This document shows, piece after piece, positions 1-64,000 of a stretch of 64,000 nucleotides of DNA. This DNA is from Sordaria brevicollis. Its lineage: Eukaryota; Ascomycota; Sordariomycetes; Sordariales; Sordariaceae. The translations under genes were made by a program, and so were the position numbers. The DNA lies in assembly GCA_033439795.1 (NCBI GenBank), contig JAUTDP010000006.1, positions 1,426,001 through 1,490,000 on the forward strand, read 5' to 3'. How positions within the stretch are numbered: the stretch's first letter is position 1; each line of letters begins with the position of its first letter. Below the pieces are notes generated by a model that saw only the letters and a program-made list of their open reading frames with translations, was not told the origin of the DNA and did no database searches.

Positions 1-873
1 CACCTTGGCTTTCTCGACGTTGCGGACGAACTCCTTGTTCTCCTTGGTGGTCTTGGAAATTTCGGCGCGCATTCTGCTGGCCCGCTCGGCGTTCTCGGCA
101 GCGATTTGTTCGGTGAGATTGTGCCACTTGAAACCCTTAAGGTAAAGCAGGTTCCAGATGTCGTCGCGGTAGTAGGATCCCTTCTTGCCTCCGATTGGCC
201 GGGCATTGAGCAGTTCGCATACCTTTTTGGCATCTGCATACAAACGGATGTTCTTGTTAGCCATCTTTGTCCTTGGGTCTCAGAGAACCTCGCAGAATCA
301 TGACCTACCCTTCTTCTTGACGAATTCAATCCAGCCCTCTGTGAACGACTTCTTCTTGTTGCCTCCGTTCCGGATACGCTTGCGACGCGCGATTGGATCC
401 TCGGGGGCCAGGAAAATGCGATTCATCTTGCCGTATGGTTCGAGCAGAGAGCGCACCTTGGCGGGCGTCATGAAAGGTGGTACCCTGGACATGTATACGA
501 CTCCCGACTTCTTGATGGCCTCTTCCGTGACAATGAGATTCTTTTTTGTAAGGGGCTTCGTCATGCCCGGAAGGTCGCCCTCTAGTGCCGATTTCTTTTC
601 CTTCTTCTTCTTGTCACCCTTCTCTTCCTTTCCATCTGTTGTCTTCTCGCCATCCTTTGCAGATGCATCCTTGCTATCGGCCTCTTCGTCGTCGTGTTCC
701 TCCTCTGCGTCGGTAAAGTCGTCGGCTTCGCTGTCCTCGTCGTCGCTCATTCTTCTGCGCTTCGCATTGCGACCACCCTTCTGGAAGTCATCCTCTGACT
801 CGGAACCATGGCCGGCATTGTCATCGCTGTCGCCAGCATCGAGGAACTTGTTTCTAATATCGTCTTCGGGCAT
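1..873 (-). CDS. esf2: Pre-rRNA-processing protein Esf2/ABT1 (3' end cut by window)
   Basis: Nucleolar RNA-binding protein that assists 18S rRNA processing in the small-subunit processome (family knowledge). Start ATG is at 873. Exon 1 is 309-873 and exon 2 runs from 233 off the window edge. The first ~95 residues are acidic and lysine-rich low complexity. An RRM-like domain follows (GVVYMSRVPPFM, then LEPYGKMNRIFLAPED). The intron (234-308, GTAGGT donor, GGCTAAC branch, TATGCAG acceptor) was placed by homology: joining there gives EGWIEFVKKKDAKKVCELLN, the family's expected sequence. Reading straight through the donor would stop after KKKGRS. Exon 2 continues with RPIGGKKGSYYRDDIWNLKYL, another family hallmark. 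The C-terminus lies outside the window. Divergent from the aldehyde dehydrogenase gene. Confidence 0.9.
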
Positions 874-1588
874 TGTTGATGATGATTATTGATTGTGTAA
901 GAAGGATATCGTATTTCGTGCGAATCTCGTCGTATACAGACGTTCGGTATGGTGAATTGGGTTGGTCTGGTGGAAAAATTATGGCAGTGGTTGTTTGCTC
1001 TCGAGAAAGATCACGACGCGATTCGCAAGTCTTCTTTTGGTGTTGAACTGCACTGGAAGGGACATGGATGGAACCGCTGCTGCTTCTCAAAATTTCTGGC
1101 TCCACTGGCGCAAACGGGTCCGTGCATCTCCCGCAGATAAGAGATAAGACGGCAGATCCCTTGCTGCTACGTACCTACCTCTAGACCCCGCTGTGCCCGC
1201 CTGGAAACAGGGTTCCTTATCTTATCAAAGCTCCCCCCGGCCTGCCGCCGAGCAACGGAGCGGAGCCCTGGAGACGGGAGGAGCAGCTGCCCACTCTGTG
1301 TGATGTCGTGTTCCTGTTAGTGAGACGGCGACGGAGGGGCGACATTGGTGTCATTGGGTCATGAGGGCGGCGGCGGGATTCGACTCTGTTTGCTCTTTCC
1401 TTCTTTGAGATAGGTATATCGAGGTCATATAATATCAGGAAATCGTTTTTTCTTCCCTTTCAACTCTCTTTCCCTTACTTTGACTTGAATCATCTCCAAC
1501 CACCACTTCCCCCAACTTCACGATCCTTATCACTTACTAGCCGATAAGCATAACAGCCAGCACATACGTCAACGCTGCCACCACCACC
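874..1588. promoter_or_regulatory. Shared divergent upstream region (esf2 / aldehyde dehydrogenase)
   Basis: About 715 bp between two divergently starting genes. The part next to the aldehyde dehydrogenase start is pyrimidine-rich (about 1440-1530), as is usual for fungal leaders, and the start sits in a CACCACC-ATG context. No coding frame or RNA gene is seen. Confidence 0.5.
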
Positions 1589-3108
1589 ATGTCGGTCGAA
1601 GTGATCACCACCATCTCTCCCACCACAGGTGAACCCATCATCACTCGTAACGGCATTTCAGAGGAGGAACTCGTTCAACTTCCTGAGACTTCATTCAAGG
1701 CCTTCCAAGCATGGCGTACTACCAAGTTGGAGGACAGACAGATTATTGTCAAGAAGGCCTTGAAGGTACTTGGGGATAAGCAGGATGAACTGGCAGAGGA
1801 ACTTACTGTCCAGATGGGTCGTCCCATTGCTTACACGGGCAAGGAAGTTGCCACTGCCACCAAGCGCTCAGAGTATCTGCTCAAGATTAGCAACGATGCT
1901 CTGAAAGACACTGACGGCGAGGAGGAGAAAGGGTTCAAGAGGTTCATCCGAAAGGTTCCTGTTGGTCCTGTTCTCATCATCTTTGCTTGGAACGTAAGTG
2001 GTCTCTTCATACTGAAATCTGGCCTTCTCTAACTTTTAGTAGTACCCTTATCTAATTCTTGTCAACGCCTTGATTCCCGCTCTGTTGGCTGGTAACTCGG
2101 TCATTCTCAAGCCCTCGCCTCAGACACCAACTGTTGTTGAGCAAGTGGCCAAGGCGTTTGCCGAAGCTGGATTGCCGGACGGCGTCATCCAGTACTTCCA
2201 CTCGGGTTCGCCGACAATCATTGAAACAATTGTGCGAAACCCCAAGATTGCCAACATTTGCTTCACCGGCTCTGTCGCTGGTGGCTTGGCTGTTCAGAAG
2301 GCCGCATCTGATCGGATCGTCAACGTCGGTCTTGAGCTTGGTGGCAAGGACCCTGCATATGTTCGAGGCGATGTCGATATCGCCTGGGCCGCAGAAGAGA
2401 TTGTCGACGGCTGCCTTTTCAACTCGGGTCAGAGCTGCTGCTCGATTGAGCGAGTGTACGTTGACGAAAAGATTCATGACGAGTTTATCGCGGCGGTGCA
2501 GAACGTTCTTAAGGGATACAAGCTTGGAGATCCCTTGGATAAAGGGACGCATCTTGGCCCCGTCATCTCGGCGCGCTCCAAGGAGACCATCGAGGCACAC
2601 ATCAAGGACGCGCTCGACAAGGGCGCAAAAAATGCGACGCCGGAGAATGAGACATTTAGCATTCTGCCGAACAAAGGTAACTTTGTCGCACCGACATTAC
2701 TGACCGAGGTGAATCACTCCATGACCGTCATGACGGACGAGACTTTTGGTCCCGTCATTCCAGTGATGAAGGTCAAGAGTGATGCCGAGGCAATTGAGTT
2801 GATGAACGATAGCGAATTTGGCCTCACTGCCAGTATTTGGACCAAGGACACAGCCAAGGGATACGAGCTGGCCGAAGAGGTGGAGGCAGGCACAGTTTTT
2901 GTGAACCGTTGCGATTTCCCCAGCCCTGTAAGTTACTCGGTGCCCTGCGACAACAATTTCACCACGCCGTTTCACTGACACACACATCTCATAGGATCTG
3001 GCCTGGACTGGCTGGAAGAACTCGGGCAAGGGCCAAACGCTAAGCAAGTATGGCTTTGAGCAGTTCGTCAAGTTGAAGAGCTACCACTTGAAGGATTATC
3101 CCAAATAG
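1589..3108 (+). CDS. NAD(P)+-dependent aldehyde dehydrogenase
   Basis: Oxidises an aldehyde to the acid; the substrate cannot be told from sequence. The family signatures are present: LELGGKDP with the general-base Glu near residue 233, and NSGQSCCSIERV with the catalytic Cys near residue 267. NAD-binding landmarks AWNYPYL and GNSVILKPS are also present. Exons are 1589-1993, 2043-2927 and 2995-3108, giving about 467 aa, a normal length for the family. Both introns are in phase 0 with GTAAGT donors. No targeting peptide is obvious, so it is probably cytosolic. Intron 1 ends in a tandem TAGTAG, and only the second AG keeps the frame (see findings). Confidence 0.93.
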
Positions 3109-4277
3109 ACTTTCGGAACGCCCTGCAACCCGGCCCTCGACGCAAGGAGGCTTGAATCGTCAACAAGGGATGTCCTCAGGCGCGTGCGCGCTGCATATCA
3201 TCAGCAATAGATAGTCTTTCCCTTTCACCTGTTATTGAGCGAATCTAAGACACCAGCCTTTTCTGCTTCAGGGTATGTCTCAAAGAGATCCCACTTTCAA
3301 TTGTTCCGCATTCCAAGGGCCTTACCCAAGTGTTAAGCCAGGGGCGTCGCCATGGTCATGATTTCCGCGGAATCTTTTCCTCATTCCTCCTTTACTTCCA
3401 TCCTCTTCTTCTCATCCATCCGTCCACTCACGATCCTGCACCTCACACCCATTGCCCTTCCAGAGTATCAATGTCCATTTTTGTCTGCCCTGGCCAAGGG
3501 AACACGTTCCTGAAGCCTAACCGAATTGAGGTTGACGATCCGATGCGGCGGTAGTATATCTTCTTTGTCCTCTCTCTTGGGTTTCCCGGAAAGTGTGGTC
3601 CCCTTCAGGCAATTCCCTCTCTTTGTGCCCGGATTCATCTTCAGAAGGGGTAAACTGCCGAGCCGCAACTGGGTTCAGTCACCAGAGGAGGCCAGCAGCG
3701 GATTATCATAGTCAATGGGTCACTTGGACGGGCTTGTCACTCCTTTGTCTTTCTGATCACTCACTCACTCTCTTTTTTTCGTTGTTCATCCTCTTCCTCT
3801 TCCGCTCTCTCTTTCCACGGTTAGAATCTTCCTTCGTTCCGGCTCACTTTGTTGTGCGTCATTAGTTATCGCCGTTCACACTTCGGCACTACCCATTCCT
3901 CCCCTTGTCTTTTAGATCTCCTGCAGTTATCTCTTCCCATTTTTTCACACACAGTCCTTTGTTCTTTCATCATTATCAGGTACGCCCGACCTCGGATCAA
4001 TCGTTGCATCTGGAGTCTACCGAGAAGACACGTTACTTTCATTCAGTTAGACGCACACACTCGCACACGCAACCACAACTCGGAAGCGGCTTTCGATACC
4101 GACCAGGTTACAGTCTTTATCTTATAGTCAACTCTCGTTTCATACAAATCAAACAAACAAAAACCACTTAATACACTAATAACCAGCCGTCGACGATCCC
4201 GGTCATCGGCCATCCAATCATTCATCCATCATTTTTCTCTCTTCTAGAAGACAACGGGCGGCAAGCAAATTGCAAAG
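3109..4277 (+). promoter_or_regulatory. Intergenic region and probable long leader of the next gene
   Basis: No convincing gene. From about 3380 the strand is strongly pyrimidine-rich with many short ATG-started ORFs, which suggests a long 5' leader for the gene starting at 4278. A possible leader donor (CAG|GTACGC) lies near 3979. This is inference; transcript ends are not visible. Confidence 0.4.
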
Positions 4278-5533
4278 ATGCAGGTCTGCTCCAACTTCAA
4301 GAGGTTTCGCGCCTCCCTCCAGGAGCTGTTAGGAATTAAGAGGAGGAACCGAGTCAAGGGTCAGGATATCGTAAGTTGTTGTGTTACCCTCAAACCATTC
4401 CAACAAAAACCAAATCCACTAACACTTCGCTTTTCTTAGTCCGCTCCTTACGACTTTAAAAAAGAAACAACCGTAATCCCAGGTATCACAGAGGAATAGT
4501 AAGTTCAATGTCTCTCCCACCCATGCAATCCATCTCTGTGTTTCTCAAGTTCCGTTCTAACTCCGTTCGTTTCCTTCCATCAACCAGTCTCGAATCCCTC
4601 CGCGACGAAGCCCTCGCCTCTCAACACTCTCCTACTTCTACCCGCTCCCGCCGCGGTGTCGACCGGAACAAGCACACCAACAAGTCGAATCTCAAAACCA
4701 AAAGCCACACCCAACTCCGTACCTCTTCCAGCCTCGCCAACTTTACCGCCGTCGGATCAACCTCCCCACCCTCCTCAAGTTCAAACAAAAGACAACTAGG
4801 AACCTCCAAATCCTGCCTTTCCCTCAACGCCCTCCAATCTCTCAACCAAGACAACAAAGGACTCCAACCACCCCCTCGCAAATTCTCCGTCCCCAGCTCT
4901 GCTTCCTCACCCAGCGTCTCCCATGGACTCGGCTACGACTTGGGAATCGGTGGAGGAGAGATGGGTACCGGACTGAGGCCTCCTAGTCCTTGTTTGTCGC
5001 TACCTACACGAATCGGTATTGCTAGCGTGACAAGTAGCCCGACGACAACAAGCCCAACGTCACCATTGGGGGGAGAGTTTGGGGTAAGGGCTGTTAGGAG
5101 TAAGGCTTCTATTACCGGTGGAAGTGGATCGACTACGCCGAAGAGTCACTCGCCGGTGTTGGTTATTGGGACGGAGGCGGTTAGTTTGAGTTCTATCCTC
5201 CCTCTTATCCCTGCGCAACAAACACACCCAGCGAAGTTACAGGTTGATACCTCCCCCTCTACGACGACGACATCGACAACAACGGAGAAATACGTATCCG
5301 CCCCCGCCTCAGTAGCGTCGCCAACCTCAGCGGCTTCCGAAGTTTCTGCCGTCTCGGCTTTGTCGGCTTCGTCGGGAGTGTCAGGAATGGGAACGGCGGA
5401 TCTGGATTCCTTCGCACTGGGAAGCCCGATTAGTCCGATTAGTCCTGTTAGTCCCGTCAGTCCGTTGAGTTTGGATGATCGGACTGAGGTAAAGAGGGCT
5501 GGGAGTGTCAGGGCTGAAATGATGCCGTTTTAA
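4278..5533 (+). CDS. Unknown protein with N-terminal CRIB-like motif and Ser/Thr-rich tail
   Basis: Three exons: 4278-4370, 4440-4498, 4588-5533 (365 aa). Intron 1 is phase 0 with a GTAAGT donor. Intron 2 has a GTAAGT donor, a TCTAAC branch and a CAG acceptor, and it removes an in-frame TAG that overlaps the donor. The N-terminus is basic (FKRFRASLQELLGIKRRNR) and is followed by ISAPYDFKKETTV, which looks like a degenerate CRIB motif (consensus ISxPxxFxHxxH), then IPGITEEYLESLRDEAL. The last ~290 residues are low complexity, rich in Ser, Thr and Pro. I do not recognise the family. A Cdc42/Rac-binding role is only suggested by the motif, whose usual His residues are missing. Confidence 0.75.
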
Positions 5534-6252
5534 AAGCCTCTGGATCTGATCATCTGGATAGCTTTCTGGGTTAGGGGATTTCAATACTTCACCTTGGTCT
5601 TTTGGCGCTGGACTCGGGTTTGCTTTCGCTTCTTACCTTTTCCCTAAGTTCTTGCTTTTGGTCATTTGTTTCGATGGTTTGGAAAACTAATACCACATAC
5701 CCTGGGTCCATTGATAGGGCCGGGGTTTATCTTTCTTTACTTTCCTTTATCTTGTTTGCTTGGTTGGAGAGGGGAACTAGACTGTACCGGAGGTGTATAA
5801 CGGAGTTCATGTGGCGGGAAGGAACAAAAGCAGGAAAAGTCAGAAGGCCGGGATGTTGCTTGGTGAGAACGAATGAGTTTGGTCGGGCAGGACAACTGTG
5901 TCAAATTGATCGAGAAAAGAAAGCTGGTAAAAATTGTACGATATGTGTAATGTCGCAAGAGGTTGGCCTGTGGACTTGTGTCGTCAACGGAGAATGTTAC
6001 CCAGTAGATGACCAGACAGAAAACCTAATACCAAAACCACTGTGAGCATTTATATTGGTCCTCTGTTTCTCACCCAAATATGATTTCTTGAAAGTGTCCC
6101 AATGTGAGTGTAGCCTGACTATATACTATGATTATTAGGTAAGTAGTACTCCAAACGACTTCTACGAATCGCTATAACATAACTCGCAAGAGGTTTATAC
6201 CCAACTCCCGCTTTCCTGAAGGCTTTCATCCTGCCTTAGTTAAGGCGACCTA
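5534..6252. other. Convergent intergenic region
   Basis: Lies between two genes that converge. It should hold their 3' UTRs. A 147-codon open frame at 5602-6045 has no recognisable features, and I treat it as chance. Confidence 0.4.
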
Positions 6253-7599
6253 CTAAATCCACCCCTGATACTTCAACAGATTCTCCTTCCTCGCGCCCTC
6301 CATCTCACCACTAACCTCCATCAACTTAACCTTCCCTCCCTTCTTCTCACTCCACCCCTTCAAAAACTCTTCTAACCTCTTCGTCGTCTCCTCATCATCC
6401 TTCACCAGCAACGCCAGAGCATCGAATCCTCCGGCACCTGGCACCACACCACTATACACACCCTCCACATTCTCTTCCAGTGCATCGAGCAACTCCTTCT
6501 GACTATCCGGCTCAATCGGCACCCCGCTTTCCGTACCCATCTTCCTCACCAGCTCCCGAATCGCGTGCACCGCCGGCCTGATCTCCTCCGTCTTTCCCTC
6601 CTTCAACACACTCGCCAACATCTCGTTCCTTCTTTGCAACTCATCCCACAACTCCTTGGCGGCTTCGGGTTGGCTCGACCGCCAGGCGAGCACCTGCTTC
6701 ACCATGCCAACCGTCTGGCTACCGCAGTCAACGTCGCACATACGCACCGCCACGCCCTTGGGCAAGCTAACGGCGTCCTTCACAACCTCGGTGTCCCACT
6801 GGGACTCAGCCTCCTTGCCGTTGACTACGCTGAAAAGCTTAGCAGAAAAGCTAGGCTTGCCAGCCTCTGGCAGAGACGACAGGATGGAAGGTGAAAAGCG
6901 GCGGTAGAGGCTCGATCCGTAGACGGCGGCCGCTACGTCGAAACCACTGCCTACCTTGCCCTGGGCAGCGCAGTGAGCCGCTTGGGCGAGGTTGTGCAAG
7001 ACGCGCTTGCCTTCGTCGGTGGCGAGGTCGAAGAGGGAGTCGTCTAGGTAGTGCGAGAGCAACGAGGCAGTCAACGCAGTGACGAGCGCAGCTGAGGACC
7101 CAAGACCGGTCTTATGGGCGTCTTCCAGAGTCGTAGAGTAGCCGGCAAAGCGGTTACCGCTGCCGCTTCCCTTTCCGGCAGAGTTACTAGGCGAGCTGTA
7201 GTAGTCGTTGTCGGCGAGGATGGTGAGAGTTACGGGTTTCAGAGTCTGAGTGGTTCCGTACGCGGCGCGGCGGGTGATGTAAGTGAGGGCGTAGTTGAGC
7301 GTCGTCTCGACAAAGGGGTTGCTCTTGGCCGAGGCGGCGGCGCCCCCTTGCAGCTGGATGGTCTTGATGCCGCCGTCCTCGTCGGCCAGATGGTAGCCGT
7401 AGCGCCATTCGGCCTTGATGAACTGAGGGCTCCGGACGATGATCTCGTTGATGTGGACGCCCGGGCTGGCTTGGATGTCCTGGGAGATGACGTTGATGCG
7501 GGCGCTGAGGCCGAAGACGAGACCGGTGTAGTTGCGGTCGAGGACGAGGTATCCGCCCGCAAGGAGAACCTTGCCGGGAGCCGAGACGGCCAAAGCCAT
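6253..7599 (-). CDS. erg8: Phosphomevalonate kinase
   Basis: Phosphorylates mevalonate-5-phosphate to the diphosphate with ATP, in the mevalonate route to sterols and isoprenoids (family knowledge). A single exon of 448 aa, close to the ~450 aa of yeast Erg8. GHMP-kinase landmarks: N-terminal SAPGKVLLAGGYLVLD, the ATP-binding loop TGLGSSAALVTAL near residues 164-176, and the C-terminal VPGAGGFDALALLV. The frame is open 43 codons upstream of the chosen start, but homologues begin at MALAVSAPGKV, so ATG at 7599 is preferred. Confidence 0.95.
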   Translation of the reverse strand: MALAVSAPGKVLLAGGYLVLDRNYTGLVFGLSARINVISQDIQASPGVHINEIIVRSPQFIKAEWRYGYHLADEDGGIKTIQLQGGAAASAKSNPFVETTLNYALTYITRRAAYGTTQTLKPVTLTILADNDYYSSPSNSAGKGSGSGNRFAGYSTTLEDAHKTGLGSSAALVTALTASLLSHYLDDSLFDLATDEGKRVLHNLAQAAHCAAQGKVGSGFDVAAAVYGSSLYRRFSPSILSSLPEAGKPSFSAKLFSVVNGKEAESQWDTEVVKDAVSLPKGVAVRMCDVDCGSQTVGMVKQVLAWRSSQPEAAKELWDELQRRNEMLASVLKEGKTEEIRPAVHAIRELVRKMGTESGVPIEPDSQKELLDALEENVEGVYSGVVPGAGGFDALALLVKDDEETTKRLEEFLKGWSEKKGGKVKLMEVSGEMEGARKENLLKYQGWI

Positions 7600-10500
7600 T
7601 TTGCTTTGTATGGTGATGGTTTTGTTTTTAAGGTGGTCTGGGGAGAGTGAGTGAGGGGGCGGAAAGGGGGTTGATGCTTGGCGTTGACGATGTGATGATG
7701 CAAAATGGTGTAGCGACAAAGTCCACAACTAGAGATGGAATACAAATATCACCAACAGGAACGTCCGAGCGGATGAGTTGTTGAAGATGCCAAGTGGATA
7801 GTGATGATTGGGATGATCGTCAGGAACAACGGTGAGTTGTTGCAGTGGTGAATCTGATCAGAGAGCCATTCAGGAGAGCTTAAATTCGGGTGGGGTCGAT
7901 ATCACCGATAATGCGGGGCGAGAGGTGAGCTCCTGCCGCTTGAAAACATCACCAACTGTTAAGCACGAAACTGAGAAGGTGCGAACTGTCATTGTTCTTG
8001 CTATCTCCAACACATATCGTGTTCGCAACATGTCAATAACTTGATTAAATTGTACTAATTGAACACTTGCTCTTGGTAGAATGCCCTTGATCCTTTGATG
8101 AGAGTTCGAGAGATGTGTTATATGTGGTCCTTTCCGCCATTTGATTCGGCCCAACGTTGAGGATTCTACTTGGCGTTGAACCACCACCACCGAGTCCAAG
8201 GGCGCCAACCACGTCACGGTGTTGCTCAGAAAGTTGGTGATGATCGTTGTAGGAGAAGTGGTTTAGTGCCTCGGGACAGATCTGAAGCTATGCTATATCA
8301 CAAGAGTGTTATCACCGTCATGTGGAAGCATGGAGGGGATATATAGATTGACGACTATAACATTATCAACCATTCTAAACCATAATGACCAACTTTGCCC
8401 GAGGTAACTTTTCCCAGCCCTCGGTCAACTTGGTCCAGATCTCGAGCTGAAGTTGTCATGTGGTTGCCGGGGAAATGCCTCGATGCAAATTGTGGAATTT
8501 TTTGGTTGGTGGAGTTCGTGATCTCCAAGACCCCGTGGGTCCGAAGCTAATGTCCCAAAAGAGCCAAGCTCTCGGCCTTGATCCGGCTCCGCTGCTCCGA
8601 GCGGCCTCGGTGATAACCGGGGCAGACGCCGGGCGTAGAATCTGGTTTGGAAATACGGAAGAGGTCCACTGGGGGAAAAAAGAGGGGTGGGGGTCTTCCG
8701 GTGTCAGAGTGACCACCGAGTCCGAGAAAGGTACTTGTACATACTGTACCTTTGAAAGATGACAGGAACCTCCAGAAATGTTCCATGAGAACCTTATTGG
8801 CATGTCGACAAGGGTTCAGTATCGATACCTATTCCAGCAAGTCCAGGTGCGGCTCGGACGGGGCATTGCAAAGCCCGACTCGTAACGGCAAATTCTCGTC
8901 GCAGATGCTGTCAGATGCACGTGTGACTCTTTTTCACGATCCCAGATTCCCAGGGCCAACCAGGCAGCTTTCCAGGAACGACCACCATGTCACCGCTTTC
9001 CTGTTCAAGACGTTGATGATCGGATCTGATAAGCGAAGGAAGTCAAGGAGCTGGTCAAGTGCCACGGCCGGACACGGTGTGGTTGCATTTTGGCAACTAA
9101 TTGTCGCATTTATTTTCCGCAACTTGGAGAAAAGGGAAACCAAAATGCTGAAGCATTCCGAGATGGGCAACTATTGGAGTTAAGCATTGCTTATGTCCCT
9201 TTTCCTATCAGACACTTTGACAAAAGATTCAGATGTTGCAAGTCGAAACCGGATACAAAGAGTTGGAACACTTTGACACTCTAGCCCGATCGATATGTGC
9301 CACTGACATCGCGAAGCTGACGAGAAAGAAAAGGTTTGCAAATGTCGCAGTCTCCATTAAAAAACACAAAAATGAGGCGTTGAAGCTTCCAGCGTCCTTC
9401 TTCAGGGATGTTAAAGATTGACGAATGACACGATCCCAGATGGTGGTGGACCCGAAACCTGGGGAAAGTCGCTCTATGCAAGGGACTAATGCAGAGAGCC
9501 CTTCTTTTGCAGCAGAAGGCCGGCTAAAAGACCCCAGCCCTGTTAGCGTCCTAGCAAAAGGGACCGTCCAACGGGTGCCGGTTTCTTCTCTTCACTTTTG
9601 CATTCCATTCTCGCGGGGGCGCATCACCCATCCATTCGCATCTGCTGCACCCACTTTGCGCCGCGACCTCCACCCGCCGCGACACCGACCGAGGGTTCCG
9701 TCCATCCACAGCCCTTCAATTCGTTATCCACTGACCACGAGCAAGCAGCAGTTCTTGGGGTGGTCGACCGGGATTCGAGAAGCGAGAATCGATATCGAGA
9801 AGCAAATGGGGGAATCGTGAATCCTACAGACTGCATTCGACCACTTTGGAAGAGCGGGAGATGATGGCACGAAGATATGGCGCACAGCCTCCAGAAAAAA
9901 AGAACATGGAAGACGCCAATGGGCCAAAAAGAATGGAGGCAGAAAGAGGCAACATTGGACGCGTGTCTCACTGGATATCAACGATATGTTTACATGGAAG
10001 TGCTACGCCGTAGACACGCATCGCCATGACAATATGGAGTCGCAGCAAGGAGGTTCGAATCTGACAGAAGGCCAAGGAGACGAACCTGAGGACACAGACA
10101 CACAGACACCAGGCCTGGGTTTCGTTTTGTTGGCCAACAGCTCTTGAACCGTCTGAACCTGGAACACGGTCAGGGTCCATCGATGTTGAAGCACTTGAAG
10201 CCAAGCTGTTCTCTACAGAGGTTCACGCCTCCCGAAGAGAAGAGTAGACGTAGTCTTCTGGTCGTGTTGGTATCATGGACTACTTCGGAGGTGATACTAT
10301 CCGAGTCTACCCTACATCACACTCTGACGTAGAGGATATTCTCTTCAGATCCCATCAACACGAAGAAGAAACCAAGTTGTCAAATCTGGCTGGTTGAGAA
10401 CAGGCTCTTCAGCTTCTTCCATTCAGCAGTTCGTTCGTGTAACACAACTTCTCCGACTCTCACTGCCGTGGTCCTCCCAAGATTGCCCGGTTGAGATCAG

Positions 10501-11188
10501 GTACCGAGTACAGCATCGGCGACTGACCAAAGGGCACCCATCGCCGTACAGCCTCATTATCGACAAAAGTACTGCGGGACATATCTCCAAGTCAGAGGTA
10601 CACTTTTTTGGAGCAAGCGGGAAGGAACGCTAGCCTCTGACTAATTTGGCTCGTTTGGTCCCGAGTCCACCCGCGTAGCGACTCCATTCACCACAACCTC
10701 CACGCAACAGCGAAGCGGCGCCCGCTAAACCACACCCTGGTTGCCTCTTTGCTCCCATCAAATCGGCGAGCAAACGGTGGCAGGAGCCAGTCTGCCCAGG
10801 GTGCCGATCGATGCTGCCCGGTCGGCCTGGCAGAAAAAAAATCGCAGAGGAAAAAAAAAAAGTTACAAGCGGACCAGTGACCAGTTGGACCAGCGATCAT
10901 CCACACTTTTCCACTTTGTTCAGGGCATCCATCGACTTGTACCCGGCCAGCGGGCCACACACCGGGGCCGACACCACTTCAAATAAACTACGCATCCTCG
11001 CGCCTTTTCCGCCAGACCGCACTCGTAGTTTTTTTCTCTCTTTTATTTCTGATTCTTGGTCGTTTCCGGACAGCTTCCTCTCAATAAACCTCTTTACAGA
11101 GATATCTCACTCCTCAGATCGCGCGTTTGTTTGACGGCTTCACTGTCGTCAAATGAACCTGCAATTGCGCATCCTCCAATCTTTCCCT
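7600..11188. other. Long gene-poor region and PPR-gene leader
   Basis: About 3.6 kb. I find no gene, tRNA or 5S rRNA. All open frames are short and lack family motifs. The last ~150 bp (about 11030-11150) is pyrimidine-rich and probably the 5' leader of the PPR gene. A purine run lies near 10838-10862. Confidence 0.45.
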
Positions 11189-11600
11189 GTAAGTTCCAGT
11201 TTGACGGCACTTCCCATTCGTCCGTTATCTTTTTGGTTGGTTCTTATCGGTTGCTGCCCTGCCCTCTTTGTTTCTACGCCTCCAACGACGACGACCTCAT
11301 CAACCTGGCCCAGAAATCAAACACCCCAACCGACATGCTTTCTCTTTCGCCTGCCTCCATATGGGACCAAAATATTGTAGAAGAGAATACGGCCAAATCA
11401 AGTTGCGATCATCATGTTTTGTGTGGCCGATCTCAAAGTGGGGGATGTCGAAAGAACGGGTGGGGGAAGTCAGATATCATGCACCAAAAACACCAAAACA
11501 CCAACACCCTATCGAGATGCTTATATCGACATGTATCAACATGGGATGAAAACGGCCATGCTAACCACCATACCCATCAAACAGACCCCCTCCTCCCCAG
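11189..11600 (+). other. Probable 5'-UTR intron of the PPR gene, with overlapping uORF
   Basis: Donor CCT|GTAAGT at 11189 and acceptor CCCCAG at 11599-11600, 11 nt before the main ATG. An upstream ATG at 11153 starts a 12-codon stretch. If this intron is spliced, it runs out of frame into the main CDS and stops at 11699-11701. The intron is inferred from signals only. Confidence 0.45.
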
Positions 11601-11611
11601 GTGTCTCCTAA

Positions 11612-14600
11612 ATGCCCTCCGTCTACTCGACCGTCTTTCAGAACGTTATCCGCTCCGGATTTTCAAAGTCCTTCACCCACGGCTACGCCCAGTCATTCGT
11701 AGCTGCCACCCATCACAATGTTCTAAACCCTCAAAACCGGCCATCCTTTGCTCGGCGTAGCAGCACGGCATTGGGTGGTCGCCTCTCCAAGCTCGGTCTT
11801 CAGGATGCCTTCCGTACCAGCAGCAACCTGAACGCGGGTGGTTCCGTCGAGGTTCGCCATGACAGCAAGACGACAGCCCTTCCCAGCAATGCCGGTCTTC
11901 TGGATGCCTACTACGAGCAGCTGCAAAAGTCGCAGGCTGCCCAGGAAGCTGGAGAGGAACATGATCAGGAATGGGTTCAATTCCAGTTCCCCAAGCTCAT
12001 CGAGTGGAAGCCTACCGCGTCTTCCGTTCTCGCCCAGGGAGATGCCGCCACGCTCGCTTTGGCTGCCGATGAGGTTGCCAAACTAGATGATGGAGTTTCC
12101 CGAGTTCCGCCAGAGGCTGAGGCCGCCCTCGCTCACATCAACGCTAGAATCGAAGAGGAGATCGAGGTTCGGAAACAGTTGGAGGCAGTGGAGGAGGAAC
12201 TCGAGTCTCTGCGGGCCACATCACCCGCCCTTGCTGACAAGCTGGAGGAGGAGATTCGATCCCGATCCCGCACTCCGGCCTCCTATCTGCGCACCCCCGC
12301 CAGCGTCGCCCGAAGCGCCACTCCTCCGCTCGACGCTCAGTCTATCAGCTATGCCGTCCATCTCACCAAGCTCTCCGAGGCCGCCCGCTATGCCGAAATT
12401 CCCGCCGTGTTCGAGGGCATGTTGCTCGCTAACATCCAGCCTACTGCGACTGCTTACAATGCTCTCCTTATGGCTGCTATTCACCTCCCCTCGGAGAAAT
12501 CCGAGATTGTGTCCAAGGCCCTGGATGTCTACGCTGATATGTTGAAGCGCAAGGTGTCGCCTGACAGCGATACCTACAACATCTTGGTTGGCTTGCTTGC
12601 CTCTCGTTCACTCGAGGTGTTTGCTTCCAAGAGCCTCCTCCAGGATAAGCGTCTCCGCTTCGGTGGCATGGACGAGCCTGGCAAGTTCATGTTTGCCTCT
12701 CACGAGCTCGAGTATGCCATCCTTTGCGAGGATGACCGTCTGGATCTGGCTCTGAAGCTTTTCCAGTCTTCCATGAAGTCTGACAAGGCTGTCTACTCCT
12801 CCGAGACTTACCACCAGCTTATCTCTGCGTGTGCTCAGTCCGGCCGGGTGGCAGACATGCTTCACTTGTTTGAGCACTTGGAGGCGAACCGGGTAACTCC
12901 GTTCGCCGCCACGTTCCCCGCCATGATCACGGCTTTCGCCAATGCGGGCGATCTGATCAGTGCTGTAGAGTGCTACAACGAGTACCGCAGCCTCGCCATT
13001 GCCAATGATAACGGCGAGCCCACTCTTCGGGAACGTCTTGATTCTCAGGTCTATGCTGCGGTCATCAATGCTTATATCGTCTCCGATAAGCTTGAGGGCG
13101 CCATGAAGTTCTACAAGAAGATTGTTGAGGAGTATGGTGTCAGCGCTGCGGATATCAAGGACGCCATCATCAGCGGTGGTTTCGTCAAGGGCTTCCTCGA
13201 CCGCGGTATCTATGAGGAAGCACTCCGCTGGGCTCAGAGCGTGGAGCAGGATGCCAGAGGCCGTATCATGAGCCAAGTCGCCACTGCCGCTGCTGACCAT
13301 GGCTTCAAGAACATTGCTGTCACTGCCTTCTCTGCCATTGCTTCTCACGACGAGGCCGCCAACCCCGCCATTGCGTTGCTCGCCATGAGCGTGCGCCAAG
13401 CCGATGTCGCCAGTGCTGCCAGATACTGGGCTGCTCTTACCCACCCTGAGGTTCAGGCTACCTCGTCTTTCATCGAGCCTACCGCCATGTTTGCTGTTGC
13501 TCTCATTGGCTCTGGCCAGGTTGTCGAGGGCTTGACTGAAGCCGAGCACATGTTCCACCGCATTCGCGAGAGTGCCAGCGCCGAGACCAAGTCGCAGGTC
13601 ACTGATGAGATTGAGGAGGCTGCCGAGTTTATCCACGAGTTCATGACTGCCCGTGGTATCACTGACCCTCGCACTCTCCCCTCGCCTGCTCAGTACGCAC
13701 CTCAGACCTTCAGCGCTACTCCGTACCCTGCTACGCCGACCGCCGCGTCCATCGAGGATACTTTCGACCCTTATGCCCACAGCACCGACTTCAAGGGCTC
13801 CGCTCTAATCTCCGAGGATCTTGAAAGCAATGGTCGCAAGGGCCCTAAGCTGAACGATGCTCTTACTCGCTTCCGGAACATGCGCCGCGCTGGCCGTCAT
13901 CCTCGCTACATCACCTACGCCAAGCTTATCTCTGCTGCTGCCCGTGATGGAAAGATGGAGCTTTGCTACGATATCCTCGCTATGGCCCGCACTGACGTCC
14001 CGCTTCTCCCTCAGTATGCTGTCGTTCGCTATGGATGGTCTTCGATTCTGGATGCCATGGTTGGCGCTTGCCTTACCTTGGGTGACAGGGTCGCTGCCGA
14101 GCAGTACCATCAGGAACTGCTTGCCATGGGCTCTACTCCCTCTGCCAACACCTACGGTCTCTACATCACTACTCTGAAGGAGTCTACCAAGACTTTCGAT
14201 GAGGCTTCCGAAGCTGTCAAGATCTTCCATCGTGCCAAGATTGAGGGAGTCGAGCCTAGCTCGTTCCTCTACAACGCTCTCATTGGCAAGCTCGGCAAAG
14301 CTCGTCGCATTGATGACTGCCTCTTCTACTTCAACGAAATGCGCAAGATGGGTATCAAGCCTACCTCTGTCACCTACGGTACTATTGTCAATGCTCTCTG
14401 CCGCGTCAGCGACGAGAAGTTCGCCGAGGAGCTCTTCGATGAGATGGAGGCCATGCCCAACTACAAGGCCCGTCCTGCTCCCTACAACAGCATGATGCAG
14501 TTCTTCTTGACCACCAAGCGCGACAAGTCCAAGGTCCTCGAATACTTTGAGCGCATGAAGGCCAAGGGCATCTCCCCGACCTCCCACACCTTCAAGCTCC

Positions 14601-15172
14601 TCGTCGACACCCACGCCACCCTCGACCCCGTTGACATGACTGCCGCCGAGTCTGTTCTCGAGATGATCCGCGCCTCCGGCCAGCACCCCGAGCCCGTTCA
14701 CTACGCCTCTCTCATCCACGCTCGCGGCTGTGTGCTTCACGACTTGGAAGGTGCCCGCAAGATCTTCGACTCGGTTATGAAGGACGTCTCCGTCGCTCCT
14801 TCTCCTTGCCTCTTCCAGGCTCTGTTCGAGGCTATGGTCGCCAACCACCACGTCGCTGACACTGAGCCCATGCTCGCCGAGATGCGCGCCAGGCGCATTG
14901 AGATGACTCCATACATCGCCAACACGCTCATCCACGGATGGGCCGCCGAGAAGAACATCGCCAAGGCTAAGGAGATCTACTCGGCTGTTGGTCGTGAGAA
15001 GCGAGAGCCTAGCACTTACGAGGCCATGACTCGTGCGTTCCTTGCTGTCGAGGAGCGTGAGAGCGCCAAGGGTGTCGTGAGCGAGATGCTCGGTCGCGGA
15101 TACCCCAGCGCTGTCGTCAACAAGGTGCTTGAGTTGCTCGGTGGCGGTAATGCTGAGGAGGCTTCTGCGTAA
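11612..15172 (+). CDS. Large pentatricopeptide-repeat (PPR) protein, probably mitochondrial
   Basis: Single exon, 1186 aa. The N-terminus (MPSVYSTVFQNVIRSGFSKS...) is rich in Ser, Arg and aromatic residues with no acidic residues in the first 50, as expected for a mitochondrial presequence. A Glu-rich helical stretch lies near residues 160-215. PPR units recur from about residue 270 onward, for example SPDSDTYNILVGLL, ETYHQLISACAQSGRV, SSFLYNALIGKLGKARRIDD and GIKPTSVTYGTIVNALCRV. PPR proteins bind organelle RNA and act in its processing or translation (family knowledge). The specific target is unknown, and I cannot assign it to a named fungal PPR gene. Strong codon bias creates long antisense open frames that are not genes. 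Confidence 0.92.
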   Translation: MPSVYSTVFQNVIRSGFSKSFTHGYAQSFVAATHHNVLNPQNRPSFARRSSTALGGRLSKLGLQDAFRTSSNLNAGGSVEVRHDSKTTALPSNAGLLDAYYEQLQKSQAAQEAGEEHDQEWVQFQFPKLIEWKPTASSVLAQGDAATLALAADEVAKLDDGVSRVPPEAEAALAHINARIEEEIEVRKQLEAVEEELESLRATSPALADKLEEEIRSRSRTPASYLRTPASVARSATPPLDAQSISYAVHLTKLSEAARYAEIPAVFEGMLLANIQPTATAYNALLMAAIHLPSEKSEIVSKALDVYADMLKRKVSPDSDTYNILVGLLASRSLEVFASKSLLQDKRLRFGGMDEPGKFMFASHELEYAILCEDDRLDLALKLFQSSMKSDKAVYSSETYHQLISACAQSGRVADMLHLFEHLEANRVTPFAATFPAMITAFANAGDLISAVECYNEYRSLAIANDNGEPTLRERLDSQVYAAVINAYIVSDKLEGAMKFYKKIVEEYGVSAADIKDAIISGGFVKGFLDRGIYEEALRWAQSVEQDARGRIMSQVATAAADHGFKNIAVTAFSAIASHDEAANPAIALLAMSVRQADVASAARYWAALTHPEVQATSSFIEPTAMFAVALIGSGQVVEGLTEAEHMFHRIRESASAETKSQVTDEIEEAAEFIHEFMTARGITDPRTLPSPAQYAPQTFSATPYPATPTAASIEDTFDPYAHSTDFKGSALISEDLESNGRKGPKLNDALTRFRNMRRAGRHPRYITYAKLISAAARDGKMELCYDILAMARTDVPLLPQYAVVRYGWSSILDAMVGACLTLGDRVAAEQYHQELLAMGSTPSANTYGLYITTLKESTKTFDEASEAVKIFHRAKIEGVEPSSFLYNALIGKLGKARRIDDCLFYFNEMRKMGIKPTSVTYGTIVNALCRVSDEKFAEELFDEMEAMPNYKARPAPYNSMMQFFLTTKRDKSKVLEYFERMKAKGISPTSHTFKLLVDTHATLDPVDMTAAESVLEMIRASGQHPEPVHYASLIHARGCVLHDLEGARKIFDSVMKDVSVAPSPCLFQALFEAMVANHHVADTEPMLAEMRARRIEMTPYIANTLIHGWAAEKNIAKAKEIYSAVGREKREPSTYEAMTRAFLAVEERESAKGVVSEMLGRGYPSAVVNKVLELLGGGNAEEASA

Positions 15173-16375
15173 AGTAGTCGCCTTTCTTAGCCATCGTCAC
15201 ATTCTTTCTTTTTCTTTTTTCTTACTTTGGATCAAGGCCTCCTCTTTTTGGGATGGGAATGACTTTTTATGATACCCCCTTAACGCTGCAAGAAAGAAAG
15301 TTTTGCATCATGACCTTCCAGTTGTGTTTATGTTTACGGTTTCCTGGTTTTTTTTCTTGGCTTCAACAAGGGGGTATTATTGCAAAAAGAAGGTCATTTT
15401 AGGTTTCTGGGATGACAGGATAGAAGGAAAAGAAGGAAAGGGGAGGCTACGATCATGGGTTTTCATTTTGATTTTTCATTTTCCAAAATGTTGGTTTCTT
15501 CGGTTGGATCGGTTATCATATATCAGCGGGCGGCGTTCCGGTGTCAAAAGCTTTGGGTGGGTTGGTTCAAACCGGGGGCCCCGCCAGTCGACATTGTTCG
15601 GTTCTGGTTGCGCGGCTCGGCTTGATGGGTGGAAAGATGGAAGGATGGATGGGTTGAAAATAGAAGGATTGGGCGGCCTTGCCTGTCTGTTTTTGCTTTG
15701 GGTGTTTCCGGGTGTCAGGCCTATACCATTTTGTGGGGTGGGCGTTGACATGTAGCATTCATCATCGGAGGAAGAAGGACAAAGGATGGAAAGGCATGGA
15801 TGGCATGGAAGGCGGGATGTATACCACCACGGCAAGGCCTACCTACCTACCACATTTAGACGTTTCGAAGGAAACGAAATCTCCACTCTGCATAGACACA
15901 ACAAGCAGAAAAAAACAATTGAAATGGTACCAATACTCTGAAGTTCAATTTGCATCTGAAATGTTCTTGTATTCCTGATGAAGCCCCTGAAAAATTTTTA
16001 AACCTGCCTCACCCATTACCATGTATCCGTTTCCACACAATATTCCTACCCTTAGCTAACCCAAAGCTCTTTCCACCTTCAACATCGTAAGAACATAGAA
16101 GATAATGAAAAGGGTGGTAGTAAAAATGACTAGAGGAAAGTCTAAAGCGTAATCACTTGATTCTCAGGTATGGCTCAGACACTAGGGCAGCAAGGAAAAA
16201 AAAGGGAAAGCCCAGTCCGCTTGGACCAAAGCTTCGATAATAATGAAAAGAAGAGGCACTCGCCTCACGATGACAAAGAGATGGATGGGAGGGAGAGGGA
16301 GACAATGGACACTTGTCTAGAAAACAAAGGAGAGTTAGGGAAGTGAGTAACGGCGAAGAGAATAACAAAGGAGAG
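15173..16375. other. 3' flank of PPR gene, no gene seen
   Basis: About 1.2 kb with T-rich 3'-UTR-like sequence just after the PPR stop, then mixed sequence. Several short open frames, none convincing. Purine bias grows from about 16190 toward the satellite. Confidence 0.4.
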
Positions 16376-16675
16376 GACAAAGAGGATCAGAAGATGGAAA
16401 AGAGAAGAGGAGAGGGGAAAGGAAGGAGAAGAAGGAGAAGACGAAGAAGATGATGAGGGAGAGAGCGGAAAGAGAAAGGAGAATGGAAAGCAGAGGGAAT
16501 AGGAGAGGGAAAAGGAGAGGGAAAAGGAGAGAGAAAAGGAGAGAGAAAAGGAGAGAGAAAAGGAGAGGGAAAAGGAGAGGGAAAATGAGAGAGAATAGGA
16601 GAGGGAAAAGGAGAGGGAAAAGGAGAGGGAAAAGGAGAGGGAAAAGGAGAGGGAAAATGAGATGGAAAACTTGAA
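16376..16675. repeat. Purine-strand region with 12-bp satellite (GGAGAGGGAAAA)n
   Basis: About 300 bp in which the + strand is nearly all purine. From about 16497 to 16670 it is a tandem array of roughly 14 copies of a 12-mer, with variants GAGAGAGAAAAG and GAGGGAAAATGA. On the minus strand it reads as a Phe-Ser-Leu-Ser repeat frame, which is a by-product of the repeat. Polypurine tracts of this length can adopt triplex structures and slip in copy number. It lies 170 bp beyond the 3' end of the micro-exon unit. Confidence 0.9.
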
Positions 16676-16846
16676 GAAACCAGTGTGAAAGTCCAGATAT
16701 GTAGCATCCAAGCCGCTCGGGCTTAACGTAGGGGGGTTCGCGTCGACGTTCTTGTCTCCCGTAAGGAGTAGGGTAGTTGATCCCGCTCGGCCGGTCGTTC
16801 GTTCGGTCGTTCGAGCGGTCGGCGTATCGGCGCGATATCGTCGATC

Positions 16847-19114
16847 TTAATCGTAGCTAAATGAACCTATGGATGACGGTATGTTGACCTGTTAGCATCT
16901 CTTCCAGTGATACATAGGATGGGGGGAGGGGGGAGACAACTTACCTTCCCCCGTAGACGGGGTTATTCGATGAGTGGGTACCTATAACTCGTTAGTTTAG
17001 TAGAAGGGGATCTACTTACCTGTGATCTATCTAAAGCTATGGTCGGTAAGTATGCTTGTTCGTTCGGTTTTCTAGGAAAAGTAGTTAGCTTACCAAAGAG
17101 GGGAAGAAGCAGGACGTACCTCAATAATCTCTTTGTTCTCGGTGAACCTAAGGGAATGGGAGGGAGGGTTCGAGTCCAATGTCTATCGTCGTTCGACCTA
17201 CAAAGTGATTAGCTCCCTACAGTGGGGGTGGAATAACTTACCGCTGATGTGAAGTAATGGGGGATGGCTCGAGGACGTCGGACCTAGAAGTGATTAGCAA
17301 ACCCAAAATCGAAAGAAGCCTTACCTCAGACAAGGAGTTGGAGTTTGTGCTATACTTTATGTTGTGTTCGGACCTGAAACTCAGTTGTTAGCTCTACTAC
17401 ACGGAGGGCAAATAGCTTACCTATGCCTGGACTGTTGAACCCCGTCGCCCTAGAAGATATGGTTAGCTTATCAACTAGGAGGGGGGGGTTACTTACCTGT
17501 AGAGCAGTACAAATTGGTTTTGGTATCGGTCGGTTCCTAAAAAGTGCTTCTTTGTTACCTTGCTAAAGCGGGGAGGGGTTGACTTACCTGGTGTACCTAT
17601 GCGTTCGGTTGGCTTTTAGTGTTTGCTGATCGGTGCTAGAAACTATCGTTAGCCTTGAAGGGAGAGGGAAATGACTTACCTTGTGTCTTGATCGAGTGAT
17701 TCGGAAGTGATTCGTTCGACCTAAAGACCGGAAGTTGGCTTGAAGATGGGAGGGGGACTTACATGTAAATTGGGCGTTAAGGATGCTTCGAGATTGGTTA
17801 ATCGAGAGTCGGAAGAAGTTCAGATCGCCGTTCGAAGTCCGGATAAAATCGAGTTCGGGATGTGTTGGGTAAAATCGCTTTTCGCTCTGTGAAGATGTTA
17901 GTAAACTTTGGGAATGGGGTTTGACTTACTTTGATGATCAAAAGAAGGCGTTTCGGTTCGAAGTCGCGGTCGGGGCCGGGATAAAAATTGGACGCGGTCC
18001 TAGAATGCTGTCAGTTTGCAAAAGAAGGGTGTCAAGTTACCTTTTGAATAATGAGCCGCTTAAAGCATTGGGATGAAGGTCGGCCTAGAAGAAGTTAGCG
18101 GTCAAGTCGGGAGTAGGGTGGACTTACCTGCTATAATATCTCGGTGGAAGCGGATAGGAAGGGCGTTGACCTAGAAAGCATTAGCCTTAACGTGAGGGAG
18201 TAGTTGACTTACCTGAGATAAGATACCGCGATGTAATGCAGTCCTAAATGTCGTCGTTAGTTCTCAAGACAACGGGAATGACTTACCTCTTATGGTCCAA
18301 TTGTATGACGCGCTCGATGCTGTGGTCGTTCATCTAGAAAAGCTGTCAGCCACATTGAAAGGGGGTGGTCCACTTACCTGCAGACTGAGGATCAAGTTCT
18401 TTATGTATCGGCCGGTATGCTTCGGCCTAGAGAGAAGATTAGCTTTGACACATGGAGGGGACTGACTTACCTATCTTTGCCGTGCTGGAGTGGAAACCTG
18501 TGAAGAACTTGTTAGCTGCCGACAATGGGGTGACTTAACTTACCTGCCATTATAGACTCGGGGAAGTTTTCCTAGAAGAGACTGTCAGCAGTAAGAGGGG
18601 AGAGGGGGTTGACTTACATATTGAGTGTTGCTTCGGTATAGCGAGACCTAGAGGAGTAGTTAGCGTAAACCGTGAGTAGGGGAAAACTTACCTAGAGGTA
18701 GCAATACCTCGGTGAGGAAGGGCGGTACTCGTCTCTTGGATACGTTTGGCTTGATGTAATCGTCTAGAGAAATACGGTTAGCGAAAGAGGGGAGAGCGCT
18801 CGACTTACTTAGTAATGATCGTACGGTTGGAAGTGTTCGTGAGGGTGTCCTAGAAAAACCGTTAGCTGCAAAGGTTAGGGAAGGGAGACATACCTGTGAG
18901 AATGAATTGAGTAACTTCGACTTGGTCCGGCAGACATGATTAGCTTAGTCCACAAAGATGGGGTGGAAAGGGGCTTGGTGGTACTCGAGTAACTAGTACT
19001 AGGCAGACTCGGTTCGAAGACGTGGATATCGAGTGGTGCCTGTAAATGATTGTCAGCTTCGACTCGATATGCTGCAAGTTCCGGATCGATGGAAGTTCTT
19101 TTTTTGATACTCAT
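16847..19114 (-). other. Micro-exon gene: about 23 tiny exons, 22 very short introns
   Basis: Introns (plus coordinates): 16867-16944, 16982-17019, 17072-17119, 17198-17241, 17284-17324, 17374-17420, 17450-17496, 17537-17587, 17636-17679, 17721-17762, 17887-17929, 18000-18040, 18085-18127, 18171-18212, 18244-18286, 18334-18377, 18427-18470, 18498-18543, 18572-18617, 18648-18691, 18764-18808, 18850-18893. Nearly all read GTAAGT, a C-rich tract, GCTAAC or GCTGAC, then CTAG. Internal exons are 27-124 nt, mostly 28-50. A plausible start is ATG 19114 (MSIKKRTSIDPELAAYRVEA...), with 73 codons in exon 1. A plausible stop is TAA 16847-16849 in the last exon. The frame is open in exons 1-4, 5-12, 15-19 and 20-23, but breaks at exon 4/5 (TGA across the junction), around exons 12-15, and at exon 19/20. 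I recognise no family. It may be a protein gene with alternative exons, a decayed gene or a spliced non-coding RNA. That it is spliced is much surer than that it is coding. Confidence 0.75.
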
Positions 19115-19857
19115 CTGTAATATTCTCAAAGTCGGTTGTGAGTTGTTGATGTTGAAGTGATGTTCTCGATGTGGCGCCTGATGAACTTCTCGAAAACTTC
19201 CAGAAACACGGAGGGGACCACAGACATTTATACGCAAGGCTTCCCTGAACAATGTGGGAGTCTACCGTCAGCCTCTCCCGTGAACAATAGCTTAGTTCTC
19301 GAACGGAACTTGGTTGAAAACAAAGAGTGTCTGTCATGTCTTCGTCCGGGGAAGCGTGCCGGGCTTTATGGGCCATGTTCACTCAATGCTTCCAAAGAAA
19401 CCATTGGCTGGGAATTTCACGACTGAAGAACCGGAACAAACTTCACTTTCCCCGGCCATTGTGAGCTATTGGGAGCTCGCGGGTGTGGCTTTTATTGTTT
19501 CTCGGAAGCTGCATCATGTTTTCCCGGCTTTTATCGAGTACCGGATAGTGATACCGAGCCGGACTCAGGTCTTCGATTTCAGCGGGAGCAAAGATTTGAT
19601 CAACGCACGACACCAGGTCTTCCGGTATTTCGCGGTAAGTTGTCCCAGACAAAAGATTAGGTAGGGGTTCATCGAAGTGTTGGAGGAGACATGAAGTCGG
19701 AAGTAATACAATGCGCCTTGTACGGGCGGCCACTAGTTGCATGTAGATGGGAAGAACAGCGCACGCTCTTACATTCCGCCCAATTCAATTCGGTAGCAGG
19801 AAGCAAGATATGCAAAAAGGAAGGCATGAATAAGGAAAGTCAAAAGTTAAAAACAAG
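19115..19857. other. Upstream flank of the micro-exon unit
   Basis: About 740 bp containing the likely promoter and leader of the minus-strand unit. The exon-1 frame stays open upstream of ATG 19114 to about 19252 without another ATG. Nothing else is recognised. Confidence 0.35.
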
Positions 19858-20136
19858 TACCGTAAAAACTCGCGAAACCTAGAATTGTCCCTTTCCCTCA
19901 GAAGCCTAGCGTAAGGTCTGTATAGGGTAATCGGGGCGCCCGCATACAGTCGCATATATGCCCATCACATCCCGCCTGATTAGCAACATTATAGAAATAT
20001 CGCCCTCCACCTTAACTGGCATGCATTTGCATGTATGGAACGCGGGCCGACAGTGGCAGTAACCTACCTCTATATGCTAGACTTCAGCACCCTAAGTCCT
20101 ATGGGACAATTCTAGGTTTCGAGAGTTTCTACGGTA
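19858..20136. mobile_element. MITE with ~34-bp terminal inverted repeats and TA target duplication
   Basis: The left end, TACCGTA...GAATTGTCCC (19858-19891), is repeated inverted at the right end (20103-20136) with only two mismatches over 34 bp. TA flanks both ends and is consistent with a Tc1/mariner-type target-site duplication. The internal ~210 bp has no open frame of note, so it is a non-autonomous miniature element. The right edge lies only ~43 bp from the 3' end of a tRNA gene. The family name cannot be assigned without a repeat library. Confidence 0.8.
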
Positions 20137-20168
20137 TGATCAAAGTATTGTTTTAAAGGAGAAAATAT

Positions 20169-20175
20169 AAAAAAA
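20169..20175 (-). terminator. RNA polymerase III T7 terminator of tRNA-Leu
   Basis: A run of seven T on the minus strand, 4 nt past the 3' end of the tRNA. Confidence 0.8.
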
Positions 20176-20179
20176 GTTA

Positions 20180-20279
20180 TGACAAGAGTGGGATTCGAAC
20201 CCACGCCCTTTCGGACTGCGAGTCTCGAGTTTCGAGAGAAACCTGAACACAGCGCCTTAGACCGCTCGGCCATCTTGCC
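20180..20279 (-). tRNA. tRNA-Leu(CAG) with ~20-nt intron
   Basis: Minus-strand cloverleaf. The acceptor stem GGCAAGA pairs with TCTTGTC (discriminator A). The D-arm region carries GGCCGAGCGGTCTAAGG (A box). The anticodon stem CTGTG pairs with CGCAG. The loop begins TTCAGG, giving anticodon CAG. About 20 nt (TTTCTCTCGAAACTCGAGAC) interrupt the loop after position 37, the usual place for a nuclear tRNA intron. A class II variable arm is followed by T-arm GTGGGTTCGAATCCCAC (B box). 3' CCA is not encoded, as normal in eukaryotes. Confidence 0.93.
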
Positions 20280-20280
20280 C

Positions 20281-20902
20281 TTTCGTGATGTTGTTGAGAA
20301 TGGCTTCTTATGGAGCATTTATAATCTCAGCGCGAGCTTATTGAAAGCTTTTGATGGAACCCGTACTAATACAACGAAGTATGAGATAAATTGTGAAGCT
20401 GGGAGGTTTATCGAGTGAATGGGCGGATATGTTCAGGTCTTGGCGGGATGCGAATAAAACTTACATTTGGAATAGTGGTGGTGATAGCTGCAACACATGT
20501 GTATGGGAGCAACCCAAATCAAAAACTAAGGAAAGACCGTAGAATAGTGGAAAAAGAAAGCTAATGTGAAAACAATCCAAAACTCCCATTTGTTCCGTTA
20601 GATACATTCTTCTGGCATCTTAGTCAAGACAAGTGTGCCACCCAGATAAACCATAATAGTTGATAAAACCCAAGATAGTACACGTGTGTACTGTCTCTGT
20701 AAAAACGATCGAAATATGTCTTCTTAACCCTTGAGGCTGGGAAGCTGACGGTTAACGCCCTCATATCCTTCATTTGAGCTTTCAAGCTCTCTCCAAAGCC
20801 GGGCAGATATAGCAGCATATTTGTTGAATATCCCGACCTGCTCACCTCTCTAGAGCGTCGCACTCAAGCAACCACTCTTTTCCGCAGATCCTAGCCATTA
20901 CT
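20281..20902. other. Intergenic, nothing recognised
   Basis: About 620 bp between the tRNA 5' flank and the 3' end of atg33. No gene seen. Part of it should be atg33 3' UTR. Confidence 0.4.
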
Positions 20903-21766
20903 TTAAGCAATGACAATAGTCTGCTGACCCAGACCATCGCCCCAGATGCCGACAACCGACATCAAGAACGCAACGCCAGCCACAGCGCTCTGGACAATGT
21001 TCTTCTTCAAGAACACCTCTACGTTGGCGCGGACCTCCTCGCCATTGACGTTGGCCAGTTCCTCCTCGACATCCTCGGAGCCCGAAGTGGCCTCGCTGTG
21101 GGAAGGATCGCCGAGAACCTCGTAGCTAGCCTCCAGGCCGCGCGGCGTGCTGGTCTTCTTCTTCTGCTGGCTGCTGCGGGCGGTCACGAACGAGACGGAG
21201 GACATGCCGGACGAGAAGGAGGCGGGGACGGCAGGGGTGATGAAGCTGAAGTAGGGACCGAACAAGCCCGAGGTGATGAAGCGGGAGCCGAAGACGAGCA
21301 GAGAGGTGTAGATCAGGTACGGGTGGCGGTAGGCGCGCGGGGAGAGGTAGTAGGCGATGGCGAAGGCGGAGCCCGAGACGGTGCTCAGTGTGCGCAGGTG
21401 CTTCCTGGCAGAGGTGGATAGCGATTCGAGCGCGCGCGCGGCATCGTTTGCGGACGGGAGGGTCAGGAGGGCGGGGATGGTGAGGGTCGAGAGGGTGAAG
21501 GAGACGCCCTATAGAAGAAGTTGATGGTTAGCGATCGAACAATCACTTGGTCGAAGTACGATAATGGAAAGCCGTGCGCGCCAGCTTGACTGTTCGATTT
21601 TGCGCGCCTCGATGGATGATTCTGTGATGACGAATGCCAAAGTAGAATCACTTGTCCCGATAGAGAACGCAAAGAAGCGCAGGAGAAGTAGAAGTCGACG
21701 TACTGTTAGCAGGCCGAGGGACACAGTCCCTACAAACTTGAGGACGGAGACGCCTCTCGTAGTCAT
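20903..21766 (-). CDS. atg33: Atg33-like mitochondrial mitophagy protein
   Basis: Exons 21704-21766 and 20903-21508 give 222 aa. The 195-nt intron has a GTACGT donor and TATAG acceptor in phase 0. The N-terminus MTTRGVSVLKFVGTVSLGLLT runs into GVSFTLSTLTIPALLTLP, a hydrophobic segment. Further membrane segments lie around SGSAFAIAYYLS and YLIYTSLLVFGSRFI, and near the C-terminus at VAGVAFLMSVVGIW. A hydrophilic Ser/Glu-rich loop precedes the last one. This matches fungal proteins annotated as Atg33, an outer-mitochondrial-membrane factor for mitophagy in yeast (family knowledge). The family is poorly conserved, so the assignment rests on topology and a few motifs. An in-frame upstream ATG at 21811 is less likely. 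Confidence 0.75.
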
Positions 21767-22569
21767 GATTGCGATCTGGCCGTCAACGGAAGCCGATGAT
21801 GCGCGCGTCACAGGTGTGGAAGGGAACTCGATGCAAGATGGAAATGGTTGGTTGGGGGGATTCGCAGAAACGGTCTGGAATCTCGGCGTTGTCGAGTCGG
21901 ATCAAAGACGGGAGATGTCAAAGGCAAAAAGGCCGAGTCCGAGTCTGCGATGGAAGCTTCCTCGGGCAGTTCCTTTGGGAAGTGGGGGATCCGTCCGTCA
22001 CATTTCCACTTCAGTTGGTGCTATCGTCCGTCCGCACAGAGCCAGGTCCCGCAGCAACTTGCGATAGCGGGCAGTCAGTCCACCGTCACGGCCAGCCGCA
22101 CGGCAACACACTGCAACACTTCCTCCAAGCACGCACTTGCCAGCCGGTCCAGACCAGTCCCGTTCTCCCGCCAGCGCCAGGTCATATTGTACGCAGACTC
22201 TGCCACCTGACGAGGGGCCATCATCAATGAGAGAAATACGGTCCAATTCATCACAAGTCTTTGTTCACCTTCGGAAGTCTTTCCCCGTGTGGCTTGTCAC
22301 TCGAATCCTTCTGGCGACCAAAACTTCCGGCCGTTGAGGTGTGGAAGCGGAGAGAGAAGCATTGACCACAAAGAAGCAGTTCTCCATCGTGTTGCGTCAT
22401 TGTGAAGCTGAAGCTCCTCCCCCAGATTTCGAATGAAGGGATGCATAACCCTAACCCCGAACCAATTGCAACATCCACCATCCCTACCTCTATCAACGAC
22501 AGTGGGAAAACTCCATCACAATCATCCCCGGGGTTGTGCTGCAAAGGCAAGCTCTTCTCATATGGAAGA
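21767..22569. other. Intergenic, promoter of atg33
   Basis: About 800 bp upstream of atg33. Several overlapping open frames on both strands at 21.8-22.3 kb, but none has motifs or a sensible codon pattern. Confidence 0.35.
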
Positions 22570-23067
22570 ATGAAACTGTCGATTTATAGATTCGGATGCC
22601 GGAGTAAGGAATGGACTTAAAAAGATTAAGCAGCAGTTGTCTCCCACTCCGACGACTGGAAACCCATCAACGGCTATTGGGAAGGAATGGACACTCTGCA
22701 TTAGGAAGCGGGGTATAAAGGTTTAGGCTTCTGGGGAATCCGTGCTTCTAGTTTTCTTCTTCTAGAGGTAATCAACCACCACCTTCGTACCAAAGAGCCG
22801 CGTTTCCACTACTACGACCTCTGCCCCAACAGGTTCCCGCCCAGCATCGGTTGCGTGTTCTGGGAGACAGATGACAAACAAAAAAAATGGGCCAGCATCG
22901 TCCAGGGTCTACTCATCGGGATCAGACGCGGCGCAGACAAGATGACAGACGCCTTCGAGTACGGAACCGACAACCCCGTTTGTGGCGGCATCAACGAGGT
23001 CCGCAATATGACAGAACGATTCTGGGCACAGGCAGGGCTGGGCCAAAACAGAAGTCGACATGGATAA
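22570..23067 (+). CDS. Possible small two-exon gene, unknown
   Basis: The frame 22768-23067 reads like protein (for example RFPPSIGCVFWETDDKQKKW, then NPVCGGINEVRNMTERFWAQ) but has no ATG before residue ~50. A model with exon 1 at 22570-22603 and a GTAAGG donor joins in frame at 22766 (CTTCTAG acceptor) and gives 111 aa with four or five Cys. No branch point is convincing and no family is recognised. It could be a remnant of a larger gene. Confidence 0.22.
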
Positions 23068-23717
23068 ATCAATAAAGCTAAAGAGTAGAAAGGAGGAGGT
23101 GCGCCTTCAAATAGGGTACGCGAGCTCCCCCGGGCCTGACCGCCCAAAAGCCGCCTTGGAGACAGCCAGCCAGGACGCCCAGTGCCATGACAGGTTGAAC
23201 AATAAAGGGAGAGAGTATCTGCCTGGCAATGCTGTCAAAGTGGGTCCGAATTGAGACGCTGTCATTGATGAGGATATGATAAAGGCGTCATATGAAACTT
23301 GAGGAGGCTCAACGGGTAGCCACGCGGGCGGAACTTGAAGCCGACGGAAAGCCGGAGCGGGAAGTTAAGTCCAGATGACGGGAATCGGCGCTGGCGATCG
23401 GGAAGAGGCCGGATGACGGGAATCCACGTCCGAAAACGCGGCATTGAACCTGTGGTTTGATGAACTCGTTTGATCTGGTGTTTGACCTGCTGAAAAGGCG
23501 GGGCAGACAGCTGATGCCCGTGAAAGAAAGGAGATAATATTGAAGAAAGAAGAGTCGAGACGAAATCGTGGGAAAATTATGAGGGAGATGAGATGCTTTG
23601 GAGTGGTTTCCGAGATGCTCTCTCAACGCCCTAATAACCGCTCTTGCCACACCCACCACCAACATAACGCAAATCAACGCTCTTGCCAACCACAGCAATA
23701 TTTGATTTGGAGCAAAC
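23068..23717. other. Intergenic, promoter of helicase-nuclease gene
   Basis: About 650 bp, no gene seen. Confidence 0.35.
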
Positions 23718-26035
23718 ATGCTTGGCCAGTTATCATTCACATGGCATACATCCGCCCGCGCATGGCCAATCTCACATACCGTTAAGCCTCTAGTAAGTGG
23801 GAAAACACCTATACCATCAGTGATGAGACTACGTGATGTAAAAAATCCATAGCACTAATAAGACATTAGGTTCAGGCCAGCTGCCTTGGTGGCTCCCTTC
23901 GCTTCTTCACGAACACGCATAGCTTGCTTAAACGGCAGAAAAAGAGATGTTCATTTACCCCGTCCAAGGAGCAGCAAGAGATCGCAGAACTCTGCCGCAC
24001 GAAGAATGTCGTCGTGTCGGCTCGGCCAGGCTCCGGCAAAACGGCTACGGCTGAGGCTATTGTAGCCGCCCACCCAGGAAAGCGAGTAGCTGTGCTCACC
24101 TACTCAAAGAGACTTCAGCTAGAGACCCAACGACGGCTTCGCTCCTACTCCAACTGCGAGGTCCTCACTTTTCACTCCATGGCCGGCTTGCTTTTTGGGA
24201 CCCTTGTCCCCAACGACGCTACTTTGGTGCGGCAGAAAAATCAAGTCCTCGATCGCAACGAGCTTCCTCAGTGGAATTCGGCACCCTTTGACATTATTGT
24301 TTTAGACGAGTTTCAGGACTGTACCGAACTCCTCTTCTGGCTTATTAACTGCTTCATCCTTGCCAATGACCAGAAGACGGGGAGTCAATCTGCCCGTCTC
24401 GTCGTCTTGGGTGATGAGCGACAAGCCATTTACGGATTCCGTGGTGCCGATGAACGTTACCTTACTTTGGCTCCCGAGTTACTGGGTATGGTGAGCCCAT
24501 ATCCCTTTATCAAGGCTCAGTTGAACCGAAGTTTTCGTCTATCGGATCCGTCAGTTCAGTTCATCAACAATACTTTTCTCAGCGGCGAATCATACATCAC
24601 CAGCTTCAAGCCTGGGCCTAAGCCTATTATCCTGAGATGCCATTTTCGGAACAGCTACTATGCGTTGGCTAAGCAGCTGTCATTTCTGCTCGAGCACTAC
24701 GGGGCTAAGAATACCGCAATCATAGCGCCAGCTGTGCGGAAACGGGGGCTATTGCAGGATGTGGTCAACGTCTTGTCAGCGAAGTACAGAGTGCCCATCA
24801 GCGTACCAATCGACGACGAGGGTCCTCTAGATGACAGGGTAATCAAGGGCAAGCTGTGTGTTTCTACAATTCACCAGTTCAAAGGCAGCGAGCGTGATCT
24901 GGTTATCCTCTTCGACCTCGATTCCTCTTTTTTCAAGTATATTGCTCGCGATCTTCCCGATGATAGATGCCCCAACCAGGTCTTTGTGGCTCTAACACGC
25001 GCTGCAAAACAGCTTGTCATGGTCCATGTCGAAGAGCAGAAGCTCATGCCTTTTGCATCGGTCGAAGCTCTATACGAAACAGCCAGCATTCTCAACATGA
25101 CGAAAAATGAGAACCAAATTGAAACGCCCGACCCTCCAGGCCGACCCTTGAAGCGTGGGCTTACCCTGCCACGCTTGGTCAAGGTCCGAGATATAGCCCG
25201 GCACGTAAGAGATGAACATCTTGACGCCATTGTTCAGACTCACCTGTGTATTCAGGTACAATCGCCCCTACCTGAGAATCAGCACATTAAAATCCCAGAT
25301 GTTGTGATTTCGGACCAAGAAAAGAGGTTCTACGAGGCTGTGAGCGATATAAATGGCATTGCCGTCGTCGCAGCTTTTGAGCATGAAATTGCTGGATCAT
25401 TGAACGCGCTTGGAGTGGGCCAAGACGAGACCGACACAATTCCTGAAGTCAGCTCACGGGAAGGTGTCTCATGGCTTTGTCGAAAGGCCTGTCGGTACGA
25501 AGCTCAAGTCTCGGGCTATCTCCCGCGCATGATCCAAATGGCAAACAGCAAATTCAATTGGATAGAACCTGACGACCTTGCCCTCGCGCGCAGTCGACTC
25601 CGGGGAGAGCTCAGCGGAATGGCCGCAAACCCCAGGTTCGAGGTTCCATGTGTGGGGAATTTCAGCATTGATGATCAGAGCTGCCAACTCCGTGGTCGAG
25701 CTGACATCGTGGCGGCTTTGCCCAGTCCTGATGGGGACAAAGTTGAAGGCGTTGAGACTGTCTGGGAGATCAAATTTGTCTCACAACTTTCAAACGAGCA
25801 TGTCATACAGGTGTGTGCATATGCCTACTTGTTGGAGCTCCCGCACATTATACTCTACAATGTACGAAACGGGGAGAAGTGGAAGATCACACCTCGTGAG
25901 GGGCAAGAGGGGTTGCGTTCCATGATTGAAAGCGTTCTAAGACTCAAGCATACAACCAAGGGAAAGATGAGTGATGAGGAGTTCACCGAGATGTGTACCG
26001 GGCTGAGCTTGGAAGTGCTGAATCTACGTCCCTAG
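23718..26035 (+). CDS. UvrD-like SF1 helicase fused to a RecB-type nuclease, likely mitochondrial
   Basis: Exons 23718-23792 and 23870-26035, 746 aa. The long frame itself has no N-terminal ATG. The upstream exon supplies one and joins in phase 0 (GTAAGT donor, CACTAAT branch, ATTAG acceptor). SF1 motifs in order: Q-motif-like FTPSKEQQEI; Walker A SARPGSGKT (~75-83); Walker B LDEFQD (~170-175); motif III GDERQAIYGFRG (~206-217); motif IV LNRSFRLS; motif V STIHQFKGSERD (~357-368); motif VI FVALTRA (~397-403). A C-terminal PD-(D/E)xK nuclease is suggested by GRADIV (Asp ~637), WEIK (Glu ~658, Lys ~660) and QVCAY (the QxxxY motif of RecB-like nucleases). The first ~50 residues lack acidic residues and carry Ser, Thr, Arg and Trp, as in a mitochondrial presequence. 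Likely role: DNA unwinding and end processing. It does not look like Pif1, Dna2 or Srs2. Confidence 0.85.
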
Positions 26036-26696
26036 TTGGTTCACGGCAGTGAAGAGGCGTCTGTTTTGGCCTTGTCCGACTTTGGCAGCGAGGGCCTTTG
26101 AACCGACAAGAATTCTACAAACATCCAATGAGCTACCACCACGCTGTAGACTACGGGCACCCGGAGATGTTGGCAGATCCGGAGTTTTGTGATACGTACA
26201 TCCCAAAGGCAAGAGTATACAGTATGGGAGGGTCGATAACAAAGCTTAGATTCCATCTATGACAGAAGATTTCCAGATAGGAAGAAGTAAAAAAAGGAAG
26301 ACAACTAGATACAAGCGTGCAAATCCAAATAAAAACATCCAGCAAATATACAGTATGGAGACAGAGAGGACCAAGGGTGAGGCACTGCCCCCGAGGCGGC
26401 CTCTCGTGGCCCTCGCCGAGGCAAAATCACTGCCACCCCGCAAAAGCAACATCGCGAAAATCAGGGCCTAAGCCGTATATCTTAAGAAACACATTAACCT
26501 CTCCCTTACACTATCAACCTCGAGGTACTACCCGATACTTACGAAGCGAATTATCCTCTGAGGCGGTTTTACTTTCTCCGCTGCCGCCTCCATCTCTATT
26601 TTCTTTAACATTTCCTCCACTTACTCTTACTATTCGCCCTCCTTCTTCTCGTCTAGAACCTTTACAAGCAAAATCCGTTTGGAACAGCAAGGTCTA
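26036..26696. other. Intergenic and leader of the ankyrin-like gene
   Basis: About 660 bp. Pyrimidine-rich from about 26495 to 26660, consistent with a promoter or leader. No gene seen. Confidence 0.4.
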
Positions 26697-28523
26697 ATGC
26701 CCGGTATCCCCTGTCCCGGTGAGGGCCGCGGTCGCGGCCGCCTCCCCCAAAGCGACGATCTACGCTGGCCCAAGTCATTCGCCTTTTACGTTGGGACGCC
26801 GGAACTCCTGGAGCAACGCAGTAGTGAGGTGTCTTCGTATGTGTTGACATTCAAGGAGCAGCATGTGCAGCAGCAGCAGCAGGACGAGAACCGCTCCGAG
26901 TCCAAGAAAGAATTGGTGGTGGTGCAAGGGTTTGACCCGGACCGGGTCTATTCGGCCGACGTGCCGGACACGCTCGGCGTGCAGTTGTTGGCGAGCGATG
27001 CCGCCGCTGATATGGGCTTCATCACCCCGAAGCGGTACTACATTGTCTTTGATCTTCTTCCCTCCTCCTCCGGTGGCAGTGACGGCGCTAGCCACGCCCA
27101 CAACCTCGGCTCCCAAACAATACAAACAACACAAACAACACAACGACAGCATGAACCACCGCGACAGAGCAAATTCCTCCCCACCCTCATCTCCCTCGTC
27201 TCCCTCACCCTCGGGCCCCAAACCGAGCTTCCTGACCTAGTGGACTTTCATCTCCGTGGCGAACGGGACGCATACCCGGCAGCCATGAAGGCGGTCGAAT
27301 CGCCTTGGCGAGCCCTCTTGGGGCCAGGGTACGACGATCTCGTGGAGGGTTTCACTTTGGTGGCTGCCAAACTGCCCGACCACCTCTCCCCATTACGAAA
27401 CGGTCCCACCCCGCTGCGGGAGCTCCTCATGGTCACGACCGAAGTGATAGGGATCGGGTCAAGCTGGAGCCAGTACAACCCCGTCTCTGGGCAAAAACAG
27501 TACTACAACTTGTACAAGCTCCTCGCTTCATCCGGCTCCCGCACCGACATGGACGCTGTTGCCGCTGCCGCCGCTGGCGACACTCAAAAAGAAGATCCAG
27601 GGGGGGCACGCATCAGCTTCTTCCGCGACTGGATCGCCGACGGCTCCAGCACCCCGGGCTTGCTCCCGCACGCCGTTGAGGCCGCGCTGATCCGGGGCGG
27701 GTGGCGCCACCCCAAAGTCCGCGGCCTCTCCACGCTGCGCTTCCCACCACCCTCGGAACACGACGGCGACGGCGGGGGCGGGCGGGACGCGTCCGGGTAC
27801 GCCGCCGCCAAGGACCTGCTCGACGCCTTTCGGGAGGTGGGATACCTCGACACCTCGGCCGGTCGGAGGCAGACCATCCAGGAACTGGCGTCGGGGAGGG
27901 AGATTTTGAACGAGGGGTACCCGCATAGCCCGGCGTGGGCGACGGCCAACAACGAGTTTAGCATCGAGATGATCATGTACCTCTTGGTTTCGTTGAACTT
28001 GAAATCGGTGAGGGACGCCCTCAGCATACCCGACCGCCTCAGGGAGGTCTTGCAATCCGCCGCGCGTCATCCGGGCAACAGGGAAATGCTGGAATTCCTG
28101 CTCGGCGAGCCTTGGGGCATGTTGGAGGAGACGCTCAATTCTGTGCACTACGAGCTCAAGTGGGTAGGTGGAGCGTCATCGGGATCGGATCGCTGGGTGA
28201 GAAAGGTGGTCTTGCTGCACGAGACGATTCGGTGGGGGGACGCGGAAATGGTGAAGCTGCTGCTGGATCGCGGGGCCAAGATGTTGCGGGACGATGGTCA
28301 TGGGGATAAAGTCGAAAAGAAGACGCCGCTCATGGTGGCGGAGGAGTTGGGCGAGCTTAATCAGGGCAAGGAAAAGGTTGAGTTGTTGCTGAAAGCGCTG
28401 AGGGAGAGAGGGTTGGGGAGGGATCATTGGGATGAGCCGGATGAGTTGTATGATGATGATTGCTCAAAGCCTCAAACGCCGGTGCCGATCCATGCAAGTG
28501 CTGGATCTGAGCTCTGCATTTGA
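26697..28523 (+). CDS. Unknown large protein with C-terminal ankyrin-like repeats
   Basis: Single exon, 608 aa, starting at ATG 26697; the frame is open a little further upstream but only from a TTG. The N-terminal half is unrecognised, with a Gln run (QQQQQ) and a Thr/Gln stretch near residue 150 that may be disordered. Near residues 470-590, segments such as GNREMLEFLLGEPWG, VVLLHETIRWGDAEMVKLLLDRGAK and KTPLMVAEELGELNQGKEKVELLLKA have the spacing and helix pattern of ankyrin repeats. The repeat units are degenerate. GC3 is high, so antisense frames are also open. Binding role only; no catalytic motif seen. Confidence 0.75.
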   Translation: MPGIPCPGEGRGRGRLPQSDDLRWPKSFAFYVGTPELLEQRSSEVSSYVLTFKEQHVQQQQQDENRSESKKELVVVQGFDPDRVYSADVPDTLGVQLLASDAAADMGFITPKRYYIVFDLLPSSSGGSDGASHAHNLGSQTIQTTQTTQRQHEPPRQSKFLPTLISLVSLTLGPQTELPDLVDFHLRGERDAYPAAMKAVESPWRALLGPGYDDLVEGFTLVAAKLPDHLSPLRNGPTPLRELLMVTTEVIGIGSSWSQYNPVSGQKQYYNLYKLLASSGSRTDMDAVAAAAAGDTQKEDPGGARISFFRDWIADGSSTPGLLPHAVEAALIRGGWRHPKVRGLSTLRFPPPSEHDGDGGGGRDASGYAAAKDLLDAFREVGYLDTSAGRRQTIQELASGREILNEGYPHSPAWATANNEFSIEMIMYLLVSLNLKSVRDALSIPDRLREVLQSAARHPGNREMLEFLLGEPWGMLEETLNSVHYELKWVGGASSGSDRWVRKVVLLHETIRWGDAEMVKLLLDRGAKMLRDDGHGDKVEKKTPLMVAEELGELNQGKEKVELLLKALRERGLGRDHWDEPDELYDDDCSKPQTPVPIHASAGSELCI

Positions 28524-28894
28524 ACTTTGGGACTGGCGTTAAGAAAGAATCGAGTACGAAAGTAGGTTCATGGAGCTTTCTGCAGTAAACGTCCTTAGCA
28601 ATATTATCTTGATACCCCTTTTTCCAGAATGAAATGATATCATCCCTGGATACTGTGGTCCACATGGTAAAGGACCCGAAACGCTCGAAACGAATACTGT
28701 TGAGAACAAAGCCACAGAAAACATGACCCACGGAAAAACAAAACATCCTCGACCTGATGATAACTCATTTAATGTATTACTCTGGAAAACGCTGCTGCTC
28801 CTTCAAAGTCCAACTCCAAGCACGCTCCGCAGATAGGTGGTGGGTATCTCCACGCCTTCCTTACTTCCGTCCTCCACAAAACCACCGCCACTGC
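28524..28894. other. Convergent intergenic region
   Basis: About 370 bp between two converging genes, presumably their 3' UTRs. No gene seen. Confidence 0.4.
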
Positions 28895-29670
28895 TTAATC
28901 AAGCGTCATCCTCCAAAGACCATCACCAAGGAAATGCGCCTCCTCGATCACGGGCCCCTTACCCTTCTCCTTAATCTCCTTGGTGCCCGCCACCAGCACG
29001 CCCACGGCGCACGCCTCTTCCTTACCCTCAGCCAGGACCACAACCGGCTCACCCTTCTCCAACTCACGACTCCAGTGCCCTTCCTCATCCGCACCCTCGT
29101 TGGGGACCTCAATGTCCTCATGCTCCGCCTCCGCCGCCGTCTTTTCCCTGGGGGGCCTCTCGTGCGGCAGGGGCAGCCGGCCGCCTTTGCTCGTCAAGCC
29201 GGGGGCCATGAGCGTTGCTCCCGAAAGAACAAAGCGGATGGCGCCGCGGTCTATCCTGATGGTCGGGAAACATTGGGGGAACCGGTGGACGAGCTTGAGG
29301 TGGGGCACGATGGTGTTTTGTTGCGAGGGGGTGTCGGCTTGGAAGAAGAGCGGGGTGGTGCCGTCGATAACGTAGAGGGAAACGCGGTCGGGGAGCTTGA
29401 TTTGTTCGAGGGAGGCCTTCTTGGGGATGATGTCGTCGATGAAGGGCGTCAGGAGGGGGTAGGTGGTGAGGAGGTTTTGGCGCAGGTTGCGCTGGATGGA
29501 GGATTTGAGCTTTTGTTTGGGGGAGGGGGTGATACTGTTGAGCAGCGGGAGGGTTAGCAGGTGGTGCGATGGCGGGTATGAGAGTGACATTGGTTTAAGG
29601 AACAGGAGAAGGGGGGCAGAAGAGGATGTGTTTAGAGCGGTGGATGGGTGGCATACTCCTTCTTGAACAT
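28895..29670 (-). CDS. tma20: Translation machinery-associated protein Tma20 (MCT-1), PUA domain
   Basis: Partner of Tma22 (DENR) in 40S ribosome recycling and reinitiation (family knowledge). A 14-nt first exon (29657-29670, MFKK plus two bases) joins exon 2 (28895-29534) in frame across a 122-nt intron with a CTGCTAAC branch and CAACAG acceptor. The result, MFKKDITPSPKQKLKSSIQ, matches the MFKKF... start of MCT-1 proteins, whereas the apparent ATG at 29590 is intronic. Total 217 aa. The PUA domain is seen in FPTIRIDRGAIRFVLSGATL followed by MAPGLTSKGG, with C-terminal GVLVAGTKEI and GDGLWRM. An insert of about 30 acidic residues (EKTAAEAEHEDIEVPNEGAD) makes it longer than yeast Tma20 (~181 aa). 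Confidence 0.93.
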
Positions 29671-30301
29671 TTTGGCGGTAGGTTGCGAAGCTTTGCTCTG
29701 CGACTGGTGTATATTATGTGCTTGTTGTATATTAGATCCGTATGTAAATGTTTGCTGGTGTTGGTAATCGTCGGTCGTATTTGAGAGACCGTCACGTTGA
29801 TGTGGTGATGCTAACAATTGGTGGTCGGGTGAACTCAAAAGTGCTCCGCGGTCTGGAATCAATGGTGCAGGAGACGGTCGCGACTGGCGATTGATGGCGG
29901 GGGAGGGGAAGAAGTCGAAGGTGGGGCCTCGATCTCGGTCTGCCAAGACTGGCTTGCTGGGATGTGTGCAGCAGACAACAGCCGCGCCAAAGCACACTGC
30001 AGTCGTCATAGCGGAGTCCGATAAGGGGACAGTCGGCGGTGATAAGGCCCCAGGCATTCTCGGCTTCGCAAAGGGGCCTTTTACAAAGAGTCACTGGCCG
30101 TCAAGGTCCTCACGAGAATCGGAAAAAGGATTTCATATCACGGTAAAGTAGGTAAAAAGTCATTGCATTCGTCAAACACAGCGCCATGCTGGTTGGTATC
30201 ATCTCCGTAACCCATAATCCCTCGGCCAACAACTCCATGCTTTCAAACGTCCAAGTTCCTGCCTTCATGTCCTCCAATGTCTCTTCCAGGTGTTATATCT
30301 C
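29671..30301. other. Intergenic, upstream of tma20 and 3' of the I78 gene
   Basis: About 630 bp. No gene seen. A 141-codon minus frame at 29632-30057 ends with the true MFKK start of tma20 and is otherwise upstream sequence. Confidence 0.4.
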
Positions 30302-30622
30302 TTAACCGTGGTAAACATGGCTGACCTTTCCCTCATCATCAACATTCACGTTGAGACGGTCAGGGTTGAAGTCCTTCGTCACCATGGTACCGGGCTTGAT
30401 GACGCGCGTCTGCTCTGGGAGGTCTTTCTTGCAGAACGTCTGAAGGGAAAGAAAGGCGTCAACACTCTGGGCTTGTCGTCACCTGGGGACGTATGGTTGG
30501 AGGTATCTTACAGTCTCTGAATGCTCGTCTCCGAGAGTCTTGCCGCACAACTTGTCCATCCACTCTGAGGTCTTGCTGACCTCGGGATCATTGGTGGTAA
30601 CGCCGGGAACAACGAGAGGCAT
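30302..30622 (-). CDS. Peptidase inhibitor I78 family protein
   Basis: Small inhibitor-type protein of 82 aa from exons 30512-30622 and 30302-30439 (72-nt intron, GTAAGA donor, CTTCAG acceptor, phase 0). The N-terminus MPLVVPGVTT and the C-terminal block DLPEQTRVIKPGTMVTKDFN, then PDRLNVNVDDEGKVSHVYHG, are the I78 signature (inhibitory-loop region RVIxPG, then the RLNV-D core). No signal peptide, so it is probably cytosolic and may act on endogenous proteases. Two Cys (C25, C40) are present where homologues, as I recall them, often have other residues. Confidence 0.88.
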
Positions 30623-32146
30623 TTTGTCGGCTTTTTTTTTTGTGTAGTTAAAGTTGGGGATAGTGTTGATGTTTTGCGCGTGGTTTTGGGTTCTGTCAAC
30701 GTGCTAATGTCTTGGTATGTTGTTGTTGATGTTTTCGTCTGGCGCTCCTTCTTATAGACAGCACCTGTAGGACTCGTACTTCCCCTCAATGCGCTGGAAG
30801 CCAAGCCGATGACGTAGCAGCCTTAATGCTTATCGCTAATCGAGGCCACTACAGTGCAACCGTGGTTGTTGCTGAGCCACACTGCGGTCACGGGGTCTTA
30901 AGTGGCCAGAATAAACGAAACACTCATCCCCTCTTGTCAGACTTGAAGAGTCTCGTTTAATATGATCAGAACCACGCGCGTTCAGCAGAGAACCTTCGGA
31001 GTCTTTAAAAGATTTGGATATTTTCTCAACATCACCTTTTCACTTCACGTCCATGTCAGAGTCCTTTTCTATTGTCTCATATTACATGCAATTCTTGCTT
31101 CTACAATTAAGGCCATGGATCTATATACATCAAGACACATGGAACAAGAGATGTACGACCCTCCTTGAGGTGATGCCGAATATTTCAATTGCAACTCCGG
31201 AGGCATCACTTGGACTCTGCATTATTCACGTTTGGAGGGACGCTTACTGCCGGCATAACACTCACATCACATCTCACCATACAGTCGCTTTCTGGGACAT
31301 GTCTGGCGTCGGATCAATCAACGTCATTTTATCTATGATCCTAAATCCGAAGAGGGATCCTGGAGATGGATGTTATGGTGGTGCTGGCTGTTTCCTTGCA
31401 AGAGGAAGTTGTCCATGTCTTGCTTGAGGAATAGATGACGGATGGAAAGGACAATCATCACCTAGGTACTTGTACACCACTACTACCACATCCATCCTGT
31501 TAGCAGCACAGGCCTGTAAAAACACCCAGTGGGTGAAAAAGGTCTCTGTTGCTTGCCAACGTCCGAGAATACATACTTGCTGAAGTTGGTGAGGATTCTC
31601 GGTCCAGATCCCCTCTCCGTTTTCCATCTGAAATCCTCCACGTGCTGTTATACCTTCGAGTCGTGCTTCCAAACAGCGGTCGTTAACAAAAGGAAATAGT
31701 AAGGAGCAATTGTGGGAGCCCGCCTCTTCGTCGTTTATATGAGGTGCGCCGAAATATGGAGGACGAATTTTGTCGTTGACAAAAGAGACTCGGGAACGTA
31801 GGAGAGGCGGAAATCGAGGGCCAAATGATTGTCGACAAAGGAAATCGTAAGGAGTGACTGGTAGGGTCCGCCGGGTCTTCGAGTTTCCGCGCACTTCTGA
31901 CGGAAGCAAACCTCTGGAGGAGGAAGAGAGGCGGGAATCGTGGGGAAAAAAAAACTTGGTGAGGGAAAGGTAACCAAAGAACTCCGGGAGGAATGAAGTC
32001 TTGGAACTCCAACAGGATTGCCAAATAGGGGAAGCGCCGGCCAAAGGGTAGATATAAAATGCCGTTGAACGAAGGGAATCCGCCGGAAAGTTGCCGCGGG
32101 CGTTCCTGTTGGCATCACAGCGCAAGCCAAGTGGAATTCAGCTTCT
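30623..32146. other. Gene-poor region with overlapping minus-strand ORFs
   Basis: About 1.5 kb. At 31683-32130 all three minus frames are open (up to 250 codons in one), but none shows motifs. Imperfect ~50-bp direct repeats lie near 31679-31730 and 31830-31882. I call no gene here. Confidence 0.35.
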
Positions 32147-32971
32147 TTACATCCCTAGAGGTACCAACCTCGGCGTTGCTTTGTGAGAGCATTCCGAGAT
32201 ACTGCCTCCGACGATGCATTCTTCGAGTTCCTGGATGGTGCCCTCGGCCATCAAATTGGTGGCCTCCTGCTCCTCCTCCTCCCTTTTTCTTTCCCTCTCT
32301 TCCTTCTCCTTCTCTTCCTTCTCCTTCTCTTCCTTCTCCTTTTCTTCCTTCTCCTTTTTCCGCTTATAAAAATTTTCGTACTCCATACGTTGTCTGTCCT
32401 TTCGTTCTTCATCTTTCCGCCTTTTCTCCGCCATTTTTTCGGCCTTTGCCCTTTCCTTTTCTTCTTCGGTGCGTTTCTGCGCGTCGGCGACCTCCTTCTC
32501 TTGCGCCTTACGACTCTTTGCAGCCTCATCCTCCTTCTGGCGCTTCGCAAGCTCCTCGGCCTCCCTCTGTGCTTGAGCCCTTTCTTCCTTCTCCGCGAGC
32601 ATTTCCGCTTGCTTGCATTTTACGCAAGCGGTGTTTTTCCCGTGGCAGGACCCGTGGATCTCGCACTTAAGGTAGTGCCCCTTCTTGAGGCAGCTTTGAT
32701 CATTTACGGCCCCGCACACGGGGCTGCAAAAACCCTTTTGTCAGCTGTCGGGGCGTTTCTGTCTGGGGATGATGGAGTGTTTTGCAGATGCGGGATCCGT
32801 CGGTCCGTCTGGCTTTGGGGAGACTCCTTCTCCTGAACCCGGCGTTCTAATCCCACGAGACCGTACGGCAAATCAACCGCCCACAGGAAATGGTATTGGT
32901 GCAAGCAAGGGGTCAAGGGATGTTGGGAGTTCGACTCACCAGTGGTGTTGAGATCGGTTGTTTCTCGGCAT
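32147..32971 (-). CDS. Cys-rich N-terminus plus long charged coiled coil, unknown
   Basis: Exons 32940-32971 and 32147-32723, 202 aa. The long frame starts only at a GTG, but the upstream mini-exon (MPRNNRSQHH plus two bases, GTGAGT donor) joins in frame at a TTTTTGCAG acceptor and yields HHCPVCGAVNDQSC. The first ~50 residues hold seven Cys and several His (CPVC, C-x5-H-x3-C, H-x2-C, CVKC), which suggests a small zinc-binding fold. Residues ~55-165 are almost uninterrupted Glu, Lys, Arg and Ala and should form a long coiled coil. The C-terminus has two more Cys. I do not recognise a named family; a scaffold or nucleic-acid-associated role is a guess. Confidence 0.72.
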
Positions 32972-35900
32972 TGTCACAACAATTGATCGTCTTCTTGGTA
33001 AAAGCTTTTGTGCAAGGTTTCAAGGTTGGGAGGTACCTAAACCAATTTGAATTGAAGTTTCTTTTCCGCGTACCAGGAGGATGACCGGAGTGTTCGAAGC
33101 TTGTTGGGTGGTAAAGGAAGGGAAAGAAGGTCAAAGTTTGGAATATGAAGGGTGTTCTATAACTCGTAGGCAACGACAACTGGAAAAATAGGAATAAAAA
33201 TTGAATTTTTTTAAAAAAGGGAGCGGATTGCATATAGGGAGCAGGTCCAAAGATATTCAGATGTTTGCATCGCATGTATGCAGTTTTCTTATATTTATCA
33301 CAGCTTTTTTCTAGGTACGATGTGCGTCTCGCACATTTGTAGAGATACATGGAACCATCGCTTGGAGGTTGATGCCAAAAGACCACCCGAAACCAATATT
33401 TCTCTTCTGTCGTCCCATGGTAACTGTATGGTCATCATTGGTTTTTCTTTTTTCTTTCTTTTTCTTTTTCCCCTCTCTTTACATTGCCGCCACATGAGAC
33501 TACATGTTATGGGGTTTTCTCGGAAAACGAAAAGACCCAAACCGGCGCCATCATCAACGAACATGATGACTTTCCGGAAGGCCTTCCCAGGGTGTTAACT
33601 GCAGCCCAGTTCATCGTCTCAACAACTTCGCGGCTTTCGGCTGCCTCATGACTTCCGAGCATATGAAGAATCAGCATTGGGTATATTGGCGTGAAAGGGG
33701 GAGGAGGCAAGAGGTAGTTGGTTAAGGTGTTTTTATAGAGTTTGTTGGTGATGACGATGACACCAAGCAGGTGAAGGGGAGAGAGGTTAATGACTCCAAT
33801 GACTCTTGAGAAAACTTGAAGGTTCCTGATGATCCCTGTTGACTGTTGAGATAACGGCATCTCTAGTCACGTCAGTCAGCGTATCACCACAGAGAAACTT
33901 AACCTCATCTTACGGTTAGTATGGAACTCATCGTCCCCATCTCGGTTGATTCCATCAACGTAGCTGTGCATACATCCCTAGTTCTAACGTCCTACGCAAC
34001 ATGGAGATTTTGGCCTAGTGATTAAAGAGTTTGGATGGTCTTAGAGAGAGAATGGAAATTGTAAAACATTGGCTAAAGATTTTACAATGATTGGAAGAAA
34101 CGAACACGTACTTTTTGGGCTGCTTCACGATATCTGCTGCATTTTGTTCATGATGAGGTGGAAGATTGCATGAATGTGGTGACTTTCGGCGATTCCATTG
34201 CTGGGGGCTTCAACATATCTGCTCTTCAACAATTCGGAAATCTTTAATAGAAATGGGCAATGCAGCGTCGAGTTTGGTATCTTGGACAATTATAGGATTG
34301 TCATACTTCAGTGTTAAGGTCGGAACCGCGCAGTGTCACGAGGTTTGTTGCTAGTGAGTATAGGTCCATTTTGGAACGTCTTTTAATTTGAGGTCATGTA
34401 ATCTACTAATTGGTAATATGTAGATTTTAGACAACGGCATCCATCACCGACTCAATGGGGTGGCTCAATTTACTTACTGTCAATCGCGCGGTGGAAGATA
34501 TCGTCAACAACGCTGCAAGCATTCGAGAACCGGAGTCTTGATACATAGTTGAAACATATGATCTCTAGGTAGAATTAGGTCGGCAACTTGCAGAGAGGTT
34601 GGGAGATTTCTTTTTGCGTTTCCGAACTTCTGCAAAGAAAGCAGTGACGAGACAGGTCTTTCGTTCCTTCCCACGAACTTCCATCAGAAGAGCCACATGT
34701 TGAGGGTCATCCATCATTGATTTTCGTCACATTGGACACAACTTGAGATTGATCGAGCGCCACAGACTCTGTTCACCATATAGCCGGAACTTGCCCGATT
34801 CGGACGTATCAATCGGTCACAAAAACCCGTTAAAAGACATCACACAATGCCATGCCAGTCCAGCACGATCAAGCTAGGAACCCCAAAGTCTATGACCTCC
34901 AAGTGACAGGTATCAACTCTATTCACGGGCGAGAGGCAACCACCGCACTTATCGTCACAAGCGGTGGATGTCTCGAGCGAAACATTGCCCACTCCGGTTT
35001 ATGTGCACAACGGTAAAAGCCCCCCACGGTCCGTGGTGTGAAGGCAGAATCCGAGCATCAGCCTCCTCGGACAATCAACTCCAAAAACGTTGTAGCGTGG
35101 TCTGGGGTAAGCTAACGGCCACTCGGTACCAGAGTTTAAAGAAACCGGGGTAAACTAATGTTGCCACGGCTAACGGTTCCTGGTTCCAGTACCTCGAAAC
35201 TGCGGGTTATATTGAGTGGTACTGAGAGAGTCGCTATACCTAGCCCGAGGGCAGAGAACAATGCCGTGTCGAGTTCATGAGAATGTCGCCTACGGAGATA
35301 TCAGACCGATACCTCTAATTCTACTCTCCCGTGAAACGTTGGTCTTGCTCCCCTTTCGATCATTCATACTGTCCAGAATCAGAAACTCACCAAGAAAAAC
35401 AGACCTGTACTCTATACCACTCAACTCTGGGGGTGCATAATGTTGATCTCGTGACAATTCCGAGTCCGAGCTCAACAACCAGAACATCTTTCCACGCCAA
35501 CCAAAGCGTGTTCGGACATCGTGAAAGTCATTGTCGAGTGGCGTAGTCGACTTCAGGAACCGCCCAGACACCGATACCCCCACAAGGCTACTGCCACATA
35601 CGGATTCATTATGCTAAAGAGCACATCGCCATCTCAGGAGGCGTCAAATCGCATTTCTCAACCAGACGATGAGAATGTGCGGTTGCTTGAGGCGCAGCCA
35701 GAACCCAATAGTCTGTCGAGCTTTCTGGGAAGGATTCTACGACGAAAGGCCAAGGCTGTGATGTGATGAACAGCTTTACCTCTCAGCATTAACCTCGACA
35801 AGCAGATATGTCATCTTGTTACGTACGAGTTGAACATCGTGGGCGTTATGAGACCGGTCTCGAAGGGGCCCAAGCGGATGGCGACGACGGTGATGGCATC

Positions 35901-36123
35901 CAGGTCATCACTAGCGCAACCAAATATGACGCTGTTGACAAGAACAACGTCAGATAAAGTAGGATGGTTTCAAGCAAAGACGGCCACAAGAAAAAGTATA
36001 AGTAGCCGGCTTCTTCGCGCTCGACAAGAAGAGCTAATCTGACCATCCAGCACAGCAATCAACAAAAGCACCCTAGAATATCAAAGCAGCAACCAAACAC
36101 CAAACACCAAGACAAGTATCACA
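32972..36123. other. 3.1-kb gene-poor region
   Basis: No confident gene. A 51-codon ATG frame at 35611-35766 (MLKSTSPSQEASNRISQ... ending LSSFLGRILRRKAKAVM) has a plausible composition but no support. Promoter of the secreted-protein gene lies at the right end (a GTATAAGTA-like stretch near 35996). Confidence 0.4.
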
Positions 36124-36597
36124 ATGAAGTTCACCACCACTCTCTCCGGCCTTGCCGCCCTCTTTGCCAGCGCCGCCCCAGCCTCTGCCCAGCATGCCAC
36201 TTCGGCCACCGTCACCGGCTTCTCTGCTACTCGCAACGCGACTCACATCAAGTACGTTCTTCCGTCACTCCTCCCCAGCCTTGCCCATAGCTAACAACAT
36301 CCACCTCAAAGCTACCGCGCCACCATCAACGTCCTCCCCGAAAACGCCCTGGCGACTTTCACCCACTCCACGCCCGGCACTGCCTTGCCCACCAACAGTG
36401 GCGCCTGGACTTCGACCGATTCCAAGTTGATCCTGCGCTTCAACGTCGTCAGCGCTGTCAACCAGGTTCGCGTCTTGCTGAGCGATACCCATGTTATCGG
36501 TAGCACGGTGAATCTGGATTACTTGAGCCCGTTTTCGGATTGGACTGGTACCGAGTCTAGTGTCTATACTGGGCCGAGCGCTTTCACGCTTACTTAA
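36124..36597 (+). CDS. Small secreted protein, unknown
   Basis: Exons 36124-36251 and 36312-36597 (60-nt intron, GTACGT donor, AAAG acceptor) give 137 aa. The signal peptide is clear: MKFTTTLSGLAALFASAAPASA with predicted cleavage before QHATS. The mature part (~115 aa) has no Cys. It has one NxT glycosylation site across RNATHIN and many Thr, Ser and hydrophobic residues in a beta-like alternation. I do not recognise the family. It may be a cell-wall or extracellular protein. Confidence 0.78.
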
Positions 36598-37991
36598 GAG
36601 ACCGGAAGTTGAGGCATAGCAGGGGATGTATGTTGGAGAAGAATCGAAAGGAAAGGGGTAAGGGGAAGCTGCGATGCGGTGTGGTGTGGTAGCTGGTGAG
36701 GAGGGAAGGTATGGTGGACATGCCGGGATTGGTGAGTGAGGACAGCCGAGACAGAAAATACCAGAAAATGCCTTTCCGGGCACCAAAAACTTTCTCTTTC
36801 CCATCATGCCGCAAAATCTGAGTCTTTAAAGATGTGTAAGGGCGAACCGATATTCCTGCTGAGGGTTGTTTGCTTTCCATGTTCAAGATTCAGCAGTGAT
36901 GGAAACACCAAGGTCACGATCACGACTCACCTCGACGTTGGTGCAAGTTATGCAAGTCAACGCAGACACTCCTCCAAAACTCGACCACCGAAACTTGAAA
37001 ATGCATGACAAAACACATGATGGCTTGATACATGTACATTGCTTCCATGTGCATACTGGTATTTTTCTTCGCATGACATCTCTTTGTTCACACTGCTGCA
37101 CACGCTCACATACCTTTACCGCTTACAGGCGTAGATGCACTGCATCCCATTATTCTTTTGGGTACCCATGAATACATGTCCATCTTGCAGGTATTTGTTT
37201 TCCATCTTCCAATCAGTTTATTCAAACCAAGGTGCATATCATAACGTGTTTTCTCACGAAGTTGATGCTGCCCGGTCTCCTGGTACGGCCGAGGCGGGTG
37301 ATGTTGCGGAACTCGAAACCGGCGTGGTACCACTTTTTTGGGGGGCCCATGAACACGCAATGAAATACGGTAGAAGAATTAATGCAATGCAATTTGCAAC
37401 CCATGTGGATGCAGCGAGGTCTGGTCATGTGCTCTATACTTCACCAACAAGGTCTGTCCGTCTGCTGAACAGTCAAAGTGTGCTGGATCAACCGACTCGC
37501 GGCACCTCTTTCCGCGACAAGTTTGGGTTTCAATGTCTGGACACAACACAGCATTTACCGAAATTTGAGACACAACATCCATATTTCAACATGAGTCTCA
37601 ACGACCCTGAAATGACGCTTGAGAGAGTTCAACGAGACAGCAAGTAGCACGACGCTCCTGCCCGACGCCGCCGGTGATTTCCGGTCGAAAAACGCCGAAA
37701 CAAGGAACGCCACAACCTCGCTCCTTTATGATTTGGACTCTACTAGCTACGCTCGCTACGCAAAGACAATGCAATTCACTACGTCTATCCATGTCACGCT
37801 ACTACAATACTCTCTCTCTTTCTTTGTCTTCCAACTCTGACTTCGTCCTCCCATCTATTCCAACACCGACTTCAACAGTGGACCAAATCAGAAACACTAC
37901 AATTCTGACTCCATCTCCAAGAGATGGACCCAATAATCTGGTTTCATCCAACTAGCCTTGCAACGTCTGACCGCCGAAATGGCTAGCAAGA
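36598..37991. other. Convergent gene-poor region
   Basis: About 1.4 kb between a plus and a minus gene. Short frames only. Two loosely similar stretches (near 37148 and 37327, sharing CCCATGAA) look like an imperfect repeat. No gene called. Confidence 0.35.
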
Positions 37992-39248
37992 TCACCTCAG
38001 CGCAGGATGACCCTCGTTATGATCCGAAAACGGGTTCGGCGCACCACCACCAGTTGGGCTTCCACTTCCACTTCCACCCCTCACACCCGCCGCGCCTCCA
38101 TAGCCCGTATTAACCGCCATACCACCATGGGGCGGCGGAGCAGGAACATCATCATACTCATTATTCAACGGCACGCCCTGATACGCACCACCACCATAAC
38201 CCGTGTTACCGCCCATCAAAGGCTGCTCCAACATCTGCTCCTGCTCCTGCTGATGAGCAGCATTCCCCGGAATGGTATTAGCCCTCTTATTAGCCACCAT
38301 GGCACTCGTTTTGGCTTCTTTAGCAATCTTGGCCGCCTCGGCCGCTCTCTCCAGCTTCTTCTGGGTGCGACGTTCGCGGCAGCAAAAGAAGCACAGACCG
38401 CAGATAGAAAGGGCAATGGTGGCGGCGAAATAAATCGCCATGACGATGCCCGCGGTGTCGAGGCCGGATTGCTTGTACATGCAGCTGATGCCCTGGCCGT
38501 TCTCGTTGCGGCAGATGAGACCCTCGACGCAGACGTCGACGGGGACCGAGGTTTCGAAGCAGGGGAGTTTCTTGCCTGAGGCGGTACCCGTGGATTGCGT
38601 GGGGCAGGACTGGATGGCCTTGTCGGACTTGGTCAGGCAGACCAGGGGAGACTTGGGACGTTCGGTGCCGGCTACGGGACGAGTCTCGGCGGCTTCGTCG
38701 GCGCGGGCAAGCAAGGCGGCGGGCTTGGTGATTTTTGACATCATCAGGGCGACGTCGGGCTCGACGGGGGGCGCGGTGACGGCGGCACGGGCGATGGCGA
38801 CGGGCTCGGCGGGCTGCGCGGGCACGGGGATGCGCAGGCGGTGGTTATAAAAGGCATTACCATCCTTGTTGTTGTTGAGAGAGCGGGAGCCCAGGTTGTG
38901 GTGCGGGTGGTTGGCGGGGCGGGCGGCCTCGGAGCAGCGCTTAGCGGCGATGGCGATCTGCTCGGGGGTTTCCTCGTTGTTGCAGCCGGCGTCGGTGTAG
39001 GCCTTTGTCAGGGTCTTGAGGAACTTCTTGTCGCCGGTTGACAAGTCGGTAGGGAAGTTGGAGAAGTAGTGGTTGAGGGCGCCCAAGTCACCGCAGGCGG
39101 CAATGGAGGCCAGCTCGTGGCTGCGGGTGCGCAGGCATTCCAGGCCAGGAACGTCCGAGGAGGCAGCAGAAACTGAAGCCGGGGAGAAGAGGAGGAGGGT
39201 GAGAGATGCCAACCCGGCGAGGGAAGAATGTTTTGTTGACGGCGCCAT
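37992..39248 (-). CDS. Single-pass membrane protein with Cys-rich ectodomain
   Basis: Single exon, 418 aa. Signal peptide at residues 1-28 (hydrophobic LAGLASLTLLLF). The ectodomain (~29-265) has Cys-containing segments near residues 38-105 and 204-256 (LVCLTKSDKAIQSC, LPCFETSVPVDVCVEGLICR, GISCMY), separated by an Ala/Pro linker. One transmembrane helix lies at ~266-290 (GIVMAIYFAATIALSICGLC), followed by CCRERR and a basic helical juxtamembrane stretch. The cytosolic tail is rich in Gly, Pro, Asn and Gln. The layout resembles fungal plasma-membrane surface or sensor proteins. No named family is recognised. Confidence 0.82.
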   Translation of the reverse strand: MAPSTKHSSLAGLASLTLLLFSPASVSAASSDVPGLECLRTRSHELASIAACGDLGALNHYFSNFPTDLSTGDKKFLKTLTKAYTDAGCNNEETPEQIAIAAKRCSEAARPANHPHHNLGSRSLNNNKDGNAFYNHRLRIPVPAQPAEPVAIARAAVTAPPVEPDVALMMSKITKPAALLARADEAAETRPVAGTERPKSPLVCLTKSDKAIQSCPTQSTGTASGKKLPCFETSVPVDVCVEGLICRNENGQGISCMYKQSGLDTAGIVMAIYFAATIALSICGLCFFCCRERRTQKKLERAAEAAKIAKEAKTSAMVANKRANTIPGNAAHQQEQEQMLEQPLMGGNTGYGGGAYQGVPLNNEYDDVPAPPPHGGMAVNTGYGGAAGVRGGSGSGSPTGGGAPNPFSDHNEGHPALR

Positions 39249-41576
39249 CTTTTGAGGTCGTCGTCCCGTCAGGCTGGTTTACTCGACTTGGCGGGCAATC
39301 GTCCTGTTCGTTCGTTCGGTCGGGTCGGATCGAGCCGTGGCTTGCTTGCTCCGATCACAACGTGTGTGTGTGTCAAGCGGTGGAGCTGCTGTGTCTGGCA
39401 ACTGGAATGGATCTTCAAGCCAATATGTTTGCAGCGGGATACTCCTGTTGTGCGCCCGAAATACGAGGTTTGGTGATCCCGGAGGATGTGCGGATGTGCG
39501 AGGTCGAGAGGAGTAGTTTAAACGACGGGACTGCGAAGGGTGGCGGTTTGTTTCGTCCCGTTGGTTTTGCAGTTGTCGGGTCCTGTGTTTGGGGGGATGA
39601 TGCCCGTTGGTTCCAGGGATGGATCGGCACGTTGCAGACAGTATTTCAGTATATGTCGTAGGTATAGTGGAGTGACCCCTCAAAGCAACAACAAAAAGTG
39701 AAGCTATCACCGTGTTCCCTTTCTCCCTTTCCCAAGGATAAAGTCGCAAAGGAGATGGACGGGAAGGATGAATCAGGAATGGAAGCAAGAAAAGGAAGAA
39801 ATGGAACAAGAAGCGGACAGGCGACTTGTGTTTGAGAAATGTCAGCTTCCCCCCCCAGCAGGCACTATGTTTGAGCGATGGAACCCCTGTCAATTCCAGA
39901 GCGGCCGCCTCCTTTTTCGCTCCTTTTTTTTTTTGGGCCTTGGGCCTTGGCCGCAACGCCCCCCCTCATCCACCGATTCTTGAATCTCGACTCATGACAC
40001 GACAACGGGGTCACCGTCTCAACGAGCCAGCAAAGCCAGCGAGCCAGAGCATCCGAAATAGCCAGAAACCAAACATTGTGCTTGACAGCGATCTTCCCAG
40101 CTAAACCAGTGGACATCAGAGACGCATCGTGACAGGCCGACAAGCTTCTCTACCGCTGTTTAGCTACGGGGATAACGGGGCTCACGGCGAGACACTAATA
40201 ATTGTCTATGCCCACTCTCGTTTAGGGCGAGCTGAAAATAGGAATAACCAAGCAAGCCCCAGCTCAACCAAGGAAAATCAGCCCCTTGTAAGCTCGAAAG
40301 CTTCAACACCATGAGCACTTCCTTTTTGACTTCGCGATACCTTCTTCGCATCTCTCAAGCCGTTTTGCACCGCTCATATTCATATAGCAGAAGGATGCTG
40401 CTTGGTTGCCTTGTCAAATTCTTGGACACTCAAAATCCAATCCAGGACAGGGATCTTTTATAGGATCGATGTTCTTGCTCTTCTCGCCTTTTGTGTCGTC
40501 TGGTCCCAGCGAGATTGATGTGGGCTTGGCATGCGCAGCTGTGAAGGGTCCCCACATGCAAAAGTGGGAAGGAAAGCAAGCTGCACGGTCTCACGGCATC
40601 CTGGCGAATCAGCGGGAGGGGATCGATGGACCCCTTTTGGGGAGGATTTGGGTTCCGTTTTGGCTTCGAGGTTGGTTCCGTTTCGTGATGTCTTTTCTTC
40701 TATCTTCCCGATCAATGAAGTAATGTACTGGTCTTGGTTCATGACATGAGGAGCAAGATACGGGTGTTTATGTTGAGGTATTACTCCGAACGAACAGTCC
40801 AGACTTTGAGGTTTCCCATAACCCCATTCAGCCAGCGCCACCCACAAGTCCTGCAAGACCGCTGGGAAACACAGCGAGAAAAGGGAGCAAGTCATCTCCA
40901 TCAAGCCTGTCAAGCAGCACAGAAACTGTGCCGCATCTCACTTGCAGCTGTGCCGTTCAATTCGTTCGCCGACTGTTTTTTTTTGGGGCTGAGAAGACCC
41001 AAAGAGTGGGGGAGGTTACACGAGATCATGGAAGGTTGTTTAAAGGGTTCTCCGTTACAGTAACGAACTGACGTCCATTATAGTGTGGCTGAGCACCACA
41101 TGGCCAACCAACCACAACCCACATCCTGAACGTGCATATCTTCAAGACTTCACTTCACTTGATATGTAGTATCTCATCGCCAGCAGATCTCTTTCTCTCA
41201 ATACTTGAATCTGTACAGTAAACTTGCCTACCTATTACGTAGAGCTACCCATTTCGCTTTCCATGTTTCATTGATTCTGCTTTGGAAAAAGAAAAAAAAA
41301 AAAAGACTAGTACCACGAGAACCACGCGGACAACAGAACGGGGTATGAGCCTTCATAGGCTGTTCTTCCTCCACCTTCCTCTAATGACAACTTCCTCCCC
41401 TCGTATCATAACCGTTGTCTGCTAACATACCTCTTCGCTTCTTTCCTTCCTTGAATACTCCGACGGCAAAAATAAGAGATGATGCATACTTCCAAGTGCT
41501 CATGTTGTTCACAAGCCCCGACAAGACCAAGAACCGGCCCTTCCAGTAATCCGGTCACCCATCCATTCCGTTCTCA
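39249..41576. other. 2.3-kb gene-poor region
   Basis: Promoter of the membrane-protein gene on the left, 3' flank of the nst1 region on the right. A 50-codon frame at 40311-40463 starts MSTSFLTSRYLLRISQ and resembles a mitochondrial presequence but lacks any downstream domain. No gene called. Confidence 0.35.
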
Positions 41577-42368
41577 TCACCAAGCCGACGTCCTCCGTTG
41601 CGTATCATTTCGCTGCTGGCCTTGTTGGCGATTGCGATCTGGTGGTTTTCGACCAAACAAGGGAATGTGATCATCGTATTGCTCTTGAGCTGAAGAAGAT
41701 CGCCAGTTTGCGGAAGACATGGAGCGAGTTGGATTTGTATTTCGATTTATGCGAAAAGGCAACCCGCCCGGCGTGCGAGGTTGTCGAACTGGGTATATTG
41801 GCGTTCGAGTAGATGTTCTCCAATCAGTTGCAGATGAGACGCGACTATGATTCCCACCAGTCAAAGTAGTATCTGGGTTATTTTGACCTCGAGACGCAGG
41901 TGTATTTGATTGTGATGAGGATCCCCAGGTGGTACCAATTCCTCGAGTAAGAGACGACGTCGTACGGTTCTGATTTCTGCTATAAGAACCAGCATCCCGA
42001 CTGAATTCTGGTTGAAAAGTAGATGCAGTGGGTGGCAGCGAGGTAAGCCAGCTGTCACTGGATGCGTAACCACCTGATTGATCTCGTCCCATAACAGACT
42101 CCGAACGCGACACCCGACGAGAAAATTCATCACCCCTGGACTGCTTGTCTGAACCCATGCCCCTACTGTTTTGAGACTCATCATCCCACGGAGCCCGTGT
42201 TCGTTGCTTGAGTCTTTCGGCTTCCACTTCTGACTTTGCCTGCGCCCTCGTTCTTGCATCATGACCCTTTTGCAAAAATGTTTGAAGTCCACTCCAATCA
42301 ATGGCTGACGTATGCCCAAGCGGTTGCGATACAGCTCTCCGCTCTGACGAATGCGATTCTTTATCTTC
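41577..42368 (-). other. 263-codon ORF in frame with, and directly after, the nst1 stop
   Basis: After the TAG at 42369-42371 the same frame continues as EDKESHSSERRAVSQPLGHT... for 263 codons to a stop at 41577. It is rich in Ser, Arg, Asn, Gln and Thr and ends NDTQRRTSAW. It has no ATG near its start. The stop lies in ATCATAG|GAAG, which could be an acceptor, but I find no in-frame donor at a sensible distance. It may be a readthrough extension, a missed exon, or chance; the +1 frame is also open here for 184 codons. Confidence 0.35.
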
Positions 42369-45300
42369 CTATGATCTGACATTAAATGAACCTGAACCGA
42401 CAATCGGGCTGCCAATATCGCCGGGATGTTTCATGGGGCGGAATGAAGCCCGTGAAGCGTCATCGTCCGGAATGTACCGAATGAGCGGAGCTCCACCTGA
42501 CGATGAGAGGTTTCGCACTATGAAACTTCCTCCACCGTTGGATGGGTTTCCTTCTGTGTCGCAAATGTCGAGAACTTCCTTCTCGTTGCCTGTCATGTGC
42601 TTCATGCGCACCATGATTTCTCCCAGCGGGATGAACCCATCGTAACCCGAGCTACTACCGGCACCGAGCTCCTCACACACACTGCAAAGCGCCTTGCGAA
42701 GTGTCACCGACCACGGAGCACTACGCTCCACGATAGATGGGTTTCGGCCCATAATTCCTGGCGGTGCTGCCTGGCTCCACGGACCGTGATGCGAAGATGA
42801 CGGGAATCCCGGAGGCGCTGGTACGAATGGGTTGTGCTGGAGAGGAGGTGCTGGATTCCATGGGTTATTCTGGTGTGGCAGTGGAAAGCTGGGTTCAATT
42901 CCAAACGGTCCACCGCCAAAACCAGGTGCATTTCGAACCCCGGGTGTAGACGTCCCAAGCAGACCAAAATGTGGCCGGGCAGAAAAGTCTTGTGGAGCGT
43001 CATCTTCAAGCAGTGCACTGCTTCCCAGATGAACTTCTTCCGACTTATCGTTTCCGTTCATCGAGGAGTCGGGTGAGCGTCGCTGGCCGTGGACCACGCT
43101 GGCGGGCCTTCCTATGGGCGTCGGACGGCTGATAGGTTGACCTGAAGAGCCCACATGCCCGGCGTCGAAGCTACCGGAGCCCTGGCGAGTGTGAGACGAC
43201 CCGCTATCTTTGCCCAACAATGAACTCAATCCACCAGGCAAGCTTGCAAAGCTCGATACCGGTGAGTCCATGGGCCCTGGAAATCCAGGTGGATGGATCG
43301 GCATAGTCCGTCCGCCCAAAGCCGTAGAAAACCCCGGTGGCGCCGCCATCATACCCGGTGCCACTCTGTTAAAGCTGTTGGCAGGGTTATAGAAGGGGGG
43401 ATACTGAGGCTGCATGTGATTGCCGAACCCAGGCGGAGGCTGAGGAGTTGGCTGGAATGGCATGTTCATCGAGGGACCAGCAAATGGATTTGGCTGTGAC
43501 TGAACCGGTTTAAGTCCAGTATTGACGCTTGTTGAGGGCGCGGGTGACGGTATATGTACCCCGCCGCCCTGTGTTCCGCCCACAGCAATCCCAGACTTAC
43601 TGGGTGGCTTCATAGGGCCAGGACTGGTATGAACTGGTGTTAGTGTGTGAGGAGAAACGTTCTGACTGGCGACTGATCCCGGCTGAGAGCTTGACCCAGA
43701 AGACGTATTGGCGCCATCTTGCTGGTGTGTCTGACGATTGGGACCGGGGGCTGGCGCTATTGGAAACGCCGGAGTGGCAACCGGAATGACCGGCGAGGCG
43801 TACGCTGCAGGTTGCTGCGGTAGGGCTGGTACTGCTGCAGCAGGCACGGAGGCTTGAGCCGGCTGGGCTGGCTGAGCAGGCCTGTTAGGAAGAGTGATGG
43901 GCGCAGGAGGTGCAGCCTTTGCGAGACTCGCAGCCTTCTGAGCTGCTCGATTTTCCTGCTTCGACTTCTCCTTAGCCGCCTTCGCAGCCTCCATCTCGGC
44001 TTTGGCTTTGGCCTCCCTTTCCTTCTTCTCGCGTTCCTGCTGCTCCTTTTGTTCCCTTGCCTCCCGTTCCCTTTGCTCCCGGGCCTCCTTCTCCTTGAGG
44101 CGTGCTTCTTCACGGGCCTTCTTCTCCCGCTCTTTAGCCTCTCGTGCTTTGCGCTCGTTCTCCTCCCGCTCATGATTGCGTCTCTGGCGTTCGGCCTCCT
44201 TGCGCTTTCGTTCCTCTTCCTCCGCCTTCCTCTGAGCCTCCTTCTGCCTCCGCTTTTCCTCCTCTCTTTGCCGTTTCAGCTCCTTTTGCCGGGCTTCCTC
44301 AGCCTTCTTCGCTTTCTCCTCAGCTAACCTTTCCTCTTCACGGCGGGCCTTCTCTTCTGCTTGCTGCTCCTTCTTCCTCGCCTGCCGCTCCTTCTTCTTC
44401 TGGGCTTCCTTCTGCTTTTTGATCTGCTTTTCCTGGGTCCGCCTTTGCTCGTCATCAATTTCCTCAATAAGCATTCGTTGACGTTCGCCGGCAACTTTCT
44501 CACGGTACGCAGTAAGCACCCGTTGCTCAAACATTCTAGCAGCGAAGATCTGAAACATGCGGCGTCCTTCTTCCATGCGCTGCTCCTCGGTCATGGTCTC
44601 CTAAACGACAGATTAATGGCTGAACACTCTGCAAGATGGTGTGACCCGTAGAGCCCATACCTCTTCAACTTCACTGTCGTACCCGTCTTCCTCATCCTCA
44701 TCTTCGTCCTCGTAGTCGTCGTCGTATTCGTCGTCGTCGTCGACCTCATCATCGGCCCCGGCGTGAAAATGGGCATTGCGGTCGCCATTGGAGTGAGGAA
44801 AGGGGCTGCTGAATTGCTCCCTCGCATCCTCCTCGCGCGCCATGCGCCGCTCGGCGAGCTGCTCCATCATTTCGATGAACTTTTTGCCGTCATTCTTCAG
44901 CAGGTCGTCGGCAACGGTTAGGATCCCGCCTAAAGAAGATGAGCCATAAGCGTTATTGCTAGTCCCCGGAGAGGGAATACTCTGTAGAAAAGACGGAAGA
45001 ATGGGGAATCTGTCCCTACCCTGCACAGTCAGGCTATTTCCGAAATTTAAAAAGTCTGCCGGGTAGTCGGACCGGTGCAGTTCTTCTGAAGGCTCATCAT
45101 CACTGTAGTCATCCTCCTCTTGCTCATCCTCGCTGTACTCCTCCTCGACGTCATCCTCCTCGTCATCTTCTTCGGCGCCATGGTCGATTATTTGCCCATG
45201 TGATGGTTGGTGGTGACTTGAAAAGCTTGTCGGGAGGCCACGCGGGTGCATGCCGGTCATCGAGCTGAAAGAGGTGCGTCGCCCCAGCATAGGAGGCGCT

Positions 45301-46175
45301 TCGCCCTGGTTGGGATGGTTTGCGTACTGTTCCAACTCGAGGTAGTAAGCATCATAAAGCCCTTCCAACTCCTCTTCGATGGCCGTCCGCTTCCTTCCGC
45401 ATACAGTGCAACTGCATGTGTGCTTCTGCTGCTCCTTCATCTTCTTAAGAACCGCGTTCTTCTCCACCTTGACCAGATTTTTGCGTTCTCCTTCACTCAG
45501 GCCCAGCCAGAATTCTTTGATGCGTTCCCTCTCTTCCTGAGAGCTGGTATTCCATATCTTTTCCTTGGATATACCCGAGCGCTGCTGCTGAGACATATGA
45601 GGCGCAGAGACGAAGGCGTCATGGTGAGGACTGTTTGGGGTTTCAGCAGCATTTTGACCAGCGTTGCCCTTTTTCTTCTTTCGCTTGGACTTTTTGGAAT
45701 TTGTAGACGCCCCTTGCGCAAAACCGTTTCCGTGAATATTCGAATTCCGTGAATCTTCGGGATGCTCGTCGTGGCTGTCGTAGTGATCGGCCTCCGTGGA
45801 TTGCTGCGCATTTGACGGAGAAGGGCTTGGGATCCCATTCGGGGGTGCTAAGTTGGTTAGGCCCTGCGTGGCAGCCGCTTTTGCCGCAGCCTTTTGGCGC
45901 CTCTTTGCCTTTTTCTTGTTGACCGGTTGCACTTGTGCCTCCACCTGACCTTGCCCATGACTTTGTGTATGCGAGTTAGACGCCGATTGCGGACCGGAAG
46001 CGGCGTTCGCACCGGAGGTTGTCGGGGACGGCTGGGCCGAGTCGGCTGGGGTTGAGCCCTTGGGAACCGTGATGAACTTGGACCCATCCTTGTTTGTGTA
46101 TTTGGCCGTGGCCTTGGGCGACTGCGGGGTTGGGGGCGGCGGTGGCACCGAAGGGTGACGACTGTTGCCCTTCAT
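42369..46175 (-). CDS. nst1: Stress response protein Nst1
   Basis: Fungal Nst1 (negatively affects salt tolerance in yeast; cytoplasmic, linked to mRNA-processing factors by family knowledge). Exons 44661-46175 and 42369-44600 give 1248 aa; the 60-nt intron is phase 0 (GTATGG donor, TTTAG acceptor). The N-terminus carries [17 protein letters not shown], the Nst1 hallmark, then basic patches ([23 protein letters not shown]). The [20 protein letters not shown] region and [10 protein letters not shown] follow. A long acidic stretch ends exon 1, and exon 2 opens with a ~180-residue Glu/Lys/Arg/Ala coiled coil. Then come a Pro/Gly/Ser-rich region and a conserved C-terminal block ([19 protein letters not shown], then [12 protein letters not shown]). 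Confidence 0.92.
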
Positions 46176-49100
46176 GGTTTACTCTGGATATCGAAAACGG
46201 ACGGCGCGAGTAGGTTCGACAATCGAGCACATGCAGTATCTTGCGTCGGTATCGGAGAGGCAGGGGGTCTGGCCGAGAACTATCAAGACGAGGGCAAAGT
46301 AAGCTCCGAGCTAAGAGATGTGATGAGGCGGCTGGGCCACGGCACGACAAGATCGGCTAATCGGGTGGGTAGCAGGATGATTGAATGGGATAATATTCTG
46401 GGTAAGAAGACGTGAAGCTAAGCACGCAGCTCGCGAGGATAGAGCAACGGCAGTTGAGAGCTGTCACGGTCGTGGTGGTTGGAAAAGAATGGAATGTAAA
46501 AGCGAGTTTCCGGTTCGAGCTTGAGGCCGAGTGGGCTGGTGTGGTGGTGGGTGTGACTGAACGTTGGGAGGGGTTGATGTACCACCGCTAGCTCAAGTAG
46601 CAATGATGTACCTCGTCGCTGTCGCAGTCTTGGCCTGGGAGAGGCGCGAAGGGAGGCTCGCCAGGTGTTGTCGATGTTGGAAAGAGGGACGAGTAGGTAG
46701 CTGAAGGGAGGTGCATGGGGAAAGAGATATGATGCGATCCGACGAGTGATCAGCAACTTGGGGAACCAGGCGAGACTCACCTGAGAGACAACAGTAATGG
46801 AGAGGGTGGTTAATTAGCGACAGGCACAGGGCAGCCCGCTACCACTACCAGGAGCAGGAAGGCGCGCGTTTAGGTAAAAGAAGCGGCAGCGCAAGTGGCG
46901 TCGTCGTCGTCGGGATAGTAAGATGGATGTGTACCTGTCTGTAGTCAGGTGCCAGGGGGAAAGAAGGACAGCCTCGTTCAATCACGATCATGAACAAGCT
47001 AAAGGCTGGAGGAAGGCGACCAAGAGGAAGTGGAGGTTATAGGTGGTACCTGTCGTTGTTAGGATAAGGCAAGGTCAGGTCAGGTAGAAGTCAACGGGTT
47101 CGAAAGGCAGTTGGAGCAGCAACGAGCAGCTACCAGGGCCTGGAGTCGATGCGATTGGAAGTGAAAGTGGAAACGCGGCACCGGCAACTGAGAAATGATG
47201 CACGGCCAGTGGAAAGTCAAAGTGGATTGGGCGAGTGCGGGCGGGCAGAGCGGGCACCTCAGGGTCCGAGTCGGCAGGCAGCCCGCCTTCCATCCACTTT
47301 CCCCTCAGCGAACTGAATGCCAGTGTGGCCCCTTCTCTCTTTCTTCTTGTCTGCTCCAGTGTGCTGTTCGGATGTTAGGTTTGAAGACGCCGCTTCCCTG
47401 CTGCTACGTCGCGTCAGGGCTCTTGGTTCCAGTTGCCGGTGTCTTGTCTGGGCTTCACAAGCTGGGTCGGGTGGGCTGAAATGATTTCTCGGCTTTCCTC
47501 ATTTCAATTCAGAGTTCAGTGTCTTGGACCCCACATTATCCCGCACCATCCACAATGACAACGATCCCCAGATTTCATTGGTGAGCCACAGCGAGGCTGA
47601 CCATCACGTGCTGTAAGCTTCAAAAAGGAATCGGGCCCCTGATGACGCTCGTCAAATGACGCTCGATCCTTTGAATTTCCACACCTGCGCTAGCGACCTT
47701 CTTTATCGATAAGCCGACTGTGACCAGTGACCTGAACTGAAGCTATCACATCGGACAATTCCATCATTTGAAATACGCTTCCGTGGAATTCCATATCGGC
47801 TACTCCTGTACAATGCTCTGGAAAGATGAGTTGTTACCCACCCGTTCTTCGCGCTGCTTCAACCGGGTGAAAAATGATCACTACTCAAATTCATCCGGTA
47901 TTTAGTGTGGCCTTACCTACCACACCTTCACTTCAGGCCCCATCTCGAGAAGGGAGCTAGAGACTACTGGTAGCGGCACGAATGACAGTATATCGAGATA
48001 CTCCACCACGGTTCTTTTATCATGCAGGATATTGGGTTGTGTATGGAAGCACGTCTTGTTTACGGCAGATCGGTTGCCCTAACAACCACGACTCTGTGGC
48101 CTACCGTCGGGGGCTGTACCGGGCCCTTGAGAGCCTTCCACCTTCGCCTTGGGACACATTTTGACTTGTCTTTGGAAACGAGACTAATACTTCCTAAGGA
48201 TGACATGTGTGAATAATCAGCTTCGACATATGAAGCTTCAAATTGGCAGACATGTTGGAAACCTGAACCAGCTTCAGCATCTCGAGTGTCATTGCCAAGA
48301 ACAGGGTTAGGGTCACCTCATTGGTTTGTTTACTTACCCCTGAAACGTCTACTGATCTCGGAGGCCAACGACGATGAGGACGAGAAGCCGTTTATTCGTG
48401 TTTCAGTATCCTGCCGTGAATGTGAATACCCTTGAAATGGCCCAATGATATTATTGAAGGCAACTGAGCTAGGGGCAGTCTATCTTACACATCATGACCA
48501 AGACATTATCCCGAACCCATGACAGCCGTAGAGGTACTCACCACAAATGTGATAAGGTGAGCCTTCATAGTCCGGCATGATTCCGGAGATGCTGGGGGCG
48601 CGAAAAGCTGTCTTCCACTTCGTATACCTATACGATCGGGTTGGCCGTTCTCTAGGCCGGCTACCGTATCCCAAGATAGGGTACATTGTGGGCAAAGGGG
48701 AGTGAAGGCATAAAATTCAGCTGGTTTATCGTGCTTATCCAACGGAACTCTTTCCCGGAAAGGGACAACAGACCAGGACCTCAAAGGGCACATTCCATAC
48801 CCCAGATAATAACTTGATCATGATTGGGAGTAAGCTGCCGGCAATCGTCGTCTTGGAAACCATCATGTTGGGTTCTCGATGCTGGGCTCCGAGAGAGTGG
48901 GTAGTGGGCAGTGAAGCGGCTCGCGGATCGCTTCAGCCCCGAGCCTCAGGGGGCCCGTTCGGATCGGATGTATTAATTAGTGCACAGCCTCAGCACCGTT
49001 TTAGCCTTGAACGTCGTCCTGACCTATCATAAACGCTCATTGCGCCCTGACATGCCTCACATTCGAGCAGCGAGCGACCGTTTATGGCTGTGATGACAAG

Positions 49101-50034
49101 CACAAGCTAAACAGTGGAAAGCGGCCCACCCGTCAACACGAGGTAGGACCGCTCTTTTTTTGTATCTTGCCAGCATCCCGCATGGGGAAAAGAGTGACGT
49201 CCCATCACATCATGGGAGAGTTTCGTGAGAGGCAGAGGAAGACTGCGCAAGCTCAAAGTATTGTTAGTGGTTGATAGAAGCGAAGGTAGGACAATGGTAG
49301 GACTTGTGCAACAGCCAGCTCAGAACAACTCCCACAAGAACTGGCTGAACTGGCTGTTGTTCTGTGAAATTCGTCAATGTCATCCTGAAAAGGGAAACCA
49401 AGAAAGCAATCAGGGGCCCCTGGATCGGTCAAGTTGGTGGAGCCACACACCAAGAATCGCTACATTGAACAAATCTGATGCGCTGTGCCTGGGAGTCGCC
49501 GAGTCGAGGATTTGTGTGTGTGTCTCCCAAACGTCCCCAATCGTCACCGTCGCGCCGACAGGGATTGGGCCAATTCCAAACCAGGTAACACCCCAGCCGG
49601 CCGAAGACGAGCTTTTTGACGAGTTTTGACGAGCCTGTCGGTCACTGTGATGTTGACTGTGTTTGTTGCTGGCAAAGTGGATGAGTTTAATAAAGCTGAA
49701 GTCGTCGCTGTTTGGCCAGGCAAAGGGAGAACATCTTGGTACTATCCTCAGATGTCGTTAGTGATTGGTGTCATGAATCCGTACATATCGTTGAAAAGAC
49801 CAAAGACTCGGAGTGAGTGAGAGAATGAGAGAAAAAGTGAGAAGAGTCAAAATCACTGCAGTTGGAGACGGAGTTGGAGAACCCAGTCCAGGTACCGTTG
49901 GAGGTCCGGCGTTTTGATCCGTCCAGTCCTCGTGTTTATGTAAGCCGCCGTAATTCCTCCCATCACTGCAGTTTCCTCCTCCGTTCAATCCCAATGGAAC
50001 TGCGGAAACTCCTTCATAGCGAGAAGCACCCCCT

Positions 50035-50050
50035 CCCCCCCCCCCCCCCG
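50035..50050. repeat. Homopolymer of 16 C
   Basis: Uninterrupted C run upstream of rho2. Prone to length change and to sequencing error. Confidence 0.9.
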
Positions 50051-50375
50051 TCTTTGATCAGCAGCTATCAACCGTTGTTTTCCCCTCAAAATTTCCCACG
50101 AAACCAACATCACAGGTCCAAGTCCAGGATTCCAGGCAACTAGTCCACGGCCAATTCCACTTTTGTTCCATATTGTTGCGGACTCCTCGAACGAGTCCAC
50201 GAATACTTCCCCTTGATTCTCCTGGTTGTGCGGCACCTTCTCTGTTATTGCTGTAGCTGCCTTATCACCGGGGTTACCAGGAACGAAGCACTGACACACT
50301 GCACGCTGCAGTGGTCCTGCTACATACCGCTATCTTGACTCCCGCTCCGCTAGCCGTGTTGAGGTTTCGCGCGCG

Positions 50376-50402
50376 ACTTCCACTTCCACTTCCACTTCCA
50401 CT
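50376..50402. repeat. Hexamer microsatellite (ACTTCC)4-5
   Basis: About 4.5 copies of a hexamer, followed by related CCAGTT/CCAGGT units to about 50430. In the probable rho2 leader. Confidence 0.85.
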
Positions 50403-50935
50403 GCAGTTCCAGGTCCAGGTCCAGTTCCAGTCCCGGTCCTTTCATTCTAACCCAACCGCACCGTCACTTTTTTCGACTTTTCCACCTTTTTCACCTCGTC
50501 TCCAATTGCTCATCGCATCAATCCCACCTGTTCATCCAATTCCGCCGTCAACGCAATTCAACGCTCCCGCTCTACCACTTTGCCGCTTCAATTGCTCGTC
50601 TGCCTCTTGGCCTCTTGCAAAGCCTACCTTACTGGTACCTCCAGGTTGACCGCCCCTCGAACGCATCTGCTCGTACCTTTTGATCCGACATCACTCTCGA
50701 CCAACCCCTCTCACATTTCAACTGCACATACAGTTGCAACGGCGACGACTCCAATCCCCGAACGGAATATCCCGATAGATCTCCATCGACAGCAATTCGA
50801 ACTTGAACTTCGCAATAGCATCGCCTACCAAACACCACCGACAGCCCAGAGACCCAGGGGGCTCGAGGTCCTCTCAGGCTAAGAGAGCTTGGTTTGGACA
50901 AACACAAGGTTCAGGACATACAGCCATTACCCAAA

Positions 50936-52083
50936 ATGGCATCAGGCAGCCCTCAGAATGTCATCCGCAGGTAAGCTAGCATCTATCCTGCTTGGGTTTG
51001 GCGATTCCGGAATCAATGGAGAACTACGGGACCGAATCAGTCCGATCCAGGGCTTTTCGAGTGACTGATTTGGAACACCAAAACACCTTCCCCGCCGTTG
51101 TGCTGCACCAGCCTCCAGAACAGACAGACCAACAACTCGTTGCCGCGCCAATCCGCAGACGCTAACCCTCCGTGTGATTTAGGAAACTCGTCATCATCGG
51201 CGACGGTGCTTGCGGAAAAACCAGTTTGTTGAGCGTCTTTACCTTGGGTTTCTTCCCAGCTGTAAGTTACTATACTCGATCCCGCATACACTTCTGCGTT
51301 TTCTTTCGTCTGTACTTTAAGAACTCGTGGCTAACCTTTATTTGCGCGGGAACAGACATATGTGAGTAAATCCGCCGGTGAAACATGCGCGGCACGGGCC
51401 TTCGGTGTCCCCGTGCCCAAAATCTCCTGTGCTCTTGCGCACATCGCATCAAGAGCCTCCCAGATACACACGTCTCAGGCCTGCTATCCATGTTCTCGTT
51501 GAACTAACCGAGCTTAAATCACCAGATTCCTACCGTATTCGAGAACTACGTGACCGACTGCCGAGTAGATGGCAAGTCGGTTCAGCTAGCGCTATGGGAT
51601 ACAGCCGGACAAGAAGACTACGAACGATTACGACCACTAGCATACTCCAAGGCGCATGTCATTCTAATAGGGTTTTCTGTTGACACGCCAGATTCTTTGG
51701 ACAACGTGAAACACAAGGTAAGTGACTTGGGCGACGCATTGTGGCGAGGAGCAAACGTCGCAGGGCAGGCTGCTAATCATCATCTCAAACAGTGGGTCAC
51801 CGAGGCCAATGAAAGGTGTCCCAATGTTCCCATCATTTTGGTCGGTCTCAAGAAGGATCTGAGGGGCGATCCAGTTGCCATCGAAGAAATGCGAAAGCGA
51901 TCCCAACGATTCGTAATGGAGGACGAAGGCCAAAGGATAGCGAAGGAGATCGGCGCTCGAAAGTACCTCGAATGTTCCAGTCTTACTGGAGAAGGAGTCG
52001 ACGACGTATTCGAAGCAGCCACGCGAGCGGCGCTGCTAACGTTTGAGAAGAAGGAAGGAAGCGGCTGCTGCGTGATTCTATGA
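50936..52083 (+). CDS. rho2: Rho-family GTPase Rho2
   Basis: Membrane-anchored GTPase of cell-wall and polarity signalling (family knowledge). Five exons: 50936-50970, 51183-51261, 51356-51361, 51526-51717, 51793-52083; 200 aa. Exon 3 is only 6 nt and encodes Thr-Tyr, and without it switch I would lack the Tyr before IPTVFENY. G motifs: GDGACGKT (P loop), PTVFENY (switch I), [15 protein letters not shown] (switch II), LVGLKKDL (guanine specificity) and [10 protein letters not shown]. The C-terminus CCVIL is a CAAX box ending in Leu, so geranylgeranylation is expected, and the extra Cys may be palmitoylated. [13 protein letters not shown] and [13 protein letters not shown] favour Rho2 over Rho1. 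Confidence 0.93.
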
Positions 52084-53798
52084 GAAGCGAGGGATAAGGT
52101 CGATTCACAGCCTGTTCGTTGCCATCCTTTCGGGACGATTGAGCGCCAGAACCCGATAACATGACCTGCTACGGCTGAGATGAGCAATTTCGGTTTTCGA
52201 ATGTCTGGGTGATTGGACATATGGCTTCACCCCATGGAACGACACTGGGAATAAAGCAGTCCGTGATACTCCCAGGCTTCCAGTTTGGCTCTGAAGAAAA
52301 GAGCAGGGACATGCATATATTCGGTTGAAGGGCTTCAGTCTGAACTCTTCGCAACTCGGCACACGCACATGGGCTCTCCGAAATGTTTACGCCGACCTGA
52401 CAGATCTGACTTCACGTCATACTCTCACCACATCAACCTTGCTCCTCAACGTGGTATCGAATGTCAGGATGATAAGATGAACATAATGATCCACATGGGG
52501 TTCATTCTCATCCACCCTGATAGGGCAGGAGTGAAGAACACGGCATACGAGGAACTCGTTCAGCCCTGTTCTCAGACATATCTTATGTATTAATACGGCT
52601 TTAGACTTTCTTTCGATTGTCAGGTTTTCCATCTGTCAACTAACCAAGCAGCGAGTTCGGATGACTTTGGCAGCACGTTGTCGGTAACGCATGTTCTACC
52701 TCGTGGGTTCACATCTCACGTCCTGAGCACTATTCCATTTGCGTCTTGCGGGGAAATATGGCATTATCTGTGTTATTTTGGGTGTCAAAAAGGCAAAGAG
52801 AGAGGTGCCAATGGGAATTTATCTTGACTTTCCTATTTGAATATCTAACACTCGCGGAAAACTTGTGCAAAATAACCGGAGTAGCCACTGGTGGCAGGCT
52901 GAAAGGGGGGGTAGGGTGATGAGGAGAGGACTACGGTCATTAAGGATGGAGGCAACCATTGTTTTTATTACTCGGACGTATCCAATCACGGAACAATGAG
53001 TTACAAGGAAGATAGAACTGCTGGCCAGATACCTAATCTATGACTCGAAACTCCTTCTCTTGATTACGTATGTATAGATTAACTTGAGGTCGTGAGTGAA
53101 GCGTGAGCCGAAACTTGCATAGCTTTGTGGTGAGATGCCAATGCGACATTCCGTGCACTGACAAGTGAGAATCATCAAAGAAAAGTGGCCGTGAATGCCA
53201 TGGGAATACAACATATACTCCGAGATTCATAAAGAGGACGTCCTGTAGTGTAGCCATGTGCCTGTATTTCCTTTCCTACCATGCAAGATCCTTATACAAA
53301 TACAAATACACGCGGTAGCAGGCACATAGCTTAGTAGTCCCGCTTTGCCGTCCTCCCCTCAACCATCTTCGAACAAGAGCATGATGCACCGGTCACCGGG
53401 TTTCGTCCTTTCAGGAAACCACCGAGCTTGCGGTCTCGGGATTCTCATACCCGGCATGAGCCTTGCCCTTTGGTTTTGTCCTTTCCTCGGGCTTCGACCT
53501 CTCCTCAGACTCCCCTCAATCCCAAAACCGCAGGTGGACATCGCCTAACCACAGCCCAGAAGCCAAAATCTCGGCCAGAAATCTGACCAGAAACCCCGTG
53601 TAAAAAAAAACCTTGGAATTTGTGCCCCATCCCTACTCGTACAACCAACTCAAAATGTCCTTTTTCTTTGGTCCCTGCTCCCTCCCATTCCACCTTGTCG
53701 CTTTCCTCGAGATTTTTTACATCTTTCTGGTTCTTTTGCCCATTCTCCTTATCGGTTATATATTTCATTTCCTTCCTTCCAAAGAAATACCCCCCAAT
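52084..53798. other. Convergent gene-poor region
   Basis: About 1.7 kb between rho2 and mL40, which converge. Short frames only; nothing recognised beyond expected 3' UTRs. Confidence 0.4.
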
Positions 53799-54398
53799 TT
53801 ACCGCGTCCACTCATGATTCCACGCCTGCTTCGCCGGCGTCTCCACCAGCGCCCTACCAGCATACTCAATCGGGATGCTCTTGAACCCATAAACGCCATG
53901 CTTCTGCATCGCAATGCGATACAAGTATCCCGTCTCCCTCGTTCCGGGTCCCTCGGTGTTGCGCAGCTCCTCGCACGCGTTCGACATGCTCTGGTACTGC
54001 TGCATCAGGATGCGCTCGCGCTGCTCGCGCTGCTGGCGGCGGAACAAAAGCCAGGCGCGGTGGATTGTCCAGTGCCTCAGGTAGCGGTTACGACCGAAGC
54101 GCAAGGGGGGAGGAATACGCTTGGGGGACAGGACGGCGAAGTGACGGAGGATGTTGATGATGCGCGGGTCCATTTGCTTGGGGCCCTTGTTCTTCTTGCC
54201 GGTCGCGGGGCCGCGGGTGAACATACCCGGAGGAGGACCGGATTTGCCGCCCTTGGAGGCGTAGGAGGCGGTTTGCTGTTGTTGGAGACCGGTCACGGCG
54301 ACGACGGGCGAGGGCTTGGTGAGGAGGGATGATGGTGAGGGACGGGCCGCGAAGAGGCGGGTGGCCAGGCCACGGAGGGATGTGAATGTTGAAGACAT
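53799..54398 (-). CDS. mrpl28: Mitochondrial large-subunit ribosomal protein mL40 (MrpL28)
   Basis: Component of the mitochondrial 54S subunit. Single exon, 199 aa, starting at ATG 54398 (MSSTFTSLRGLATRLFAARP), a typical mitochondrial presequence. The frame is open further upstream, but this start gives the expected targeting peptide. Conserved core: DPRIINILRHFAVLSPKRIP, PPLRFGRNRYLRHWTIHRAW and LLFRRQQREQRERILMQQYQ, then SMSNACEELRNTEG. The N-terminal SGPPPGMFTRGPATGKKNKG region is basic and probably disordered. Lies 136 bp downstream of, and on the same strand as, the unknown four-exon gene. Confidence 0.88.
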   Translation of the reverse strand: MSSTFTSLRGLATRLFAARPSPSSLLTKPSPVVAVTGLQQQQTASYASKGGKSGPPPGMFTRGPATGKKNKGPKQMDPRIINILRHFAVLSPKRIPPPLRFGRNRYLRHWTIHRAWLLFRRQQREQRERILMQQYQSMSNACEELRNTEGPGTRETGYLYRIAMQKHGVYGFKSIPIEYAGRALVETPAKQAWNHEWTR

Positions 54399-54534
54399 GG
54401 TTGCTGATATATCGTGTGCTTTAACTCTTGTGTTGCTCGTTCGTTTACTTGGACTTCGAAGCCTTTCTCGTGTTCTTTTTTTGTCGCGCGGCAAGGCCGT
54501 CGTGTACCCGTGGGTTCGTCTCGGTGGTTGGTTG

Positions 54535-55880
54535 CTAATCAAAGAAGAAGCGCTTGACGTCTGAATCGCGACTTTGAGTATTCGTCGTCGATGTTCGGCT
54601 TGTCTTCCGAGGATTCTTGTAGACTGCGACGCCTTTTCCGACGGGAGGATTTGTCGGCGACAAGGTGCTGCTCAGGGAGCTAGGAGGAGTGGGAAGAGGG
54701 TGGGGTTCCGAGGCTTGCTCCTGTTTGGGATTTCTTTCCACAATGAATCAGTAAACCCGGAAGTTCCAAGATTCGACGGAGAGAAGTGGAATTGAGGGAC
54801 GGCGGCAAACGCGGCGCGGAGGGGTTCTCGGGGCGGGCAAGCCGGGTGCACGAGTGCTGCGACTGCTGCGACTGCTGCCGACTGCTGCTTCGGGGTCCGG
54901 CCGCCGAAAATCTTTATGGACCCACAACCGTGCGTTGTGATTGGCTACCATCCTCCGAGTTTCCCAAAAAGAAAATTGTGGGGTCTTACCTTGGCCTGCG
55001 TGGGCCGGACTTTGGGCTTGACAACTCCAGCCTTGTAAGTCGTGAGCTTGTTAGTAGAAGTTGTTATTTCTTTCAGAACAAAACCACCAACTCTCGACGA
55101 AGACCCACCTTGTACCACTCTTCCGGAATTGATTTATCGTCTGAAGTTTCTTCACTACCAATGATATCAAGCCAGGCCTTGATCCTGCGCCTTCTTTCAA
55201 GCGACGGCAAGTTCTTCCCTATGATGGCGGTCAGTTATGATCTCACAGGATGACGCTCCGCAAATGAGCAAAATTGGCCAAAAATACCAGGAACATCATT
55301 TTCTTTCAAAGTGGAATTTGCGGTTGGTACCAGCTCGAGGATTTCCGTAGCAATACCGAGGCATGACACACGGCAACACGCAACATCTCGGTAACTACCT
55401 ATCCGGGAAGATCGAATGGAAGGAAGCAAGTACTCGAACAAAATTCATGCGGCAATAGAAAACACGGAGACTTTCCAATTTGAGGGTACCAGGCGATTTG
55501 AACGGTATGGTGCATCCAACACGAAGTAGACTTGGGAACCAAAAAGGAACGATGGCCAGTAGAGATTCAGGTAACAAGGTCACTAAGCTACTCACGCTCG
55601 TGACAATCTTTCTGAGACAGGAGGAATATTTCCACAGAAAGATACCTCGATGTATATTCATCGTTGCCAAAGAGCGAGCAGAAAAAAAGAAAAAAAAAAG
55701 AAAAAGAAAAACCAGGAATAAAAAGGTTGAATAACCAACAATTGTCACGAAGACCTGTCACTTACACTTCTTGTTTTCAGGCGTCTTCACCTTCTTGGCC
55801 ACTCCTCGACGCTCGATTGGACTTCCCGTCATTGCGTCAGACATCGAGAGCGGCTTCTTGGCCGGAATTGCGGGCGCCAT
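54535..55880 (-). CDS. Unknown four-exon protein, 150 aa
   Basis: Reconstructed exons: 55766-55880, 55109-55218, 54990-55031, 54535-54720. All joins keep one frame (453 nt). Donors are GTAAGT, GTGGGT and GTAAGA; acceptors ATAG, CAAG and ACAG; a CTACTAAC branch precedes exon 3. The protein begins MAPAIPAKKPLSMSDAMTGS, is basic, then has ENKKWKNLPSLERRRRIKAW and LDIIGSEETSDDKSIPEEWY, which look like a folded conserved core. The tail is Ser/Thr/Pro-rich and ends SDVKRFFFD. No TTG-started upstream extension is needed. I do not recognise the family. The basic character suggests a nuclear or nucleic-acid-associated protein, as inference only. Intron 1 is unusually long (547 nt). Confidence 0.7.
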
Positions 55881-57520
55881 TGTTTGTGTCTGAGCAGATG
55901 TTGTGCAAATTATGGACGCCTCGTTCCGGTAGGTGGTTGTTGATGACAAGCTGTGTCAGGGGCGGAGATTTGGATGTGTGATGGAAGGATAGTAGCATGG
56001 AGCATGAAAGAGAGAAGAATGAGAGTCGGGATCAATGTCGAAATTTATATAACTACTTGTTCCTTGAAAATTGGAACATTTTTCATAAACTGTATCAGAA
56101 AAGAAATCAAGCGCATTGCAGCAACCGGCGATGCAGGCGCATCTGGCAGGTATCAAGTAAGCCGTACTTCTGGATCACCATGCTGCACTTTGGCATAATG
56201 TTCATGAGTGAATGTGCAATCTGTTCGGGCACCTTTGTCCCCGGTTGCAGTCCTCGGAGTTGGAACAACAACGCTTTGAAACAGCTAACCAGTCAGATTG
56301 CCCTCAACACACTTGAATTTGCTTCAATGTTCCAAGAGTTGTCAGATGCAACTTTACAATTTTCAAGCTTGCAAGTAAATCCAACGCGGAGGATGGAGAC
56401 CAAGGTTCTCTAGAGAAGCCGTCTTGAATGCATGCAACTGGGAAGTTTTCACCACGAGACTGATGCAAAACATTAATATTTACGGGACGCACTTGATGCT
56501 GCAAGCCGTTGTTTCATGCAAAAATGATAGTTTTCCCTGCATCTGGCCCAATGTATGTAATCTAGTGCGGTTTTTAAGCTTCAAAGTTTATGTGCGGAGG
56601 TAAAAGTCAAGCGCAGTACACGACTCTTGTAGCTCTCTTCAGGTTCACGATCAGCCTTTGACATCCGAGTCCCATGGCGAACCACAATCCAGACGCTGTT
56701 TGGCAAAACACTGAAGAAAGAATTTGCTTCTGCGTTTTCTATGATGGTCAAGTTCTCTCAAGAGTATTATATTTCAGGAGATTGGTTTTTTTGATAGAAG
56801 AACAGAAACTGGTTCGGAAAAGCCCCATCCGCTCCTCGCCTTCCGCAAGGACACTCAGAAACAGCAGCCCAGTTGAGACAGGACAACATGTGAAGACTGA
56901 CTGGAACTGATCTTTAAGTCTAAGGTGATAGGCAGTTAGAATCCGAATCTAAGGTTGAATCGAAGTTCGCGTGTATCAAAGCCTGTTTAACTCGTATTTT
57001 TCTTAACAACGATCAGAATCCAGTAGAAGCAAAACGGAAAGGATGCGCCAAATTCCATGATATGACCTTACTGAAGACTATCCAAACTTATGTTTTGGGG
57101 AAAACTCGAGAAAAATAGACGGAAGGTGAAGATGAGCTTCCTTTTTTTCCACCTTCCTCGAGGCAACAGACGCCGTTCAGTGTGTTACCTATAACGGTTG
57201 TGGATGTTCAGGGGAATCTCTCTATTGCCAAGAACAGTTCAACTTATCAGAAAAGAGAAAACCGGTTGCAATCTCCCCTTGGTTGTTATTGACTCTGATC
57301 TGTTTCGGATAAATACGATTCCTCGTTGTGTCGATGAAGGTCGCGAGTCCCAAAGGATGAAGCATATGACAACAAAGCGGAAACGTAGTGTAAGAAGCAA
57401 CGAAGACTCATTTTCGATTCGTCCGGCCGTTCTTTCAGCGGATTTGAAGACGAATGTCTCATTTTGTTATTTCCAAAGCAAAGATGAGGGTTAGAATCCC
57501 GGCCCCCATCCTCCCAGCTC
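55881..57520. other. 1.6-kb gene-poor region
   Basis: Upstream of the four-exon gene. Somewhat AT-rich. Short frames only; no gene, tRNA or repeat recognised. Confidence 0.35.
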
Positions 57521-58087
57521 TCATGGCATCATGTTGATGACACCCTTGACCTCACTACCTAGAGGTAACCATTGAGCAAGCTGGTGAACTGTCTGAAACT
57601 TCAAAATCTTGCAACTGATCTGAATTGCCATATTCAGAGATTGATGCAGCTTGATGGCAATCCTTGATGCTTGGGCTGGAATTAAGAATCCTTCTAGACG
57701 GAGAGGACGTATGAGGGTTAGGGTTGGTGCCATGAAATCTTGAAAGCCACAGGCCGAATCGCTTAAACACGGCTCGCGATCCAGATCTTCGAGGTGTCGA
57801 TTATCTGTAACTTCTGACGTGTTTTCGCAACTGGTTTCGTTAGCCCATTGGAGGATTGCAGTGCTACACTTAAAAACCAGGCGGAAGCCTTTGAATGATC
57901 GATTGTCAAAGTCGAGAGACAGCATCGAGATGAGTGACGTCATCTGTGTTTCCCTCAATGAGAACGGCAGAATACTCGAAATCTGAATGTCATCGATGGC
58001 TTGTTCGAGATCGAGGACGAGATTTGACAGAAACAATGGCTTGCCAAGACCGGGCGGATGACGGCCGTACTCGGCCAGGTGCGATCG
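57521..58087 (-). pseudogene. Orphan open frame, possible gene remnant
   Basis: The minus frame is open for 189 codons (58087 to 57521) and reads like protein, for example EYGRHPPGLGKPLFLSNLVL, LDLEQAIDDIQISSILPFSL and MTSLISMLSLDFDNRSFKGF. It has no ATG in the first ~60 codons and no plausible upstream exon was found before the ade6 promoter. It may be the 3' exon of an unrecognised gene, a degraded copy, or chance. Confidence 0.25.
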
Positions 58088-58692
58088 TCACATGTCCGGT
58101 CCGGAGGCTGGACGGTGCGGTTAACGGCGGAGGACCCGTCCCCGTCAACCGAAATGAAACGGTCAGGTCCGATGCCAAATGAGGCGTGGATGGGCCGGCC
58201 AGATTCGCCGATCAGCGGAGGGCGGTGGACCGGAAGCGGCCCCGAACGGGGCGCTGAACCGGCCGGGGGCTCTCGCTTAAAGCGGGTTAGCCAATCATTA
58301 CCACGGATTTTGCGTAAAACATCCCCACTTAAAAATTTGGACAGGCATCATTCCTCATCGACAACTCCATTGCAGTGGCATCCCGCACGACTCCAGCGAG
58401 CTTTCAGCGGAGTCCAATGCGAGTCCAGCAAGGCGACTGGGAGACCGTCCCGTCAGGTGTGAGTGTGACTCCCATTGTGATTCCTTATCTTATCACCCCA
58501 CCATCGTACCGTGACTCTCGCCTCTCAGACTCCCTCCCGTCCCTTTGAATTTTGGAGATCTCTTCCTCCCGAACGCATCTCTCCTCCTTTGGAGAAGCGT
58601 TTTGGCTGTGTGCCAAATCCATCCAACAACCACCTCACCAACCTCACCAACCTCATATTTTGCGCCGTTGCGCCTCCCCCCTCCATCCTACA
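58088..58692 (+). promoter_or_regulatory. Upstream region of ade6
   Basis: About 600 bp. GC-rich at 58.05-58.28 kb, then a pyrimidine-rich leader from about 58490 that ends at the ade6 ATG. The frame is open upstream of the ATG but without family homology. Confidence 0.45.
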
Positions 58693-61600
58693 ATGGAGTT
58701 TCTTACTCTTACGGGCGGCTCCTGCTACACGGCCTCCGAGGCCGTCAAGCTGAAGGAGCAGATCAACAAGACTGCTCCCATCAAGGTTTCGTCAGTCTCG
58801 GGCGTCTGGGTCTATTATGCGCACATCGCTGGCGATGCCAATTCCGCCCAGCAGAAGCTCGCCCAGCTTCTCCCTCTCTCCGCCGACCAGGCCGCCCCCG
58901 GTCTTACACACATTGGCTACGGGCGCAAGTGGTATGTGACTCCTCGCTACCTCTCGCCATGGAGCTCCAAGGCCACCAGCATTGCCCAGGTCTGCGGCTT
59001 CGAGAAGGAGATCCATCGCATTGAGCGTGGCCGTCTCATCCACATCGAGTTTGAGCAGCCCTTCAACGACAAGAACATCACCTTCCGCGATGTTCTGCAC
59101 GACCGCATGACCGAGACCTTCTCGGCCGATTCTCCCGACCTGGTCACCATGTTTGCCGAGGGCCAGCCCCAGACTCTGGAAGTCGTCGACATCTTCGCCC
59201 CCGGCAAGGACCCTCTTCAGGTCCTCCAAGAATACAACAAAGAGCGTGGCTTGGCGCTTGACCAGTCCGAGATCGAGTATCTGGTCGAGAAGTTCACCCA
59301 GCTCGGTCGCCCCCCTCACGATGTTGAGCTCTTCATGTTTGCTCAGGTCAACTCCGAGCACTGCCGTCACAAGCAGTTTAATGCCAACTGGACCATCGAT
59401 GGCTTCTCCAAGGGCAAAAGTCTCTTTGAGATGATCAGAAACACCCACAAGGTCACTCCCGACTTCACTGTCTCGGCTTACAGCGACAACGCTGCCGTCA
59501 TGGAGGGTGACCACGTCAACTTCTGGTCTCCCGACTACTCGACCGGCTCTTGGAAGCTGAACAAGGAATTGATTCACGTCCTGGCCAAGGTCGAGACACA
59601 CAACCATCCCACTGCTATTGCGCCCTTCCCCGGTGCCGCCACTGGCTCTGGTGGTGAGATCCGTGATGAGGGTGCTGTTGGCAGAGGTTCCATGCCCAAG
59701 GCTGGTCTTTGCGGCTTCTGGGTCTCTGACCTGCACATCCCCGATCACACTGCTCCTTGGGAGATCGATGTCGGTCGCCCGGCTCACTATGCCAGCCCTC
59801 TTGATATCATGCTGGAGGCCCCTATTGGTAGCGCCCGCTTCAACAACGAGTTCGGCCGTCCCTGCCTTACTGGTACCTTCCGCACTCTCCTTACCGCCGA
59901 TGACACCAAGGCCGAGGGCGAGTTCCGCGGTTACCACAAGCCCATCATGATTGCTGGTGGTGTTGGTACCGTCAGAGAGAAGCATGCCCTCAAAAACCCA
60001 TCCGACGTTCAGGAGGGCGCCCACGTCATTGTTCTTGGTGGCCCTGCCATGCTCATCGGTTTGGGCGGTGGTGCCGCTTCAAGCAACGATTCTGGCGAGG
60101 GTAACGCCGAGCTTGATTTCGACAGTGTTCAGCGCGGCAACCCCGAAATGGAGAGACGTGCTCAGATGGTCATCAACACATGCGTTGCTCTTGGCATCCA
60201 AAACCCTATCGCCATGATCCATGATGTGGGTGCTGGCGGTCTTTCCAACGCCTTGCCAGAACTTGTCAAGGATGCTGGCTTCGGTGGCAGATTCGAGCTT
60301 CGCGAGGTCGAGTGCGTCGACAAGAGCATGAGCCCTCTTCAGATCTGGTGTAACGAGGCCCAGGAGCGTTACGTCTTGCTCGTCAACCCCGAGGGCATGG
60401 AGCGCTTCACCAGCATTTGCCGTAAGTTTATACGTCCGACTGCTTTCTCTGTTTGGTGATTCTGACAATGTGTACAGGGAGAGAACGTTGCGGCTTCTCT
60501 GACGTCGGAACCGTCATCACCAAGGAGGCTGATGGCGTCTCCAAGCTCATCTTGAGCGACAAGCACTCCAACGAGTACCCCCGTCCTATTGATGTCCCTA
60601 TGGATGTCCTCTTCCCCAAGGGACGTAAGCTCGAACGCATTGTTTCCTCTAAGAAGCCCCAGTGGCCCGCTTTCAACCCTGTTGCCAGCCTGAAGGAGGC
60701 CTTTGGCGACTCTACCAGTGACGAGGATCTTCTCAGGCAAGCTGTCCAGCGTGTCTTCTGGCTGCCATCTGTTGGCTCCAAGTCCTTCCTTATCACCATC
60801 GGTGACCGCACTGTCGGTGGTCTCACTGTCCGTGATCAGATGGTTGGTCCTTGGCAGGTTCCTGTCGCCGATGTTGCTGTTACCCTTGCTTCGTTCGGCC
60901 TCAATGCCGTCAAGGGTGGTGAGGCCATGGCTATGGGCGAGAAGCCTACTCTTGCTCTCATTTCTCCTGCTGCTTCCGCCAGGATGGCCGTTGCCGAAAG
61001 TTTGTTGAACCTCGGTGCTGCCGACATCAAGGCCGGTGCTCAGCGTGGTGATCTCAGGCGTGTCAAGCTCTCCGCCAACTGGATGGCCGCTGTCAACCAC
61101 CCCGGTGAGGGTGCCGCTCTCTACGAGGCCGTCGAGGCTATCGGTATGGAGATGTGCCCTGAGCTCGGCATCAGCATTCCTGTCGGAAAGGACTCGACTT
61201 CCATGAAGGCCTCCTGGAAGGATGGCGATGTCAAGAAGAGCGTCACTGCTCCTGTCTCCGTCGTTATCTCTGCCTTCACCACTGTTGAGGATGTTCGCAG
61301 GACCTGGACTCCTCAGCTCCGCCGCGTGGAGGAAGTTGGCGAGACTGTTCTTCTGTTCGTCGACTTGGCCAAGGGCTTCCAGGCTCTTGGTGGCTCTGCC
61401 CTTGCCCAGTCCTTCGGCGCCATCGGCAACGAGGCCCCTGACGTGCGCGATGTCGATCTCCTCAAGGATTACTTCGATGCTCTTGCTCAGCTTCACGAGA
61501 GCGGCGTTGTCCTTGCCTACCACGATAGGTCTGACGGTGGTTTGATCACCACTGTTGCCGAGATGATGTTCGCCGGTCGCTGCGGCGTTGACTTGACCTT

Positions 61601-62822
61601 GGACGGTGTCTCCAAGTCCGGAAGCCTGGCCGACCTCACCGACGCGCTCTTCAACGAGGAGCTTGGTGCCGTCTTTCAGGTCCGCGCCGAGGATGAGATC
61701 AACTTCAAGCGCTGCTTCGCCACTTGCGGTCCTCCTGCTGGCCTGATCCGCAAGATCGGTGTCGTTCTGCCCACTGCCAAGCAGACACTCGCCATTCGCT
61801 ACGGCGAGGGCAAGCCCTTCGTCACTCTTGACCGGGCTGAGATGCAGCAGTGGTGGAGCAAGACCTCGTACGAGATGCAGAAGCTCAGAGACACTCCCGC
61901 GTGCGCTGACTCCGAGTATGCTGCTATCGCCGACTCCCAGGATCCTGGTCTCTCCTACACCCTCACCTACTCTCCCGCCGAGAACATCGTTCCCTTCACT
62001 GCCTCCATCACTGGCTTCTTCGGCAAGACGCCCCGCGTCGCTATTCTCAGAGAGCAGGGTGTCAACGGCTACGCCGAGATGGCTTTCGCCTTCCGCGCCG
62101 CTGGCTTCGACGCCGTCGATGTGCACATGACCGACATCATCAACGGCCGCTCTCTCGCTGACTTCGTTGGTCTCGCCGCCTGCGGTGGCTTCTCGTACGG
62201 TGACGTCCTCGGCGCCGGCCAGGGTTGGGCCAAGTCCATCCTCCTGCACGAGAAGGCACGTGCTGAGCTCGAGGCCTTCTTCAACCGCAAGGACACCTTC
62301 TCCTTGGGTGTTTGCAACGGCTGCCAGATGCTGTCCCGTCTCCGGTCGCTTATTCCTGGCGCCGAGCACTTCCCCACTTTCGTGCAGAACGCGTCGGCCC
62401 AGTTCGAGGCCCGCTACAGCATGGTCAAGATCGAGGAAGGCGAGGCCAGCAAGAACTCGGTCTTCTTCAACGGCATGGGCGGCTCCAGCCTCCCCATCGT
62501 CGTCTCCCACGGCGAGGGCCGCGCCGAGTTCGACTCGCAAGCCGACTTCCAGGCGCTCACCGAGCAGGCCGGTATCCCCATCCGCTACGTTGACAACCGC
62601 CTCAACGTCACGGAGGAGTACCCCTTCAACCCCAACGGCAGCCCAGCGGGTATTGCTGGTGTGGCCAGCAAGGACGGCCGCGTCCTGGCCATGATGCCTC
62701 ATCCTGAGAGAACCATCATGGCTGATGTGACGAGCTATGCTCCTGCTGATCAGCTTGCCCAGTGGGGCGAGTTCGGCCCTTGGTTGAGGATGTTCAGGAG
62801 CGCTCGTCGCTGGGTTGGTTAA
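58693..62822 (+). CDS. ade6: Phosphoribosylformylglycinamidine synthase
   Basis: Fourth step of purine synthesis: FGAR + glutamine + ATP to FGAM. Exons 58693-60421 and 60478-62822 (56-nt intron, GTAAGT donor, TACAG acceptor, phase 1) give 1357 aa, the usual length for the single-chain enzyme (yeast Ade6 1358). The first ATG of the conserved start MEFLTLTGGSCYT was chosen. Landmarks: FAQVNSEHCRHKQFN, KVETHNHPTAIAPFPGAATG, SGGEIRDEGAVGRGS, MIHDVGAGGLSNALPELVKD, ISIPVGKDSTSMKASW and LAYHDRSDGGL. The C-terminal glutamine amidotransferase domain has LREQGVNGYAEM, ACGGFSYGDVLGAGQGWAKS, the nucleophile Cys in LGVCNGCQM and the catalytic MMPHPER. Cytosolic. Strong codon bias creates an 851-codon antisense frame. 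Confidence 0.97.
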
Positions 62823-63343
62823 GCGGAGATGTGTTATGAGGTGAGATGAAAACAGATGAGATAAAAAAAAACAGGGACATGCAGAAACGTAAACAGAGAT
62901 GATCAACATAAAAAGGGTAATCAAGGATGGGCTGGGAGATTCAACATTTGCGGATTGCGGAGTATGAAGGAAGGGTCGTCACCAGCTGGATGGTTTGATA
63001 TGGGAAAAAAGGCTTGTTTAGGGTTTTGTACATATGGGTGGCAGTCTAAATAGCAAAAATAGGGGCTCGTAGTCTGGACAGACTTTTAAATTTCATGTTA
63101 TATTCGAACTTCACTGTCCACAAACTCTGGGTTCCCGTGAATGGATGTCTGCCATCGGCCATTACTTTTGAATTGTACTATTCCGATTCCAGTCTTTCGA
63201 TAAGGATGCTTAAAACTCAAGATTGGCTTCCATGCCTGCTTTGAAACTCATGCTATGCCAAATGTATTATTATACCTGAGCTAAGCGGGTAAAAAATGCT
63301 GCAAGAATCGTGAACTCATTCATCAACAGTTTCCTCAGCTGTT
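62823..63343. other. Convergent 3' UTR region
   Basis: About 520 bp between the ade6 and sgt2 stops; AT-rich, no gene. Confidence 0.5.
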
Positions 63344-64000
63344 TTACCTTCCACCGTTACCACCGGCACCATCAGCACCGCCGCCACCCATGAAGGAGCG
63401 GGCCCTATCACATTTGTTAGCATCCTCAAGATTTGTACTCGAAAAATGTTGGCAAACTCACAAGTCAGCAATGTTGGGGTCGTTCATCAAGGACGACATA
63501 TCGGGGAGACCGCCACCACCCTGGAACTGGTTGGCCATGTCCCTGAGACGGGGGTTGTTCATAAGGTTCGCCATCATATCAGGGTTGCTCATCAAGTTCT
63601 GAGCCATCTGAGCAAACATGGGGTTGCTCATGATAGATCCCAAGTCAGGCATGCCACCACCACCACCGGCACCACGGCCAGCACCACCAGCACCACCACC
63701 ACCGAACATACCAGCCAAGCTGCTCAAATCAGGCAAGCCACCGGCACCAGCACCAGCACCACCGGCACCGCGAGCGGCAGGCGCATCATCTCCAGCAGCC
63801 TCCAGCTCCTCAACCCTCCTCTTGGCAGTCTCATACCCCTTCTTCATCGCCTCACTGCCACCATTACCCTCATACTCGATTCCCTTCTGATACGCCTCCA
63901 TGGCGCCCTTGGCGTCGCCGAGCGCGAAGCGCGCCAGGCCCAGGCGGCTCCACGCCTTGGTGTACTTGGGATCAATAGCGACGGCGGCCTCGGCGTCGGC
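63344..64000 (-). CDS. sgt2: Sgt2-type TPR co-chaperone (5' part outside window)
   Basis: Hands tail-anchored proteins to the GET pathway and binds Hsp70/Hsp90 through its TPR domain (family knowledge). Only the C-terminal part is present. The last TPR (PKYTKAWSRLGLARFALGDA, then KGAMEAYQKGIEYEG) runs off the window. A Gly-rich linker leads to Met/Asn/Pro repeats (IMSNPMFAQMAQNLMSNPDM, NLMNNPRLRDMANQ), the substrate-binding region. Reading through gives a stop after NIADL, but a GTGAGT donor at 63461 and a GATAG acceptor (GCTAAC branch, 57-nt intron) add a terminal exon, 63344-63404, encoding ARSFMGGGGADGAGGNGGR. The intron is well supported by signals and frame. Confidence 0.9.

Follow-up and report, generated by a model that had tools for sequence, protein, structure and literature searches.

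A dense array of 22 predicted minimal introns in Sordaria brevicollis, with exonic motifs suggestive of a spliced and possibly non-coding RNA gene

Does a run of very short, evenly spaced introns on one strand of the Sordaria brevicollis genome mark a genuine gene, and would such a gene be read for a protein or for its RNA? We examined the run within a window of 64,000 nucleotides (contig C24, 1426001–1490000), whose positions are used throughout (Table 1). From 18893 to 16867 on the minus strand, 22 consecutive introns with textbook fungal signals are predicted from the DNA sequence. The donor is GTAAGT in 17 introns, the branch-like site is GCTAAC in ten and GCTAAT in four (CTRAY in 20), CCC is found within 21, and the 3′ end is TAG in 19 (CTAG in 13) and CAG in three. 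Our recount confirmed the first-pass annotation in its 22 minus-strand introns with repeated signals, 21 of them 38–51 nt long; the last is 78 nt long, and its acceptor is ambiguous, an earlier AG being possible only 4 nt past the branch site. The exons had been described as mostly 28–50 nt, which applies to 15 of the 21 internal ones (range 27–124 nt, median 43 nt). These are the many consecutive very short exons that characterise micro-exon genes (MEGs) and bicycle genes, and the intron density is 10.9 per kb (22 in 2.03 kb). By eye, exon 1 (18894–19114) also contains an intron-like stretch with a C-rich tract and GCTAAT; it has neither a good donor nor a good acceptor and is possibly a dead intron.

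Table 1 Predicted features of the intron array and its flanks (window positions).
Feature	Position	Strand	Basis
Array, 22 introns and 21 internal exons	16867..18893	-	Splice-signal chain
Presumed TATA-box-like GTATAAAT, ~115 nt 5′ of first ATG	19226..19233	-	Sequence
Heat-shock-element-like pair of TTCNNGAA, spacing 3	19187..19205	-	Sequence; control sites do not support function
Exon 1 from first ATG; bears most of open frame	18894..19114	-	
Intron 1, 44 nt	18850..18893	-	
Exon 2, 41 nt	18809..18849	-	
Intron 2, 45 nt	18764..18808	-	
Exon 3, 72 nt	18692..18763	-	
Intron 3, 44 nt	18648..18691	-	
Exon 4, 30 nt	18618..18647	-	
Intron 4, 46 nt; exon 4/5 junction forms TGA (codon 122)	18572..18617	-	
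Exon 5, 28 nt	18544..18571	-	
Intron 5, 46 nt	18498..18543	-	
Exon 6, 27 nt	18471..18497	-	
Intron 6, 44 nt	18427..18470	-	
Exon 7, 49 nt	18378..18426	-	
Intron 7, 44 nt	18334..18377	-	
Exon 8, 47 nt	18287..18333	-	
Intron 8, 43 nt	18244..18286	-	
Exon 9, 31 nt	18213..18243	-	
Intron 9, 42 nt	18171..18212	-	
Exon 10, 43 nt	18128..18170	-	
Intron 10, 43 nt	18085..18127	-	
Exon 11, 44 nt	18041..18084	-	
Intron 11, 41 nt (GTAACT)	18000..18040	-	
Exon 12, 70 nt	17930..17999	-	
Intron 12, 43 nt	17887..17929	-	
Exon 13, 124 nt; single open frame, differs from frame of exons 1-12	17763..17886	-	
Intron 13, 42 nt	17721..17762	-	
Exon 14, 41 nt	17680..17720	-	
Intron 14, 44 nt	17636..17679	-	
Exon 15, 48 nt	17588..17635	-	
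Intron 15, 51 nt	17537..17587	-	
Exon 16, 40 nt	17497..17536	-	
Intron 16, 47 nt	17450..17496	-	
Exon 17, 29 nt	17421..17449	-	
Intron 17, 47 nt (GTAAGC)	17374..17420	-	
Exon 18, 49 nt	17325..17373	-	
Intron 18, 41 nt (GTAAGG)	17284..17324	-	
Exon 19, 42 nt	17242..17283	-	
Intron 19, 44 nt	17198..17241	-	
Exon 20, 78 nt	17120..17197	-	
Intron 20, 48 nt (GTACGT)	17072..17119	-	
Exon 21, 52 nt	17020..17071	-	
Intron 21, 38 nt	16982..17019	-	
Exon 22, 37 nt	16945..16981	-	
Intron 22, 78 nt; acceptor ambiguous	16867..16944	-	
Last exon, first 102 nt; 11 CGA in first 101	16765..16866	-	
C/T-rich 12-bp minisatellite, 16.2 copies, 3′ of array	16475..16669	-	

The array was compared, using a simple hand-set splice score, to both strands of 21 control stretches from elsewhere in this genome, 209,140 bp in total. 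At the lowest threshold, the longest intron chain had 22 members at the locus, three in the control and two in the rest of the window, while at the highest threshold 18 members were retained at the locus versus at most two. The exceptional intron density and uniform signals reported initially were therefore borne out by a chain of 22 against no more than three in control DNA. Searches of the whole 53.08-Mb assembly (27 contigs) agreed: a donor/branch/next-donor pattern had 11 matches, seven of them at the locus (reversed pattern, one match) and the four others being single sites on other contigs. A strict intron pattern had 21 matches, four here and 17 elsewhere that were 48–58 nt long, and its CTAG and C-rich variants had 11 and 15 matches, respectively, with five at the locus in each case. 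No other intron cluster was found by these genome-wide patterns. As a sequence pattern, the predicted intron array is thus confirmed to be real and not a product of chance. As a side observation, two near-identical 71-nt stretches fitting the donor/branch/donor pattern (C7:599027 and C26:2958864) are probably a dispersed repeat.

The suggestion that the array was born by tandem duplication of an intron–exon unit did not hold up, as no pair of exons or introns exceeded the shuffled maximum. The best exon pair scored 13 (shuffled maximum 14) and the best pair of intron interiors 12 (shuffled maximum 12), so that none stands out as a duplicate. Mean pair similarity was above that of shuffles for both exons (6.8 vs 6.35) and introns (6.0 vs 4.7), which the shared motifs and C-tracts described below would produce. 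Queries with unspliced DNA, spliced DNA and the public protein (see below) returned this locus alone from its own genome, i.e. no paralogue. On this sequence comparison, recent tandem duplication of units is not supported, and an old duplication may still lie behind the array.

We then considered the coding capacity of the spliced exons, which had been read as those of a micro-exon protein gene. After removal of the 22 introns, none of the frames stays open throughout. The one from the ATG at 19114 continues for 121 codons, until the exon 4/5 junction forms a TGA, and meets five stops over exons 1–22 (codons 122, 264, 271, 296 and 334). Three-base periodicity was absent from the spliced exons (chi2 6.4, p 0.38); for 20 length-matched pieces of known coding sequence, taken from the window, chi2 was at least 24.8. 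It was also absent from exon 1 (p 0.37; 86% of 70 known 221-nt coding pieces reach p < 0.05) and from exons 1–4 (p 0.50); exons 5–11, one of four blocks tested, gave p 0.007. Codon usage with free frame switching yielded no significant signal (P 0.24 and 0.08), and the internal exon lengths are neither symmetrical nor of the same phase, leaving a remainder of 1 after division by three in ten cases, 0 in six and 2 in five. The protein reading is weakened by these results, while the anatomy itself is real and very unusual.

An alternative explanation is that the locus is a fast-evolving orphan micro-exon protein gene in which skipped exons or alternative acceptors keep the frame, perhaps in many isoforms. 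Stops are indeed depleted in the frame of the first ATG, with five observed versus 12.8 ± 3.1 expected from exon shuffles preserving dinucleotides (P 0.002 with 1000 shuffles, 0.0055 with 2000; best of three frames, 0.004 and 0.0125, respectively). Without exon 1, the depletion gave P 0.04 (best of three frames, 0.085). The 121-codon opening over exons 1–4, which has a TATA-like site upstream, was also longer than in most shuffles (P 0.008), the exons beat shuffles when only stops and frame switches were scored (P 0.0025–0.005), and a shift of frame lets exons 12–13 be read as ‘FYPGPDRDFEP..LDFIRTSNGDL’. Dynamic programming yielded a 22-intron model that is open throughout, but only with exons skipped or acceptors taken late, and 6.7% of 150 shuffles did as well or better. 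Moreover, a public gene model exists: B0T20DRAFT_479206, a hypothetical protein of 254 aa [Sordaria brevicollis], maps letter for letter onto the locus. It has 14 introns, four of them identical to ours, shares 11 donors and 11 acceptors with the array, and keeps its frame open by dropping whole exons. Against these points stand the missing periodicity and codon bias, the asymmetrical exon lengths and the lack of protein relatives in the searches described below, and we consider an orphan protein gene unlikely. UAG-to-UGG RNA editing is known from Neurospora and Fusarium. Such editing was rejected as a means of opening the frame, since the five stops in exons 1–22 are four TAA and one TGA, with no TAG among them.

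The claim that no family can be recognised stood in so far as no relative was found, but the locus already had the automatic gene model named above. No homologue beyond B0T20DRAFT_479206 was found in protein searches limited to exact-word, similar-length relatives, which would miss a sister-species gene not annotated as a protein, and the 121-aa open reading frame (ORF) likewise had no homologue in the protein search. No Pfam family was above the cut-off (FANCA_interact, 18 vs 27 bits, on a composite translation). The Rfam gathering search of the window gave a single match, a tRNA at 20180–20279, and hence no known RNA-gene relative of the array. A snoRNA host gene is not indicated either, as no snoRNA was detected in the window by Rfam and the introns are too short. 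The spliced RNA was not more structured than its shuffles (−279.8 vs −294.4 ± 8.8). The tRNA gene itself (minus strand) has an apparent intron, lies ~1 kb upstream of the array and was missed by ARAGORN in bacterial mode.

The early stop raises a further alternative, namely that the locus produces a short-ORF mRNA (121 aa) with a very long 3′ UTR, whose 18 introns would deposit exon-junction complexes, so that nonsense-mediated decay could target it in a switchable manner. The position of the first stop, at codon 122 with 18 introns downstream, is what such a transcript would have; however, exons 1–4 are without periodicity and the 121-aa product without homologue, which makes this explanation improbable. 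Similarly, several frame breaks together with a residual open frame could be the mark of an intron-rich protein gene that is decaying into a pseudogene. We consider this very improbable, as the splice signals are better than usual rather than worse, and periodicity, which is expected to fade slowly, is absent. Overall, a non-coding transcript is favoured without certainty, and a short coding exon 1 is possible.

The exons are also distinct in composition. Motifs were counted over 1344 exonic nt (including 101 nt of the last exon) and compared to 280 length-matched control pieces. CGAAC occurred 15 times in the exons (control mean 1.2, maximum 6) and never in the 1005 nt of introns; ACCGA occurred 13 times (control maximum 6; introns 0) and CGA 66 times (control maximum 47; introns 7). 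The triplet was present in 21 of 23 exons versus six of 22 introns, and 13 of the 22 exons that follow an intron had it within their opening 12 nt, compared to 6.1 ± 1.7 for random inner windows; none of 4000 random draws reached 13. It was not tied to one codon position (24, 20 and 22 occurrences, respectively). At a scale of 300 nt, other places in the window exceed the array in the density of CGA triplets alone (23 vs 16), and it is therefore the 5-mer and the position that bear the argument.

The introns differ in turn from 70 strong introns elsewhere, which are scored candidates and not proven introns: 9–18 nt from the donor they carry a C-rich tract (C fraction 0.57 vs 0.25), they contain CCC in 21 of 22 cases versus 14 of 70, and they are shorter (P 2e-7). 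Exons and introns alternate every ~44 nt and yet differ sharply, so the force that separates them must see exons and hence operate in the course of splicing or afterwards. Because the motif respects the junctions despite this rapid alternation, we infer that the target of selection is splicing or the spliced RNA, and not the DNA. The switch in composition also supports the predicted junctions themselves and lends indirect support to transcription and splicing of the array.

Taken together, the sequence evidence points, with about an even chance of being right, to a spliced RNA gene that is most likely not protein-coding and is selected for splicing and for the exonic motif. Upstream of the first ATG lies GTATAAAT, a presumed TATA-like site, and RNA polymerase II would start near it, at ~19230. 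Strong donors and branch sites favour efficient intron removal. Each ~44-nt intron would be recognised across itself through strong U1 and branch signals; this intron definition, proposed from the outset for the array, fits both the 44-nt introns and published EST data that argue for intron definition in ascomycetes (PMC2397502). An exon-bound factor, perhaps of the SR type, may read CGA(AC) immediately downstream of each 3′ splice site and thereby prevent the skipping of very short exons. This is just the place where exonic enhancers act. The resulting RNA would measure ~1.3 kb or more, and splicing would load it with exon-junction complexes and the motif-binding protein. As a guess, this RNA may work by being spliced and protein-loaded, as a scaffold or sponge for a splicing or RNA-binding factor. 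A bolder version, which we put forward tentatively and regard as rather unlikely, is that the act of splicing is itself the product: selection would favour a non-coding transcript, with its 22 minimal introns of hyper-consensus type and its exonic CGAAC code, that captures and loads splicing factors or exon-junction complexes (a spliceosome/SR-factor sink or scaffold) and is possibly induced by stress.

In multi-exonic lncRNAs of human and fly, exonic splicing enhancers are described as being under selection (PMC4338330). The array resembles these in that its exons differ in composition from its introns and are seemingly selected for splicing motifs instead of codons; it differs in belonging to a fungus and in packing 22 introns into 2 kb with ~43-nt exons and ~44-nt introns. 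The many very short consecutive exons without sequence homologues recall schistosome micro-exon genes (PMC10526429) and aphid bicycle genes (PMC9168663). However, both of these code for proteins, the former with introns of up to 5 kb and the latter with exons sharing one phase, while the array has introns of ~44 nt, mixed phases and unsupported coding. The microexon of Trichoderma Xlr2 (PMC11121469) is likewise a very small exon of a related filamentous ascomycete and is functional, although it is one regulated exon of a known protein.

Introns may also be the functional part of a non-coding RNA, as in the S. pombe lncRNAs whose introns are read by Pir2/ARS2 (PMC7229227). By analogy, the transcript of the array could be an lncRNA that acts on chromatin, its introns drawing in splicing factors and the silencing or RNAi machinery in cis; many introns in a non-coding-looking transcript would suit such a role. 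The S. pombe case involves cryptic introns, whereas the array is a long series of strong, near-consensus ones, and we attach little probability to this explanation.

If the predicted spliced RNA is transcribed, its intron density would be far above its surroundings, while in the related N. crassa 23 lincRNA genes (1.6%) are reported as spliced (PMC5738166). Those lincRNAs are non-coding transcripts of the same fungal family, and few are spliced, unlike the predicted RNA of the array. The splice mapping in that study used a minimum intron of 50 bp, so introns like those described here would have been missed. Splicing of fungal lncRNAs is in itself nothing new: according to a review, more than 40% of Botrytis lncRNAs have introns, although fewer than coding genes (PMC12566771). 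Among the literature matches listed, from which subscription journals are mostly absent, there was neither a fungal micro-exon array nor a paper on this locus. As 20 of the 22 array introns are shorter than 50 bp, similar loci could escape elsewhere. Gene finders force such loci into proteins, as B0T20DRAFT_479206 illustrates by dropping exons to hold a frame. A transcribed array would be genetically tractable and would allow one to test how many introns affect a transcript that needs no translation, whether intron definition operates at ~44 nt next to ~43-nt exons, and whether exonic splicing motifs are in use in ascomycetes.

On the promoter side, the pair TTCNNGAA-N3-TTCNNGAA occurs at nine places in 53 Mb, one of them here (reversed pattern, four). 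A Pfam scan of ten ORFs at six of the eight other pair sites revealed no chaperone; one of the remaining two sites has no ORF of 110 aa. A heat-shock promoter was rejected, given that the other pair sites do not mark chaperone genes among those scanned. One other pair site sits within a trehalose-phosphate synthase/phosphatase ORF. On the 3′ side, a 6-mer of the unit of the minisatellite (16475–16669, same strand) is shared with eight of the 22 introns and two of the 23 exons. Beyond it, at ~16318–16345 on the minus strand, CCTAAC ... TTTTCTAG looks by eye like another 3′ splice-site end, and a further intron spanning the minisatellite is conceivable.
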